NCBI RefSeq assembly: GCF_003952165.1
Contig: NZ_RXFT01000009.1
Span: 248,001 to 312,000 of the forward strand
From: Variovorax guangxiensis
Lineage (GTDB): Bacteria; Pseudomonadota; Gammaproteobacteria; Burkholderiales; Burkholderiaceae_C
Reading direction: 5' to 3'
Length of the DNA: 64,000 nt
In this document: positions 1 through 64,000 of the stretch, piece after piece
How the letters are laid out: every line of letters begins with the position of its first letter
Numbering within the stretch: position 1 is the stretch's first letter
Program-made: the position numbers and the translations under genes
Notes under the pieces: generated by a model
What the model saw: the letters and a program-made list of their open reading frames with translations, nothing else
The model's database searches: none
Told to the model about the DNA's origin: nothing

Positions 1-990
1 CAGGTGCGGGTCGTCGAGCAGGCTTTCGGTGCTGTGCAGGCGCGCGACCGGGATGTCGGCGGCGGACAGCGCGGCAAACCATTCGTCGCTGGTGCGCGTG
101 GCCATCACCTCGGCCACGAAGGCATACACCGCGCCGATGTTCGCGGCGCGCGCGGTGTGCGTGCCGAACATCGGCGAGCCGCGCAGTTCGGGCCGGCCGA
201 TCACGTCGAAGAAGGCCTGCCAGTGCTTGTCGTTGTAGATCAGCACGCTGAGGTAGCCGTCGGCCGTGGCGTAGGGCTTGCGGTGCGGCGCGAGCAGGCG
301 CGCGTAGCCGGTGGGCCCCAGCGGCGGCTCGAAGCTGTGGCCGCCGAGGTGGTCGCCCATCACGAACTGCGACAGCGCCTCGAACATCGGCACCTCCACG
401 GCCTGGCCCTTGCCGGTGCGCTGGGCATGCAGCACGGCCGCGAGCAGCGCGATGGCGGCCTGCAGCCCCACCGCGCGGTCGGCCAGCGTGACGGGCGCGT
501 AGCGCGGCGCGCTGCCGCTCTGCTGCGCGAAGAGGGAGGCCACGCCGGCCGCGCCCTGGATCAGGTCGTCGTAGGCAGGCTTGCCCGCATACGGCCCCTG
601 CTCGCCATAGCCGAATGCGCCGAGGTAGACGATCTTCGGGTTCACCGCCGACACCGCCTCGTAGCCCAGCCCGAGCCGCGCCATCGCCTGCGGCCGCGTG
701 TTGTAGATCAGCGCGTCGCAGCCCGCTGCGAGCCGCAGGCAGGCCTCGCGGCCCTCGGGCTGCTTGAGGTCGAGCACGATGGAGCGCTTGTTGCGGTTGA
801 GGTGCATCGCCATCGCGCCCATGCCCGGGTTGCGCATCGGGCCGACGGCGCGCAGGTTGTCGCCGCCGGGCGGCTCGACCTTGATGACGTCGGCGCCCAG
901 GTCGCCCAGCGTCTGGGTGGCATAGGGGCCCATCACCACGGCCGTGAGGTCGAGGATGCGGATGCCCTGGAGAGGTCCGGAGGAGTTCAT
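1..990 (-). CDS. CaiB/BaiF family CoA-transferase (class III), C-terminal part off the left edge
   Basis: The frame reads from ATG at 990-988 to the window edge, about 330 codons without a stop, so the C-terminus is missing. The N-terminus (MNSSGPLQGIRILDLTAVV) and the segments GPYATQTLGDLGADVIKVE and NRNKRSIVLDLK are the typical start of class III CoA-transferases. These move CoA between an acyl-CoA and a free carboxylic acid. The gene is the last visible member of a same-strand run: IclR regulator, cupin, TctC receptor, CoA-transferase. That suggests activation of an imported organic acid. The substrate cannot be read from the sequence. The family call is firm; the specificity is open. Confidence 0.9.
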   Translation of the reverse strand, partial: MNSSGPLQGIRILDLTAVVMGPYATQTLGDLGADVIKVEPPGGDNLRAVGPMRNPGMGAMAMHLNRNKRSIVLDLKQPEGREACLRLAAGCDALIYNTRPQAMARLGLGYEAVSAVNPKIVYLGAFGYGEQGPYAGKPAYDDLIQGAAGVASLFAQQSGSAPRYAPVTLADRAVGLQAAIALLAAVLHAQRTGKGQAVEVPMFEALSQFVMGDHLGGHSFEPPLGPTGYARLLAPHRKPYATADGYLSVLIYNDKHWQAFFDVIGRPELRGSPMFGTHTARAANIGAVYAFVAEVMATRTSDEWFAALSAADIPVARLHSTESLLDDPHL

Positions 991-999
991 GTCTTCGCT

Positions 1000-1101
1000 C
1001 CTTCCCCCTCTGGGGGAAGGCTGGGATGGGGGCAGGCAGAGCGCCAGGTGGGGACGCCGCGTGCCCCCACCCCTGCCCTCCCCCAGCGGGGGAGGGGGAA
1101 A
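1000..1101. repeat. REP/BIME-like C/G-rich palindromic repeat
   Basis: The intergenic space between the TctC receptor gene and the CoA-transferase gene holds two strong hairpins facing each other. One is CTTCCCCC-TCT-GGGGGAAG (1001-1019). The other is CCCTCCCCC-AGC-GGGGGAGGG (1076-1096, 9-bp perfect stem). Between them are GGATGGGGGCAGG and its near complement CCCCCACCCCTGCCC. The layout is that of a bipartite REP element. A single related hairpin occurs at 13486-13504. It may also attenuate transcription between the two genes; this is inferred. Confidence 0.7.
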
Positions 1102-1111
1102 CTCAGATCGC

Positions 1112-2128
1112 TCATTCGGGCTGTATCCCCGCGGCCTGGATCAGCTTCTTCCACTTCGCCAGCTCCGAGACGGTGAACGCGCCCAGCTCTTCCGGCGTGC
1201 TGCCGAAGGCGTCGAAGCCCAGCTTCGCCACGCGCTCGCGGAACACCGGGCCGTTCGCCATGTCGGCCAGCACCTTGTTGAGCTTCAGCACGATGTCCCG
1301 CGGCGTGCCCGCCGGCGCGAACACGCCGTTCCACGAGGTGATGTCGAAGCCCTTGAGTTCGGGCGTGTCGGCCAGCGGCGGCAGTTCGGGAAAGAGCTTG
1401 GTGCGCTCCTGCGTAGTGACGGCGATTGCCCGCATCTTGCCGGCCTTCACCGTGGCCAGGCCCGCCGCGAGGTCGACCACCATCATCGACACCTGCCCGC
1501 CGATCAGGTCGGCGATGGCCGGCGGCGTGCTCTTGTAGGGCACGTGCAGCATCGGCACGCCGCTCATGCGCGAGAGCGTGGCGCCGCTCACGATGCCGGT
1601 GCTGTTGCCGCTCGCGTAGGTCAGCTTGCCGGGATGCGCGCGGCCCCAGGCCAGCAGCTCGGCCACGCTCTTCACGGGCAGGTCGTTGTTCACCACCAGC
1701 ATGAAGGGCAGGTTGCCCATGCGGCTGACGGGCGCGAAGTCTTTCACCGGGTCGTAGGGCAGCGACTTCATCAGGCTCGGGTTGGCCGAGTGCGTGGTGT
1801 TGGTGGTCATGAACAGCGTGTAGCCGTCGGGCGCCGCCTTGGCGACGTACTCGGCCGCAATCACGCCGTTGGCGCCCGCCCTGTTGTCGATGATGACCGA
1901 GGCCTTGAGCGCATCGCCGAGCATCTGTCCCGCGATGCGCGCCACCGCGTCGGTGCCGCTGCCTGCGGCGAAGGGCACGACGATGCGTATGGGCTGCTTC
2001 GGATAGCCGTCCTGCGCGAAGGCCCAGGGCATGGCGCCCGCGAGGCCCGCGGCGGCGCCGATGGAAATGAAACGGCGACGGTTCGCCATCGCGGCCGGTT
2101 GCCCGGTCGCGTTCTTGGTTGTCTGCAT
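1112..2128 (-). CDS. Bug/TctC family periplasmic tricarboxylate-type substrate-binding protein
   Basis: 338 residues. It is an extracytoplasmic receptor of the tripartite tricarboxylate (TctC/Bug) family, which binds small carboxylates in the periplasm. The N-terminus carries NRRRFISIGAAAGLAGA followed by AFA/QD, which fits a twin-arginine-type signal. The mature part begins YPKQPIRIVVPFAAGSGTD, the usual Bug start. The length is normal for the family. No tctA/tctB membrane partners are visible, which is common for the many orphan Bug proteins of Variovorax and Bordetella relatives. The gene lies between the cupin gene (26 bp upstream) and the CoA-transferase, so it probably delivers the substrate of this small pathway. 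The ligand is unknown. Confidence 0.93.
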   Translation of the reverse strand: MQTTKNATGQPAAMANRRRFISIGAAAGLAGAMPWAFAQDGYPKQPIRIVVPFAAGSGTDAVARIAGQMLGDALKASVIIDNRAGANGVIAAEYVAKAAPDGYTLFMTTNTTHSANPSLMKSLPYDPVKDFAPVSRMGNLPFMLVVNNDLPVKSVAELLAWGRAHPGKLTYASGNSTGIVSGATLSRMSGVPMLHVPYKSTPPAIADLIGGQVSMMVVDLAAGLATVKAGKMRAIAVTTQERTKLFPELPPLADTPELKGFDITSWNGVFAPAGTPRDIVLKLNKVLADMANGPVFRERVAKLGFDAFGSTPEELGAFTVSELAKWKKLIQAAGIQPE

Positions 2129-2154
2129 TTGCTTTGTCTCCGGTTGTTGTTACG

Positions 2155-2553
2155 TCAGGGCCGGATCACGCGCTCCGGCGATTCCTCGTAGGGCGGGCTG
2201 TAGATCACCAGCACGCGCACCGGCTCGTCGCTCACCACGGTGAAGGTGTGCATCGCTTCGGCGGGAAAGAAGCAGCTGTCGCCCGGGTGCAGCTCCTGCC
2301 GCTGGCCACCCACTTCGGCGACCGCGCGGCCTTCGAGCATGTAGCAGACCTGCTCGATGCCAGGGTGCGCGTGCGGCAGCGCGCCCTTGCCCTTCTGGAT
2401 GTGGCCCACCAGCACTTCGAGCTGCTTCGCGCCCACGGTCTCGGGGCCGATCAGCCGCTTGTTCAGCGTGCCGGTGTGGTTGGCGGGGTGGTAGCCGGCG
2501 ATCTCGGCCTCGCGGACGAAATAGCGGGGGGCTGCTGCTGTCGTTGCTGTCAT
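2155..2553 (-). CDS. Small cupin-domain protein
   Basis: 132 residues with a single cupin barrel. The first metal-site motif is visible around HPGIEQVCYMLEGRA and the second around PAEAMHTFTV, with PGDSCFFP between them. Its ATG overlaps the stop of the IclR gene by 4 bp (2550-2553), so the two are translationally coupled. Single-domain cupins next to IclR regulators and CoA-transferases often belong to aromatic or organic-acid catabolism. Whether this one is an enzyme or a ligand sensor cannot be decided here. Confidence 0.85.
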   Translation of the reverse strand: MTATTAAAPRYFVREAEIAGYHPANHTGTLNKRLIGPETVGAKQLEVLVGHIQKGKGALPHAHPGIEQVCYMLEGRAVAEVGGQRQELHPGDSCFFPAEAMHTFTVVSDEPVRVLVIYSPPYEESPERVIRP

Positions 2554-3299
2554 CGGGGGCTTTCGTTCTTGGGTTCGATGGCGAGGCAGGCCGAGCGCAG
2601 CATCGCGGCGATCTCCTCGATGCGCGCCTCCATGCGGTAGCGCGGCCCTGCGACGGAGATGGCGTAGGCCTCGCCGCCGATGCGCAGCGGCCAGGCGAGG
2701 CCGATCAGGTCGGGAATGCTCTCGCCGAGGTTGCCGTACCAGCCGCGCGTGGCGGAGCGCTGCAGCTCGGCCTCGATGGCGTCGGCGGTAGTGAGCGTGG
2801 CGTCGGTCAGCGGCGCGAGCGTCGCGCCTTCGAGCAGCCGGCGGCGCTCGTCCGGGTCCAGCGTTGAAAGCAGCGCGCGGCCGATGGAGTTGGCGTAGGC
2901 CGGGCGCGTTTCGCCCGACTCGGCCGTGTAGCGGATGCTCTGCGGCGCGCTCAGCACTTCCAGGTACACCACCTGCCCCGCGTCGCGGAACTTGCCGAAC
3001 ACCACCGTCTCGCGCGCCGCGTCGCGCAGCTCCTCCAGCGTGGCCTTCACCCGGTCGAGCACCGGGTCGTGGGCGGCGATGACCTGCGCCATCGCCAGCA
3101 GCCGGCCGGTGGGGTAGTAGCCCTGGCGGCGGCCGGTCTCGTACATGTAGCCCTGCTCCTCGAGCGTGCGGATCAGGCCCAGGCAGCTCGACACCGGCAT
3201 GTCGAGCAGGCGCGCCATCTCCGAAAGGGCCAGCGGCTGCTTCTCGCGGGCGAAGAGTTCGACGATCTCGATCACCCGAAACGCGGTTTTCACAGTCAT
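2550..3299 (-). CDS. IclR family transcriptional regulator
   Basis: 249 residues. The N-terminal winged helix-turn-helix (about 1-65, with LALSEMARLLDMPVSSCLGL) is followed by the IclR effector-binding domain (about 75-245, with ETVVFGKFRDAGQVVYLEV and YANSIGRALLSTL). It starts the run of cupin, TctC receptor and CoA-transferase genes on the minus strand and probably controls them and itself. Two overlapping AT-rich inverted repeats lie directly before its ATG (3300-3324). The effector is unknown. Confidence 0.93.
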   Translation of the reverse strand: MTVKTAFRVIEIVELFAREKQPLALSEMARLLDMPVSSCLGLIRTLEEQGYMYETGRRQGYYPTGRLLAMAQVIAAHDPVLDRVKATLEELRDAARETVVFGKFRDAGQVVYLEVLSAPQSIRYTAESGETRPAYANSIGRALLSTLDPDERRRLLEGATLAPLTDATLTTADAIEAELQRSATRGWYGNLGESIPDLIGLAWPLRIGGEAYAISVAGPRYRMEARIEEIAAMLRSACLAIEPKNESPR

Positions 3300-3324
3300 G
3301 AAAATATTTTCATACTTGTGAAAA
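3300..3324. promoter_or_regulatory. Overlapping AT-rich inverted repeats, candidate IclR operator
   Basis: GAAAATATTTTC (3300-3311) is a perfect 12-bp palindrome touching the IclR start codon. It overlaps TTTTCA-N6-TGAAAA (3307-3324), also perfect. Such AT-rich palindromes stand out in this GC-rich DNA and sit where an autoregulatory operator would block translation or transcription. The assignment to IclR is by position only. Confidence 0.45.
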
Positions 3325-3393
3325 ATCAGTGTTTCAGGGTTTCCCCTGCCCGCGATGCACTCCGGCGGGCCCGGAGAGGGGACGCCCCCGCCG

Positions 3394-4314
3394 TCAGTAG
3401 CCGCGCACCGGATCGACCACGCCGGCGATCGGCAGCCCCTGCTCCATCGCGCGGATCTTCCCGGCGATCTGCGCGATGGACTCTTCGCGCAACGTGCGTG
3501 CCGAGCCGTGCGGCGTCACGGTGATCTTCGGATGGCGCCAGAAGGCGTGGTCGGCGGGCAGCGGCTCGACCTGGAATACGTCCAGCGTCGCGCCCGCGAG
3601 CCGGCCGGCGTCGAGCATCGGAATCAGGTCGTCTTCCACCAGGTGGCCGCCGCGCGCGATGCTGATGAGGTAGCCCTCGGGCTTCAGCTTGCCCAGCGTG
3701 TCGCGGTTGAGGATGCCGCGCGTCGCATCGGTCAGCGGCAGCAGGTTGACCAGCACGCGCGTGGACGAGAGGAACTCGTCGAACTGCGCCTCGCCGCTGA
3801 ACACGCGCACGCCCTCGATCTCCTTCGGCGAGCGGCTCCACCCCAGCACCGGGAACTCGAACTGCGCCACGGCCTTCGCCACGCGCTCGCCGAGCACGCC
3901 CAGGCCCATGATGCCCACCGGAAAGTCGCGCCGCATCCTCGGCTTGCGGTAGCTCCACTTGCCCTCGCGCGCGTCGGCCTCGTAGGCGTCGAATTCGCGG
4001 AAATGGCGAATGAGCGTGTGGCACACGTACTCCGCCATCTGCACCGACATGCCTGCATCGTCGAGCCGCACGATGCGCGTGTGCGCCGGCACCTTCAGCT
4101 TGAGCAGCGCATCGACGCCCGCGCCGATGTTGAAGATGCCGCGCAGCTTCGGCTGCTCGTCGAGGAACTCCTGCGGCGGCGCCCACACCACGGCATGGTC
4201 GGCCTGCGGCGCGCCGGGCTTCCAGGCTTCGATGACGGCATCGGGGAGTTCGGCCTTCAGGCCTTCGATCCAGGGGTCTGGGCGGTTGTCGGTGAGGTAG
4301 ACGGTGATTCGCAT
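3394..4314 (-). CDS. ghrA: Glyoxylate/hydroxypyruvate reductase A (D-2-hydroxyacid dehydrogenase)
   Basis: 306 residues from the ATG at 4314 (MRITVYLTDNRPDPWIEGLK); an in-frame ATG farther upstream lacks the family's start. The enzyme reduces glyoxylate and hydroxypyruvate with NAD(P)H in the cytoplasm. The nucleotide-binding motif GIMGLGVLGERVA lies near residue 135. The catalytic Arg is in SIARGGHLVEDD, and the His is in VTPHGSARTLREES. The gene is upstream of, and on the same strand as, the IclR gene, with 94 bp between them. It could belong to the same pathway or be independent. Confidence 0.88.
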   Translation of the reverse strand: MRITVYLTDNRPDPWIEGLKAELPDAVIEAWKPGAPQADHAVVWAPPQEFLDEQPKLRGIFNIGAGVDALLKLKVPAHTRIVRLDDAGMSVQMAEYVCHTLIRHFREFDAYEADAREGKWSYRKPRMRRDFPVGIMGLGVLGERVAKAVAQFEFPVLGWSRSPKEIEGVRVFSGEAQFDEFLSSTRVLVNLLPLTDATRGILNRDTLGKLKPEGYLISIARGGHLVEDDLIPMLDAGRLAGATLDVFQVEPLPADHAFWRHPKITVTPHGSARTLREESIAQIAGKIRAMEQGLPIAGVVDPVRGY

Positions 4315-4409
4315 GGGCACGCATCTTAGGTCGCGCCCGCGTCGCCATCGGCTTGTGCGGGCACTGGCCATCTCCTATCCTCGAACGCCCACCTCAGGAG
4401 ACTCTTGGA

Positions 4410-4724
4410 ATGATCAAGTTCAGCGTGATGTACCCCCACACCCCCGGCGCACGGTTCGATCACGACTACTACCGCGACAAGCACATGCCCATGATCAAGG
4501 CCCGCATGGGCGACGCATGCCTCTCGTACACCATCGACAAGGGCCTGTCCGGCGGCGCGCCGGGCTCCGCGCCCACCTACGTCGCCATGTGCCACGTGTT
4601 CGCCGAATCGGTCGAATCCTTCCTGAAGGCCTTCGGCCCGCACCAGAAGGAGGTCAGGGACGACGTGAAGAACTACACCGACATCGTGCCGCTGACGCAG
4701 ATCAGCGAAGTGGTGGTGGGCTGA
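4410..4724 (+). CDS. EthD family protein
   Basis: 104 residues starting MIKFSVMYPHTPGARFD. The start at 4410 has a good Shine-Dalgarno (CAGGAG at 4395-4400); a longer frame upstream is not supported. The FDHDYYRDKHMPMIK segment is the conserved signature of the small ferredoxin-like alpha-beta barrel EthD family. The family is named for a protein required in ethyl-tert-butyl-ether degradation, but most members have no defined reaction. It is divergent from ghrA and convergent with the glutathione transferase gene. The function is unknown. Confidence 0.85.
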   Translation: MIKFSVMYPHTPGARFDHDYYRDKHMPMIKARMGDACLSYTIDKGLSGGAPGSAPTYVAMCHVFAESVESFLKAFGPHQKEVRDDVKNYTDIVPLTQISEVVVG

Positions 4725-4746
4725 CCGAAAGAGCCCTGACGCGGCC

Positions 4747-5376
4747 TCAGCGCGGCGGCCGCTCCAGCGCCACCCAGCGCTGCACCGACGGCCGCTGCCA
4801 CTGCCTGTCGGCATAGGACGCCAGCCGCTGCGGCACGGCGTCGCCGTTCATCACCAGGCGATTGAGCATCAGCGCCAGGTCGACGTCGGCGATCGACCAG
4901 TCGCCGAACAAGTTTTCCGCGCCTTCCGGCAGCAGCGCCTGCGCGACCTGGAAGAGCGTCTGCGCCGCGCGGTGCGCGGCCGCCGACAGTGGCGCGCCCG
5001 CCGGAGCGTAGAAGATCACCTCCGTGGAGCGTTCCTGCCGCACCGGCATGAGGTCGCTGCGAAGCCAGGCCTGCAGCTGGCGCGCACGGGCGCGGGCACG
5101 GGGTTCGGAGGGATACAGCGCCGTCCCGGCGAAGGTCTCGTCGATGTACTCGGTGATGGCGGACGATTCGGAAAGCGCGAAATCTCCATGCACCAGCGTC
5201 GGCACGCGCTGGGTCAAGGACAAACGGGAGAAGCCGGCCGCCCGGTGCTCCAGCGCACCCAGGTCGACCGGGGAGATGTGGAAGTCCAGCTGCTTTTCGT
5301 TCAGCGCCACGTACACGGACATGGCGTAGGGGCTGGCGAACTGGGCGTCCACATGGAGGCGTAGCGGGTCCGGCAT
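4747..5376 (-). CDS. Glutathione S-transferase, YfcF-like
   Basis: 209 residues. The N-terminal thioredoxin-fold domain (1-85) has the family motif RVPTLVHGDFALSESSAI (cis-Pro and glutathione-binding Glu-Ser). The C-terminal helical domain contains NLFGDWSIADVDLALMLNR. The sequence resembles E. coli YfcF (peroxide-linked GST) more than the beta-class enzyme. It is a single gene, convergent with the EthD gene. Confidence 0.85.
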   Translation of the reverse strand: MPDPLRLHVDAQFASPYAMSVYVALNEKQLDFHISPVDLGALEHRAAGFSRLSLTQRVPTLVHGDFALSESSAITEYIDETFAGTALYPSEPRARARARQLQAWLRSDLMPVRQERSTEVIFYAPAGAPLSAAAHRAAQTLFQVAQALLPEGAENLFGDWSIADVDLALMLNRLVMNGDAVPQRLASYADRQWQRPSVQRWVALERPPR

Positions 5377-5403
5377 CGGGAAGAAGGCTCCTGCGCGAAT
5401 GGG

Positions 5404-5423
5404 GGCCTTTAAAACAAAAGGCC
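5404..5423 (-). terminator. Weak hairpin downstream of the DUF4349 gene
   Basis: GGCCTTT-N6-AAAGGCC at 5404-5423 lies 50 bp past the DUF4349 stop, in the only AT-rich patch of the gap. There is no clean U-run on the minus strand after it, so termination is only possible. Confidence 0.3.
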
Positions 5424-5473
5424 TTGAAGCGGTAGGTGCGCGATCTTACTGACTGATTCTTAGCTGGCGCGTC

Positions 5474-6412
5474 TTAGCTGGCGCGGCGGCGGCGCCACAG
5501 CACCCGCGCCAGCCAGCCCAGCGGCAGCACCACCAGCAGCAGCCACGGCAGCACGGCCGCGATGAAGGTGATGAGCGAGCCCACGCTTTCCGACAGCACC
5601 GAGCCTGCGTTGCGCAGCGCATTGCGCATCGGGCTGTAGCCGTCGCCGCCGCTCACCAGCGCGCGCCTGGCCGTGAACTGGATCTGGATGTGCTGCTTGC
5701 TGGTCTGCTGCGCCAGCACCTTGCGCTGCGTGGCGATGGCGTCGAGCTCGGCCTGCGTGTCCGACAGCGTGCGCTGGATGGCCAGCAGGTCGGTCATGGT
5801 GCGCTTGGTGACGGTGTCGCGCAGCATCGCGCGCAGGCTGTCGCGGAATTCGGTACGGTTCCTGATACGGGCCTCGACGTCGATCACTTCGGCGGTCTTG
5901 TCCTCGCTGGTGGTGGTGTGCGAGACCACGCTGGCCACGCCCGCCAGGCCGCCGAGCAGCCTGTCGACGTCGGCGGGCTCCACGCGCATCTCCAGCATGG
6001 CGTTGCCGGGCTGCTGCGGCGTCTCGCGCAGCAGCGACGACGACAGCAACTCGCACTTCAGCGTGCCGCAGAGGTCGCGCACCTTGCCCCAGGCATCGGC
6101 GAGCTGGTCGGCCGGCACCTCGACGTTCAGCTCCTGGCGCACGGCCAGGAAACGCTGCAGGGGTGTGTCCTGGCTGTTCCGGGACTCGTCGGTGGCCGCC
6201 TCGGCCGACCGCATCCGCATGTCCGCGCCACCTGCGTGCCCGCTCGCGGCCTGCATGGGCGCGGGCGGCGGGGCCGGCTCGGAGAGCACGGCTGCCGCCC
6301 CCTTCTCCTCGCCGTTGCGGCCGCAGCCGGCCAGTGAAAGAGCCGCGGCCAAAGCCAGCAGGGCGATGCCCGCGTGGCGGCGGACGGAGAAACTGGGCAT
6401 GCGATAGGTCAT
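5474..6412 (-). CDS. DUF4349 family lipoprotein with C-terminal membrane anchor
   Basis: 312 residues. A lipoprotein signal ends at LSLAGC (Cys about 29). A DUF4349 domain spans about 85-300 and includes a coiled-coil segment (TMTDLLAIQRTLSDTQAELDA). One transmembrane helix near the C-terminus (LITFIAAVLPWLLLVVLPLG) is followed by a basic tail RRRRAS. The family has no known activity; members are envelope proteins. A 14-bp perfect tandem repeat (5458-5471 and 5472-5485) duplicates the end of the gene including its stop codon, leaving a spare TAA just downstream. Confidence 0.85.
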   Translation of the reverse strand: MTYRMPSFSVRRHAGIALLALAAALSLAGCGRNGEEKGAAAVLSEPAPPPAPMQAASGHAGGADMRMRSAEAATDESRNSQDTPLQRFLAVRQELNVEVPADQLADAWGKVRDLCGTLKCELLSSSLLRETPQQPGNAMLEMRVEPADVDRLLGGLAGVASVVSHTTTSEDKTAEVIDVEARIRNRTEFRDSLRAMLRDTVTKRTMTDLLAIQRTLSDTQAELDAIATQRKVLAQQTSKQHIQIQFTARRALVSGGDGYSPMRNALRNAGSVLSESVGSLITFIAAVLPWLLLVVLPLGWLARVLWRRRRAS

Positions 6413-6484
6413 GGAAGGAGCTCCCTTGAATGTTGACTACCGCAGCTCATACGGGCGGGCGCCCGCAACGGGGTTAACTTTTTT

Positions 6485-8497
6485 TCAGGCTGCCGCAGCG
6501 GCTGCGGCGCTCATGCGCAGCAGCTCGTCGCCTTCGGCCACCTGCTCGCCCGGCGCGAACATCAGCTCTTCCACCGTGCCGTCGGCCGGCGCGGCGATGG
6601 TGTGCTCCATCTTCATCGCCTCCATCACCGCCAGCGGCTGGCCGCGGCTGACCTTGTCGCCGGCCTTGACCGCGAAGGACACCACCTTGCCGGGCATCGG
6701 CGCGGTGAGCCGGCCGCCCTCGGCCTGCGTGTCGCCCGCATGGGCCAGCCGGTCGATGGCGGTGATCTTCGTCGCGCCCTTCGAGGCGAAGACGTGGGCC
6801 ACGGCGCCGTCGAGGTGCACGTCGAGCGTCTGGCGGCTGCCCGCGAACTCCACCTCGAACTCGCCGGTCGGGAACCGGCCGATGACCAGCGGGCCCGCAA
6901 CGCCACCGGCTTCGAGCCACAGGCCGCCGTCGCGCTTGTAGGTCAGCAGCGCGGTCTGCTCCGCTCCGCGGAACTCGAAGTCGAAGTGGCGCCGGTACTC
7001 GCCCAGCGAGCGCCAGCCGTCGCGCCGCGCAAAGGGATCGGGCATCTTCCCGGGCCATTCGCCGATCAGCGTGCGCGTGATCGCGGCGGCCGCGGCCAGC
7101 GACAGCCCCAGCGGCTCGCGGTCGAACAGCACCGCGCGCTCGCGCTCGATCAGCGCGGTGTCGAGGTTGGCCTTCGAGAACGATTCGGTCGCCAGGATGC
7201 CGCGCAGGAACTGCACGTTGGTCGCCACGCCCACGATCTGCACCTGCGCCAGCGCGGCGTCGAGCCGCGCCAGCGCCTCTTCGCGCGTGCTGCCGTGCAC
7301 GATGAGCTTGGCGATCATCGAGTCGTAGAAGGGCGAGATCTCGCCACCCTCGCGCACGCCGTCGTCGATGCGCACGCGGCTGCGCTGGAAGGCGGTGGCA
7401 GCAGGCTTACGGTACACGCGCAGCGTGCCGGTGGCGGGCAGGAAGTTGTTGTCGGGGTTCTCGGCGCAGATGCGCGCCTCGATGGCGTGGCCGTGGATCT
7501 GCAGCTCCGACTGCTTCGCGGGCAGCGCCTCGCCCGAAGCCACGCGCAGCTGCCATTCGACGAGATCCTGACCCGTGATGGCCTCGGTCACCGGATGCTC
7601 CACTTGCAGCCGCGTGTTCATCTCCATGAAGAAGAAGTTCATCTCGCCGCCCTCTCGCTGCTCGACGATGAACTCCACAGTGCCTGCGCCCACGTAGTTC
7701 ACGGCACGCGCAGCCGCCACTGCGGCCTCGCCCATCTGCTTGCGCATCGCCTCCGTCATGCCAGGCGCGGGCGCTTCTTCGAGCACCTTCTGGTGGCGCC
7801 GCTGCACCGAGCAGTCGCGCTCGAACAGGTAGACGTAGTTGCCGTGCGTGTCGCCGAACACCTGGATCTCGATGTGCCTCGGACGCTGCACGTACTTCTC
7901 GATCAGCACCGCGTCGTCGCCGAAGCTGTTGATGGCCTCCCGCTGGCATGAGGCGAGCGCGGCGGCGAAGTCTTCCGCCTTGTCGACCGCACGCATGCCC
8001 TTGCCGCCACCACCCGCGCTGGCCTTGATGAGCACCGGATAGCCGATGCGGTCGGCCTCGCGCTGCAGCAGCTGCGGGTTCTGGTCGTGGCCGTGGTAGC
8101 CGGGCACCAGCGGCACGCCGGCCTTCTCCATCAGCTGCTTCGACTCGGCCTTCAGGCCCATCGCCTTGATGGCCGACGGCGGCGGGCCGATGAAGACCAG
8201 GCCGGCATCGGCGCAGGCCTGCGCGAACTCCTCGTTCTCGCTGAGGAAGCCGTAGCCGGGGTGGACCGCCTCGGCGCCCGTGGCCTTGGCGGCCTCGAGG
8301 ATCTTTTCCCAGCGCAGGTAGCTGTCTTTGGGCGCGCTGCCGCCAAGATGGACCGACTCGTCGCAGGCACGCACGTGGTTGGCGTGCGCGTCGGCGTCGG
8401 AATAAACGGCGACGGTGCGGATGGCCATGCGGCGGGCAGTTGCCGCGACGCGGCAGGCGATCTCGCCACGGTTCGCAATGAGGATCTTCTTAAACAT
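6485..8497 (-). CDS. liuD: Methylcrotonyl-CoA carboxylase, biotin-carrying alpha subunit
   Basis: 670 residues. Biotin carboxylase comes first (1-450): MFKKILIANRGEIACRVA, ATP-grasp KASAGGGGKGMR and MEMNTRLQVEHPVTE. A middle BT-type domain follows, then a C-terminal biotinyl domain with EAMKMEHT; the biotinylated Lys is about residue 629. With LiuB it carboxylates 3-methylcrotonyl-CoA to 3-methylglutaconyl-CoA in leucine and isovalerate breakdown. It is the last gene of the liu operon and overlaps the DUF4126 gene by 8 bp. The alanine-rich tail (SAAAAAAA) is slightly unusual. Confidence 0.95.
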   Translation of the reverse strand: MFKKILIANRGEIACRVAATARRMAIRTVAVYSDADAHANHVRACDESVHLGGSAPKDSYLRWEKILEAAKATGAEAVHPGYGFLSENEEFAQACADAGLVFIGPPPSAIKAMGLKAESKQLMEKAGVPLVPGYHGHDQNPQLLQREADRIGYPVLIKASAGGGGKGMRAVDKAEDFAAALASCQREAINSFGDDAVLIEKYVQRPRHIEIQVFGDTHGNYVYLFERDCSVQRRHQKVLEEAPAPGMTEAMRKQMGEAAVAAARAVNYVGAGTVEFIVEQREGGEMNFFFMEMNTRLQVEHPVTEAITGQDLVEWQLRVASGEALPAKQSELQIHGHAIEARICAENPDNNFLPATGTLRVYRKPAATAFQRSRVRIDDGVREGGEISPFYDSMIAKLIVHGSTREEALARLDAALAQVQIVGVATNVQFLRGILATESFSKANLDTALIERERAVLFDREPLGLSLAAAAAITRTLIGEWPGKMPDPFARRDGWRSLGEYRRHFDFEFRGAEQTALLTYKRDGGLWLEAGGVAGPLVIGRFPTGEFEVEFAGSRQTLDVHLDGAVAHVFASKGATKITAIDRLAHAGDTQAEGGRLTAPMPGKVVSFAVKAGDKVSRGQPLAVMEAMKMEHTIAAPADGTVEELMFAPGEQVAEGDELLRMSAAAAAAA

Positions 8498-9164
8498 TCG
8501 GAGTGTCTCCCGGAGGATTCTTTTTCAGTTGAAACGCGGGCACCACGCCCGGATCGGGCCGGCCGCTGAAGATGCGGGCCACGCGGGCGAACAGCGCCTT
8601 GAGGAAACGCCAGCTCTTGCGGATGAGCCACACGCTCGCCACCAGCACCAGCACGAACAGCACGAGAAAGACGAAGGGATGCGCCACCGCGAGCCACAGC
8701 CCCGCGGGCACCATGGTGTCTTCCGCCAGCGAGGCGCCGACGTTCGAGAACGGCTCGGGCGAGGTGTTGATGGCCGCGCGCGTCGTGGCCTTGGCCGCAT
8801 GCGCCGTGGCCGCGAAGCTGCCGCCCAGCAGCGCCGCCACGATGGCCATCACGCCGTGGTCCACGCCGAACACGCTGGCCGCGAGCGCCGCGCCCGCCGG
8901 GATGCGGATGGCCGTGTGCACGACGTCCCACAGCGAATCGAGGCCCGGGATCTTGTCGGCGAAGAATTCGATGAACACCATGAAGCCGCTGGCCGCGATC
9001 ACCACCGGATGGGCCAGCATCTGCAGCCCGCCGGGCAACGGCACCCAGCCGAAGTAGCCGGCCAGGCCCGTCAGCAGCACGACCAGGTAGAGCCGCACGC
9101 CGCTGGCCCAGCCGATGGCGGCGGCCAGCGCGAGCAGCTGCGGCATGTCGAGGCTGGTGTTCAT
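8490..9164 (-). CDS. DUF4126 family membrane protein inside the liu operon
   Basis: 224 residues from the ATG at 9164, which has a strong ribosome site (GGAGG); an upstream in-frame ATG lies inside liuC. It is hydrophobic, with about five membrane segments (YLVVLLTGLAGYFGWVPLP, VVIAASGFMVFIEFF, FVFLVLFVLVLVASVWLI). The motif ADKIPGLDSLWDVVHT is typical of DUF4126. There is no known activity. It sits 25 bp after liuC and overlaps liuD, so it is co-transcribed with leucine catabolism. A transport or membrane-support role is only a guess. Confidence 0.88.
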   Translation of the reverse strand: MNTSLDMPQLLALAAAIGWASGVRLYLVVLLTGLAGYFGWVPLPGGLQMLAHPVVIAASGFMVFIEFFADKIPGLDSLWDVVHTAIRIPAGAALAASVFGVDHGVMAIVAALLGGSFAATAHAAKATTRAAINTSPEPFSNVGASLAEDTMVPAGLWLAVAHPFVFLVLFVLVLVASVWLIRKSWRFLKALFARVARIFSGRPDPGVVPAFQLKKNPPGDTPNV

Positions 9165-9189
9165 GGCGCGACCTCCGGAGGATGGGTCT

Positions 9190-9990
9190 TCAGGACTTGC
9201 TCGCTTCGAGCCACGAGGGCTTGCGCTTCTGAAGGAAGGCCTGCACGCCCTCGCGGCCTTCATCGCTGGCGCGGATGTCCGCGATGCCTTCGACCGTCTG
9301 CGCGATCAGCGCGTCGTCGATCTCACGGCCCGCCACGTCGGCGATCAGCTTCTTGCAGGCGCGCACTGCCGCCGGGCTCGCACCGGTCAGCGCCTTCAGC
9401 AGTTCGTCGACCTTCGCGTCGAGCGAGTCGGCGGCCACCACCTCGTGCACGAAGCCGATGCGATGCGCCTCCGCCGCGGTGAAGCGCTCTGCCGTGAGGA
9501 AGTAGCGCTGCGAGGCGCGCGTGCCCATCGCGCGCAGCACGTAGGGGCTGATGGTCGCGGGCACGAGGCCGATCTTCACTTCGCTCAGGCAGTACCAGGC
9601 GGTGTCCACGCTCACGGCCATGTCGCAGGCCGCCACCAGCCCCATGCCGCCCGCGTACACGTCGCCCTGCACGCGCGCGATGGTGGGCTTCGGGCACTCG
9701 GCGATGGTGCGCAACATTTCGGCGAGCTTGCCCGCGTCGGCGATGTTCTCGTCGCGCGTGTAGTCGGCCATGCGGCGCATCCAGTTGAGGTTCGCGCCCG
9801 CGCAGAAGGCCGGCCCGTTCGCGCCCAGCACGATGGCCTTGACCTGCGGCGCGGCGCCGGCTTCGGCGAAGGCTCGCGTGAGTTCGGCGATGACGACGTC
9901 GTCGAAGGCGTTGCGCGCATCGGGCTGGTCGAGCCAGACGCGGGCGATGGCGCCGTCGAGGCTCAGCTGGAGCTTGGTGTATTCGCTCAT
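9190..9990 (-). CDS. liuC: Enoyl-CoA hydratase/isomerase family, probable methylglutaconyl-CoA hydratase
   Basis: 266 residues with the crotonase fold. The oxyanion-hole segments are GPAFCAGANLNWMRRMADY and QGDVYAGGMGLVAACDMA. The ANLNWMRRM sequence is characteristic of methylglutaconyl-CoA hydratases. The enzyme hydrates 3-methylglutaconyl-CoA to HMG-CoA. It lies 10 bp downstream of liuB and 25 bp upstream of the DUF4126 gene, which fits the liu pathway order. Confidence 0.92.
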   Translation of the reverse strand: MSEYTKLQLSLDGAIARVWLDQPDARNAFDDVVIAELTRAFAEAGAAPQVKAIVLGANGPAFCAGANLNWMRRMADYTRDENIADAGKLAEMLRTIAECPKPTIARVQGDVYAGGMGLVAACDMAVSVDTAWYCLSEVKIGLVPATISPYVLRAMGTRASQRYFLTAERFTAAEAHRIGFVHEVVAADSLDAKVDELLKALTGASPAAVRACKKLIADVAGREIDDALIAQTVEGIADIRASDEGREGVQAFLQKRKPSWLEASKS

Positions 9991-10000
9991 GCCAGGCTCC

Positions 10001-11623
10001 TCACATCCGGAAGATGCCGAACTTCGGCTCCGGCACCGGCGCGTTGCGCGCGGCCGCCAGGCCCAGTGCCAGCACGCGGCGCGTGTCGGCCGGATCGATG
10101 ATGCCGTCGTCCCACAGCCGCGCGGTGGCGTAGTAGGGGTGGCCCTGGTCTTCGTACTGCTGGCGGATCGGCGCCTTGAAGGCTTCTTCCTCTTCCTTGC
10201 TCCAGCTGCCGCCCTTGCCTTCGATGCCGTCGCGCTTCACGGTGGCGAGCACGCTCGCGGCCTGCTCGCCGCCCATCACGCTGATGCGCGCGTTGGGCCA
10301 CATCCAGAGGAAGCGCGGGCTGTACGCGCGGCCGCACATGCCGTAGTTGCCGGCACCGAAGCTGCCGCCGATGATGATGGTGAACTTGGGCACGTTGGCG
10401 GTGGCCACGGCCGTCACCATCTTGGCGCCGTGGCGCGCGATGCCCTCGTTCTCGTACTTGCGGCCCACCATGAAGCCGGTGATGTTCTGCAGGAACACCA
10501 GCGGAGTCTTGCGCTGGCAGCACAGCTCGATGAAGTGCGCGCCCTTCTGCGCCGATTCGGAGAACAGGATGCCGTTGTTGGCGACGATGCCCACGGGCAT
10601 GCCCTCGATCTCGGCGAAGCCGCACACCAGCGTGGCGCCAAAGCGCGCCTTGAACTCGTGGAACTCGCTGCCGTCGACGATGCGCGCGATGATCTCGCGC
10701 ACGTCGAAGGGCTTGCGCGTGTCGGTGGGGATCACGCCGTAGAGCTCCTCGCTCGGGTACGCCGGCTCGCGCACCTCGCCGCCCGCCGGGGCCTCGGCAG
10801 CCTTGGCGTTGAGGTTCGCCACCGCCGAGCGCGCGAGCGCCAGCGCATGCAGGTCGTTCTGCGCAAGATGGTCGGCCACGCCGGAAAGGCGCGTGTGCAC
10901 GTCGCCGCCGCCCAGGTCTTCCGCCGTCACCACCTCGCCCGTGGCCGCTTTCACCAGCGGCGGACCGCCCAGGAAGATGGTGCCCTGGTTCTTCACGATG
11001 ATCGATTCGTCGCTCATCGCCGGCACGTAGGCGCCACCGGCCGTGCACGAGCCCATCACCACCGCGATCTGCGGGATGCCCTGGGCGCTCATGTTGGCCT
11101 GGTTGTAGAAGATGCGGCCGAAGTGCTCGCGGTCGGGAAACACCTCGTCCTGGTTCGGCAGGTTGGCGCCGCCCGAGTCGACCAGGTAGATGCACGGCAG
11201 GCGGTTCTGCTCGGCGATCTCCTGCGCGCGCAGGTGCTTCTTGACCGTCATCGGGTAGTAGGTGCCGCCCTTCACCGTGGCGTCGTTGCATACGATCATG
11301 CAGTCCACGCCGTTGACGCGGCCGATGCCCGCGATGATGCCGGCGCCCGGCGCCGATTCCACGCCCTTGCCGTCGAGGTACATCGCATGCGCGGCCAGCG
11401 GCGCGATCTCGAGGAAGGGCGTGCCCGGGTCGAGCAGTTCGGCCACGCGGTCGCGCGGCAGCAGCTTGCCGCGCGCCGTGTGCTTGGCGCGCGCGGCCTC
11501 GCCGCCGCCCTGCTCCACTTTCGCGAACTGCGCGCGCAGGTCGTCGACCAGTGCGCGCATGGCTGCGGCGTTGGCCTGGAAGTCGGCCGAGCGGGCATTG
11601 AGTTTGGTTTCGAGTTGGGTCAT
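10001..11623 (-). CDS. liuB: Methylcrotonyl-CoA carboxylase, carboxyltransferase beta subunit
   Basis: 540 residues from the ATG at 11623 ([16 protein letters not shown]); an in-frame ATG 45 bp earlier lies in the repeat region and is less likely. Two crotonase-like carboxyltransferase lobes are present, with [29 protein letters not shown] and [19 protein letters not shown]. It transfers CO2 from biotin on LiuD to 3-methylcrotonyl-CoA. The length is close to the usual 535. Confidence 0.95.
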
Positions 11624-11649
11624 GGGTATTCGGAATTCGGAAGCGGGAA

Positions 11650-11758
11650 CCGAACGCAGAGGGCGCAAAGGTTTCGCAAAGGTCGCAAAAGAAAACCTTC
11701 AAACAGGATGATGTCCCTCTGCGACTTCTGCGTACCTTTGTCCTTCTTCTGCGTTCGG
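11650..11758. repeat. Imperfect inverted-repeat element between liuB and the acyl-CoA synthetase gene
   Basis: The ends CCGAACGCAGA (11650-11660) and TCTGCGTTCGG (11748-11758) are perfectly complementary. The left half has three CGCAAA-containing units (GCGCAAAGG, TCGCAAAGG, TCGCAAAAG). The right half has the matching CTCTGCGAC, TTCTGCGT and CCTTTG. It fills most of the 152-bp gap inside the liu operon. It looks like a small non-coding dispersed repeat and could modulate expression of the downstream genes. Confidence 0.65.
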
Positions 11759-11775
11759 CTGTTCATGGACGGCCT

Positions 11776-13452
<1,677 letters not shown>

Positions 13453-13485
13453 GCTCATTTCCTTCCTTGTCTCCTTCGTCCGGCA

Positions 13486-13504
13486 CCTTCCCCGCTGGGG
13501 AAGG
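13486..13504. repeat. Single REP-like hairpin
   Basis: CCTTCCCC-GCT-GGGGAAGG lies in the 63-bp gap between liuA and the synthetase gene. It resembles the left hairpin of the bipartite element at 1000-1101 and is probably a solo unit. A role as an mRNA processing or stability site inside the operon is possible. Confidence 0.55.
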
Positions 13505-13515
13505 CGCAAAACATC

Positions 13516-14688
13516 CTAGGCCGTTTCGGAGAAGAGCTCGCGCCCGATCAGCATGCGCCGAATCTCGCTCGTGCCGGCGCCGATCTCGTACAGCTTCGCG
13601 TCGCGCCACAGCCGCTCGACCGGGAATTCCTTGGTGTAGCCCACGCCGCCCAGCGTCTGGATCGCCTCGCCGGCCATCCAGGTCGCCTTCTCGGCCGAGT
13701 ACAGGATCGCGCCCGCCGCGTCCTTGCGGAAGGTGCGCGCATGGTCGTTGCGGTCGCAGGCCTTGCCAACCGCGTACACGTAGGCGCGCGTGGCCTGCCA
13801 GGTCGAGTACATGTCGGCGATCTTGCCCTGCATCAGCTGGAACTCGCCGATGCTCTGGCCGAACTGCTTGCGCTCGTGGATGTAGGGAATCACCGCGTCC
13901 ATGCAGGCGGCCATGATGCCCAGCGGGCCGCCGGAGAGCACGGCGCGCTCGTAGTCGAGGCCGCTCATCAGCACCTTGGCGCCCATGCCTTCGCCGCCGA
14001 GCACGTTCTCTTGCGGCACTTCGCAGTTGTCGAAGAACAGCGGATAGGTGTTGGAGCCGCGCATACCCAGCTTGTCGAGCTTGGTGCCGGCCGAGAAGCC
14101 CTTGAAGCTCTTCTCGACGATGAAGGCCGTCATGCCGCGCGCGCCCATCTCGGGCTCGGTCTTGGCGTAGATCACCAGCGTGTCGGCGTCGCCGCCGTTG
14201 GTGATCCACATCTTGCCGCCGTTGAGCACGTAGTAGCCGTCCTTCTTCTCGGCCTTGAGCTTCATGCTCACCACGTCGGAGCCGGCGTTGGGCTCGCTCA
14301 TGGCCAGCGCGCCCACGTGTTCGCCGCTCACCAGCTTGGGCAGGTACTTCTTCTTCTGCGCGTCGTTGCCGTTGCGGTGGATCTGGTTCACGCACAGGTT
14401 GGAGTGCGCGCCGTACGACAGGCCCACCGAGGCCGATGCGCGCGAGACCTCTTCCATGGCCACGATGTGGGCCAGGTAGCCCAGCTCGGTGCCGCCGTAT
14501 TCCTCCTTCACCGTCATGCCGTGCAGGCCGAGGTCGCCGAGCTTCTTCCAGAGGTCGTGCGGGAACAGGTTGTCGCGGTCGATGTCGGCGGCGCGGGGGG
14601 CGATCTCGTTGGCGGCGAAGTCCTGGATCGCGCTGCGCAGCGAGTCGATGGTCTCGCCCAGGTCGAAGTTCAGGCCGGGATCGTGCAT
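13516..14688 (-). CDS. liuA: Isovaleryl-CoA dehydrogenase
   Basis: 390 residues, acyl-CoA dehydrogenase fold, FAD enzyme. [17 protein letters not shown] and [15 protein letters not shown] mark the flavin domain. The segment [13 protein letters not shown] (Glu about 247) is the isovaleryl-CoA dehydrogenase-specific position of the catalytic base. The C-terminal position used by most other family members reads [12 protein letters not shown]. It oxidises isovaleryl-CoA to 3-methylcrotonyl-CoA. It is the first gene of the operon and is divergent from an AraC regulator. Confidence 0.95.
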
Positions 14689-14779
14689 GGGTTTTGTCTC
14701 CTCTGAGGTCGGCGCGCAGAGCTACCCGCGCGGAATGGCGCTTGCTTGAAAGTCCGCAGCTTACGCTTCGCTGCGCCTC

Positions 14780-14812
14780 AATTGGCGCCACAATGGTTGC
14801 AAATTGCGCCAC
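14780..14812. promoter_or_regulatory. Direct repeat in the liuA-araC divergent region, candidate AraC-type operator
   Basis: AATTGGCGCCAC (14780-14791) and AATTGCGCCAC (14802-14812) repeat the core GCGCCAC exactly 21 bp apart, two helical turns. That is the layout AraC-family dimers usually bind. The repeats lie 18-50 bp upstream of the AraC start and about 90 bp upstream of liuA. The role is inferred from spacing and place. Confidence 0.5.
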
Positions 14813-14829
14813 GACCCGCCGCCCAAGCC

Positions 14830-15858
14830 ATGTCCCCCCCGTCGTTCCTCCGCCCCACCCGCGCCGTCACGCCGATGGCCTTCGTGAGAGCCATCGTGCA
14901 GGCCTACGAGCGCTACGGCAAGGACCCAGCGGAGGCACTGAGGGTGGCACAGATCACGCCGCGCGAACTGGCCCGGCCGGGCGCGCGGGTGACGGCGGCG
15001 CAGTTCGAGGCGCTGTCGAGCCACGCCATGCAGGAACTCGACGACGAAACGCTCGGCTGGTTCTCCCGGCGCCTGCCCTGGGGCAGCTACGGCATGCTGT
15101 GCCGTGCCTCGCTGAGTTCGCCCAACCTGGGCGTGGCCCTCAAGCGCTGGTGCCGCCACCACCGGCTGCTGACCGACGACATCGGCCTGTCGCTCGACGT
15201 GGCCGGCGGCGTGGCCACATTGCGCATCGCCGAGAACCGCCCGCTCGAGGACGCCTTCCGCGAGTTCTGCCTGGTGACCATCCTGCGCTTCGTGCATGGC
15301 TACATGTGCTGGGCCATCGACTCGCGCATCTCGCTGCGCCATGCGGCCTTTCCGTTCGCCGCGCCCCCGCACAGCGACGCTTATCCGCTGATGTTCGCAC
15401 CCGACGTGCGCTTCGGCGCGCCGCAGGCCGGCATCGCCTTCGACGAGCGCTACCTTGCCCTGCCGCTGCAGCGCGACGAACGCGCGCTGCGTGCCATGCT
15501 CAAGCGCGCGCTGCCGCTCACCATCCTGCAATACCGCCGCGATCGCCTGCTGGGCCAGCGCGTGCGCGAACTGCTGCGCTCGCGCACCAACGAGGCCACC
15601 ACCGCCGAGGCGCTCGCCGCGCTGCTCAACGTGTCGGGCCGCACGCTGCATCGGCAGTTGCACGAGGAAGGCACCTCGCTGCAGGCGCTGAAGAACGAGG
15701 TGCGCCACGAGATGGCCGTGGATCAATTGCGCCGGACCAACCGCCCCATCAAGCAGGTCGCGCTGGCCGTGGGCTTTCGCAACGAGAAGAGCTTTTCGCG
15801 CGCCTTCCAGCAATGGACTGGGCAGGCGCCGCGCGACTTCAGGCAGCGGGACAAATAG
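14830..15858 (+). CDS. AraC family transcriptional regulator next to the liu operon
   Basis: 342 residues from ATG 14830 (MSPPSFLRPTRAVTPM); an upstream in-frame ATG would run through the putative operator. The N-terminal ligand domain is of the OruR/ArgR-like 'arabinose-binding' type (about 20-205). The C-terminal double HTH (about 245-340) has LNVSGRTLHRQLHEEGTSL and VALAVGFRNEKSFSRAFQQW. It is divergent from liuA and probably controls the leucine/isovalerate operon. A separate LiuR-like MerR regulator sits at 22.5 kb, so control may be shared. Confidence 0.9.
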   Translation: MSPPSFLRPTRAVTPMAFVRAIVQAYERYGKDPAEALRVAQITPRELARPGARVTAAQFEALSSHAMQELDDETLGWFSRRLPWGSYGMLCRASLSSPNLGVALKRWCRHHRLLTDDIGLSLDVAGGVATLRIAENRPLEDAFREFCLVTILRFVHGYMCWAIDSRISLRHAAFPFAAPPHSDAYPLMFAPDVRFGAPQAGIAFDERYLALPLQRDERALRAMLKRALPLTILQYRRDRLLGQRVRELLRSRTNEATTAEALAALLNVSGRTLHRQLHEEGTSLQALKNEVRHEMAVDQLRRTNRPIKQVALAVGFRNEKSFSRAFQQWTGQAPRDFRQRDK

Positions 15859-15879
15859 GCGCTGCGTTCGGATGCGGGG

Positions 15880-16353
15880 TCAGCCGGCCCGCGCCCGCAG
15901 TGGATGCTCTTCGCGCAGCAGTGCCTCGAGCGCCGAGACCTGCCAGGCGAACTCCTCGGCGAAAGCCTCGGGATCGGTGATCGCATAGGCGCCGTATGCA
16001 TAGACGGTTGCGTAGGCCGCGTACTCCGCGGCCTGCAGTGCGCGGCCGGCAACCGCCTGGAACACCGCATAGGTCGCCGAGACTGCCGCATGGGCCGTTC
16101 CGTCGATGGAGCGGGAACCCGGATGGCTTCCTGCCACCACAGCCATCCGCTGTTCGGCCAATGCCAGAGCGGCGGAGTTGATCTTGCCTTCGAGGAATGC
16201 GCCCAGCGTGTCCAGCCCTTCCAGGGCCTCCGGCGACTCCAGCAGGTGCCGCACACGCTGCACGCACGTGAAGCCGAAACGCAGCCGCGGCAGCCGCCGC
16301 GCTTCCGAGCCGAGATCGGCCGTCTTCGCGAGCTGATGCAGTTCGGAGTTCAT
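15880..16353 (-). CDS. Alanine-rich protein, possibly Imm5-type immunity protein
   Basis: 157 residues from ATG 16353 (MNSELHQLAK). It is helical and rich in Ala, with RFGFTCVQRVRHLLESPE near the start. A stretch of AAEYAAYATVYAYGAYAI type sits in the second half. This pattern resembles the polymorphic-toxin immunity family Imm5, but the match is by eye only. No toxin gene is adjacent. It is convergent with the AraC gene and 46 bp downstream of the thioredoxin gene. Confidence 0.55.
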   Translation of the reverse strand: MNSELHQLAKTADLGSEARRLPRLRFGFTCVQRVRHLLESPEALEGLDTLGAFLEGKINSAALALAEQRMAVVAGSHPGSRSIDGTAHAAVSATYAVFQAVAGRALQAAEYAAYATVYAYGAYAITDPEAFAEEFAWQVSALEALLREEHPLRARAG

Positions 16354-16399
16354 GGGTTCGCGGCGCTGCACCGATGGGCAGGCACCATGCCGGGAGCGG

Positions 16400-16726
16400 T
16401 CAGGCCGGCCGATCGATCAGCGCCAGCGCGTCGGCGATGGACTTGCTGTCCTCCGGCCGCACCAGCTTCGCGACTTCCTTGCCGTCGCGCATGAACACCA
16501 GCGTGGGCCACAGCCGCACGTTGAACGAGCGGCCCAGCGGGCGGCCGCTGCCGTCTTCCACCTTGATGCGGCGCACGTTCGGGAACTGGGCGAATGCTTC
16601 GGTGATGTTCGGCTGCGCGGCCTTGCAGATGCCGCACCAGTTGGTGCCGAACTCGACCACGGCGGGACCGGTGAGCGCGTCGATCTCGCTGCGCTCGGGC
16701 TGCTCGGTTTTGTATTCGGAGGTCAT
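16400..16726 (-). CDS. Thioredoxin-family protein
   Basis: 108 residues with the redox motif WCGIC (Cys31 and Cys34) in EFGTNWCGICKAAQPN and the cis-Pro segment LWPTLVFMRDG. The active site is WCGIC rather than WCGPC. No signal peptide is seen, so it is cytoplasmic. It lies alone between the HAD hydrolase and the possible immunity gene. The partner protein is unknown. Confidence 0.9.
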   Translation of the reverse strand: MTSEYKTEQPERSEIDALTGPAVVEFGTNWCGICKAAQPNITEAFAQFPNVRRIKVEDGSGRPLGRSFNVRLWPTLVFMRDGKEVAKLVRPEDSKSIADALALIDRPA

Positions 16727-16812
16727 GGATGTGCTTGTTTCCTTCCTGCCTGCCTTCGGCTCGGGGTTGGCTCGGGGGGTGCCCGGGCTTCCTCCTGCAT
16801 TCCAACAGAAAC

Positions 16813-17505
16813 TCAGGCCGCCTGCAGCCCGTAGCCCGAAAGCAGCGCGGGCAATTCGGCCATGTCGCTGAACACCCTCACCGCGCCCACGCTCAACAAT
16901 GGGCCCGGGCCGCTATGGCCCGACTCGCCCGTGCTGTAGCCGAACACCGTCGCGCCCGCCGCCACGCCGGCCATCGCGCCGGTGACGGTGTCTTCCACGA
17001 TGGCGCAGCGCCTGGGGTCCACGCCCAGCGCCTTGGCCGCCGCGAGGTACACATCGGGATGCGGCTTGGAGCGCGGCATCTCGTGGCCGCTGAAGATGCG
17101 GCCCTGGAAAAAGTCGAGCAGGCCGACCTTGGCGAGCTGCAGTTCGACCTTGTGGCGGTCGGCGCCGGAGGCGCAGGCGATGCGGCCGGCGAGCATGGCG
17201 TGGATTTCGCGGATGGCTTCAGGAGCACGCGGAATGGCGACAAGATCGCGTTCCAGTGCCTCGTTGCGGCGAGCGCGGAAGTTCGCCAACCATTCGTCGG
17301 TGATCCGGAAGCCGGTCTTCGATTCGATCAGCGCGGCTTCGTCCTTCACCGCCTTGCCAGTGAAGGTGTTCATCGCTTCCTCTGTGCTGAGCTGCCAGCC
17401 CAGTTCGCCGAGCATGCCGGCGAGGACGCGGTTGGTGATGGGTTCGGAGTCGACCAGGACGCCGTCGCAATCGAATAGGACTGCTGAGAAGGGGAAAGGG
17501 GGCAT
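16813..17505 (-). CDS. HAD-superfamily hydrolase, beta-phosphoglucomutase-like
   Basis: 230 residues. Motif I is LFDCDGVLVDSEP (nucleophile Asp in DCDG), motif II is CASGADRHK, the motif III region is SKPHPDVYLAAAKALG, and motif IV is CAIVEDTVTG. A helical cap lies between motifs I and II. It is a cytoplasmic sugar-phosphate or nucleotide phosphatase; the substrate cannot be told. The gene starts just beside the structured inverted-repeat element. Confidence 0.9.
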   Translation of the reverse strand: MPPFPFSAVLFDCDGVLVDSEPITNRVLAGMLGELGWQLSTEEAMNTFTGKAVKDEAALIESKTGFRITDEWLANFRARRNEALERDLVAIPRAPEAIREIHAMLAGRIACASGADRHKVELQLAKVGLLDFFQGRIFSGHEMPRSKPHPDVYLAAAKALGVDPRRCAIVEDTVTGAMAGVAAGATVFGYSTGESGHSGPGPLLSVGAVRVFSDMAELPALLSGYGLQAA

Positions 17506-17558
17506 TGTGTTTTTTGGGCCTTTGGGTTGCCGTTGATGGTAGCAATCGGCTTTGGGGG

Positions 17559-17789
17559 TTTGCTTTCCGGGGCCGGGTCTCGGCCCGGCGGCCGACTGAC
17601 TTTCTTTTGCTTCGCCAAAAGAAAGTAAGCAAAGAAAAGGCGACCCTACTGTCTGCGTCCCTTCGCTTCGCTACGGGCAACCTGCGGTGCTCGACGTAGG
17701 AGGGGGTCCGCAGAACTCGCTTCGCTCAAACAGCTGCGGCCCTGATCCCTCCTACGTCTGCGCTCCTCGGCGCAGCCAGAAGGGATCTC
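17559..17789. repeat. Left arm of a large structured inverted repeat
   Basis: This is a non-coding arm of about 231 bp. Hairpins in order: GCCGGG-N6-CCCGGC (17572-17589); ACTTTCTTTTG-CTTCGC-CAAAAGAAAGT (17599-17626); a CCC..GGG hairpin near 17659-17677; a long stem GACGTAGGAGGG (17693-17704) with CCCTCCTACGTC (17747-17758), enclosing CCGCAG/CTGCGG; and CTGCGC-TCCTCG-GCGCAG (17758-17775). The right arm (17985-18217) carries the same series in inverse orientation. Open frames across it are chance products of the repeat. Confidence 0.85.
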
Positions 17790-17984
17790 CACGCGCCATC
17801 GCTGCGCTCGGCTTCTGAACAGCCTTGGACTGGCCTTCGCTTCGCTCGGCCAGGGATACAGGTTCAGAACTAGTCTTGACGGCGCCAGCAGCGCACGCAG
17901 CAACCTCACCGCCTCATTCCAAGCACGGCAGGCGCTAAGCGCCTGCCGTGCCTTGGGGGCCGAGCAACGCGATGGCCCGGGCAT
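17790..17984. other. Spacer of the structured inverted repeat, itself hairpin-rich
   Basis: This is 195 bp without a credible gene. It contains TTCTGAAC (17813-17820) paired with GTTCAGAA (17862-17869), enclosing CTGGCC/GGCCAG. It also contains a 14-bp perfect stem, GCACGGCAGGCGCT and its complement, around one base (17923-17951). The latter could act as a terminator or cruciform. Nothing here looks like a transposase or a coding region. Confidence 0.6.
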
Positions 17985-18217
17985 CTCCCCTCCCCTCTGG
18001 CTGCGCCGAGGAGCGCAGCGTTTCGCGGATCAGGGCTCGCAGCTGTCTGAGCGAAGCGAGTTCTGCGAGACCCCGCGAAACGCGAGCACCGCAGGTTGCC
18101 CGCAGCGAAGCGGAGGGTCGCAGACAGTGGGGTCGCCTTTCTTTTGCCTACTTTTCTTTGGCGAAGCAAAGAAAAGTAGGTCGGCCGCCGGGCCGAGACC
18201 CGGCCCCGGGAAGCAAA
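17985..18217. repeat. Right arm of the large structured inverted repeat
   Basis: This arm is the inverse-oriented relative of 17559-17789. It has CTGCGC-N6-GCGCAG (18001-18018), GCGTTTCGCGG (18018-18028) paired with CCGCGAAACGC (18073-18083) enclosing TCGCAG/CTGCGA, CTACTTTTCTTTG-GCGAAG-CAAAGAAAAGTAG (18148-18179), and GCCGGG-N6-CCCGGC (18187-18204). The long stems differ in sequence from those of the left arm yet remain perfectly paired. It ends 16 bp before the SDR stop codon, on that gene's downstream side. Confidence 0.85.
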
Positions 18218-18233
18218 CACCCAGCCCAAAAAC

Positions 18234-19004
18234 TCAACGAGCGTGCGTAACCCCCCCATCAACCACCAACGTAGACCCCATCACATAGTCCCCAGCCCTG
18301 GAAGCAAGGTAGATGGCAGCCCCCGCCATGTCCTCGGGCACCCCGATCCGCCCCGCAGGAATCCGCCCCTTGATCTCATCCCCATGATCCCGAGCCACCT
18401 TGTTCATATCCGAAGCAAAGGCCCCAGGCGCAATCGCACTGACCACGATGCGATCCTGCGCCAGCCGCAGCGCCATGCGCCGGGTAAGCTGAATCAGCCC
18501 CGCCTTGCTCGCCGCATAGGAGTACGTCTCCTGCGGATTGACCGAGATCCCGTCGATCGACGCAATGTTGATCACCTTCGCCAGATGGTCGGTGGCGGCT
18601 TTCTTGAGCATCGGCGTCAACGCCTTGGTCAGGAAGAACGGCGTCTTCAGGTTCAGGTCCACCACCTTGTCCCATCCGCTTTCCGGAAACTCCTCGTACG
18701 GCGCACCCCAGGCGGCACCGGCGTTGTTCACGAGGATGTCCAGCGAGCCTTCATGCTTCGCATAGGCATCGACCAGCGCCTGCGCCCCCTCGACCGTCGA
18801 CACGTCGGCCGGCAAGGAAACGCAATGCCCGAAAGCCGACAGCTCCTTCGCCGTCTGGTCGCAGGCCGCGGCCTTGCGCGCCGAGATGTAGACGCGCGCG
18901 CCCTGCGCGAGGAAGCCCTCGGCGATCATGCGGCCGATGCCGCGCGAGCCGCCGGTGATGAGCGCGGTGCGGCCCTTCAGCGAGAAGAGTTGGGTGGTGT
19001 CCAT
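18234..19004 (-). CDS. Short-chain dehydrogenase/reductase
   Basis: 256 residues, classical SDR: TALITGGSRGIGRMIAEGF (NAD(P) site), LVNNAGAAWG, and YSYAASKAGLIQLTRR with the catalytic Tyr-x3-Lys. The C-terminal YVMGSTLVVDGG is typical of FabG-like and 3-hydroxyacyl reductases. The substrate is unknown. Its 3' end abuts the structured inverted repeat. Confidence 0.9.
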   Translation of the reverse strand: MDTTQLFSLKGRTALITGGSRGIGRMIAEGFLAQGARVYISARKAAACDQTAKELSAFGHCVSLPADVSTVEGAQALVDAYAKHEGSLDILVNNAGAAWGAPYEEFPESGWDKVVDLNLKTPFFLTKALTPMLKKAATDHLAKVINIASIDGISVNPQETYSYAASKAGLIQLTRRMALRLAQDRIVVSAIAPGAFASDMNKVARDHGDEIKGRIPAGRIGVPEDMAGAAIYLASRAGDYVMGSTLVVDGGVTHAR

Positions 19005-19076
19005 GGTGCGGATGTCTCCTGAAAGAGTGATCGGATTCAGGAAACCGAGCTTATTGCGCGCCGCTCCGCGCGCGCG

Positions 19077-19997
19077 TCACCTCGGTGTCAGCAGCAGGCT
19101 GCGGCGGCTGCCGAAGCTGCGTTGCGCCCCCGTCACCGGGTCGACGAAGGAGAGCGAACGCGCGAGCAACTGCATGGGCCGGGCGAAGTCGTCGGCGCCC
19201 TCGGGCAGCAGCACGGGATAGATCGGATCGTTCACGATCGGCATGCCCAGCGCCAGGCAGTGCACGCGCAACTGGTGCTTGCGGCCGGTAATGGGCGACA
19301 GCCGCAGCAGCGCAAGGCCGTCCTGCACGTTCAGCACTTCGATGCGGGTCTCGGAGTTGGGCTCGCCGGGCTCCTCGCGTACGCGCATGAAATGGTCGTC
19401 GTCCACAAGGCGGCTGCGGTAGACCTCCGGCACCGACGACACGCCCTCCCGCCACGGCACCACGGCCTCGTAGTGCTTGACGATGCGGCGCTCCGGAAAC
19501 AGGGACTGGTAGACGCCTCGCGTCGCGGGCTTCACCGAGAACAGCACCAGCCCCGAGGTGCTTCGGTCGATGCGGTGCAGCGGCACGAGGTCGTCGAGCC
19601 CCAGCTTGCGCTTGAGGCGCACCAGCAGGCTTTCCTTCAGGTACTTGCCCTTGGGCGTCACGGGCACGAAGGGAGGCTTGTCGACGACCAGCAGCTGGTC
19701 GTCCTGGAAGACGACCTCCTCCTCGAAAGGAATGCTCACCTCGCCATCGAGCGTGCGGTAGTAGTACACGCGCAGCGGCGACTGGTAGCGGCGCGCGGCG
19801 GTCACGGGCACGCCGTGCTCGTCGACGACGTCTCCCGCCTCGATGCGCTCCATCCAGGCCTGGGGCGTGATGACGGGAAAGCGCTCGATCAGGAACTCCG
19901 CGATGGTCGGCCAGGCGCCGTAAGGCAGGCCGATGCAGCTCGGGCCCACGCCGTCGCGCGTGGGCAGCGGCATCTGCGCAGGGCGGCGACGGGTCAT
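19077..19997 (-). CDS. RluA-family pseudouridine synthase
   Basis: 306 residues from ATG 19997. The catalytic Asp lies in LHRIDRSTSGLVLFS, and the C-terminal ITGRKHQLRVHC is conserved. The sequence resembles the branch that modifies 23S rRNA or tRNA, often annotated RluA/YqcB-like. The start ATG overlaps the stop of the LRR-kinase gene by 4 bp, so the two are translationally coupled. Confidence 0.9.
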   Translation of the reverse strand: MTRRRPAQMPLPTRDGVGPSCIGLPYGAWPTIAEFLIERFPVITPQAWMERIEAGDVVDEHGVPVTAARRYQSPLRVYYYRTLDGEVSIPFEEEVVFQDDQLLVVDKPPFVPVTPKGKYLKESLLVRLKRKLGLDDLVPLHRIDRSTSGLVLFSVKPATRGVYQSLFPERRIVKHYEAVVPWREGVSSVPEVYRSRLVDDDHFMRVREEPGEPNSETRIEVLNVQDGLALLRLSPITGRKHQLRVHCLALGMPIVNDPIYPVLLPEGADDFARPMQLLARSLSFVDPVTGAQRSFGSRRSLLLTPR

Positions 19998-21304
19998 GGC
20001 TGGAGGGCGTGCCGCTGCAGTATCGACAGGGCTTCGGCGAAGGTCGGGCGCGCTGCTGCGTCGGGGTGCAGGCAGCGGCCCTTCAGCGTTGCGGCCTCCG
20101 GCGCAGGCACGTCGATGCAGCGGTCCAGAAGCTCTTCCAGCAGGCAGCCGAAGGCGCGCATCTCCAGCGCCTGGAACGCCTGCGTCTGCCTCGCATCGAG
20201 CGCGCCGGTGAGCCATGCGGCGCCGAAGTCGCCCAGGCGGCCGCCGCCTTGCGCATGCCACAGGATGTTGTGGGCGTAGAGGTCGCCGTGAAGAATCCCG
20301 CGCGCATGCAGATGCTGCATGGCCGAGGCGATGTCGCGCGCGATGCGCATCGCCTCGCCGGCGGTCCACTTCGCCTCTTCGGCGTAGACGTCGCGTGTGC
20401 ACGACGCAAGGCTCGGCGGCCCGGCGAGCGCAGCGAACGCGGGATCGACCAGCGCCATCACGAGCCCCTCCGTGCCTTCGGGGTGTCCGTCGATGCGGCT
20501 CTGCGCGGCGATCAGCGTGGGGTGTGCGCCGGCCGCGATGCTGGCGGCCATCTCGCTGTGCGGCCAACCGTCGCTGGTGACCGCGCCCTTGAAGAGCTTG
20601 ACTGCCACCGGCCGTGAGTCAGAACCCAGGGTTGCCCGATGGATCACGCCCGATGCGCCCTCGCCAAGCTTCTCGCCCAGCGTGAGTTCGCTCCAGTCGA
20701 CATGCGGCACCGACTGCGCCACGATGGCCGCATCCTCGGCCTGGGTGTCGAACGGATTGCCGGCGCAGGCGAGCCACGACAGGCGCGGCAGCGATGGCAG
20801 CCACCCGGGCAGCGTCTCGAAGCGGTTGGCGGAGATGCGCAGCAGTTCGAGCTGCTCGAACCTCGCCATCGAATCAGGCAGCGTGCGCAGGCGGTTGCCT
20901 GCGAGCATCAGCTTCTGCATCCGCGTGCATGCGCCAAGCGAATCGGGAAGCTCTTCGATTTCGTTGTCAGTGAGGATCAGCCATCGCAGCGAAGGCGGCA
21001 GCGCATTGGCCGGTACGGTGCGGATGCGGTTGGCCTTGAAGCCGACGATGTCGAGGCCGTTACAGCGGCCGATGGATTCAGGCAGCGTGGTGAAGCGGTT
21101 GTCGGAGCAGAACAGCACGCGCAGCCCGCGAAGGCGGTGCAGGTCGTCGGGCAGCGTCTCGAGCGCGTTGCCCGACAGGTTCAGCACCTCCAGCGAATCG
21201 GCAAGGTCGAAGACCTCGCGCGGAAACTCGGTGAGTCCGCACGAGAGATCGATTCGTGTTGCGCCTGCCAGCCGGCCCGCGCGCAGCTGAGCCAGCGTGT
21301 CCAT
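19994..21304 (-). CDS. Leucine-rich-repeat protein kinase
   Basis: 436 residues with two modules. Residues about 15-190 hold seven or so leucine-rich repeats (LEVLNLSGNALETLPDDL, LRWLILTDNEIEELPDSL). Residues 205-436 are a eukaryotic-type kinase: glycine loop GEGASG (214-219), VAVK Lys236, catalytic loop HGDLYAHN (Asp341, Asn346) and DFG Asp359. HGD replaces the usual HRD, but the catalytic residues are present, so activity is likely. No signal peptide or membrane segment is seen. The substrate is unknown; the coupled rluA-type gene may be a functional partner or only a neighbour. Confidence 0.9.
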   Translation of the reverse strand: MDTLAQLRAGRLAGATRIDLSCGLTEFPREVFDLADSLEVLNLSGNALETLPDDLHRLRGLRVLFCSDNRFTTLPESIGRCNGLDIVGFKANRIRTVPANALPPSLRWLILTDNEIEELPDSLGACTRMQKLMLAGNRLRTLPDSMARFEQLELLRISANRFETLPGWLPSLPRLSWLACAGNPFDTQAEDAAIVAQSVPHVDWSELTLGEKLGEGASGVIHRATLGSDSRPVAVKLFKGAVTSDGWPHSEMAASIAAGAHPTLIAAQSRIDGHPEGTEGLVMALVDPAFAALAGPPSLASCTRDVYAEEAKWTAGEAMRIARDIASAMQHLHARGILHGDLYAHNILWHAQGGGRLGDFGAAWLTGALDARQTQAFQALEMRAFGCLLEELLDRCIDVPAPEAATLKGRCLHPDAAARPTFAEALSILQRHALQP

Positions 21305-21313
21305 CGGGCGAGT

Positions 21314-22375
21314 CTAAGCCTTGGGGCCGAAGCGGTAGATACCGTCCTGGCCCAGTTCGCGCTTCACCTGGCCGGAGAACCACAGCAGGTGCAGGTGCGC
21401 CACGGTCTCGCCCATCGCGAAGGTCATCTGGTGCAGGTCGAGCTCGCGCCTGAACAGGATCGGCAGGCCCTCGGCAGCCGTGAGCGCGCGCGCCGTGCAG
21501 GCTTCGAGCAGCTCGGCCAGGCGGTCGCGATGGTGCTCCTGCAGCTGCTCGACGCGGCGATGGATGCCCCGGAACGGCTTGCCGTGCGAAGGCAGCCCCA
21601 GCGTGTCGGCAGGCAGCGACTTGAATTTCTCGATGCTGTCGAGAAAGAGTCGCAGCGAGTTCGCCTCGGGCTCGCCCGCGTGCACGCTCACGTTGGTGGA
21701 GATGCGCGGCAGCATCATGTCGCCGCCCAGCAGCAGCTTGAGCTCGTCGCAGTACAGCGAGATGTGCTCGGGCGCGTGGCCATAGCCGCTGATGCAGCGC
21801 CAGGCGTGGCCGCCGATGTCGACGATGTCGCCGTCGAGCATGCGCACGAAGCTGTCGGGCACCGAGGGCACCATGTTCGCGTAGTAGTTGGTACGCGCGC
21901 GTATCTTGGCGACCGACTCGGGATCGGTCAGCCCGTGCGAGGAGAAGAAGCGCGCCGCCTGTTCGCCGCCCGCCAGGGTGTCGCCGGCGGTGCTGAGCAC
22001 GCGGGCCACGTGGTAGTCGGTGGAACTGATCCACAGCGGCGCGTTCCAGCGCTTGCACAGCCAGTCGGCCAGGCCGATATGGTCGGGGTGCATGTGGGTG
22101 ACGATGACGCGCAGGATCGGCATGCCCTGCAGCTGCGTCTCGAACACCTGCTCCCATTGCGCGCGCGCCTCGTCGCGGGCGATGCAGCAGTCGACCACCG
22201 TCCAGCCCTCGACGCCGTCGATGCTGTCGCGAAGCAGCCAGAGGTTGATGTGGTCGAGCGCGAAGGGCAGCCGCATGCGGATCCAGCGCACGCCGGGCGC
22301 CACTTCCAGGGTCTGGCCGGGCTCGGGGAGCGTGTCGCCGAGGGGGTAGTGGAGTTCGCGTTCGAGGAGGTTCAT
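21314..22375 (-). CDS. MBL-fold metallo-hydrolase
   Basis: 353 residues. The metal motif THMHPDHIG (His94, His96, Asp98, His99) and further ligands in SGYGHAPEHIS and LPSHGKPF mark the metallo-beta-lactamase fold. A C-terminal extension follows. It is divergent from a MerR/LiuR-like gene, with a 20-bp palindrome just upstream. This pairing is common near branched-chain catabolism genes in this bacterial group, as far as I recall, so a thioesterase-like role on an acyl-CoA is plausible but unproven. No clear Shine-Dalgarno precedes the ATG. Confidence 0.88.
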   Translation of the reverse strand: MNLLERELHYPLGDTLPEPGQTLEVAPGVRWIRMRLPFALDHINLWLLRDSIDGVEGWTVVDCCIARDEARAQWEQVFETQLQGMPILRVIVTHMHPDHIGLADWLCKRWNAPLWISSTDYHVARVLSTAGDTLAGGEQAARFFSSHGLTDPESVAKIRARTNYYANMVPSVPDSFVRMLDGDIVDIGGHAWRCISGYGHAPEHISLYCDELKLLLGGDMMLPRISTNVSVHAGEPEANSLRLFLDSIEKFKSLPADTLGLPSHGKPFRGIHRRVEQLQEHHRDRLAELLEACTARALTAAEGLPILFRRELDLHQMTFAMGETVAHLHLLWFSGQVKRELGQDGIYRFGPKA

Positions 22376-22382
22376 GTAAGAT

Positions 22383-22402
22383 TGACGTTTACGTAAACGT
22401 CA
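22383..22402. promoter_or_regulatory. 20-bp perfect palindrome, candidate LiuR operator
   Basis: TGACGTTTACGTAAACGTCA is fully symmetric and starts 8 bp upstream of the MBL-hydrolase ATG, inside the 120-bp space shared with the divergent MerR gene. MerR-family dimers bind such palindromes within promoters. Protein assignment is by neighbourhood. Confidence 0.7.
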
Positions 22403-22495
22403 TGAGTCAAGGGCACCATTGTAGGGATCGCGGCGAAAACCTGCTGTCGCGCCCGTAACGTCCCCCGAACAAGGCCCTTTTCCGCCACCGTCGCC

Positions 22496-22930
22496 ATGCC
22501 CGCGCAGACCTTCACCATCAGCCAGCTCGCGAAGGAGTTCGACCTCACCACGCGGGCCATCCGCTTCTACGAGGACATGGGCCTGCTCTCGCCCGAGCGC
22601 GCCGGCCTGCAGCGCATCTACAGCTCGCGCGACCGGGCCCGGCTCACGCTCACCCTGCGCGCCAAGCGCCTGGGCCTGAGCCTCACGGAGGCCAAGGACA
22701 TCCTCGACATGTACGACAGCCCGCGCGACACCGTCCCGCAGCTGGAAAGATTCCTCGGCGTGCTGGGTGCCCACCGGGCCCAGCTCGAAGCGCAGCTGGC
22801 CGAACTGCAGGCCAATCTCGCCGAAGTGAAGGAGCACGAGAAGAAGGGGCGGGCAACACTCGCCAAGGCGCAGAAAACCAAGGCACAGAAGGCCGGCAAG
22901 GCCCAGAAACCGGCCGAAGCCAAGGCCTGA
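22496..22930 (+). CDS. liuR: MerR-family transcriptional regulator, LiuR-like
   Basis: 144 residues. An N-terminal MerR winged HTH (TFTISQLAKEFDLTTRAIRFYEDMG) is followed by a coiled coil (about 80-120) and a Lys/Ala-rich tail (KAQKTKAQKAGKAQK). It lacks the metal-binding cysteines of MerR and ZntR. The N-terminus matches the LiuR type that controls branched-chain amino acid degradation in proteobacteria. The liu operon itself is 8 kb away and has its own AraC neighbour, so the symbol is tentative. Confidence 0.75.
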   Translation: MPAQTFTISQLAKEFDLTTRAIRFYEDMGLLSPERAGLQRIYSSRDRARLTLTLRAKRLGLSLTEAKDILDMYDSPRDTVPQLERFLGVLGAHRAQLEAQLAELQANLAEVKEHEKKGRATLAKAQKTKAQKAGKAQKPAEAKA

Positions 22931-22957
22931 TACACCTCTCACCGACAATAGCCGACT

Positions 22958-23689
22958 ATGTCCGAAAAATCCGACAACCTCGACGACCTCTTCGCCCACA
23001 ACCGCGCCTGGTCCGCGCAGATGGAACGCGACCGGCCCGGCTTCTTCACCGGCCTGGTGAAGCAGCAGACGCCGCGCTACATGTGGATCGGCTGTTCCGA
23101 CAGCCGCGTGCCCGCCAACCAGATCACCGGCCTGGAACCGGGTGAAGTGTTCGTGCACCGCAACGTGGCCAACATCGTGGTGCACTCGGACCTCAACGCG
23201 CTCTCGGCGATCCAGTTCGCGGTGGAGCACCTGAAGGTCGAGCACATCATGGTGGTCGGCCACTACGGCTGCGCTGGCGTGAAGGCCGCCTTGAGCGGCG
23301 CGCGCATCGGCCTGGCCGACAACTGGATCCGCCACATCCAGGACGTGCGCGACCGCCACCACGTGATGCTGGAGAGCCTGCCCGACGAGGAAGCCCGCGT
23401 CGATGCGCTGTGCGAACTCAACGTGGCCGAGCAGGTGGTCAACGTGGCCGTCAGCACCGTGATGGTCGATGCCTGGGCCCGCGGCCAGAAGGTCAAGATC
23501 CACGGCTGGACCTTCGGCGTGCACGACGGCCTGCTGCAGGACCTGGGCCTGAGCGTGGACGGCACCCAGCCGCTGGACGCCGCCTACAAGGCCACCGTGC
23601 AGCGCATCCGCCACAAGTGGAGCAAGCCGGGCGAGGTGGTGCGTTCGATCGGGGCCCAGGCCGCAGGCAGCGGCTCCGAGCCGGCCTGA
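22958..23689 (+). CDS. can: Beta-class carbonic anhydrase
   Basis: 243 residues. The zinc ligands are Cys46, His102 and Cys105 ([14 protein letters not shown] and [14 protein letters not shown]); the Asp48-Arg50 dyad is present. It interconverts CO2 and bicarbonate in the cytoplasm, supplying bicarbonate to carboxylases such as LiuB/D. The gene follows liuR by 27 bp and precedes aceK by 43 bp. Length and motifs are typical. Confidence 0.95.
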
Positions 23690-23732
23690 TACCGGGCAGC
23701 TCGCAGCCTTTCATCCGCAGTCTCGCGCCGCC

Positions 23733-25553
23733 ATGTTCCCGCAGCGCCTCGACTCGCCGCTGGCCTACGACATCGCGAAGGCGATGATGGACGGCTTCAA
23801 CCGGCACTACCGGTTGTTCAGGGCCGAGTCGGCGCGCGCCAAGCATCGCTTCGAGACCGCCGACTGGCATGGCCAGCAGCGCGCGCAGCGCGAGCGCATC
23901 GAGTTCTACGACCTGCGCGTGAGCGAGGCCGTGGCCCGGCTCGAGAAAGAGTTCAAGGCAGGCGACCAGCCGATGGACGTGTGGCACCAGATCAAGCTGC
24001 ACTACATCGGCCTGCTGGTGGACCACCACCAGCCCGAGCTGGCCGAGACCTTCTTCAACTCGGTGACCACGAAGATCCTGCACCGGGCGTACTTCCAGAA
24101 CAACTTCATCTTCGTGCGCCCGGCCATCAGCACCGAGTACATCGAGCCGCGGGGCGCGCCCACCTACCGCCCCTACTACCCCAAGCCCGAGACGCTGGCC
24201 GACACCGTCGAGCAGATGCTCGACGACTTCGCGCTGATCGGCAGCTTCGCCAGCAAGCGGCGTGACGCGGAGCGCGTGGCGCACGTCATCCTGGGCCGCT
24301 TCAACCAGGTCAAGCTGCGCGCCAACTTCCAGCTGCAGGTGCTCTCGGGGCTGTTCTTCCGCAACAAGGGTGCGTACGTGGTCGGCAAGATCATGAACGG
24401 TTTCACCGAGCTGCCCTTCTCGCTGCCCATACTGCACGACAGCCACGGCCGGTTCTACATCGACGCGGCGCTCTTCGGCGAGGACGACCTGCAGATGCTC
24501 TTCAGCTTCGCGCGCGCCTACTTCATGGTCGACATGGAGGTGCCCTCCGCCTGGGTGCAGTTCCTGCGCTCGCTCATGCCGCGCAAGCCGCGCGCCGAGA
24601 TCTACAACGCACTGGGCCTGGCCAAGCAGGGCAAGACGCTCTTCTACCGCGACTTTCTTTCGCACCTGAACTACTCGAGCGACCGCTTCCGCATCGCGCC
24701 CGGCATCAAGGGCATGGTGATGCTGGTGTTCGACCTGCCTTCTTTCCCGTTCGTGTTCAAGGTCATCAAGGACTTCTATCCGCCGCAGAAGGACACCACG
24801 CGCGAGCAGATCAAGGGCAAGTACATGCTCGTGAAGCAGCACGACCGCGTGGGCCGCATGGCCGACACGCTGGAGTACAGCGACGTGGGCTTTCCGCTCG
24901 ACCGCTTCGAGCCCGAGCTGATCGAGGAAATCCGCAGGTTCGCGCCCAGCCAGCTGGAAATCGGCGACCGCGACGGCAACGGGGAGATGGAAGTCGTGGT
25001 GAAACACGTCTACATCGAGCGGCGCATGATCCCGCTGAACATCTACCTGCAGGAAGCCTTCGACACCCTGGCCGCCCCCGAGAGCCCGGCGCATGCGAAG
25101 CGCGCGAAGGACCAGCTCGAACATGCGGTCGTCGAATACGGCAACGCCATCAAGGACATGGTGGCCGCCAACATCTTCCCCGGCGACATGCTGTGGAAGA
25201 ACTTCGGCGTCACGCGCGGCGGCAAGGTCGTGTTCTACGACTACGACGAGATCGAGTACGTCACCGACTGCCAGTTCCGCAAGGTACCCACGCCGCGCAA
25301 CGAGGAAGACGAGATGAGCGGCGAGGTCTGGTATTCGGTGGGCCCGAAGGACGTGTTCCCCGAAACCTTCGAACCCTTCCTGCTGGGCAACAAGGACGTG
25401 CGCGCGGCCTTCATGGCGCACCACGCCGACCTGCTCGACGCCGCCTTCTGGCAGCACCACAAGGAACGCATCCAGGCCGGGCAGATGCTGGACGTGTTCC
25501 CCTACGAAGAGTCGCAGCGCTTCAGGCACGAGGGGCACGCGACGCACTTCTGA
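23733..25553 (+). CDS. aceK: Isocitrate dehydrogenase kinase/phosphatase
   Basis: 606 residues, full length for AceK. The ATP-binding segment [17 protein letters not shown] and the late catalytic region ([21 protein letters not shown]) are present. The enzyme phosphorylates and dephosphorylates isocitrate dehydrogenase to divert carbon to the glyoxylate shunt. Here aceA and aceB are not adjacent. Its neighbourhood of acyl-CoA enzymes fits growth on substrates that yield acetyl-CoA. Confidence 0.97.
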
Positions 25554-25603
25554 CCCCTCGTTTCTTTTCCGATTCCGCTTTCACATTTCCGAAGGAGACT
25601 TCC

Positions 25604-26788
25604 ATGTCCGAATCCATCGTCATCGTCGGCGCCGCCCGCACCCCCATGGGCGGCTTCCAGGGCGATTTCGCCTCCCTTTCCGCGCACGACCTCGGCGGCG
25701 TCGCCATCAAGGCCGCCGTCGAGCGCGCGGGCATCGCGCCCGACAGCGTGGGCGAGGTGCTGTTCGGCAACTGCCTGATGGCCGGCCAGGGCCAGGCCCC
25801 GGCGCGCCAGGCGGCCTACAAGGGCGGCCTGCCCGACAGCGCGGGCGCTGTCACGCTCAGCAAGATGTGCGGCTCCGCCATGAAGGCAGCGATGCTCGCG
25901 CACGACCTGCTGCTGGCCGGCACGCACGAGGTGATGGTGGCGGGCGGCATGGAAAGCATGACCAACGCGCCCTACCTCATGCTCAAGGGCCGCGGCGGCT
26001 ACCGCATGGGCCACGACCGCATCTTCGACCACATGATGCTCGACGGGCTCGAAGACGCCTACCAGCCCGGCCGCAGCATGGGCACCTTCGGCGAGGACTG
26101 CGCCGCCAAGTACAAGTTCACGCGCGAGCAGCAGGACGCCTTCGCCATCGCCAGCGTCGAGCGCGCCAAGAAGGCCACCGACACCGGCCTCTTCAAGGAC
26201 GAGATCGCGCCCGTCACCGTGAAGGGCCGCGGCGGCGAGACCGTGATCTCGGTCGACGAAGGCCCGGGCAAGGTCAAGCTCGACAAGATCCCCACGCTCA
26301 AGCCCGCGTTCAAGAAGGACGGCGGCACCATCACCGCCGCATCGAGCTCCTCGATCAACGACGGTGCGGCCGCGCTGGTGATGATGACCGAGTCGCACGC
26401 GAAGAAGATCGGCGCGAAGCCCATCGCCCGCGTCGTCGGCCATGCCACGCACGCGCAGCAGCCCGAGTGGTTCTCCACCGCGCCGGTCGGCGCCGTGCAG
26501 AAGCTCTTCGCCAAGACCGGCTGGAAGGCGCGCGATGTCGACCTCTGGGAAGTGAACGAAGCCTTCGCCGTGGTGCCGATGGCGCTGATGCACGAACTCG
26601 ACGTTTCGCACGACATCGTCAACGTGCACGGCGGCGCCTGCGCGCTGGGCCATCCGATCGGCGCCAGCGGCGCGCGCATCATGGTCACGCTGATCCACGC
26701 GCTGAAGGCCCGCGGCAAGACGCGCGGCGTGGCAACGCTGTGCATCGGCGGCGGCGAAGGCACGGCCGTGGCACTCGAATTGCTATAA
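25604..26788 (+). CDS. Acetyl-CoA C-acyltransferase (thiolase)
   Basis: 394 residues from ATG 25604 after GAAGGAGA. The acylated Cys89 lies in LSKMCGSAMKAAM, the base His in GACALGHPIGASG, and the second Cys380 in TLCIGGGEGTA. It makes or cleaves acetoacetyl-CoA or other 3-oxoacyl-CoAs. It is a single gene followed by a clear terminator. Whether it is biosynthetic (phaA/atoB-like) or degradative cannot be decided from sequence alone. Confidence 0.94.
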   Translation: MSESIVIVGAARTPMGGFQGDFASLSAHDLGGVAIKAAVERAGIAPDSVGEVLFGNCLMAGQGQAPARQAAYKGGLPDSAGAVTLSKMCGSAMKAAMLAHDLLLAGTHEVMVAGGMESMTNAPYLMLKGRGGYRMGHDRIFDHMMLDGLEDAYQPGRSMGTFGEDCAAKYKFTREQQDAFAIASVERAKKATDTGLFKDEIAPVTVKGRGGETVISVDEGPGKVKLDKIPTLKPAFKKDGGTITAASSSSINDGAAALVMMTESHAKKIGAKPIARVVGHATHAQQPEWFSTAPVGAVQKLFAKTGWKARDVDLWEVNEAFAVVPMALMHELDVSHDIVNVHGGACALGHPIGASGARIMVTLIHALKARGKTRGVATLCIGGGEGTAVALELL

Positions 26789-26795
26789 GTGCAGG

Positions 26796-26833
26796 GCCGG
26801 CAGCGTCCCGATCGGGGCGCTCCCGGCTTTTTT
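26796..26833 (+). terminator. Rho-independent terminator after the thiolase gene
   Basis: The hairpin pairs GCCGGcAGCGtCCCGA with the facing CGGGgCGCTcCCGGC and is followed by TTTTTT. It starts 8 bp after the thiolase stop, so the next gene needs its own promoter. Confidence 0.85.
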
Positions 26834-26877
26834 CATACAGACAGACATACATACAAATGCGTAGAGCAGGAGATTTC

Positions 26878-28128
26878 ATGCGCCCTTCCATCCACCGTAC
26901 CGCCCTCGCCGCCTTGCTGGCCGCCGCCTTCGTCGCGCCCGCCGCCACCTGGGCCCAGAAGCGCGACAACGTTCTGTTCCAGGCCGCCACCGACGAGCAG
27001 CCCGCGGTGATCAAGACGCTGGAGAAGCTCGTCAACATCGAGACCGGCACCGGTGACGCCGAAGGCATCGCCGCCGCGGGCAACTACCTCGAAGCCGAGC
27101 TCAAGAACCTGGGCTTCACCGTCACGCGCAGCAAGTCGGCCGGCCTCGTGGTGGGCGACAACATCGTCGGCAAGATCAAGGGCCGCGGCGGCAAGAACCT
27201 GCTGCTGATGTCGCACATGGACACCGTCTACCTGAAGGGCATCCTCGCGAAGGCGCCCTTCCGCGTCGAGGGCGACAAGGCCTACGGCCCCGGCATCGCC
27301 GACGACAAGGGCGGCAACGCGGTCATCCTGCACACGCTCAAGCTGCTGAAGGAATACGGCGTGCGCGACTACGGCACCATCACCGTGCTGTTCAACACCG
27401 ACGAGGAAAAAGGCTCCTTCGGCTCGCGCGACCTGATCCAGGAAGAAGCCAAGCTGGCCGACTACGTGCTCTCCTTCGAGCCCACAAGCGCCGGCGACGA
27501 AAAGCTCTCGCTGGGCACCTCGGGCATCGCCTACGTGCAGGTCAACATCACCGGCAAGGCCTCGCACGCGGGTGCCGCGCCGGAGCTGGGCGTGAACGCG
27601 CTGGTCGAGGCTTCCGACCTGGTGCTGCGCACGATGAACATCGACGACAAGTCGAAGAACCTGCGCTTCAACTGGACCATTGCCAAGGCCGGCAACGTCT
27701 CGAACATCATCCCCGCCAGCGCCACGCTGAACGCCGACGTGCGCTACGCGCGCAACGAGGACTTCGACGCCGCGATGAAGACGCTGGAGGAGCGCGCGCA
27801 GCAGAAGAAGCTGCCCGAGGCCGACGTCAAGGTGATCGTCACGCGCGGCCGTCCGGCCTTCAACGCGGGCGAAGGCGGCAAGAAGCTGGTCGACAAGGCG
27901 GTGGCCTACTACAAGGAAGCCGGTGGCACGCTGGGCGTTGAAGAGCGCACCGGCGGCGGCACCGACGCCGCCTATGCGGCGCTCTCGGGCAAGCCCGTGA
28001 TCGAAAGCCTGGGCCTGCCGGGCTTCGGCTACCACAGCGACAAGGCCGAGTACGTGGACATCAGCGCCATCCCGCGCCGGCTGTACATGGCCGCCCGCCT
28101 CATCATGGACCTGGGGGCAGGCAAGTAA
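26878..28128 (+). CDS. Exported M20 family peptidase, glutamate carboxypeptidase-like
   Basis: 416 residues from ATG 26878, preceded by AGCAGGAGAT; an in-frame ATG 21 bp upstream is less well placed. A signal peptide (LAALLAAAFVAPAATWAQ) precedes a di-zinc M20 core: LLLMSHMDTVYLKG, GIADDKGGNAV, LFNTDEEKGSFGS and the late His in GLPGFGYHSDKAE. The length equals that of CPG2-type enzymes, which remove C-terminal glutamate from folates and peptides in the periplasm. Substrate preference is not certain. Confidence 0.92.
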   Translation: MRPSIHRTALAALLAAAFVAPAATWAQKRDNVLFQAATDEQPAVIKTLEKLVNIETGTGDAEGIAAAGNYLEAELKNLGFTVTRSKSAGLVVGDNIVGKIKGRGGKNLLLMSHMDTVYLKGILAKAPFRVEGDKAYGPGIADDKGGNAVILHTLKLLKEYGVRDYGTITVLFNTDEEKGSFGSRDLIQEEAKLADYVLSFEPTSAGDEKLSLGTSGIAYVQVNITGKASHAGAAPELGVNALVEASDLVLRTMNIDDKSKNLRFNWTIAKAGNVSNIIPASATLNADVRYARNEDFDAAMKTLEERAQQKKLPEADVKVIVTRGRPAFNAGEGGKKLVDKAVAYYKEAGGTLGVEERTGGGTDAAYAALSGKPVIESLGLPGFGYHSDKAEYVDISAIPRRLYMAARLIMDLGAGK

Positions 28129-28159
28129 GGCACGAAAAGAAAAGACAGGAGACAACGCC

Positions 28160-29290
28160 ATGCTGCTCAGCGCCGACCAAGAAGCCATCCGCGACGCGGT
28201 GCGCGATTTCTCGCAAGCCGAACTCTGGCCCAACGCCGCGAAGTGGGACCGCGAACACAGCTTTCCGAAGGAGGCTCACCAGGGCCTTGCCGCGCTGGGC
28301 GCCTACGGCATCTGCGTGCCCGAGGAGCATGGTGGCGCGGGTCTCGACTACCTCACGCTCGCGCTGGTGCTGGAGGAGATCGCCGCCGGCGACGGCGGCA
28401 CCAGCACTGCCATCAGCGTGACCAACTGCCCCGTCAACGCCATCCTCATGCGCTACGGCAACGCGCAGCAGAAGAAGCAGTGGCTCGAGCCGCTGGCGCA
28501 GGGCCGGATGCTCGGCGCCTTCTGCCTCACCGAGCCGCAGGCCGGCAGCGATGCGTCGAGCCTGCGCACCACCGCGCGCAAGGACGGCGACGGCTACGTG
28601 ATCGATGGCGTGAAGCAGTTCATCACCAGCGGCAAGAACGGGCAGGTCGCCATCGTCATCGCGGTGACCGACAAGGGCGCGGGCAAGCGCGGCATGAGCG
28701 CGTTCATCGTGCCCACCGACACGCCCGGCTACAACGTCGCGCGGCTGGAAGACAAGCTCGGCCAGCACAGCAGCGACACCGCGCAGATCAACTTCGACGG
28801 CTGCCGCATTCCGCGCGAGAACCTGATCGGCGCGGAGGGCGAGGGCTACAAGATCGCTCTCGGCGCGCTGGAAGGCGGGCGCATCGGCATCGCCGCGCAG
28901 AGCGTGGGCATGGCGCGCAGCGCCTTCGACGCCGCGCTGGCCTACGCCAAGGAGCGCCAGGCCTTCGGCGGCTCCATCTTCGACCAGCAGGCCGTGGGCT
29001 TCCGCCTCGCTGAATGCGCGACGCAGATCGAGGCCGCGCGCCAGCTGATCTGGCACGCGGCCAGCCTGCGCGACGCCGGCCTGCCCTGCCTGAAAGAGGC
29101 CGCCATGGCCAAGCTGTTCGCAAGCGAGATGGCCGAGCGCGTGTGCAGCGCCGCCATCCAGACGCTGGGTGGCTACGGCTACGTGAACGACTTTCCGCTG
29201 GAGCGCATCTACCGCGACGTGCGCGTGTGCCAGATCTACGAAGGCACTTCGGACATCCAGAAGCTGCTGATCCAGCGCGCGCTGGCGTGA
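28160..29290 (+). CDS. Acyl-CoA dehydrogenase
   Basis: 376 residues. FAD and substrate motifs are FCLTEPQAGSDASSLRTT and VKQFITSGKNGQVAIVI. The catalytic Glu (about 361) is in the usual C-terminal place, QIYEGTSDIQKLL, as in short- and medium-chain enzymes and unlike liuA. It is the first step of a beta-oxidation of unknown chain. It is followed after 1 bp by the phosphoesterase gene, so the two are co-transcribed. Confidence 0.93.
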   Translation: MLLSADQEAIRDAVRDFSQAELWPNAAKWDREHSFPKEAHQGLAALGAYGICVPEEHGGAGLDYLTLALVLEEIAAGDGGTSTAISVTNCPVNAILMRYGNAQQKKQWLEPLAQGRMLGAFCLTEPQAGSDASSLRTTARKDGDGYVIDGVKQFITSGKNGQVAIVIAVTDKGAGKRGMSAFIVPTDTPGYNVARLEDKLGQHSSDTAQINFDGCRIPRENLIGAEGEGYKIALGALEGGRIGIAAQSVGMARSAFDAALAYAKERQAFGGSIFDQQAVGFRLAECATQIEAARQLIWHAASLRDAGLPCLKEAAMAKLFASEMAERVCSAAIQTLGGYGYVNDFPLERIYRDVRVCQIYEGTSDIQKLLIQRALA

Positions 29291-29291
29291 C

Positions 29292-30131
29292 GTGAGCGAG
29301 CGCCGAGGGCGACGCCCGGGCTGGTGGTACGCCGCGGCATTCGTGCTCGCGGCGCTGGCGGTCTGGAGCTTCGCCGTCGAGCCGCGCTGGGTGGCCGCAC
29401 GCGTCGAGCCCCTGAGCTCGGACCAGTGGCAGGCGCCCGCCGGCCTGAAGGTCGCGGTGGCTGGCGACTGGCACCTCACATCCCGCTCGGCATGGCGCAT
29501 CACCAGCGTGGAGCGCGCCGCGCGCATCATCGACGAGATCAACGCCGCGCAGCCCGACGTGGTGCTGCTGCCCGGTGACTTCCTCGCGGGCACCGGCGAG
29601 GACGACGAGCCCCTGCCCATCGAAGACATGGCCGCCGTGCTCGGCAAGCTGAAGGCGCCGCAGGGTGTGTACGCGGTGCTGGGCAACCACGACTGGTGGC
29701 ACGGCGGCGAGCGCACGGCAAAGGCACTCGCCGCACAGGGCATCCGCGTACTGGAGAACACCTCGGCGCGCCTGCCCGGCCACGACATCTGGGTGGCCGG
29801 CATCGGAGACCATTCGACCGGCCATTCGGATCCGATGCGCGCGCTGGCCGGCATCCCCGCCGATGCGGCGACGCTGGTCATGATGCACGACCCCTTCAGC
29901 TTCGCGACCATGCCTCGCACGCGAGGCCTCGTGGTCGCCTCGCACACGCATGGAGGGCAGGTGAGCATTCCCGGCTACGGCGCGCTGATCGTGCCGGGCG
30001 CCGCCCCGCGCGAGTGGGCCTATGGCTGGATCGCGCACAAGGGCCGGCGCATGTACGTCACCAGCGGACTGGGCGTCAGCATCCTGCCGGTGCGCTTCAA
30101 CATGCGGCCCGAGTGGGTGATGTTCCGGTAG
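29292..30131 (+). CDS. Membrane-anchored metallophosphoesterase
   Basis: 279 residues. One N-terminal membrane segment (WWYAAAFVLAALAVWSFAV) precedes a calcineurin-like core: AVAGDWHLTS, VLLPGDFLAG, VLGNHDWWHG and SHTHGGQVSIP. The start is GTG at 29292 (GTGAGCGAG), immediately after the acyl-CoA dehydrogenase stop. The catalytic part should face the periplasm, like YaeI/YkuE-type phosphodiesterases of lipid metabolism. The substrate is unknown. Confidence 0.88.
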   Translation: MSERRGRRPGWWYAAAFVLAALAVWSFAVEPRWVAARVEPLSSDQWQAPAGLKVAVAGDWHLTSRSAWRITSVERAARIIDEINAAQPDVVLLPGDFLAGTGEDDEPLPIEDMAAVLGKLKAPQGVYAVLGNHDWWHGGERTAKALAAQGIRVLENTSARLPGHDIWVAGIGDHSTGHSDPMRALAGIPADAATLVMMHDPFSFATMPRTRGLVVASHTHGGQVSIPGYGALIVPGAAPREWAYGWIAHKGRRMYVTSGLGVSILPVRFNMRPEWVMFR

Positions 30132-30153
30132 CGCGAACGCCCGCCACTGCTGC

Positions 30154-30175
30154 CTGTCATCGGTTTGGATGACAG
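30154..30175. promoter_or_regulatory. 22-bp palindrome upstream of the amidase gene, candidate operator
   Basis: CTGTCATC-N6-GATGACAG is a perfect inverted repeat ending 55 bp before the amidase ATG. It lacks a U-run, so it is more operator than terminator. The nearest regulator is the LuxR-type gene at 31764-32504. Confidence 0.4.
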
Positions 30176-30229
30176 ACAGGCGCCGCGTGCCGGCGCACCA
30201 TGGCCGCCTCTTTCCCGGAGGCCCTTGCC

Positions 30230-31750
30230 ATGACCGTTCAGAAATCCATTTCCCTTGCCGCGCGGCTGGCCCTTGTGCCGTCCGCCGTCGCTCTCGCCCT
30301 CTCCGCCCAGGCCCAGCCGGCGACGCCCGACATCGCGACGCTGACCGCAACAGAAGCCGTGCGGCAGCTGTGCGCAGGCACCGTCACCAGCGAGCAGCTG
30401 ACAGCCGCCTACATCGCGCAGGCCAAGGCGAAATCGAACCTCAACGCGTTCATCACCCTCGACGAAGCCGGTGCGCTGAAGCAGGCGCGTGCCGCCGATG
30501 CGCAGCGCAAGCGCGGCGGCGCATGCAAGCCGCTGGCGGGGCTTCCGGTGGCCATCAAGGACAACATCCAGGTGCAGGGCCTGCCCGCCACAGCCGGCAC
30601 ACCGGCGCTCAAGGGCTTCGTGCCTGCCGCCGATGCGCCGGTGGTGGCCAGGCTGCGCGCGGCCGGCGCCGTCGTGCTCGGCAAGACGAACATGCACGAG
30701 CTGGCCTTCGGCGTCACCGGCTACAACCCCGCCTTCCAGACCGGCCCCGAGGTGGGCGTGCGCAATGCCTACGACGCCAGCCGCATCGCGGGCGGATCGT
30801 CGTCGGGCAACGGCTCGGCACTCGGCGCACGCATGGTGCCCGCCGCGCTGGGCACCGACACGGGCGGCTCGGTGCGCATTCCCTGCGCATTCAACGGCTG
30901 CGCCTCGCTGCGCCCGTCGGTGGGCCGCTATCCGCAGCAGGGCATCGCGCCGATCTCGCATACGCGCGACACCGCCGGGCCGATGGCGCAGTCGATGGCC
31001 GACGTGGCATTGCTCGACAGCGTCATCGCCGGGGGTGCGCCACCGAAGCCCGCCAACCTGAAGCGCGTGCGGCTCGGCGTGGTGCCGGCCTTCCAGGCGA
31101 ATCTCGATGCCGACACGCGCGCGGCCACCGATGCCGCGCTGGAAAAGCTGCGCGCTGCCGGCGTCACGCTGGTGAACGTCGAGATGCCGAAGCTCATGGA
31201 GCTCAACGGCGCCGTGGGCTTTCCGCTCGCGCTCTACGAGGCGAACGACGACATGGCGGCCTACCTCGCGAAGTACCGCACCGGCATCGACATCGCGCAG
31301 CTCACGGCCGGCATCGCGAGCCCCGACGTCAAGGGCACCTTCGAAGCCTTCGTCATCCCGCGCAAGCTGCCGGCGCCCAGCGGCGTGGTGGATGCGAAGC
31401 CGGTCTACGACAACGCGATGCGCGTCGCGCGCCCCGCATTGCAGAAGCTGTATCGCGACACCTTCACGAAGAACAGGCTCGACGCGCTGGTGTTTCCGAC
31501 GGTGCCGCGCGTGGCCCTGGCGGCCGCGCCCGAGGCCAGCAGCCCCGAGAACTTCGGCGCGCTGATCCAGAACACCGACCCGGGCAGCAACGCCGGCATC
31601 CCCGGCATCCAGTTGCCCTCGGGCATCGGCGCGACGACGGGCCTGCCCGTGGGCCTGGAGCTCGACGGCCCCGCCGGCAGCGACCGCAGGCTGCTGGCCG
31701 TGGGCCTCGCGGTGGAGAAGGTGCTGGGACGGCTGCCCGCGCCGAAGTGA
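30230..31750 (+). CDS. Exported amidase-signature family hydrolase
   Basis: 506 residues from ATG 30230 (CCCGGAGG upstream). A signal peptide ends near ALSAQAQP. The amidase triad is visible: Lys in LPVAIKDNIQV, the cis-Ser in GGSSSGNGSALG, and the nucleophile Ser in GTDTGGSVRIPCAFNG. It hydrolyses amide bonds, probably in the periplasm. A LuxR-type regulator lies convergent at its 3' end. Confidence 0.92.
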   Translation: MTVQKSISLAARLALVPSAVALALSAQAQPATPDIATLTATEAVRQLCAGTVTSEQLTAAYIAQAKAKSNLNAFITLDEAGALKQARAADAQRKRGGACKPLAGLPVAIKDNIQVQGLPATAGTPALKGFVPAADAPVVARLRAAGAVVLGKTNMHELAFGVTGYNPAFQTGPEVGVRNAYDASRIAGGSSSGNGSALGARMVPAALGTDTGGSVRIPCAFNGCASLRPSVGRYPQQGIAPISHTRDTAGPMAQSMADVALLDSVIAGGAPPKPANLKRVRLGVVPAFQANLDADTRAATDAALEKLRAAGVTLVNVEMPKLMELNGAVGFPLALYEANDDMAAYLAKYRTGIDIAQLTAGIASPDVKGTFEAFVIPRKLPAPSGVVDAKPVYDNAMRVARPALQKLYRDTFTKNRLDALVFPTVPRVALAAAPEASSPENFGALIQNTDPGSNAGIPGIQLPSGIGATTGLPVGLELDGPAGSDRRLLAVGLAVEKVLGRLPAPK

Positions 31751-31763
31751 CTGGCTGCGGCTG

Positions 31764-32504
31764 TCAGCGCAAGGCCGCCAGCGCCGAGCGGCGCTCGATG
31801 CCCAGCTTGTCGAAGATGCGGCGCAGGTAGGTGCGCACGGTGGGCACGCTCACCGCCATGCGCCGCGCGATCTCCTTGTCGGTGAGCCCTTCGCGTACGC
31901 AGCGGGCCACCTCCTGCTCGCGCGCACTCAGCAGCGCATCGGAGGAGGCAGGTGCATGCGATGAAGGCATGGCGGCAGCGGCGGCACGCTGCGCCCGCTG
32001 CAACGCGCCGATGAACGCCGGCTCGATCAGGTCCAGCAGCGCCTTCTCGTGATCGCCGAAATCGCCGCGCCCCTTGCGGCGCCAGATGCGCAGGTCGCCC
32101 AGTGCCCGGTCGCCCTCGAAGGCATGCAGGTTCATGCCCCAGTGCAGGCCGTCGCGCGCGAGGAAGTCGTTGAAGAAAGGCGTGCGCATCAGCTCGCGCT
32201 GCGGCATCACCTCGGTCACGCGCGTGGCACGGCGGCGCGACTGCAGCACGAAGGTGATCGGGTCGTGGTGCTGGTGCCACTGCGCGTAGGTGTCGAGGTT
32301 CGCCGGGTCCATGTGGATCGCCACGCGCGAGCCGAAGCTGTTGCCCGCCGCGTTCCACACGAAGGAGGCGAACTGGTCGGCGTGCAGCAGGTCGAGCAGC
32401 GCCTGGCCGAGGCGCTCGCGGATCTCCCGCTCGTCACGGTCGTCCTCGGCCAGCAGCGCGAAGACGCCGCGCAGGGCCTGCTGTTCGGGGGCTGTGAGGT
32501 ACAT
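31764..32504 (-). CDS. LuxR-family HTH transcriptional regulator
   Basis: 246 residues. The C-terminal LuxR HTH (about 188-246) is clear: LLSAREQEVARCVREGLTDKE with VPTVRTYLRRIFDKLGI. The N-terminal 180 residues resemble a GAF/PAS-like sensor but lack the acyl-homoserine-lactone pocket pattern and a receiver Asp. It is a single gene convergent with the amidase, a possible target. Confidence 0.88.
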   Translation of the reverse strand: MYLTAPEQQALRGVFALLAEDDRDEREIRERLGQALLDLLHADQFASFVWNAAGNSFGSRVAIHMDPANLDTYAQWHQHHDPITFVLQSRRRATRVTEVMPQRELMRTPFFNDFLARDGLHWGMNLHAFEGDRALGDLRIWRRKGRGDFGDHEKALLDLIEPAFIGALQRAQRAAAAAMPSSHAPASSDALLSAREQEVARCVREGLTDKEIARRMAVSVPTVRTYLRRIFDKLGIERRSALAALR

Positions 32505-32692
32505 CGCGGGCTTTCTCGACGGGCTAGGGCAACGCTATCGTTTAGCAAGCGCCGCGCCAAGGGTGGATGCCCGGGGACCGGGCCGGCCGGTGCGCAGGCG
32601 CTGCAGGAGCCCATCCGCCGCAAGCGGCCTTCACCGGCTCCGGGCTTGCCCTGTCGGAGGCTGGGCCGCGGGGTGTTCCAATAGCAGTCTTC

Positions 32693-33112
32693 ATGAGTTC
32701 CACCGATCCCACCCCCGGGCCTTGCCCCTGCGGCCGAACCGACCGCCGCGACAAGCCCGTCGCCCATGCCCTGTGCTGCGGCCGATATCTCGACGATTTC
32801 GACGGCACGCCCGCGCCCGATGCCGAATCGCTGATGCGCTCGCGCTATTCGGCCTTCGTGCTGGAGCGCGGCGAGTACCTGCTCGCCACCTGGCATCCCT
32901 CGAAGCGCCCGGCCTCCATCGAGTTCGAGCCGGGCGTCAAATGGCTCGGGCTGGACGTCCGCGCCCGGTCGGTGCTCGATGCGGACCACGCCGAGGTCGA
33001 GTTCGTCGCGCGCCAGCGCGGCCCCTCCGGCGCCGCCACGCGCCTGCACGAGCGCAGCCGCTTCGTGCGCGAGGACGGGCGCTGGTACTACCTCGACGGC
33101 GACCTGCGGTAA
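32693..33112 (+). CDS. YchJ/UPF0225 family protein with SEC-C motif
   Basis: 139 residues from ATG 32693 (MSSTDPTPGPCPCGR). The N-terminal SEC-C-like zinc motif uses CPCGR and HALCCGRYLD; a compact NTF2-like domain follows (MRSRYSAFVLERGEYLLATW). The family is widespread, and its cellular role is not established. It is followed by the thiC riboswitch, so it ends its own transcript. Confidence 0.9.
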   Translation: MSSTDPTPGPCPCGRTDRRDKPVAHALCCGRYLDDFDGTPAPDAESLMRSRYSAFVLERGEYLLATWHPSKRPASIEFEPGVKWLGLDVRARSVLDADHAEVEFVARQRGPSGAATRLHERSRFVREDGRWYYLDGDLR

Positions 33113-33157
33113 CAACCCGCGGGTTGACGCGCCGGGCCGGGGCTCGCACAATCGGCC

Positions 33158-33249
33158 CCGCTCCGGGGTGCACGCATGTGGCGTGCTGAGATGGCAAAGC
33201 TGCCGACCCGCGAACTTGATCCGGGTCATACCGGCGTAAGAAGAGCTGC
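33158..33249 (+). ncRNA. TPP riboswitch (THI element)
   Basis: The conserved TPP-sensor segments occur in order: CCGGGGTGC, GCTGAGA, ACCCGCGAACTTGATCCGGG and TCATACCGGCGTAAG, closed by GCTC/GAGC. It lies 100 bp upstream of the thiC ATG, the normal place. Binding of thiamine diphosphate should repress thiC by blocking translation or transcription. Confidence 0.95.
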
Positions 33250-33258
33250 ACTCCCTGA

Positions 33259-35232
<1,974 letters not shown>

Positions 35233-35246
35233 AGCGTTGACCCCGG

Positions 35247-35264
35247 GGCCGGGGCGCCCCGGCC
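35247..35264. terminator. 18-bp G/C palindrome between convergent genes
   Basis: GGCCGGGGCGCCCCGGCC is a perfect palindrome between the stops of thiC and the ygjP-like gene. It could form a hairpin on either strand, but no U-run follows, so bidirectional termination is only likely by place. Confidence 0.4.
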
Positions 35265-36239
35265 TCAGTTCCAGCGTGGAACCGCTTCGTCCTTGAGCTG
35301 CTGCCGCAGCGCGTCGTAGTCGGGCACCACGCTCTCCACGGTCTCCCAGAAGCGGTGCGAGTGGTCCATCACCCGCAGGTGGGCCAGTTCGTGCGCCACG
35401 ACGTAGTCGATCACCGGCAGCCGGAAGTGGATCAGCCGCCAGTTGAGCCGGATCGACCCGTCGGCGCTGGCGCTGCCCCAGCGCGTTGCCGCGTTGGACA
35501 GCGACAGCTTCTGCCACTGCACGCCGAGCAGCGGCGCGAAGTGGTCCAGCCGCTCGATGAACAGCTTGCGCGCCTGCCGCATGAGCCAGGCCTGCGCGGC
35601 GTCGCGGATCTGCGAGGGCTCGGCGTTCTGCGAGACGGCCAGCCGCAGGATGCGCGGCGCGCCTTCCTCGGTGGCCGCGTCCAGCGTGCCACCGACGCTC
35701 GCGAAGCCGTGCTTGGGATCGAGCCGCATCACGACCGGCTCGCCCAGGAACGGGAAGGCTGCGCCGTCCTTCCATTCGATGCGCGTGGCTTCCACGCGCG
35801 CGAGGCGCTGTCGCGTCTCCGTGAGCTTGCGCAGGATCCAGTCCGACTTCTCGTGGATGGCCGCATCCACATCGCGCAGCGCCACCCAGCGCGGCGCGCG
35901 CACCGACAGCCCTTCGGCCCCCACCAGGAAGCCGATGGTCTTGCGCTTGCCGCGCTTGAATTCGTAGGCCACGCGCGCGGAGCCCAGCACCACTTCGCGC
36001 GTGGCCTGGGGGTGCGCGAAGTTCGCGAGCGTCAGCGTGTCGGCCAGCGGCACCGCGGGCGGCGCATCCGGATCGACGGGCGCGGGAGGAAGGATGGCCG
36101 CGTCCGGCAGCACGGAAGGCGGTACCGCCGGCTTCGGCTTCCTCGGACGGCGCGGACGTGCCGGCGCGGGCGCCGGGGGCGCGAACTCGCTCCCCAGCCC
36201 CTCGAACAGGTCCATCGTGAACCGGAGCAATCCCCCCAT
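35265..36239 (-). CDS. YgjP/M48-like zinc metallopeptidase (DUF45)
   Basis: 324 residues. The zinc motif HELAHLRVMDHSHRFW (HExxH plus a downstream His) lies near residue 290. The TRWGSASADGSIRLNWRL segment is typical of the YgjP/WLM family. A Pro/Ala-rich N-terminal extension (about 15-65: PAPAPARPRRPRKPKPAVPP) is likely disordered. ATG 36239 has AGAAGG at good spacing; Met9 is an alternative. It is the last gene of the glyQS-gmhB-plsC run. The cellular substrate is unknown. Confidence 0.88.
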   Translation of the reverse strand: MGGLLRFTMDLFEGLGSEFAPPAPAPARPRRPRKPKPAVPPSVLPDAAILPPAPVDPDAPPAVPLADTLTLANFAHPQATREVVLGSARVAYEFKRGKRKTIGFLVGAEGLSVRAPRWVALRDVDAAIHEKSDWILRKLTETRQRLARVEATRIEWKDGAAFPFLGEPVVMRLDPKHGFASVGGTLDAATEEGAPRILRLAVSQNAEPSQIRDAAQAWLMRQARKLFIERLDHFAPLLGVQWQKLSLSNAATRWGSASADGSIRLNWRLIHFRLPVIDYVVAHELAHLRVMDHSHRFWETVESVVPDYDALRQQLKDEAVPRWN

Positions 36240-36284
36240 GGCGGGCCTTCTGGTTTCTGTCGTTCTACCGGCGGCCCGCGCCCG

Positions 36285-37058
36285 TCAGCTCACCGCTTCC
36301 TGCCGGGCGGGCCGGGAGGGGCTGTTCGCGTAGGCCTCGGGGTCGAGGCGGCGCATCTCGGCCTCGATCCACTCCTCGACCTCGCGCATCAGCTCGTCGG
36401 GCTTGCGGCCCACGCTGGGAATGGCCGGGCCGATGGACACGTCGACCACGCCGGGGCGCTTGATGAAGGCCTTGCGCGGCCAGACCTTGGCCGAGGTCAC
36501 GGCGATCGGGATCACCGGCACGCCGGTCTCGCAGGCCAGCCGCGTGCCGCCGCTCTTGTAGGTGCCCTTCTGCCCGCGCGGGATGCGCGTGCCCTCGGGG
36601 AACATGATGATCCAGATGCCCTGCGCGAGCAGCTTGCGCCCCTGGTTCACCACCTTGTTGAAGGCCTGCGCGCGCTGGCTGCGGTCGATGTGGATCATGT
36701 CCAGCCGCGCCATCGCCCAGCCGAAGAAGGGGATGTAGAGCAGCTCCTTCTTGAACACGTAGGCCAGCGGGTGCGGCATGAGCGTGGGCATGAGGAAGGT
36801 CTCGAGCGTGGACTGGTGCTTCACCAGCAGGATCGCGCCGGCGAGCTTGTCGGTCGGCAGGTTCTCCATGCCGCTCACGCGCGTCCTGATGCCCAGCAGC
36901 ACCCGCGCGCCGCCGATGGCCCAGCCCAGCCACCGCACGGCCATCCAGTAGAGCGGCACGCCGCGCTTCCAGAGCGAGCTGACGCACATGATGATGCCCC
37001 AGGGCACCACGGTGACGAGCATCCAGAGTGCGTGGAGAACGGAACGGAACAACGCCAT
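36285..37058 (-). CDS. plsC: 1-acyl-sn-glycerol-3-phosphate acyltransferase
   Basis: 257 residues. An N-terminal membrane helix (ALWMLVTVVPWGIIMCV) precedes an LPLAT core with VKHQSTLET (His with Glu in the HX4D place), FPEGTRIPRGQKG and TGVPVIPIAV. It makes phosphatidic acid from lysophosphatidic acid at the inner membrane. Its ATG overlaps the gmhB stop by 1 bp. The HX4E form is seen instead of the classical HX4D. Confidence 0.92.
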   Translation of the reverse strand: MALFRSVLHALWMLVTVVPWGIIMCVSSLWKRGVPLYWMAVRWLGWAIGGARVLLGIRTRVSGMENLPTDKLAGAILLVKHQSTLETFLMPTLMPHPLAYVFKKELLYIPFFGWAMARLDMIHIDRSQRAQAFNKVVNQGRKLLAQGIWIIMFPEGTRIPRGQKGTYKSGGTRLACETGVPVIPIAVTSAKVWPRKAFIKRPGVVDVSIGPAIPSVGRKPDELMREVEEWIEAEMRRLDPEAYANSPSRPARQEAVS

Positions 37059-37636
37059 CAGACAGCCACCTGCAGTGCATCCCGCGCTTCTCGCGCGAGC
37101 AGAAAATCGACAAAGGCGGCGAGGTCGTCGTGGACCATCGTGTTCGCCGGGTATTCGGAAGGAAGCGGATCCACGCCGCGGCAGGCCGCGCCCATGCCCG
37201 TGAGCAGCAGGTGCGGCTCGCAGCCGGCCGCCGCGCCGGCCTGCAGGTCGCGCAGGCTGTCGCCGCAGGTCGGGATGCCCTTGAGATCGATGCCGTAGCG
37301 GTCGCCGATCTGCAGGAACAGGCCCGGCTTCGGCTTGCGGCAGTCGCAGTTCTCGTCGGGGCTGTGCGGGCAGTAGAACACCGCGTCGACCTTGCCGCCC
37401 ACGGCCGCGAGCATCTTGTGCATCTTGGCGTGCATCGCGTTGAGCGAGGCCATGTCGAACAGGCCGCGCCCCAGGCCCGACTGGTTCGACGCGATCACCA
37501 CGTGCCACCCCGCATGGTTGAGCCGCGCCACCGCTTCCAGCGCACCGGGCAGCGGCGTCCACTCGATGTCGCTCTTCACGAAGTCTTCGCGGTGCACGTT
37601 GAGCGTGCCGTTGCGGTCGAGGATGACGAGTTTCAT
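37058..37636 (-). CDS. gmhB: D-glycero-beta-D-manno-heptose 1,7-bisphosphate 7-phosphatase
   Basis: 192 residues from ATG 37636 (MKLVILDRNGTLN). HAD motif I is DRNGT rather than DRDGT, so the second Asp is replaced by Asn. The zinc-binding loop CPHSPDENCDCRKPKPG is complete. It removes the 7-phosphate in ADP-heptose synthesis for lipopolysaccharide core. It overlaps the nucleotidyltransferase stop by 4 bp and plsC by 1 bp. The Asn substitution may lower activity and deserves attention. Confidence 0.92.
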   Translation of the reverse strand: MKLVILDRNGTLNVHREDFVKSDIEWTPLPGALEAVARLNHAGWHVVIASNQSGLGRGLFDMASLNAMHAKMHKMLAAVGGKVDAVFYCPHSPDENCDCRKPKPGLFLQIGDRYGIDLKGIPTCGDSLRDLQAGAAAGCEPHLLLTGMGAACRGVDPLPSEYPANTMVHDDLAAFVDFLLAREARDALQVAV

Positions 37637-38166
37637 GAGCTTTTCCCCGCTTCGATGCTGCGCCGCCCGATCCAGTCGTCGATCTGCGCCACAGGATATT
37701 TCGCCCCGTCCAGCAAGGCAGCACGTTCGTGCAGGACGGCGGTGTTCACCAAGTCGAGCCTGAGCAACTCGCGCACGAAGTCGGCATCCTTCTCGCGAGC
37801 CGCCACGCACTTCGACAGCGCCAGGTCGTGCAGATCGGGACAGACCACCGTCAGGTCACCCAAGTAGTGAAGACTGGCACGCTGCATCCAGTCGCCGGGC
37901 ATCACTGCCGTCTCGGGGCCGACGCCATCGGCGTGGTATCCGAAGGTGTCGTCGAAGCTGGACAGTGCGCCGATGGCACCGTCGATCAGATCGGACTTCT
38001 CGGGGTGCAGGGCGGGATAGAGATCGAGCTCCCGCGACACCAGCAGGCTCGGCGGTGCATCCTCCAGCAGGAAGAGCAACGCCTGGCTGCCGATCACGAC
38101 GAACGACTGCTCCTGCGCAATGGCTGCGGCCGCGCGCAGCACATGCTCGGCTTCGCTACGCTGCAT
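37633..38166 (-). CDS. Nucleotidyltransferase-like protein (DUF6036-like)
   Basis: 177 residues. FVVIGSQALLFLL followed by SRELDLYPALHP matches the GS-x(n)-D-x-D/E core of small nucleotidyltransferases, with ELDLYP as the metal site. The C-terminal half (LHDLALSKCVAAREKDADFV) is typical of DUF6036 and AbiEii-related proteins. It overlaps the small upstream ORF by 11 bp and gmhB by 4 bp. A toxin-antitoxin-like role is possible; no activity is known. Confidence 0.75.
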   Translation of the reverse strand: MQRSEAEHVLRAAAAIAQEQSFVVIGSQALLFLLEDAPPSLLVSRELDLYPALHPEKSDLIDGAIGALSSFDDTFGYHADGVGPETAVMPGDWMQRASLHYLGDLTVVCPDLHDLALSKCVAAREKDADFVRELLRLDLVNTAVLHERAALLDGAKYPVAQIDDWIGRRSIEAGKSS

Positions 38167-38485
38167 GTGTGCCCTGCCGCGCCGCGCGCAGGAGTTCGCC
38201 GCGCTCGCGCTGCGTCATGAGGACGCCAACAGGAGAAACATTGCGCAGCGCCACCGCGTGATCGTCGGTACCGCAAGTGGCCTCTTCGATCGCATCGACG
38301 CCGGCAGCGAGCATGGCGCGCCACTCGTTCCAGTAAGGATCGGACCGCGTGGCACCGGCCTGCGCCTGCCACCGCTCGAGCGTCGCGGAAACATCCGCGA
38401 TGCGCGCAGGCTCCGCCCGCAGCCGGGACACTGCAAGGCGATGCGCCTGAAGCAGGAAGTCGTCGATCTGTTGCTGGCGGTTCAT
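38156..38485 (-). CDS. Small hypothetical protein paired with the nucleotidyltransferase
   Basis: 109 residues (MNRQQQIDDFLLQAHRLAVS...). It is mostly helical, with WRAMLAAGVDAIEEATCG and a C-terminal RERGELLRAARQG. I do not recognise the family. It begins 24 bp after glyS and overlaps the nucleotidyltransferase gene by 11 bp, so the two are made together. It is likely a partner or antitoxin-like protein, by context only. Confidence 0.7.
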   Translation of the reverse strand: MNRQQQIDDFLLQAHRLAVSRLRAEPARIADVSATLERWQAQAGATRSDPYWNEWRAMLAAGVDAIEEATCGTDDHAVALRNVSPVGVLMTQRERGELLRAARQGTHAA

Positions 38486-38509
38486 GGCCGAATTATCGAG
38501 CGCCGAAAA

Positions 38510-40675
38510 TCAGACCGCCAGCCGCTCGAGCTGCGCCACCCGGTTCATCGCGGCGTGCAGCGACATCAGCAGGCCCAGCCGGTTCAGCCGCAGGTCGGCC
38601 TGCTCGGCGTTGACCATCACGCCGTCGAAGAAGGCATCGACCGGCTCGCGCAGCGCGGCCAGCGTCTGCAGCGAGGCGGTGTAGTCGCCGGCATCGAACT
38701 GCGCGTTGGCGGCGGGCACGACCTGCGCCATGGCCGCGTGCAGCGCCTTCTCGGCGGGCTCCTGCAGCAGCAGTTCGCTGACGTGCGCGTCGGCCTCGGG
38801 AGCCTTCTTGAGGATGTTGCCGATACGCTTGTTCGCTGCCGCGAGCGCTGCGGCGGCCGGCAGGGCAGCGAAGGCGCGCACGGCGGCCAGCAGCTTGGGC
38901 ACCTCGCCCAGGCGCTGCGGGCGCGGTGCCAGCACGGCCTCGACCTCCTGCGCGCTGGCGCCCTGCTCGCGCAGGGAACCCGCAAGGCGGTCGTAGATGA
39001 AGTCGACGACCTGGCCAACGTCCTCCGCCGCCTTGTGCAGCGGGAACTCGCCGGTCTTGCCGATGGCGTCGTCCAGCGCCGTGCGCGCGTCGCTCACCAG
39101 CCTGGTCAGCTCGAGCGGCAGGTCTTTCTCGACCAGCATGCGGATCACGCCCAGCGCGTGGCGGCGCAGCGCGAACGGGTCGCGGTCGCCCGTGGGCAGG
39201 TTGCCGATGCCGAACATGCCGACCAGCGTCTCGAGCTTGTCGGCCAGCGCCACCACGAGGCCCACGGTGTTGCGCGGCAGCTCGTCGCCGGCGAAGCGCG
39301 GCTTGTAGTGGTCCTCGATGGCGTCGGCCACCGATGCGTCGAGGCCGTCGTGCAGCGCGTAGTAGCGGCCCATGATGCCCTGCAGCTCGGGGAACTCGCC
39401 GACCATGTCGGTCACGAGGTCGGCCTTGGCGAGCTGGGCGGCTTGCGTGGCACGCGCGGCGAGGGCCGCGTCGCCGAGCTTCTCGGCAATGCCGCGCGCG
39501 ATGCGCATCACGCGCTCCACGCGCTCGCCCTGCGTGCCCAGCTTGTTGTGATAGACCACCTTGCCCAGCGATTCGACGCGCGAGGCCAGCGACTTCTTGC
39601 GGTCCTGGTCGAAGAAGAACTTGGCGTCGGCCAGGCGCGGGCGCACCACGCGCTCGTTGCCGCCGATGACCGCGCTCGCGTCGTCGGGGCTGATGTTGCT
39701 GACGACGAGGAACTTGTTGGTGAGCTTGCCCGAGGCGTCGAGCAGCGGAAAGTACTTCTGGTTGGCCTTCATCGTGAGGATGAGGCACTCCTGCGGCACT
39801 TCGAGGAACTCGCGCTCGAAGCTGCAGACCAGAACGTTCGGGCGCTCGACCAGCGCGGTCACTTCGTCGAGCAGGGCGTCGTCCTCGATGGGCACCGAGC
39901 CGCCGCCGGCCTTCACCGCGGCCGCCGCGAGCTGGCGCGCGATCTCGGCGCGGCGCGTCTCGAAGCTCGCGATGACGGCGCCTTCCTCCTGCAGCTGCAG
40001 CGCATAGCTGTTGGCATCGCGCAGCACCACCGGATCGACCGCCGCCTCGAAGCGGTGGCCGTGCGTTTCGCGGCCTGCCTTCAGGCCCAGCGCCTCCACC
40101 GGCACCACGGCATCGCCGTACAGCGCCACGAGGCCGTGCGCGGGTCGCACGAAGCTCACGCTGCTCCAGCCCGGCAGCTCGCAGCCGCTTTCGAGCTGGT
40201 AGCTCATGACCTTGGGAATCGGCAGCTTGGCGATGGCTTCGGCCAGCGCCTTCTGCAGGCCCTCGGCCAGCGTTGCACCCTTGGCGATGCTTTCGTAGAA
40301 CAGGGCCTCGGCCTTGCCGTCCATCGCGCGCTTGAGGCCGGGCACGGCGGAGGCGTCGGCGCCCAACGCGCCCAGGCGCTTCAGCAGAGCGGGCGTAGGC
40401 TGGCCCGAAGCGTCGAGGCCCACGGCCACGGGCATGAGCTTCTGCGACACGGCCTTGTCGGCGGCGCGTTCGGCCACGTGCGTGATGTGCGCGGCCAGGC
40501 GGCGCGGCGAGGCGTACGGCGTCAGCACCGCACCGGCGTCGGCAAGGCCCTGCGCCACGAGCTGGTCGCGCAGCACGCCGGCAAAGGCGTCACCGAGCTT
40601 CTTCAGTGCCTTCGGCGGCAGCTCTTCGACAAACAGTTCGACCAGGAGGGAGTTCTTGTTCATGGGGGTCGTCAT
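38510..40675 (-). CDS. glyS: Glycyl-tRNA synthetase, beta subunit
   Basis: 721 residues, starting MTTPMNKNSLLVELFVEELPPKALKKL. It is the beta chain of the alpha2-beta2 bacterial enzyme, with an HD-like central region and a C-terminal DALR-type anticodon domain (RLNRLGLLMSLHAAMNRVAQLERL). It lies 3 bp after glyQ. Length is typical. Confidence 0.97.
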   Translation of the reverse strand: MTTPMNKNSLLVELFVEELPPKALKKLGDAFAGVLRDQLVAQGLADAGAVLTPYASPRRLAAHITHVAERAADKAVSQKLMPVAVGLDASGQPTPALLKRLGALGADASAVPGLKRAMDGKAEALFYESIAKGATLAEGLQKALAEAIAKLPIPKVMSYQLESGCELPGWSSVSFVRPAHGLVALYGDAVVPVEALGLKAGRETHGHRFEAAVDPVVLRDANSYALQLQEEGAVIASFETRRAEIARQLAAAAVKAGGGSVPIEDDALLDEVTALVERPNVLVCSFEREFLEVPQECLILTMKANQKYFPLLDASGKLTNKFLVVSNISPDDASAVIGGNERVVRPRLADAKFFFDQDRKKSLASRVESLGKVVYHNKLGTQGERVERVMRIARGIAEKLGDAALAARATQAAQLAKADLVTDMVGEFPELQGIMGRYYALHDGLDASVADAIEDHYKPRFAGDELPRNTVGLVVALADKLETLVGMFGIGNLPTGDRDPFALRRHALGVIRMLVEKDLPLELTRLVSDARTALDDAIGKTGEFPLHKAAEDVGQVVDFIYDRLAGSLREQGASAQEVEAVLAPRPQRLGEVPKLLAAVRAFAALPAAAALAAANKRIGNILKKAPEADAHVSELLLQEPAEKALHAAMAQVVPAANAQFDAGDYTASLQTLAALREPVDAFFDGVMVNAEQADLRLNRLGLLMSLHAAMNRVAQLERLAV

Positions 40676-40678
40676 CGC

Positions 40679-41587
<909 letters not shown>

Positions 41588-41737
41588 GGATCTGCGTGAA
41601 GGCGGCCGCCCGGCGGGAGAAGACCCCGCGGCGCAACGAACCGGCTATTTTACGAGGCAGCGGGCAGTCAGGAACGGGCCGCTATGCTCCTGCCCTTCCC
41701 TTCGAACCCCCAGCCCTGTCGCCCGAACGCCCCACTC

Positions 41738-42556
41738 ATGCCCGTTGACCATGCCGCACTGATCGCCCTGGGAGAGCGCCTCGGCGCCCAGGCCTGGCCC
41801 GGATTCCTGGTTCTTCTCGCCCTGCTGACCCTGGTCGCCGGCATCGCCGCATGGGGCTTCGAGCACCTGCGCCGCCGCCGCGCGGCGCAGCCCGAGCCGG
41901 GCGCCGGGCTGCTGTTCGGCGGGCTGGCCATCGGTGCGGCGGCGGTGCTGGCGCTGGCCTGGGTATTCGCCGAAGTGGCCGAGGGCCTTGGCAACGGCCG
42001 GCCAATGGGCCTGCTGGACGAGACGATCAGCCATTCCGTGGGCATGAATACGCCACCGGGCGTGCGCGAGGTGTTCTCGTGGCTCACCCACCTTGCCGAC
42101 CCGATCACCGTGGTGCTGCTGTGCACCGGCGTGGCGATCGCGCTGTGGCTACGCGGGCACCGCGGCTTCGCTGCCGGCTGGGTCGCGGCCACGGTCGGCA
42201 ATGCACTGCTGAACCACATGCTCAAGCACATCTTCGAGCGCGCCCGGCCGGTGCATGACTTCGGCTTCGCGCAGGTCTCGGGCTACTCCTTTCCGAGCGG
42301 CCACAGCTCGGGCTCGATGGTGCTCTACGGCATGCTGGGCTACCTGGGGCTGCGCATGATGCCCGCGCGCTGGCGCGTGCCATCGGTGATGGCGGCGACG
42401 GCCGTGATCGTCACCGTGGCCTGCAGCCGCATCTTCGTGCGGGCGCACTTCCCGAGCGACGTGCTCGCGGGGCTGTGCTCGGGCGCCGCATGGCTGGCGA
42501 TCTGCATCGCGAGCATCGAGTACGCGCGGCACCATCGCGGAACGGACCGCCGATAG
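41738..42556 (+). CDS. PAP2-superfamily membrane phosphatase
   Basis: 272 residues from ATG 41738; an ATG 54 bp upstream is possible but gives a poor N-terminus. About six membrane helices carry the three PAP2 motifs: KHIFERARP, PSGHSSGS and SRIFVRAHFPSDV. It dephosphorylates lipid phosphates such as phosphatidate or undecaprenyl diphosphate. It is divergent from glyQ and followed by a strong hairpin. Confidence 0.92.
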   Translation: MPVDHAALIALGERLGAQAWPGFLVLLALLTLVAGIAAWGFEHLRRRRAAQPEPGAGLLFGGLAIGAAAVLALAWVFAEVAEGLGNGRPMGLLDETISHSVGMNTPPGVREVFSWLTHLADPITVVLLCTGVAIALWLRGHRGFAAGWVAATVGNALLNHMLKHIFERARPVHDFGFAQVSGYSFPSGHSSGSMVLYGMLGYLGLRMMPARWRVPSVMAATAVIVTVACSRIFVRAHFPSDVLAGLCSGAAWLAICIASIEYARHHRGTDRR

Positions 42557-42567
42557 AAAGAAAAAAA

Positions 42568-42595
42568 GGCCGCGGCGGCTTTCACCGCTGCGGCC
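42568..42595. terminator. Bidirectional terminator-type hairpin between the PAP2 gene and ansB
   Basis: GGCCGCgGCGG-N6-CCGCtGCGGCC has an 11-bp stem with one mismatch. It is preceded by a run of seven A (a U-run for the minus-strand transcript), and a short TTGTT follows on the plus side. It sits between convergent stops. Confidence 0.8.
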
Positions 42596-42631
42596 TTGTT
42601 CTGCAGAGGGGCGCCATGCGCCCCGGGGGGA

Positions 42632-44543
<1,912 letters not shown>

Positions 44544-44724
44544 GCGCCGGCCCTGGCCGGGGCCAATCCTTTCTTCTTAACCCGCTCTCCGTTTTCCTGC
44601 GGCCTCCTGCCACGCAGTGACTTTGTGCACTGTGTTCGGCGCCCCCGCGCGCCTACCTTCGCACGCTTCGCTGTCCAGGCTGTCTCATGACGGCGAATCA
44701 CGAATACACAGGAGAAGAGGGACC

Positions 44725-46332
44725 ATGAAAATCAGATTTTTTCTTGCCGCGATCGCAACAGTTGCGGCTTTGGCAGCTTGCGGCGGAGGCGACGGAGGCC
44801 CAGGCTTCGTCGCCCTGCCCCCGCCCCAGCAGAACGAGCCGCCACCACCTCCCCCGCCGCCACCGCCGCAGCAGAGCAACGCGAAGGTCAGCGGCCGCGT
44901 GACGAATGCGCTCGACGGCCGGGGGGTCGCGCAGGTCACGGTCACGGCCGCGGGCGTCTCCGCCGTGACGGACGCCGATGGCAGCTACTCGCTCACAGAG
45001 ATCCCGCCGAATGCGTCCGTGCTGCTGAGCTTCTCGAAGAGCGGCATGGTGCCGCAGAGCCGGGCCACGGCCGCGCTCGCCGGATCGGGTGCATCGACGG
45101 TGATCAACGTGCCGATGCTCCCTGTTGCGGTGACAGAGAGCTTCGACGGGCAATCGGCGCACGACGTCGTCGTTCCGGGCTCGACCGCGATGGTTCGCCT
45201 GAGCGCCAATTCCCTTCGCCGCCCCGATGGCAGCGCGCCCGGCGGACTGGTGACCGCGCAGGTGACACCCATCGCGCCGGCCAACGACGTCAATGTGATG
45301 CCCGGCAACTATCTGGCCGCGGCAGAAGGCGGCAGCGCGCCGATGGAGAGCTTCGGCGCGCTCGACGCCAGCTTCACGGACGCCGACGGCACGCCGCTGA
45401 ACCTGGCTGCAGGCACCAACGCGACGGTGCGCATCGCCCCGTCCTCGCGCAGCGGCACGCTGCCGCCGTCGGTGCCGCTGTTCTTCTACAACACCACCAC
45501 GGGCCTGTGGGTGCAGGAGGGCTCCGCCACGCTGCAGGGCACGGCGCCCAACCAGTACTACGAAGGCACGGTGACGCACTTCACCACCTGGAACGCCGAC
45601 CAAATCTACAACACCGTGCGCATCAACGGCTGCGTGCAGGATGCGGCGGGCGCACGGGTCGCGGGTGCGCTGGTGGCGTCGGAAGGCAAGTCGTACACCG
45701 GCCTGGCATCGACGCTGACGAATGCAAACGGTGAGTTCTCGGTCGCCGTGAAGCGTTCCAGCTCGGCCTTCGTGGTCGCCACCACCGCGAGCGAGATCTC
45801 CAACTCCCCGACGGTAGAAGCCGGGGATCAGGACATCTCGCTGGGCGGCTGTCTCCAACTCACGCGCTCCGCGCTGTCGATCAAGCTGACCTGGGGCGAG
45901 CGTCCGCGCGACCTCGACTCGCACACGCTGGGCGCCAACGCCGACGAACATGTCTACTACAGCGACAAGGGCAGCCTCGCTACAGCGCCGTTCATCGCGC
46001 TCGACGTGGACGATGTGGACAGCTTCGGTCCCGAAGTCACGACCTTTGCCAAGCTGGCCAAGAACCGCACCTACCGCTTCTATGTCCGCAACTTCTCGGG
46101 CACCTTCGATCCGGGGCAGACCGGTTCGCCCGCGCGGGTCGAGGTGAGCAATCGCGGCGCACAGACGGTCTTCTCGCCGCCCGCAGGCGAAAGCGGCAGC
46201 ACGGACTTCTGGCATGTCTTCGACATCCGCACTGACGAAGCCTGCAACGCGTCCGTGGTTCCAGTCCAGCAGTTCCTGGCCGATCCTCCGGCGCCGCTCG
46301 ACACCAGCGGCAACGCGCAATACTGCAACTGA
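44725..46332 (+). CDS. Lipoprotein with carboxypeptidase-regulatory-like and YfaP-like domains
   Basis: 535 residues. A lipoprotein signal (LAAIATVAALAAC) is followed by a proline run (about 30-55, PPPPPPPPPP). A CarboxypepD_reg beta-sandwich (about 58-130, KVSGRVTNALDGRG...DADGSYSL) and a middle beta-rich region come next. A second regulatory-like repeat lies at about 305-390. The C-terminal domain with LTWGERPRDLDSHTL resembles YfaP/DUF2135. It is likely surface- or periplasm-facing and carries no catalytic residues. It is convergent with the exported paralog pair. The function is unknown. Confidence 0.8.
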   Translation: MKIRFFLAAIATVAALAACGGGDGGPGFVALPPPQQNEPPPPPPPPPPQQSNAKVSGRVTNALDGRGVAQVTVTAAGVSAVTDADGSYSLTEIPPNASVLLSFSKSGMVPQSRATAALAGSGASTVINVPMLPVAVTESFDGQSAHDVVVPGSTAMVRLSANSLRRPDGSAPGGLVTAQVTPIAPANDVNVMPGNYLAAAEGGSAPMESFGALDASFTDADGTPLNLAAGTNATVRIAPSSRSGTLPPSVPLFFYNTTTGLWVQEGSATLQGTAPNQYYEGTVTHFTTWNADQIYNTVRINGCVQDAAGARVAGALVASEGKSYTGLASTLTNANGEFSVAVKRSSSAFVVATTASEISNSPTVEAGDQDISLGGCLQLTRSALSIKLTWGERPRDLDSHTLGANADEHVYYSDKGSLATAPFIALDVDDVDSFGPEVTTFAKLAKNRTYRFYVRNFSGTFDPGQTGSPARVEVSNRGAQTVFSPPAGESGSTDFWHVFDIRTDEACNASVVPVQQFLADPPAPLDTSGNAQYCN

Positions 46333-46374
46333 CCAGTGCGACGCGGCGGCGCGGGCAAGCGATGCGCGCGCCGC

Positions 46375-46689
46375 CTACAGGCCGTGCACGACCCAGGCGC
46401 CCGCGGGCGCCGCCGGGACGTGCACGGTGTGCTCGCCGAGCCGGTCGAAGCTGTACTCGCGCCCGCCGATGGTGATCGACTTCATGTTGGTCCAGACCAG
46501 ATAGTCGTATCCCTCGGGGGTTCGCGTGGCCTGCAGCACCTGGAACACAGGCGTCACGCTCACCACGAGCCGTACCCGCGCCGTCGCTGTGGCCGGGCCG
46601 GCGCTGCTCTCCGCCGCGCACACCAGCGGCGCGAATGCGACCAGCGCAGCCAGGGCGGCGCGCGCCGGTTGAAACCGATTTCCCGTCAT
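46375..46689 (-). CDS. Exported protein of unknown family, short paralog
   Basis: 104 residues from ATG 46689. A signal peptide (ALAALVAFAPLVCAA) precedes about 75 mature residues: VRLVVSVTPVFQVLQ, YLVWTNMKSITIGGREYSFD and GEHTVHVP. The same pattern occurs in the neighbour at 46853-47326. I do not recognise the domain; it looks like a small beta-rich module. It lies downstream of the Csu-type fimbrial operon on the same strand. Confidence 0.7.
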   Translation of the reverse strand: MTGNRFQPARAALAALVAFAPLVCAAESSAGPATATARVRLVVSVTPVFQVLQATRTPEGYDYLVWTNMKSITIGGREYSFDRLGEHTVHVPAAPAGAWVVHGL

Positions 46690-46852
46690 GAAGCCCGATC
46701 CGTTGTCGTGCGTCGCAAGGACGCGAGGCGCGGGCGCGGCAGGGGCGCCCGGCATCCGGATATCGGCAGGAATGGAAAGAAATGCAGGGCCCGCCGGAGA
46801 AACCGGCGACTGGCCGGCAACTGGCCGGCGACTGGCCGGCGGGCCCGGCCGG

Positions 46853-47326
46853 TCAGTAGGTCACCGTCACCCGCGTGGCATTGCTGCCGTCGCCGGCTGC
46901 AGCACTCGCGGACTGCGCCGAAGCGCCGCCCGCGGTCGCGGCCATCGCGCTGACGGTGCCGTGCAGGGCGGTGCCCAGGCTTGCACGGCCGTCGGCATCG
47001 GTGCCAGGCACCATGAAGGTCGCTTCCCCGACCTTGTCGAACCGGTACTCCCGCCCCTTGATGACCACCGACGCCATGTTGGTCCGCACGCGGTACTCGT
47101 GCCCGCCGCTCACGGGCCTGATCTCCAGCACCTCGAAGGTCGGGAGCACGTTGATCGTCAGGTTGAAGCGGCCGGCCGCCCTGTTCGCTTCGCGCGCCGG
47201 CTCGGCGGAACTCAATTGCAGCGGCAGGGGCAACACGAGCAGCAGCATGCCTGCGGCCGCCAGCGGTGGAGCCGTTCGCGGCGACCGCAGCGCAGTCGCC
47301 CTCGCAGTTCGCCTGTTTCCGGGCAT
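46853..47326 (-). CDS. Exported protein of unknown family, long paralog
   Basis: 157 residues from ATG 47326. A signal or anchor segment (AAAGMLLLVLPLPLQLSSA) precedes FNLTINVLPTFEVLE, VRTNMASVVIKGREYRFD and GEATFMVP. A Gly/Ala/Ser-rich tail ends NATRVTVTY, like the C-terminus of the fimbrial subunits (VTVTVTY, VTVQVNY). That ending hints at donor-strand or usher-type assembly. Three tandem 11-bp copies of ACTGGCCGGC(A/G) lie just downstream (46809-46841). It starts 167 bp after the tip-adhesin stop. Confidence 0.75.
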   Translation of the reverse strand: MPGNRRTARATALRSPRTAPPLAAAGMLLLVLPLPLQLSSAEPAREANRAAGRFNLTINVLPTFEVLEIRPVSGGHEYRVRTNMASVVIKGREYRFDKVGEATFMVPGTDADGRASLGTALHGTVSAMAATAGGASAQSASAAAGDGSNATRVTVTY

Positions 47327-47493
47327 GGGAACTCCTATCGTTGCAACCTGGGAGGCATCGGATCGATGCCCAGTCAGGCTTATCGGCAGAGTCGCGGAAA
47401 AATGAAGGCCGTGAGGCCCCATTCTTCACACATTCCCGCAATTTGCCAGCGGGCTTCCCGTTTCGCTCGCCCGGGCTTGGCCCGGACCCGGAT

Positions 47494-48516
47494 TCAGTAG
47501 GTCACGGTGACCGTCACGACGTCGAGGTAGCTGTCCGGCCGCACGTTGGTGCTTGCGCCGAGAACGCGGCCATACAGGGGCAGCGTCTGGACCTGGCCGC
47601 TGCCCGTACCCCCCATGGTGTTGGTTCCCGAGATGTTGCCCCAGGCATTCGTGCGCCCGGGGTTGCGGTAGAGCTGGTACGGCACCGTGTCCGTGTTGCC
47701 GGGTACGCCCCCGGTCGGCATCATCGCCCCTGCACCATTGGCCACGTTGTTGGACGGCGTCAGCGCGACCGTGTAGGGGGTGGGTGTCGTGCAGGTGACG
47801 TAGATGGTGCTGAGCTGGTCGATGTTGGCCCCGCCCGGCAGGCCGGCGACGGAGCCGAAGTTCAGGGGGTCGGCCGTGACGATGCAGCTCTTGGAGACGG
47901 TCGCGCTGACGATGAAGGCGAACTGGTCCGCCAGCGTCGTGCCGCAGGTGGTCGGCGCGCCGGCCGTGCTCGACGTGAGCGTGATCGACGTGTGGATCCC
48001 CGCGAAGTTGTCCTGGTACGTGCCGGGGGGCGCCGTGCCCTGATTTGCGAGCAGCTCCCCGCGCATGGTGGCGCTTCCCGAGATGGTGTTGTTGCTGGAC
48101 CGGGCGGGAATGCTGATGTTGATGGCGAACGGGTTCGGCACCGCGGCGTTGCCGTTCGAGCCCCAGATCGTGCTGCTCGTCCCCTGGTAGAGCTGGAACT
48201 TCAGGCTGTCGCCCGCGGTGTTCTTCATGACGCGCGGATTGAAGTTCGTGAGGCCCTCGTTGCCGTCGCCGATGTTGAAGCAGACCCTGGCGTACTCGGT
48301 GGTGTTGTTGTTGCCGCTTTTGGTGCAGGTGTAGCTCAGCGTGGCGTTGGCGGGCGTGGCCGTGCCGGCAACCAGGTCGACCGGGCCGAAAGCCACGGCC
48401 GTCATCGATGCCGTGCAATTGATCGACGCCTGGGCGCTGCCCGCCGACAGCAGCCACAGCAGCGCGCAGAACATGGGCAGGCGCAGGGCCCGCAGCGTGC
48501 GGATCAGAAGACTCAT
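47494..48516 (-). CDS. Csu-type fimbrial tip subunit, two spore-coat-U domains
   Basis: 340 residues from ATG 48516, overlapping the usher stop by 4 bp. A signal peptide (LLWLLSAGSAQA) precedes two SCPU/spore-coat-protein-U domains (about 30-180 and 185-340). Each starts with a Cys-containing segment (INCTASMTAVAFGPVDL and SCIVTADPLNFGSVAGL). The C-terminal strand is VVTVTVTY. The two-domain layout is that of CsuE-like tip adhesins, in which the outer domain binds surfaces and the inner one joins the pilus. Confidence 0.88.
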   Translation of the reverse strand: MSLLIRTLRALRLPMFCALLWLLSAGSAQASINCTASMTAVAFGPVDLVAGTATPANATLSYTCTKSGNNNTTEYARVCFNIGDGNEGLTNFNPRVMKNTAGDSLKFQLYQGTSSTIWGSNGNAAVPNPFAINISIPARSSNNTISGSATMRGELLANQGTAPPGTYQDNFAGIHTSITLTSSTAGAPTTCGTTLADQFAFIVSATVSKSCIVTADPLNFGSVAGLPGGANIDQLSTIYVTCTTPTPYTVALTPSNNVANGAGAMMPTGGVPGNTDTVPYQLYRNPGRTNAWGNISGTNTMGGTGSGQVQTLPLYGRVLGASTNVRPDSYLDVVTVTVTY

Positions 48517-50924
48517 GGCGCCTTGGCCTCCCTGGTGCAGCGCAGCGGCCCGATCTGCGGGATTGCCGCGCCTTCCTTGCGATAGTCGAAGCTGGTCCGG
48601 CAGACGCCGTTGGGCGTCTGCACGTCGAGCGTGTTGCGGGCCTGCAGCGACTCGAGATACACGGCGCCGTCGAAGCCCACCAGCGCCGGCTCGCCGCCCT
48701 GTGCGTTGGCTCGCACGCGGCTGCCCAGCGGCAGCGGCTTGCCCGCCTCGTCCACCAGCAGCAGCGCGGCCGCGCTGACCGGCGTGATGCCGAAGCGCAC
48801 CAGCGTGCCGGCCCGGTCGCTCGGCGTGGCGACCGTCTTCACGCGCTCGATCCTCACGTCGGCGGGCAGCTGCATCGGGTCGATGGACAGCTGGTTGTTC
48901 TGGTAGGACCGAAGCGGCGCCACCAGCAGCATGCCCTTGTCGTCCGTGGTGCCGATGTCGCGGTTTTCCAGCCTCACGGGCACGCCCGCGATGCCGTCGG
49001 TGGAAACCACCGCGAAGGCGTCGTCGATGCGCCGCGCCGCGAAGGGCTGGCCGCCCATGAACGCGATCGAGCCGGTGGCGCCCGCGTAGGCGAAGCGGTT
49101 GTCGCCGAGCACGCTGATGCCGGCCATGGCGCGGCCGTAGCGGCCGAGGTAGTCGATCTCGGCCTGACCGCCGTTCTGGCCGCCGCCCTGGCGCAGGCCC
49201 GCTCTCCAGCCGATGCCGCCGTCGCCCGGCATGGAGCTCTGCGCATCGGCGGTGTAGACCGTCTTGCCGTTGTCGCGCTGGACGCCGGCGCTGGCCGTGA
49301 TGTTGCCGTCCAGCGCCCAGGTGAAGCCGACGAAGAGGCTGCGCTCGCGGCGGTTGTCGAGGTTCTGGTTGAGGCTCACGTTCATCGAGGCGCTCTTTCC
49401 GATGGCCCGGAACCAGTAGACGCTGGCCATGCGCGTCGCCTCCTGCGCCGGGTAGCGCAGGTAGAGGTAGCTCAGGCCGAAGCTGCCGAGATCCTTTGTC
49501 GTGTAGCCGATGGATGCACGGCCCGAGCCACGGGCCGGTGCGCTGCCGTAGAGCGAGGCGACGTCGCGGTACTCGCCGCGTGTGCGCGTGCCCTCGACCG
49601 CGAAATTGAACTGGTTGTCGCGCCAGCTGTAGCCTAGGTTGAGCAGCGAGCCCTGCTCGCCGCGATAGCTGCTGTGCGCCACGGCGCCCGTGAACACGCC
49701 GCTCTGCCCGATCAGCCATGCGCCGCCGACACCGCCCTTCACCAGCCCCTTGGTGGTCTCGCCGTGCGCCTCCAGCGTGAAGCTGTTGCTCACGCCGTAG
49801 CGCCAGGTGCCGGTGGCGGCGGGGTCGCTGCCGTAGTCGTTCGAGCGAAGGCCGTAGTTCCTGCGCACCATGCCGAGATCGACGGACCAGTCGGACAGGC
49901 CCTCCTGCAGCAGGCGCTGCGTGTCGTACAGCGAGAAGTCGAGGGTCGTCGCACGCCCGAAGGCGTCGGTGAGAACCACCTGGGCATTGCCCGCGCCGTT
50001 GATGCTGGGCACCGTGTTCAGCTGGAAGGGCCCGGCAGGGACCTGGCCGGTGTACTGGCGCAGGCCGTTGATGTAGAGCTCCACCTGCGAGGGCAGCGTG
50101 GCCGAGCCCAGGAAGGCCGGCAGAGGGGTCGTCGTGCGATAGGGCTGCAGCGAGAAGTTGCGCGAGAGCTGGATGCCGCCGATGCGGGTGGAGCGCGACC
50201 ACGGCAGCGACGCGGTGGTGGTGTCGCCCACGCGCAGCGTCAGCATGTCGTCGGGGAAGGACTGGCTCCAGGTGGTGTCCAGCCGCACGGAGTCGTGCTT
50301 CCAGTCTTCGTTGTCGGAGCGGTAGGCGCGCGACATCATGGTGCTGGTGAACACGCTGCTTCCGCTGAAGGCGCGAACTTCGGCGAGCGCGTTGAGGCTG
50401 GTGCTGTTGCCGCGGCCCTGCGTGCCGTAGAGGTCGTAGTTCAGCAGCAGGCCGGGCGAGGCGCTGGCCCTGGGGGAGGCGACCGTCGAGGTGTTCACCA
50501 CGGTCGTGGGCAGGCGCAGCACGTCGGCGGGCGCGTTGATGGCGACGCTCTGCCTTGCGGCGTCGTAGGCGACCTTCACGCCGGGAAGGCTGTTGAGCCT
50601 CACCGGGTCGGACGCGCCCGGCGGCAGTACGAAGCCCAGTTGCCGCAGGGTGGAGGCGCTGGCCCAGAGCTCGCGATCGCGCAGCCCGAAATGCACCAGC
50701 CCCTGGGGGTTGCCATTGAGGCTCAGTTCCAGGTAGAGGTCGCTCCCGGTCGGGCCGGTGAGGTCGCTTTCCGCAGCGGATGCAACCAGCCACGGGCCCG
50801 GTCCGGCTGCAGTCTTCTCGGCCTGGGCGTCCAACGACGCCAGACCCGACAGAAGCAGCAGTGGGAGCAGACGCTCAGCGGACGCGTGGAAGTGGCGGAA
50901 TCTTTTCCTGCGTCGCGTTGCCAT
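48513..50924 (-). CDS. Fimbrial outer-membrane usher
   Basis: 803 residues. After a signal peptide (PLLLLSGLASLDAQA) come a PapC-like N-terminal domain (SDLYLELSLNGNPQGLV), a long beta-barrel with GGIQLSRNFSLQPYRTTTPLPAF and a plug region, and C-terminal domains. It secretes and assembles the subunits at the outer membrane. It overlaps the chaperone gene by 50 bp, a rather long overlap; no later start is available before the signal peptide. Confidence 0.93.
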   Translation of the reverse strand: MATRRRKRFRHFHASAERLLPLLLLSGLASLDAQAEKTAAGPGPWLVASAAESDLTGPTGSDLYLELSLNGNPQGLVHFGLRDRELWASASTLRQLGFVLPPGASDPVRLNSLPGVKVAYDAARQSVAINAPADVLRLPTTVVNTSTVASPRASASPGLLLNYDLYGTQGRGNSTSLNALAEVRAFSGSSVFTSTMMSRAYRSDNEDWKHDSVRLDTTWSQSFPDDMLTLRVGDTTTASLPWSRSTRIGGIQLSRNFSLQPYRTTTPLPAFLGSATLPSQVELYINGLRQYTGQVPAGPFQLNTVPSINGAGNAQVVLTDAFGRATTLDFSLYDTQRLLQEGLSDWSVDLGMVRRNYGLRSNDYGSDPAATGTWRYGVSNSFTLEAHGETTKGLVKGGVGGAWLIGQSGVFTGAVAHSSYRGEQGSLLNLGYSWRDNQFNFAVEGTRTRGEYRDVASLYGSAPARGSGRASIGYTTKDLGSFGLSYLYLRYPAQEATRMASVYWFRAIGKSASMNVSLNQNLDNRRERSLFVGFTWALDGNITASAGVQRDNGKTVYTADAQSSMPGDGGIGWRAGLRQGGGQNGGQAEIDYLGRYGRAMAGISVLGDNRFAYAGATGSIAFMGGQPFAARRIDDAFAVVSTDGIAGVPVRLENRDIGTTDDKGMLLVAPLRSYQNNQLSIDPMQLPADVRIERVKTVATPSDRAGTLVRFGITPVSAAALLLVDEAGKPLPLGSRVRANAQGGEPALVGFDGAVYLESLQARNTLDVQTPNGVCRTSFDYRKEGAAIPQIGPLRCTREAKAP

Positions 50925-51606
50925 TGATCTTCGTTTCCAGAACGCCGCCAGTGGCGAAGGCCTCCGCGGGGGCCTTCAAGGGCCAACGCATGTTCGCGCC
51001 CGGCAGGACGTAGCCCATCAGGCCGGCGTGCACCGGAGTGCGCTTGCCGGCGGTATCGACGAAATCCAGATCGGCGAGCTGGGCGTGCATGCCGCCGCCG
51101 TTGGCGACCTCGAGCACCGCCTGGCTGCCTTCGCGGCGCAGCGACCAGCTGAGCTGGGGTGCGGCCGGCTGCGCGCCGGCGGCTGCGATGAAGATGGGCA
51201 CCGAGTAGCGCAGCACCAGCTGCAGGCCCTTCTTTTCCTTCATCTCGACGGGCAGTTCGTCGATGACTACCCGGTACGAATTCTCGACCGCGCCGGCAGG
51301 AACCCCGGTGCGGATGACGCGGATCAGCTGCCGCTCGGACGGTGCAAGCTGCACCATCGGCGGGCTCACGAGGAGCTCGCGCGAGGGCGTGAGCTTCTCG
51401 TTGCCGGCTTCCTGCGACCACTGGTAGACCCGCACCTGGGCGTGCACCACGTCGTCGCCGGTGTTGCTGAGCCATAGGCCATCGGCGTTCTGCGTGGCCT
51501 GCAGCGTCAGCGTGACCGGAGAGACCTGCAGCCCGCTAGCCGAGGCGGCCGCGTGCGCCAGCAGGGCGAACGCGAGGGCAAGGGTGTGGCGCAGCAGGCG
51601 GTGCAC
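50875..51606 (-). CDS. Fimbrial periplasmic chaperone
   Basis: 243 residues with a GTG start at 51606 (TGAGG at proper spacing); no ATG gives a full signal peptide. The signal is LALAFALLAHAAASA. PapD-like immunoglobulin domain marks are VSPVTLTLQATQNADGLWL, LLVSPPMVQLAPSERQLIRVIR and YRVVIDELP. It caps subunits before the usher. It lies 20 bp after the pilin stop and overlaps the usher gene. Confidence 0.92.
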   Translation of the reverse strand: MHRLLRHTLALAFALLAHAAASASGLQVSPVTLTLQATQNADGLWLSNTGDDVVHAQVRVYQWSQEAGNEKLTPSRELLVSPPMVQLAPSERQLIRVIRTGVPAGAVENSYRVVIDELPVEMKEKKGLQLVLRYSVPIFIAAAGAQPAAPQLSWSLRREGSQAVLEVANGGGMHAQLADLDFVDTAGKRTPVHAGLMGYVLPGANMRWPLKAPAEAFATGGVLETKINGNATQEKIPPLPRVR

Positions 51607-51626
51607 GGTCGGCCTCAGGCAATGGA

Positions 51627-52142
51627 TCAGTAGTTGACCTGGACGGTCACGGTGTCGGCGTAGGCACCAGGCGTCACGTTGGCGCTTGCGACCGTTGCGA
51701 ACACGGGGATGGACTGGGCCGTGCCGGTGCCGGTGCCGGCCACGCCGTTTCCAACCGAGGTGGGCGTGGCGGTGTTGCCCCAGATGGGACCCGTCGCGCT
51801 CACCGAGCGAAGCTGGTAGGCAATGGTGTCCGGGCCAGCCACGATGGGACTCATGAAGCCGGCGCCGGTGGTGTCGGTGGCAGCGGTGCTCGAAGGCTGC
51901 AGGCCGATGTTGTAGGGCGTCGACTTGGAGCAGGTCACGCTGATGTTGCTGCTGGCCGACAGGGCGGTGGCGGTCGAGGTGACCGAGCCGAAGTCGATGT
52001 TCGAGGCCGCACCCGCCGTGACCGAGCAGGCCTTGGTCACGGTGATGAGGACCTTGAACGTGGAGCTGGCCGTGTCGGCGATCGCCGCGCTGGCGGCCAG
52101 AGCGGCCAGGACGGCTGCAACGATGAGGGAAGGTTTTTTCAT
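51627..52142 (-). CDS. Csu-type major fimbrial subunit (spore coat U domain)
   Basis: 171 residues. A signal peptide (LIVAAVLAALAASAAIA) precedes one SCPU domain: KVLITVTKACSVTAGAASN, DFGSVTS, NISVTCSKSTPYNIGLQPS, ending TVTVQVNY. It is the likely pilus-rod protein (CsuA/B-like) and heads the operon of pilin, chaperone, usher and tip. The minor subunits CsuA and CsuB known elsewhere are not present. Confidence 0.9.
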   Translation of the reverse strand: MKKPSLIVAAVLAALAASAAIADTASSTFKVLITVTKACSVTAGAASNIDFGSVTSTATALSASSNISVTCSKSTPYNIGLQPSSTAATDTTGAGFMSPIVAGPDTIAYQLRSVSATGPIWGNTATPTSVGNGVAGTGTGTAQSIPVFATVASANVTPGAYADTVTVQVNY

Positions 52143-52400
52143 GAGGACGGACTCTCGGGTATCGAACGGTTGATGAAGAGAGAATGAGGCCCAAAGTTCA
52201 CAAATTTGGGACTGTGAATTTTAGTTAACAATTGGAAGAAAGAGTGAGCTGTTGTTACGGCGACAGCAAAATTCGCTCGTGCAAGCACTCGTTTCCCGGC
52301 CTTGCGTGACTTTTGTTACGAAATTCGGCCACTCATCCAGCAGCCCTCCGACAGTTCCGTAGCGCGGCCGCCACGCCGCCCCAAGCCGGTGCACCCGCAC
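52143..52400. other. AT-rich divergent intergenic region of the fimbrial operon and the sigma-54 operon
   Basis: No gene is seen. The left half is the only clearly AT-rich patch of the window and should hold the fimbrial promoter. It contains TTCACA-N10-TGTGAA (52197-52218), a perfect inverted repeat 55 bp upstream of the pilin ATG. The right half returns to high GC and leads into the sigma-54 promoter. Confidence 0.6.
52197..52218. promoter_or_regulatory. TTCACA-N10-TGTGAA inverted repeat, candidate operator of the fimbrial genes
   Basis: The two 6-bp half-sites are perfect complements with a 10-bp spacer, and the site lies 55-76 bp before the pilin start. It has the size of a dimeric regulator site. 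The protein is not known. Confidence 0.45.
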
Positions 52401-52417
52401 TGGCACGTCGCTTGCAT
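52401..52417 (+). promoter_or_regulatory. Sigma-54 promoter of the nitrogen-compound operon
   Basis: TGGCACG-TCGC-TTGCAT matches the RpoN consensus TGGCACG-N4-TTGCW at every defined position (-24/-12 elements). The expected start is near 52429, 28 bp before the first gene. It needs an enhancer-binding activator such as NtrC; no such gene is adjacent. Confidence 0.85.
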
Positions 52418-52456
52418 AACCTGACCACTTGCTCTGATTAAGCGGTCAAACACACC

Positions 52457-53044
52457 ATGCGAGTGCTCGTCGTCTACTGCCATCCGGTCGAAACCAGCTT
52501 CCACGCCGCCCTGCACCAGGAGGTCTTGAAGAACCTTCGCGCGGCCGGGCACGAGGTGGACGACTGCGACCTCTACGCCGAAGGCTTCAACCCCGTGCTC
52601 TCGCGCGAGGAGCGCCTGGGCTACCACGACGTGCCCTCCAACCAGCTGCCGCTCGCGCCCTACGTGGAGCGGCTGCTGTGGGCCGAGGGCATCGTGTTCT
52701 GCTTTCCGACCTGGTGCTTCGGGCTGCCGGCGATGCTCAAGGGCTACTTCGACCGGCTCTTCATGCCGGGCGTGGCCTTCGACATCAGCGACCCGGCCAA
52801 CGTGAAGCCGATGCTCACGCACATCAAGCGCATCAGCGCCGTCGTCACGTACGGGCGGCCGCGCTGGATGGCCATGTACATGGGCGATCCGCCGCGCAAG
52901 ATCGTCACGCGGTACATGCTGCGGCTGACCGGCCGGCGCGCGAAGGTGGACTACCACGCCCACTACCACATGAATGTCGCCACCGAGCCCCAGCTCAAGC
53001 GCTTCATGGCGCGCGTGGGGCAAGCCATGGCGCGCTTCGCATGA
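52457..53044 (+). CDS. Flavodoxin-fold NAD(P)H-dependent oxidoreductase
   Basis: 195 residues. MRVLVVYCHPVETSFHAALH and FCFPTWCFGLPAMLKGYFDR are typical of the NQO/KefF/WrbA-like flavodoxin-fold reductases. It binds FMN or FAD and reduces quinones or other small compounds with NAD(P)H. It is the first gene of the sigma-54 operon and overlaps the amidohydrolase by 4 bp, so a reductive step in the pathway is likely. Confidence 0.88.
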   Translation: MRVLVVYCHPVETSFHAALHQEVLKNLRAAGHEVDDCDLYAEGFNPVLSREERLGYHDVPSNQLPLAPYVERLLWAEGIVFCFPTWCFGLPAMLKGYFDRLFMPGVAFDISDPANVKPMLTHIKRISAVVTYGRPRWMAMYMGDPPRKIVTRYMLRLTGRRAKVDYHAHYHMNVATEPQLKRFMARVGQAMARFA

Positions 53045-54306
53045 GCGCGCCATCGCTCCTCGACAACGTGCGCCTGCCGCGCTGGCTGCTGCCGGCCGAC
53101 TGGCCGCAGCGCGATGGCGTGCCCGAACTCGCGCGCGTTGCGATCGAGGCCGGCCGCGTGCGGTCTGTCGACCCCGCTGTCGCCGCCACGCCCTCCGCCT
53201 GGAACCTCGGCGGCGCGCTCGCGCTGCCGTGCTTCGTCGACGCCCACACGCATCTGGACAAGGCCTTCACGCTGCCGCGCATGAGGCAGGTGCAGCCCGG
53301 CCTGCTCGGCGCCATCGACGCGATGCTCGCCGATCGCGTGCACTGGACGCCGGCCGACGTGCGCGAGCGTGCCTCGCGCGGCCTGCAATGGGCCTGGGAA
53401 TGCGGCACCTCGCACCTGCGCACGCACGTCGACTGGTGGGAGCCCGATGCCGTGCCGATGGCATGGCCGGTGATGGCCGAGCTGGCGCAGGAATGGGCCG
53501 GCAGGGTCCGGCTGGAGCAGGTGAGTCTGATCAAGCTGCCGCTCTTCGAAGACGCGGCTCAGGCCATGCGCCTCGCCAGGCAGGTCAAGGCCACCGGCCC
53601 GCACGCGCTGCTCGGCGGCTTCGTGCACTCCACCAACTGGAGCGAGAAAGCGCTGCGCAACCTGCTGGTGTCGGCGCAGGCCTGCGACCTGGACATCGAC
53701 CTGCACGTGGACGAGGAACTCAACGCTGCGGCAGTGGGCCTGCTGACCACCGCCCGCATCCTGCGCGAGATCGGCTACGAGGGCCGCGTGGTCTGCGGCC
53801 ACATCTGCGCGCTCGCGGCGCAGCCCGAGGCGCAGGCCCTCGCCACGCTCGACGCGGTGGCGCGTGCGCCGATCACGGTGGTGTCGCTGCCCGCCACCAA
53901 CCTGCTGCTGCAGGATGCCGTCACCGGCCGCACGCCGCGCCTGCGCGGCATCACGCTGGTGAAGGAAGCGCGCGAGCGCGGCATTCCGCTGCTCTTCGCG
54001 AGCGACAACGTGCAAGACCCTTTCTGCCGCGTCGGCAGCTTCGACCCGGTCGAGGCGCTGGGCACGGCCGCGCTGGTGGCGCAGCTCGACGAACCCTTCG
54101 ACGAATGGTCGCAGGCGCTGTGCCGCAGCGACTGGCTGCGGCACCAAGCCGCTCCTGCGAGGCCCACGCTGGTGGGCCAGGGCGCCGACCTGGTGCTGTT
54201 CACGCAGGCCGACCGCCACGGCTGGCCCTCGCGCACCGCCGGCCGCGTGGTGTTGCGCGACGGCCGCGTCACGCACGGCGACGCGACGCCCTTCCTCCCC
54301 CGGTAA
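53041..54306 (+). CDS. Amidohydrolase, cytosine-deaminase-like
   Basis: 421 residues. The metal motif is FVDAHTHLDKAFTLP, with further ligands in HLRTHVDWW, DIDLHVDEELN and GHICALAAQ, and the late Asp in LLFASDNVQDPF. This is the pattern of cytosine/isoguanine deaminases and related ring amidohydrolases. It probably deaminates or opens a cyclic nitrogen compound. The actual substrate is unknown. Confidence 0.87.
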   Translation: MSAPSLLDNVRLPRWLLPADWPQRDGVPELARVAIEAGRVRSVDPAVAATPSAWNLGGALALPCFVDAHTHLDKAFTLPRMRQVQPGLLGAIDAMLADRVHWTPADVRERASRGLQWAWECGTSHLRTHVDWWEPDAVPMAWPVMAELAQEWAGRVRLEQVSLIKLPLFEDAAQAMRLARQVKATGPHALLGGFVHSTNWSEKALRNLLVSAQACDLDIDLHVDEELNAAAVGLLTTARILREIGYEGRVVCGHICALAAQPEAQALATLDAVARAPITVVSLPATNLLLQDAVTGRTPRLRGITLVKEARERGIPLLFASDNVQDPFCRVGSFDPVEALGTAALVAQLDEPFDEWSQALCRSDWLRHQAAPARPTLVGQGADLVLFTQADRHGWPSRTAGRVVLRDGRVTHGDATPFLPR

Positions 54307-54329
54307 CGAACACACAAGGACACCTTCCC

Positions 54330-55196
54330 ATGCTCCACGGCTACATCCCGCCCCACCGCTTCCTGCCCTACCTGAGCTGGACCGAGATCGCCGCGCTGCC
54401 CGACCGCGAGAACACCGTCATCGTGCTGCCCTGCGGCGCCATCGAGCAGCACGGCCCGCACCTGCCCTGCTCGGTCGACAGCGTGATCTGCTCGGGCGTG
54501 ATGGGCAAGGCGCTCGAAAAGCTCCCCGCCGAGGTGCGCGCCTTCGCGCTGCCGACCATCACGTACGGCAAGTCGGAAGAGCACCTGCACTTCCCCGGCA
54601 CGATGACGCTGACAGGCACCACGCTGCTGTCGACGGTGATCGAGATCGGCGAGTCGGTGTACCGCTCGGGCTTTCGCAAGCTGCTGTTCGCCAACGGCCA
54701 CGGCGGCCAGCCGCAGGTGCTCGAAATGGCGGCGCGCGAGTTGCGCCTGCGCCACGGCGATTTCGTGGTGGTGCCGCACGGCGTGTCGCGCCTGCCGAGC
54801 GCGGCCAGCAAGCAGGTCAGCGAGCAGGAGAAGAAACTCGCGATGCACGCCGGCCATTCCGAGACCGCGCTGATGCTCGCGCTCGCGCCCGAGACGGTGC
54901 ACATGGAACATGCGGTCGCCAACTTTCCGCCGCCCTTCCCGATCAAGCTGCTGTCGGCCGACGGCCGCCCGGCCTGTGCATGGACCTCGCGCGACTTCGG
55001 CCCGAGCGGCGTGATCGGCGACCCGACCACCGCCACGCGCGAGCAGGGCGAAGCCATCCTCGACACGCTCTCCGACAGCTGGGTGCAGGCGCTGACCGAG
55101 CTGCACGCACTGCGCTGGGTGGTGCGCGAGGAAGCCACCTGGGAGCGCGGACACCAGCAGGGCTTCATCCAGCAGCGCTTCGAGCCGGCGGCCTGA
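54330..55196 (+). CDS. Creatininase-family amidohydrolase
   Basis: 288 residues. Metal-site motifs are LPCGAIEQHGPHLP, KLLFANGHGGQPQV and HAGHSETALML. The family opens cyclic amides (creatinine, FAPy compounds). Here the gene is coupled with a deaminase-like amidohydrolase and an importer, which suggests ring opening of an imported heterocycle. No creatinase or sarcosine oxidase gene is nearby, so creatinine itself is doubtful. Confidence 0.9.
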   Translation: MLHGYIPPHRFLPYLSWTEIAALPDRENTVIVLPCGAIEQHGPHLPCSVDSVICSGVMGKALEKLPAEVRAFALPTITYGKSEEHLHFPGTMTLTGTTLLSTVIEIGESVYRSGFRKLLFANGHGGQPQVLEMAARELRLRHGDFVVVPHGVSRLPSAASKQVSEQEKKLAMHAGHSETALMLALAPETVHMEHAVANFPPPFPIKLLSADGRPACAWTSRDFGPSGVIGDPTTATREQGEAILDTLSDSWVQALTELHALRWVVREEATWERGHQQGFIQQRFEPAA

Positions 55197-55275
55197 GCCC
55201 GCTTCTTGCAACGGCCGCTTGTTCCTTTTCCTTCGTTTTCTTCTTCAACTCCCCTGCCCACGAGAGGTCCTCATC

Positions 55276-56259
55276 ATGCGTTCCTTCGCACTGTCCATCG
55301 CCGGCGCCGCCGCCATCGCCTTCCTCGCCGCCGCCCCCGCGCAGGCCGAGGACAAGTTCACCTACATGACCAACTGGTACGCGCAGGCCGAGCACGGCGG
55401 CTTCTACCAGGCCGTGGCACAGGGCATCTACAAGAAGTACGGCCTGGACGTGACCATCAAGATGGGCGGCCCGCAGGTCAACATCACGCAGATGATGGCC
55501 GCCGGCCAGGCCGACTGCATCATGGGTTCGAGCGACATCCAGATGATGCAGGTGCGCGAAGGCGGCGTGCCGGTGGTCAACGTGGCGGCCTTCTTCCAGA
55601 AGGACCCGCAGGTGCTGATCGCGCACGACGACGTGAAGAAGTTCGAGGACCTCAAGGGCAAGACGCTGCTGATCGGCGCGCAGGCCCAGCGCGGCTACTG
55701 GCCGTGGCTGAAGGCCAAGTTCGGCCTCACCGACGAGCAGACCCGCCCCTACACCTTCAACATCCAGCCCTTCGTGGCCGACAAGAACGCCGCGCAGCAG
55801 GGCTACCTTACCTCGGAGCCCTACGCCATCCAGAAGGCCGGCGTGAAGAGCACCGTGCTGATGTTCAGCGACCACGGCTTCCCTGCCTACGCGACCACCG
55901 TGTCGTGCATGGAGAAGACGGTGAAGGACCGCAGCAAGCAGGTCGCCGCCTTCGTGAAGGCCTCGGCGGAGGGCTGGAAGAGCTACCTCGCCGACCCCGC
56001 GCCCGCCAATGCCCTCATCAAGAAGGACAACCCCAACATGACCGACGACCAGCTGGCCTACAGCGTGGCCAAGCTCAAGGAGATGGGCATGGTCACCGGC
56101 GGCGACGCGGCCAGGCTTGGCATCGGCGTGATGACGGATGCGCGCGCCAAGGCGAGCTACGACTTCCTGGTGAGCGCGAAGCTGCTCGATCCGTCGAAGG
56201 TGGAGCTGGCGAAGACTTACACGACCGAGTTCGTGAAGGACGCCAAGGTCATCCCCTGA
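55276..56259 (+). CDS. ABC transporter substrate-binding protein (NMT1/SsuA-like)
   Basis: 327 residues from ATG 55276. The signal peptide is SIAGAAAIAFLAAAPAQA. Mature motifs are FTYMTNWYAQAEHGGFYQA and NITQMMAAGQADCIMGS, as in the NMT1/THI5/nitrate-taurine type of binding proteins. It captures the operon's substrate in the periplasm. An N-terminal extension from an earlier ATG would add no useful signal. Confidence 0.92.
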   Translation: MRSFALSIAGAAAIAFLAAAPAQAEDKFTYMTNWYAQAEHGGFYQAVAQGIYKKYGLDVTIKMGGPQVNITQMMAAGQADCIMGSSDIQMMQVREGGVPVVNVAAFFQKDPQVLIAHDDVKKFEDLKGKTLLIGAQAQRGYWPWLKAKFGLTDEQTRPYTFNIQPFVADKNAAQQGYLTSEPYAIQKAGVKSTVLMFSDHGFPAYATTVSCMEKTVKDRSKQVAAFVKASAEGWKSYLADPAPANALIKKDNPNMTDDQLAYSVAKLKEMGMVTGGDAARLGIGVMTDARAKASYDFLVSAKLLDPSKVELAKTYTTEFVKDAKVIP

Positions 56260-56279
56260 ACCTTAACGACGCGCTGCGC

Positions 56280-57116
56280 ATGAACCGAATCGACCCCCAC
56301 ACGTTGGCACCGCCCCCGGAGCACTCACCCACCGTACCCGCGGTGGAAGTGCTCTCGGCCGAGAAGACCTATCCCAACGGCACGCAGGCGCTGCTGCCGG
56401 TGGACCTGTCCATCGCCGAAGGCGAGTTCGTCACCCTGCTCGGCCCCTCGGGCTGCGGCAAGAGCACGCTGCTGAAGATGGTGGCGGGCATGCTGGAGCC
56501 CAGCGACGGGCGCCTGCTGGTGTGGCGCCGGCCGGCGGCGCAGCTGCACGACTGCCCGCGCAAGATGTCCTTCGTGTTCCAGTCGCCCACGCTGATGCCG
56601 TGGGCCAGCGTGCAGACCAACGTCCGCCTGCCGCTGGACCTGGCCGGCGTGCCGCGCAAGGAGGCCGACGCGCGGGTGATGGAATCGCTCGCGCTCGTGG
56701 GTCTGGAGAAGTTCGCCGACGCGCTGCCGCGTGCGCTCTCGGGCGGCATGCAGATGCGCGTATCGATCGCACGCGGCCTCGTCACGCAGCCCGACCTGCT
56801 GCTGATGGACGAGCCCTTCGGCGCGCTCGACGAGATCACGCGCCACAAGCTCGATGCCGACCTGCTGGAGCTGTGGCGCAAGAAGAAGCTCACGGTGATC
56901 TTCGTGACGCACTCGATCCACGAGGCGGTGTTCCTGTCGAGCCGCGTGGTGATGATGGCCGCTCGGCCCGGCCGCGTGGTGGAAGAGTTCCGCATCGACG
57001 AGCCCTATCCGCGCAGCGCCGACTTCATGGTCACGCCCGAATTCGCGCGCTACGCCAAGCAGTTGCAGGACAGCCTGCTGCGCGCCAGCAGCACCGACGA
57101 GGAGGCCGCGCGATGA
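56280..57116 (+). CDS. ABC transporter ATP-binding protein
   Basis: 278 residues. Walker A is GPSGCGKST, the signature is LSGGMQMRVSIARG, Walker B is LLLMDEPFGALDE, and the switch is FVTHSIHEAV. It belongs to the SsuB/TauB/NrtD group. It overlaps the permease gene by 4 bp and powers the import of the compound bound by the upstream receptor. Confidence 0.95.
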   Translation: MNRIDPHTLAPPPEHSPTVPAVEVLSAEKTYPNGTQALLPVDLSIAEGEFVTLLGPSGCGKSTLLKMVAGMLEPSDGRLLVWRRPAAQLHDCPRKMSFVFQSPTLMPWASVQTNVRLPLDLAGVPRKEADARVMESLALVGLEKFADALPRALSGGMQMRVSIARGLVTQPDLLLMDEPFGALDEITRHKLDADLLELWRKKKLTVIFVTHSIHEAVFLSSRVVMMAARPGRVVEEFRIDEPYPRSADFMVTPEFARYAKQLQDSLLRASSTDEEAAR

Positions 57117-57922
57117 CTGCCAAGACCCTTCCCCTGCTGGCTCAGCCGCGCGTGCAGCGCGTGCTCTACCCGGTGCTGATCGGCGTGGCGCTGGTCGCCC
57201 TGTGGCAATGGCTGGTGGTGGCGATGGAACTGCCGCCCTACCTGGTGCCATCGCCCTACCTGATGATGCAGACGCTGGTGACTGACTGGGCGCCGCTGGG
57301 CAACGCGCTGCTGGTCACGCTGAAGATCACGGTGCTGTCGTTCCTGCTGGCCACGGTGGCGGGCGTGCTGATCTCGTTCCTGTTCGTGCAGAGCAAGCGC
57401 ATCGAGACCGCGCTCTTCCCGTACGCGGTGCTGCTGCAGGTCACGCCCATCGTGGCGGTGGCTCCGCTCATCATCATCTGGGTGAAGAACCCGGTGGCGG
57501 CTATGACGGTGTGCGCGGCACTGGTGGCGCTGTTCCCGATCATCAGCAACACCACGCTGGGGCTTCGCAGCATCGACCCCGATCTGCAGAGTTATTTCAA
57601 GCTCAATCGCGCGACGCGCTGGCAGCAGCTGGTGCGGCTGCGCATTCCGAGCGCGCTGCCCTACTTCTTCGGCGGGCTGCGCATTTCCAGCGGCCTCGCG
57701 CTGATCGGCGCAGTGGTGGCCGAGTTCGTCGCGGGCACCGGCGGCTCGGGGGCGGGGCTGGCCTACCAGATCCTGCAGGCAGGCTTCCAGCTGAACATTC
57801 CGCGCATGTTCGCGGCGCTGCTGCTCATTTCCCTCACCGGTGTCGCGCTCTTCGTGCTGATGGCCTGGCTCACCAAGCTGGCGCTGGGCTCGTGGCATGC
57901 GAGCGAACTTTCCCAGGACTGA
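57113..57922 (+). CDS. ABC transporter permease
   Basis: 269 residues with six membrane helices. The permease loop region is GLRSIDPDLQSYFKLNRATR followed by IPSALPYFFGGLRIS. It is SsuC/TauC-like. It is one of the three import genes of the sigma-54 operon. Confidence 0.94.
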   Translation: MTAKTLPLLAQPRVQRVLYPVLIGVALVALWQWLVVAMELPPYLVPSPYLMMQTLVTDWAPLGNALLVTLKITVLSFLLATVAGVLISFLFVQSKRIETALFPYAVLLQVTPIVAVAPLIIIWVKNPVAAMTVCAALVALFPIISNTTLGLRSIDPDLQSYFKLNRATRWQQLVRLRIPSALPYFFGGLRISSGLALIGAVVAEFVAGTGGSGAGLAYQILQAGFQLNIPRMFAALLLISLTGVALFVLMAWLTKLALGSWHASELSQD

Positions 57923-57930
57923 CCTTGACC

Positions 57931-59310
57931 ATGAACGCCCCTGTTTCCGCCATCGAGCAACTGCTGCTCGAACTCCCCGACCTCGACTGGATCACCGACG
58001 AGAGCCGCGTCACGCGGCTGTCCTCCGATTTCTCGTGGTTCAGCCCCGTGCTGGTGCGCCAGCTCAAGGACAAGCGCGCCGACGTGGTCGTGCGCCCGCG
58101 CACCGAGGAGGAGATCCGCGCGGTGGTCGGTGCCTGTGCGCGCCGCTGCGTGCCCATCACCATCCGCGGCAGCGGTACCGGCAACTACGGCCAGACCACG
58201 CCGCTGGCCGGCGGCGTGGTGCTCGACATGACGGGCTACAACAGCTGCCTGTGGGTGCGCCCCGGCGTGGCGCGCGCGCAGGCCGGCATCCGCCTGGGTG
58301 AACTCGAGAAGCAGACCAAGCCCACGGGGCAGGAGCTGCGCTGTGTTCCGTCCACCTACCGCAGCGCGACGCTGGGCGGCCTCTTCGGCGGCGGCTTCGG
58401 CGGCGTGGGCTCCATCAACTACGGGCCGCTGGGCGCGCCTGGCAACGTGATCGGCATCCGCGCGATGACCATCGAGGCCGAGCCGCAGGTCGTCGAGCTG
58501 CGCGGCGCCGACGCGATGCGCATGCACCACCTGTGGGGCACCAATGGACTGGTGCTGGAGCTGGAGATCGCGCTGGCACCCGCGCATCCGTGGCTGGAAA
58601 CACTGGTGACCTTCACCGACTTCGAAAGCGCGCTGAACTTCGCCGACAAGCTCGCGCATGCGCCGGGCATCGTGAAGCGCGGTGTCACTTTCTTCGCGGC
58701 GCCGATCTCCGACCATTTGTCGCAACTCGCCGCGCACCTGCCCAAGGGCTGCCACACGGTGCTGTCGCTGGTGGCCGAGTCGTGCGAGCCCGCGATGCTG
58801 CAACTGGCGGAGGCCCACGGCGGCACCGTCGGCTACCGCAAGACGGCGGCCGAGGTGCAGAAGAGCAATCGCACGCTGATGGAATTCACCTGGAACCACA
58901 CGACGCTGCATGCGCTGAAGATCGATCCGAGCCTCACCTACCTGCAGAGCGGCTTCGTTCCGGGCCGGCACGTCGAGCAGGTCATCGAGATGGAGAAGCT
59001 GCTGGGCGGCGAAACCGGCGAGGTGATGATGCACATCGAGTTCCTGCGCAACGTGGCCGGCCTCATGACCTGCAGCGGGCTGCAGCTGGTGCGCTTCAGC
59101 ACCGAGGAGCGCCTGCAGGAGATCATGCGCATCCACCGCGAGCACGGCGTGCACATCAACAACCCGCACGTGAACATCGTCGAGGACGGCAAGGCCGGCG
59201 GGCCGCTGCCGCCGGAGGTCATCGAGGTGAAGAAGCGCTTCGACCCGCTGGGACTGCTGAACCCGGGCAAGCTGCGCGACTGGCCGGTGAAGGCGGCTCC
59301 GGCAGCCTGA
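57931..59310 (+). CDS. FAD-binding oxidase (PCMH/VAO type)
   Basis: 459 residues. The FAD segment is PITIRGSGTGNYGQTTPLAG with VRPRTEEEIRAVV before it, and LGGLFGGGFGGVGSINYG after. The C-terminal RFDPLGLLNPGKL is typical of glycolate/D-lactate oxidase relatives. It oxidises an alcohol, hydroxy acid or amine. It ends the operon, so it may act on the ring-opened product. Confidence 0.88.
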   Translation: MNAPVSAIEQLLLELPDLDWITDESRVTRLSSDFSWFSPVLVRQLKDKRADVVVRPRTEEEIRAVVGACARRCVPITIRGSGTGNYGQTTPLAGGVVLDMTGYNSCLWVRPGVARAQAGIRLGELEKQTKPTGQELRCVPSTYRSATLGGLFGGGFGGVGSINYGPLGAPGNVIGIRAMTIEAEPQVVELRGADAMRMHHLWGTNGLVLELEIALAPAHPWLETLVTFTDFESALNFADKLAHAPGIVKRGVTFFAAPISDHLSQLAAHLPKGCHTVLSLVAESCEPAMLQLAEAHGGTVGYRKTAAEVQKSNRTLMEFTWNHTTLHALKIDPSLTYLQSGFVPGRHVEQVIEMEKLLGGETGEVMMHIEFLRNVAGLMTCSGLQLVRFSTEERLQEIMRIHREHGVHINNPHVNIVEDGKAGGPLPPEVIEVKKRFDPLGLLNPGKLRDWPVKAAPAA

Positions 59311-59316
59311 CCGGTT

Positions 59317-60882
59317 TCAGTTCCTGCGGCGGCCTTGCACCCAGGCCACCGCCACGATGGCCATGGCGAGCAACCAGAGCGGCCAGAGGCCGAACGGTGC
59401 CACCCAGCGCGCGAAGGGCGTGAGGCCGCGACGGCCTTCCACGTTCGCCTCGAGCACGCCGCGCGTGAGGCGCGGCAGCTCGTGCGTGACGCGGCCCTGG
59501 GCGTCGATCACCACGGTGGCGCCGGTGTTGGTGGAGCGCACCATCGGCCGTGCGAACTCGAGCGCGCGCATGCGCGAGATCGACAGGTGCTCGTCGATGG
59601 CCACGGTGTCGCCGAACCAGGCGATGTTGCTCACATTGAGCAGGATGGTGGGCGCCGTGGTCTCGTCGCGGAAGTTCGCGCCGATCTCGTCGCCGAACAA
59701 GTCCTCGTAGCAGATGTTCGGCGCGATGCGCTGGCCCTGCCAGACGAAGGGCGCCTGGGCGAGCCCGCCGCGCGCGAAGTCGCCCAGCGGGATGTTCATC
59801 ATCTGGATGAACCAGCGGAAGCCCCAGGGAATGAATTCGCCGAAAGGCACGAGGTGGTGCTTGCTGTAGGCGTAGGGCTGCGCGTCGCCGGGGCGGAAGC
59901 CGAGCACCGCGTTGCTGTAGGTGCCCTGTCCTCCCAGCGGCAGGCCGACGATGGCGGCCTGGTTGCCCTCGCTGTAGCGGGCCTTGATCGCTTCGAGATA
60001 GCCGGCTGGCAGCTGCTGAGGCAGCAGCGGCAAGGCGGTTTCGGGCGTGACGACGAGCGAAGCCTTGGCATCGCGCAGTTGCTCGCCGTACCAGCGCAGC
60101 GCGGTCTCGATGCCGCCGCCGGGAATGAACTTCTCGTCCTGCGGGATGTTGCCCTGCAGGAGCGCGACGCTCAGGTTGCCGGCCGCGCCTTTCGCGCCTC
60201 GCACATCGTCGCGCAGCGCGGGCACGAGGTTCGGCACGGCAAACACGAATGCGATCAGCACCACGCCCTGCACGGCTTCCGCGATGCGCAGCGGGCGATG
60301 CAGCGCGACCAGCGCAACGGCCAGTGCTGCTGCGGCGCCGATGCCGTACACGCCCACCCACGGCGCGAGCGCGGCGAGCGGGCCTTCCACATGCGCATAG
60401 CCGCCCGCGCCCCACGGGAAGCCGGTGAACCAGCTGCCGCGCACCATCTCGGCCAGCGTCCAGAGAGCGGCGAAGACCAGCGCACCCGTCACCCGGCCGC
60501 TCGGCCCCCGCACGACGAACCACGCCGCGGCGACTGCGTAATAGAGGCCCAGTGCAGCAGCCAGCGCGAGCACGGCGATGGCCGCCAGCGGCGCCGGCAG
60601 GCCGCCATAGGTGTGCATCGAGATGAAGAGCCACCAGAAGCTGCCGGTGAGCCAGGCGGTGGAGAACAGCCAGCCGTGCAGCCCGGCACGTCGCCAGCCT
60701 GCGCCCTGCGAACGCAGTCCGTCCAACAGCCAGACGAACGCGCCAAGCGACAGCAGCTGCAGCCACCACAGCGGCTTTCCGCCGGCCGGCGAAGCCATCG
60801 AGAGCGCCTGCGCAAGCCCGGCGGCGACGAAGCCGAGCGGACGGAGGAAGGAGGCGAAGGAGGAAGCCGGCGCGCGAGCCAT
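59317..60882 (-). CDS. lnt: Apolipoprotein N-acyltransferase
   Basis: 521 residues. Membrane helices fill the N-terminal half. The nitrilase-like domain has the Glu in VVTPETALPLLP and the catalytic Cys in APNICYEDLFGDE. It adds the third acyl chain to lipoproteins at the inner membrane. It follows corC with a 1-bp stop/start overlap, the common ybeX-lnt pair. Confidence 0.95.
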   Translation of the reverse strand: MARAPASSFASFLRPLGFVAAGLAQALSMASPAGGKPLWWLQLLSLGAFVWLLDGLRSQGAGWRRAGLHGWLFSTAWLTGSFWWLFISMHTYGGLPAPLAAIAVLALAAALGLYYAVAAAWFVVRGPSGRVTGALVFAALWTLAEMVRGSWFTGFPWGAGGYAHVEGPLAALAPWVGVYGIGAAAALAVALVALHRPLRIAEAVQGVVLIAFVFAVPNLVPALRDDVRGAKGAAGNLSVALLQGNIPQDEKFIPGGGIETALRWYGEQLRDAKASLVVTPETALPLLPQQLPAGYLEAIKARYSEGNQAAIVGLPLGGQGTYSNAVLGFRPGDAQPYAYSKHHLVPFGEFIPWGFRWFIQMMNIPLGDFARGGLAQAPFVWQGQRIAPNICYEDLFGDEIGANFRDETTAPTILLNVSNIAWFGDTVAIDEHLSISRMRALEFARPMVRSTNTGATVVIDAQGRVTHELPRLTRGVLEANVEGRRGLTPFARWVAPFGLWPLWLLAMAIVAVAWVQGRRRN

Positions 60883-61760
60883 CAGTCGGCCGCGTCGCCG
60901 CCGCGCGCCGGAGACACCTTGAACCAGCGCACCGCGCCGCCCTTGGTGTGCAGCACTACGAAGTCGAAGCCGCCGATCGCATGGTGCTCGCCGCGCTTGG
61001 GCACGTGGCCCATCTCGTGCGCGATCAGGCCGCCGATGGTGTCGAAGTCTTCGCTGAGCTGTTCTTCGTCGAACACGATGCCGAAGGCCTCGGCGACGCG
61101 CTCGATGGGCGTGTCGCCCGAGACGCGGTAGGTGTGGTCGGCGAGGCCGAAGATGTCGCCCTCGTCCTCGGCGATGTCGAACTCGTCCTCGATCTCGCCG
61201 ACGATCTGCTCGAGCACGTCCTCGATGGTGATGAGGCCGGCCACGCGGCCGAACTCGTCGATGACGATGGCCAGGTGGTTGCGGTTGCCGCGGAACTCGC
61301 GCAGCAGGTCATTCAGGCCCTTGCTCTCGGGAACGAAGGTGGCCGGGCGCAGCAGCGCGCGGATGTTCAGGCCAGGCGCGCGCTGCAGCTTGAGCAGGTC
61401 CTTCGCGAGCAGGATGCCGATGATGTTTTCCTTCTCGCCCTCGTACACCGGAAAGCGCGAGTGCGCGGTGTCGATGACGAGATGCAGCAGCGCGTCGAAC
61501 GGGGCGTCGATGTTCACCAGGTCCATGCGCGGCGCGGCGACCATCACGTCGCCGGCGGTCATGTCGGCCATGCGCAGCACGCCTTCAAGCATCACGCGCG
61601 ACTCCGCGCCGATCACCTCGTTGTCCTCGGCGTCTGCCAGGGTTTCGATCAGCTCGTCGCGCGAATCGGGGCCGGGGTGGATGAATTCGGCGAGTTTCTG
61701 GAGAAAGCTGCGCTTGTCTTCCCGTTCGACGGGAGCGCGTTCAGGGTGAGGTTCGGCCAC
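60882..61760 (-). CDS. corC: CorC/YbeX family CBS-domain protein
   Basis: 292 residues without membrane segments. Two CBS domains (about 70-190, with DVMVAAPRMDLVNIDA and LRPATFVPESKGL) precede a CorC_HlyC domain (about 205-285). It is linked to magnesium/cobalt efflux and to ribosome or envelope maintenance in other bacteria. It is coupled to lnt. Confidence 0.93.
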   Translation of the reverse strand: MAEPHPERAPVEREDKRSFLQKLAEFIHPGPDSRDELIETLADAEDNEVIGAESRVMLEGVLRMADMTAGDVMVAAPRMDLVNIDAPFDALLHLVIDTAHSRFPVYEGEKENIIGILLAKDLLKLQRAPGLNIRALLRPATFVPESKGLNDLLREFRGNRNHLAIVIDEFGRVAGLITIEDVLEQIVGEIEDEFDIAEDEGDIFGLADHTYRVSGDTPIERVAEAFGIVFDEEQLSEDFDTIGGLIAHEMGHVPKRGEHHAIGGFDFVVLHTKGGAVRWFKVSPARGGDAAD

Positions 61761-61868
61761 TGCGGGAGGGCGGAGTTGAGGAGGGACAAGGATACCGGAT
61801 TGCGTGTGACACGCTCTACCGGCACTCCCCGAGGGTAAGTACGGAAGCAGCCGCCAGGGCCGCGGAGC

Positions 61869-62597
61869 TCAGGGCGCCGACTTCTTCCGGGCGTCGCGCA
61901 TGCCGCTGCGCACTTCCTGCAGGCTGGCCAGGAAGGCCCAGAACTGCTTGGCGCGGCTTTTGAGCGCGAAGTCGACGGCGGCGTAGTGCTCCAGGGCGAT
62001 CTCGCTCATTCGGCTGTCGAAGGTGGCGCTAGGCAGTTCGAGATGAGCCTCGGCTTCCGAGCCGCTGCGCACCACGGTGGCACCGGCGTTGCGGGCGATC
62101 TTCAGCATGGCGGCGTTCTCGCTCAGCGCATGGATGAAGAGCATGCCCACGCCTTCGTTGCGCGCCACGACCACCGCACGCTCGAAGAGGCGGGCGCCGT
62201 AGCCGCGTCCGCGGGCATGGGCCGACACGGAAACGCCGAACTCGGCGCAGTCGCTGTGCTGGTCGCCGGGGGCGAAGGCCAGGTGGGCCATCGCGATCAG
62301 GTCGAGGCGGCGGTTGTAGATGCCGAAGAGCTCGTCGCGCTCAAAATCGAGGCTGTCGACGTAGCGCTGGATTTGCTCGTCGGCCGCCGCGTAGCCGAAG
62401 CGCAGGTAGCGGTCGTGCGGCGTGAGGTCGAGCAGGTGGCGGGCGATGCGCTCGCGTTCGCGGGGGCCGATCGAGCGGATCGGCACCATCACCGGTTGAG
62501 GCGCGCTGACTGCGCGCGGTTGCGCCTCAACCATTGGCGCCTTCAGGAAAGAGCCAATGCCGAGAGACGCTTTGAGAAGGGTCTTGGCGGTAAGCAT
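61869..62597 (-). CDS. GNAT-family N-acetyltransferase
   Basis: 242 residues. An N-terminal extension of about 45 residues precedes the GNAT core. The acetyl-CoA motif is SAHARGRGYGARLFERAV, with FIHALSENAAMLKIARNAGA after it. The acceptor is unknown. It stands alone between corC and the Lrp gene. Confidence 0.85.
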   Translation of the reverse strand: MLTAKTLLKASLGIGSFLKAPMVEAQPRAVSAPQPVMVPIRSIGPRERERIARHLLDLTPHDRYLRFGYAAADEQIQRYVDSLDFERDELFGIYNRRLDLIAMAHLAFAPGDQHSDCAEFGVSVSAHARGRGYGARLFERAVVVARNEGVGMLFIHALSENAAMLKIARNAGATVVRSGSEAEAHLELPSATFDSRMSEIALEHYAAVDFALKSRAKQFWAFLASLQEVRSGMRDARKKSAP

Positions 62598-62706
62598 GGC
62601 TCCAATGTAAGGGTTTCCACCTAAACAACAAGTTCACAAGGTTAATCCGGGGACACATTCGTGACCCCTTACCAGAACGTGTGGCGCCATCGCAACCAAA
62701 TTGTGG

Positions 62707-63180
62707 CTAAACAGGCACAGCTGTTGTGGCCTTGACACGGTCGAGCACGAAGCTGGTCTTGCAGTCTTCCACGCTCGGGTGCTTGAGCAGGGTGTCCATG
62801 ATGAAGCGGCTGTAGTGAGCCATGTCGGCCACCACCACCCGCAGCAGGTAGTCCATGTCGCCGGTGAGGGCGGCGCATTCGACGACCTCGGGCCAGGTCT
62901 GCACGCTGGCGCGGAACAGGTCCATGGGGTTGCGCTTGTGGGTCTCGGTGTGCTTTTCCAGCCGCACGTTGAGGTAGGCGGTCAGCCCAAGGCCGACGGC
63001 TTCGGGCTGGACCAGGGCCACATAGCGGTCGATCACCCGATGCTCTTCCAGCCGCTTGACCCGGCGCAGCACGGCGCTGGGCGACAGGCTCACCTGCTCG
63101 GCGATCTGGTCGTAGGTGGCGCGGCCGTCTGCTTGCAGCGTGCGCAGAATGAGCCTATCAATCTTGTCCAGTGCTTCCAT
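62707..63180 (-). CDS. Lrp/AsnC family transcriptional regulator
   Basis: 157 residues. The HTH is DGRATYDQIAEQVSLSPSAV; the RAM domain contains GDMDYLLRVVVADMAHYSRF. It probably senses an amino acid. It is divergent from hppD and likely controls tyrosine catabolism, a frequent arrangement in this group. Confidence 0.92.
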   Translation of the reverse strand: MEALDKIDRLILRTLQADGRATYDQIAEQVSLSPSAVLRRVKRLEEHRVIDRYVALVQPEAVGLGLTAYLNVRLEKHTETHKRNPMDLFRASVQTWPEVVECAALTGDMDYLLRVVVADMAHYSRFIMDTLLKHPSVEDCKTSFVLDRVKATTAVPV

Positions 63181-63192
63181 TTCTACATTTTT

Positions 63193-63205
63193 GCAGTTTT
63201 ACTGC
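63193..63205. promoter_or_regulatory. Inverted repeat in the lrp-hppD divergent region
   Basis: GCAGT-TTT-ACTGC lies 13-25 bp upstream of the Lrp ATG in an AT-rich patch. It has the place and size of an autoregulatory Lrp-type site. Confidence 0.4.
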
Positions 63206-63335
63206 GCAAGAGCCACCATGGGCGCGTGGAAACGCAGAAAACCTGAGAGGCATCCACCCTACATTGCATGACCGGCCGATTTCGCGCCCTGTTATTCGTT
63301 CGATTCATTCAATCCCCACCCACCGGAGACCGCAC

Positions 63336-64000
63336 ATGAGCCAAGCCGACGCACCCGCCTTCACGCCCTGGGAGAACCCCATGGGCACCGACGGCTTTGA
63401 ATTCATCGAGTACGCGGCACCCGATCCTGTCGCCATGGGCAAGGTGTTCGAGCGCATGGGCTTCAAGGCCGTGGCCAAGCACCGCCACAAGAATGTGCTG
63501 CTGTACCGCCAGGGCACGATCAACTTCATCATCAACGCCGAGCCCGATTCGTTCGCGCAGCGCTTCGCGCGCCTGCATGGCCCCAGCGTCTGCGCCATCG
63601 CCTTCCGCGTGCAGGACGCCAAGTTCGCCTACGAGCGCGCCATTTCGCTGGGCGCCTGGGGCTTCGCCGACAAGGCCGGCCCGGGCGAGCTGAACATTCC
63701 CGCCATCAAGGGCATCGGCGACAGCCTGATCTACCTGGTCGACCGCTGGCGCGGCAAGAACGGCGCGAAGCCGGGCGACATCGGCAACATCGGCTTCTTC
63801 GACGTCGACTTCGAGGCGCTGCCGGGCCTGACGGCCGAAGAGGCGCTGGCCCCGGTGGGCAACGGCCTGACCTACATCGACCACCTGACACACAACGTGC
63901 ACCGCGGCCGCATGAACGAGTGGGCCGAGTTCTACGAGCGCCTGTTCAACTTCCGCGAAGTGAAGTACTTCGACATCGAAGGCCAGGTCACCGGCGTGAA
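63336..64000 (+). CDS. hppD: 4-Hydroxyphenylpyruvate dioxygenase, cut by the right edge
   Basis: The first 221 codons are visible, from ATG 63336 after CCGGAGA. MGTDGFEFIEYAAPDP is the usual N-terminus; VGNGLTYIDHLTHNVHRGRM contains the first iron-ligand His (DHLTHNV). The enzyme turns 4-hydroxyphenylpyruvate into homogentisate in tyrosine breakdown. The C-terminal half with the other iron ligands is outside the window. Confidence 0.95.
   Translation, partial: MSQADAPAFTPWENPMGTDGFEFIEYAAPDPVAMGKVFERMGFKAVAKHRHKNVLLYRQGTINFIINAEPDSFAQRFARLHGPSVCAIAFRVQDAKFAYERAISLGAWGFADKAGPGELNIPAIKGIGDSLIYLVDRWRGKNGAKPGDIGNIGFFDVDFEALPGLTAEEALAPVGNGLTYIDHLTHNVHRGRMNEWAEFYERLFNFREVKYFDIEGQVTGV

Follow-up and report, generated by a model that had tools for sequence, protein, structure and literature searches.

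Within the window analysed here, a stretch of 64,000 nucleotides of Variovorax guangxiensis DNA, a non-coding two-armed inverted repeat of ~670 bp (17553-18223) with a variable spacer is flanked by an SDR-family gene and a HAD-family hydrolase gene (Table 1). It belongs to a family of repeats in which the strongest covariation is three-way: changes in tract Y1 of a hairpin go with changes in its partner R1 and in a purine tract farther downstream, R2, which is the mirror image of R1. Read from the outside in, an arm strand has the sequence of a purine (class II) intrastrand triple helix, and read from the inside out that of a pyrimidine (class IV) one, both putative. The motif class itself is already known (Holder et al. 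2015; PMC4666352), and the element is an A/T-rich relative of it set within a far larger structure of two arms. What appears to be new is the co-variation of three strands, the large two-armed element and how it evolves.

The arms are ~260 nt each, and over 186 nt one arm is 87% complementary to the other; across 82 elements the left and right arms of one element are likewise 87% alike (median). The element, folded over 661 nt, has an energy of -527.7 kcal/mol (z = -27 against 20 shuffles), mostly from arm-on-arm pairing, and the single-arm folds give z = -2.8 (2 of 200 shuffles as good) and z = -3.6 (0 of 200). BLAST finds 28 matches in the same genome, the element itself counted, and eight loci fetched from it comprise six two-armed copies, one with three arm pieces and one single arm. 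Relatives are present in 56 of 61 congeners searched (own genome counted). A Variovorax paradoxus record matches at 84.9% over 81% of the query. From 147 loci, 125 had arm matches, and removal of 20 duplicates left 105, among which 90 have one + arm followed by one - arm, ten are single-arm and five are mosaic. The mosaic copies (L007, L019, L027, L141, L142) carry extra partial arms, partly in tandem, and in the single-arm copies L008 (near 1466), L105 (near 2132) and L133 (near 1839) there is an adjoining G/C-rich hairpin with a third tract, resembling TM_ECO. Spacers are mostly 42 to 306 bp. In two G033 copies the arms are 1.4 kb apart and enclose an identical 321-aa ORF (L123:470-1435, - strand; L124:2330-3295, + strand), which looks like an IS110-family transposase as read from the ORF; since both copies hold the same ORF, we take it as an insertion.

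Table 1. Coordinates of the element, its parts and the flanking genes, numbered from the first letter of the window.
Feature	Coordinates	Strand	Basis or remark
Whole two-armed element	17553..18223	none	Arm complementarity; ends from alignment of own-genome copies
Left arm, outside-in on + strand	17553..17813	+	Similarity to other arm and copies extends to GCTCGGC
Right arm, outside-in on - strand	17958..18223	-	Alignment with other arm and copies
Spacer hairpin, 14 bp, 1-nt loop	17923..17951	none	Inverted-repeat listing
Terminal hairpin TCGGCC-CGGC-GGCCGA, left arm	17580..17595	+	Columns 36-47 and 37-46; best tree-aware E 0.14
Terminal hairpin, right arm	18181..18196	-	Sequence; family alignment
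Hairpin H1, left arm, type A	17596..17629	+	Y1 17600-17609, loop 17610-17615, R1 17616-17625, lower stem
Hairpin H1, right arm, type B	18147..18180	-	On + strand Y1 18151-18160, loop 18161-18166, R1 18167-18176
R2, putative third strand, left arm	17630..17639	+	CAAAGAAAAG, mirror of R1 core AAAAGAAA
Y2 CTTTCTTTTG, putative third strand of right arm on + strand	18137..18146	+	Class IV, pyrimidine orientation
Inner domain, left arm	17644..17785	+	Closed by outer helix 17644-17657 with 17772-17785; RNAalifold
Long stem Q1 and inner stem Q2 (17708-17713/17734-17739), left arm	17693..17758	+	Both-sided changes
Long stem Q1 and inner stem Q2 (18037-18043/18063-18069), right arm	18018..18083	-	Sequence; family pairing counts
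SDR-family gene	18234..19004	-	Stop faces element, 10 nt off; Pfam match
HAD-family hydrolase gene	16813..17505	-	Start faces element, 47 nt off; Pfam match

A sequence-only reading of this stretch had named hairpins in the two arms and taken the compensatory changes between them as the signature of selection on structure. All of the hairpins that it quoted lie where it placed them: the first-named hairpin of the left arm (ACTTTCTTTTG, 17599-17609; loop CTTCGC; CAAAAGAAAGT, 17616-17626) and its right counterpart (CTACTTTTCTTTG, 18148-18160; GCGAAG loop on the + strand; CAAAGAAAAGTAG, 18167-18179), and the long stems GACGTAGGAGGG/CCCTCCTACGTC (17693-17704/17747-17758) and GCGTTTCGCGG/CCGCGAAACGC (18018-18028/18073-18083). 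Within the long stem, CCGCAG/CTGCGG on the left (17708-17713/17734-17739) has its counterpart in CTCGCAG/CTGCGAG on the right (18037-18043/18063-18069). The arm-against-arm changes are thus real; the two arms of one copy are not independent evidence, however, because copies overwrite each other (below). Paired changes in Watson-Crick stems could moreover arise by template-directed correction of imperfect hairpins, with no selection. That reading had proposed covariation over many copies, measured against background, as the check on its claim.

We aligned 185 complete, distinct arms and used a subset of 100 divergent arms for pair counts, with stems named by hand from the observed hairpins (H1 came out poorly when RNAalifold was run on the initial alignment). 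In the 100 arms 94.2% of cells pair, and both-sided changes occur in 20 of 49 pairs (345 cells); shifting the partners by 1-3 columns lowers this to 3-6 pairs and 12-23 cells, a comparison that favours the counted structure, which came from these same sequences. The covariation score was reached by none of 500 shuffles, and the number of further pair types did not exceed the shuffles (161 of 500). Both-sided changes are seen in 8 of 11 pairs of the long stem Q1, and in 8 and 21 of the 100 arms at terminal-hairpin columns 36-47 and 37-46, this hairpin elsewhere taking the forms TCGCCC/GGGCGA and TCCGCC/GGCGGA. RNAalifold, blind to the hand-named structure, adds an outer helix closing the inner domain (columns 103-116 with 246-259), in which pair 106-256 is CG in 58, UA in 41 and UG in one of the 100 arms; its terminal hairpin is unlike the hand-named one.

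A tree-aware null in the manner of R-scape was then applied to the 185 arms (FastTree tree, Fitch changes re-placed by column rate, 40 null alignments); it leaves out recombination, although the copies recombine. Under it 14 column pairs reach E<0.05, of which 12 fall among two columns each of Y1, R1 and R2, one lies at the base of H1 and one, 96-230, is the outer-helix pair 106-256 of the 100-arm alignment. Three of the 14 are stem pairs named beforehand; H1 pairs 46-77, 53-70 and 54-69 are among the 14. No pair reaches E<0.05 in the long stem (best 0.11), the inner stem (0.09) or the terminal hairpin (0.14). The check thus does not refute the claim of selection on structure and supports it in part: the first-named hairpin, with the third strand and one outer helix, holds the significant pairs, whereas the long stem and the inner stem do not reach significance pair by pair. 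The third strand, the limits of the element and its mode of evolution were absent from the sequence-only reading.

Pairing within H1 is imperfect at two places. Pair 50-73, the base-proximal pair of the purine tract, is unpaired in ~38% of the 185 arms; it is T-C in 71 and T-G in 11 of the 185, with its neighbours still paired. Pair 47-76 is C-A in 49 of 185. Mismatch events number 69 for A-C versus 27 for G-U, which hints at folding on the inside-out strand; the hint is uneven between helices (14:0 in T and 33:0 in Q1, but 6:11 in M) and nearly even when counted by columns (14 versus 13).

A mirrored homopurine tract beside its hairpin is the sequence rule for an intrastrand triple helix, with triads A.A-T and G.G-C on the purine strand and T.A-T and C+.G-C on the other. 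Since DNA copying yields direct or inverted repeats and never mirrors, the R2 mirror did not arise by copying. Among the 185 arms A4GA3 in R1 is followed by A3GA4 in R2, A3GA4 by A4GA3, A2GA4 by A4GA2 and the short A3GA3 by A3GA3, and in none is the same asymmetric tract found in both places. A strict count, scoring the exact mirror against the exact direct copy after an asymmetric tract, gives 105 mirror versus 1 direct in Variovorax, 83 versus 6 in other genera (five of the 6 fit both) and 16 versus 1 (fitting both) in named-organism arms outside the scan pattern. The other-genera set comprises 102 loci, five of which (L148-L151, L153) came from BLAST with the tract in the query and the rest from the hairpin alone. 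Hairpins were read on both strands and R2 lies on one side only, so that the 208, 235 and 181 hairpin-strands are not counts of failure. Nine asymmetric tract words obey the rule, including A3GAGA2 followed by A2GAGA3 and the reverse, as well as A4GA2, a type A tract in which another base has taken the place of the final A of R1; imperfect mirrors occur at L162, L180, L184 and L194, and hairpins with no R2 at L170, L189 and L199 are taken as chance. The strict count supersedes an earlier sliding-tract test (115 mirror, 3 tie and 28 direct of 146 in Variovorax; 108, 14 and 4 of 126 elsewhere), which was replaced because most Variovorax direct rows had included the closing G of the stem in the tract.

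These arms have Y1, R1, a 6-nt loop, R2 after the lower-stem strand and eight triads, almost every one of 100 arms having T-A-A or C-G-G at triads 4 and 5. The source describes the motif as a Y tract and two R tracts, or their complements, on a single strand, with stems of 6-15 nt, loops of 1-6 nt and triads A-A-T and G-G-C (PMC4666352). R2 directly follows the lower stem, and a third strand would have to bridge 4-5 bp or the lower stem would open. By tract type, the 71 elements with types A and B only are AB in 42 cases (35.4 expected), AA in 16 and BB in 13; 17 two-arm elements with other types are left out of this count.

The pattern extends well beyond the genus. Of 300 genomes from the order, 49 hold the hairpin when R2 is not required, as do 39 of 369 from the class (own genome in both). 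A scan of named genomes for the B-type unit gave at least 120 stretches, and the 80 listed include Paraburkholderia, Burkholderia, Variovorax, Polaromonas, Xenophilus and Undibacterium, together with Dyella, Xanthomonas, Lysobacter, Luteimonas, Methylomonas, Aeromonas, Stutzerimonas, Halopseudomonas and Pasteurella testudinis, and MAGs labelled Desulfobulbus, Desulfobacterales and Clostridia. Pasteurella multocida has a left type A and a right type B hairpin ~380 bp apart, each with its mirror tract (L149:1144-1554, between genes annotated DUF484 and dapF), and Comamonas has a shorter tract pair. The element has no match in the INPHARED phage collection. Two IMG/VR viral contigs (L372:324-362 and L373:9509-9547) carry a B-type hairpin with a third tract.

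Copies keep their sites and overwrite each other within a genome. We defined orthologous sites by shared flanks of >700 bp, one side being sufficient, in loci taken mainly from the best BLAST matches, so that rarer sites may be missed. By this measure 103 of the 105 loci (30 genomes) share a site group with loci of other genomes; there are 11 groups in all, two of them singletons, and some fuse more than one site. Arm identity is 0.902 between orthologues and 0.895 between non-orthologous copies of the same genome pairs, a small and consistent excess (105 of 157 pairs), whereas paralogues within a genome have a mean of 0.935 and are more alike than orthologues in 129 of the 157 genome pairs. 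Whole elements behave similarly, with medians of 0.881 for 347 orthologous pairs, 0.882 for 150 others and 0.924 for 167 paralogous pairs; ten of the 347 involve the short remnant L042 and score 0, which affects the median little, and the arm comparison omits L042. Spacers are not conserved between orthologues (0.451 versus 0.460), and are >70% alike in 39% of 165 within-genome pairs versus 6% of 284 between-genome pairs. Shared sites together with greater likeness within genomes than between orthologues therefore indicate concerted evolution. At the SDR-HAD site itself, only short remnants are left in three congeners, where the gaps measure 98, 189 and 133 nt, and in another congener the 103-nt gap contains no element; the remnants (L041, L042, L044) retain element ends only, down to the single hairpin TTCCGAGGCCGGG/CCCGGCCTCGGAA.

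Gene context was assessed with a codon-usage gene caller for 93 two-arm Variovorax elements. Neighbours are co-directional in 68, convergent in 14 and divergent in one (L002, where the nearest called gene on one side is 1154 nt off), and ten lie at an edge, both neighbours being called in 83. Three background sets of gaps, of 31 (the window), 57 and 33, contain 8, 6 and 2 divergent and 2, 0 and 2 convergent ones. After six with both neighbours >400 nt away were dropped, the 62 co-directional elements lie at a median of 20 nt from the stop and 107.5 nt from the next start, with 49 within 40 nt of a stop and 9 within 40 nt of a start; in ten co-directional cases the nearest called stop is at least 600 nt off or, once, 166 nt. 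Ten proteins encoded beside the sites are mutually unrelated and include an amylase, a GntR/aminotransferase, an M55 peptidase, an RND pump, two permeases and a penicillin amidase.

The function that we favour, at a probability slightly short of even, is that the element is a putative two-way structured 3' end of transcripts, an RNA domain carrying a putative triplex. Whichever strand is transcribed, the RNA would meet the outside-in arm first and end with the inside-out arm, whose pyrimidine-motif triple helix would be of the class reported for RNA. Such a domain could protect the message upstream of it from 3' exonucleases and set it apart from the following gene. The source states that RNA forms triplexes of the pyrimidine class only, and purine-motif triplexes are said not to form in RNA (PMC4666352). 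Covariation, the mirror rule, the position behind stops, the fixed sites and concerted evolution count for the proposal, and the excess of A-C over G-U mismatches points the same way as a hint. Against it are the preference of the whole-element fold for arm-on-arm pairing over local folds, the frequently unpaired H1 pairs 50-73 and 47-76, the unevenness of the mismatch hint and the need for R2 to bridge a stem. According to the same source, neither promoter nor terminator activity was seen for the related PIT elements, which also gave no footprint in vivo (PMC4666352). The element is not a conventional intrinsic terminator, there being no T run, and the outward flanks of 82 elements are A/C-rich and T-poor on both sides.

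With more reserve, we suggest that an intrastrand triple helix may be under natural selection across Beta- and Gammaproteobacteria in an RNA domain closing messages from either direction, as a bacterial counterpart of triple-helix 3'-end stabilisers whose fixed-site copies would be kept alike by gene conversion. Triple-helix RNA 3' ends of the ENE/MALAT1 kind occur in eukaryotes or viruses and have an internal loop rich in U and an A-rich tail. In common with them the element could place a third strand in a hairpin near the 3' end, with U.A-U and C+.G-C triads possible; unlike them it is a bacterial hairpin whose putative third strand adjoins the stem, and we propose likeness only and not membership.

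The main rival is that the element acts as DNA, its single-stranded arms folding (hairpin and triple helix) during replication or supercoiling, stalling forks or inviting breaks, upon which repair copies in another element; it would then be a recombination-prone or chromosome-organising site. We regard this as rather unlikely. The strand-symmetric two-arm design of 90 of 105 loci, the concerted evolution of whole elements, the truncated remnants that three congeners have at the SDR-HAD site and the mixed strand signal of A-C versus G-U mismatches are all in keeping with it, as is instability reported around TM_ECO (PMC4666352). A purely DNA role does not, however, predict the close position behind stops, and break-driven overwriting would presumably purge the most structure-prone copies, leaving the structure in need of another reason.

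Position alone need not imply function, because REPs also sit behind genes (PMC3733652). This 3' position, the cassette-like A/B type switches with no intermediates, the strong conversion among copies and the lack of individually significant long- and inner-stem pairs under the tree null would all suit a passive, old REP-like repeat, harmless behind genes, whose covariation comes from hairpin correction and cassette gene conversion. We consider this improbable, since hairpin correction makes inverted and not mirror copies and leaves R2 unexplained, and the same layout is conserved in distant genera.

Two further explanations are very improbable. A currently mobile non-autonomous element of MITE or REPIN type, served by a transposase in trans, might be suggested by the inverted arms, the many copies per genome and a Y1_Tnp domain found once per genome in 38 of 41 congeners, but 103 of 105 loci are at orthologous sites, eight Y1_Tnp loci have no arm similarity (best E 0.23), and the domain occurs in G024, G026 and G036, which lack element matches, and is absent from G018, G022 and G035, which have them. 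Nor is there a convincing target-site duplication: in 82 elements the best shifts reach 0.31 identity versus 0.24 in shuffled flanks, at several neighbouring offsets near 28 nt out. Two protein-binding sites at R1 and R2, with one tract of each type required and no triple helix, would fit the common types A and B, which always give one A and one B tract per arm, but the mirror rule, and not a one-of-each rule, holds for A2GAGA3, A3GAGA2, A2GA5 and GA3GA3 and for A3GA3 and A3GGA3, which are symmetric. A coding function was set aside; ORFs can be drawn across the element, but this stretch is structured, and the genes on its two sides have Pfam matches.

Bacterial intrastrand triplex motifs were reportedly the subject of earlier papers by Hoyne and Maher. 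In our search of the open-access literature PMC4666352 was the sole close paper, and the element, third-strand co-variation and concerted evolution of such elements were not found. As that paper describes them, PIT, BoxC and TM_ECO repeats likewise carry Y-R-R tracts on a single strand, separated by short loops (class II), or the complement of these (class IV), and are intergenic, repeated and widespread in Proteobacteria, with inverted type A/type B pairs in E. coli; TM_ECO, studied in that species and found in such inverted pairs, is stable in vitro, gives no footprint in vivo and is linked to local instability (PMC4666352). In contrast, the tracts described here are A/T-rich and lie inside ~260-nt structured arms of a ~670-bp palindrome, the TM_ECO/BoxC consensus CCCTCNCCC-N3-6-GGGNGAGGG-N3-GGGNGAGGG, as given there, is not matched, and the element adds co-variation of a third strand, fixed sites and concerted evolution.

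REP, REPIN and BIME repeats resemble the element in that their units are palindromic, often paired in inverted orientation at variable distances, and located mostly behind genes, and the element too is mostly downstream of coding regions; a REP unit, however, is 20-40 bp with a GTAG or CGTC tag (PMC3733652), as compared with an arm of ~260 nt and several helices. GTAG in some H1 stems is paired within the stem and is not such a tag, and no link to a Y1 (RAYT) transposase was seen in eight loci or across 41 congeners, in which presence of the domain does not track presence of the element. With MITEs it shares terminal inverted repeats, non-coding content and dispersal, and it differs in lacking a target-site duplication and in having nearly all sampled sites in common across the genus. 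Rfam 15 has no match within the element at gathering score, and at E up to 5 gives five sub-threshold, weak matches of miRNA type.

The three-strand co-variation provides independent, evolutionary evidence on intrastrand triplexes in living bacteria, a long open question, the best-studied motif being stable in the tube and giving no footprint in the cell (PMC4666352). The natural alleles are ready-made matched and mismatched constructs for a direct triplex test, and fixed-place copies that overwrite each other within each genome offer a good system for gene conversion between distant sites. Elsewhere in the window, a TPP riboswitch aptamer is present at 33154-33259 on the + strand (Rfam RF00059, 60.7 bits).
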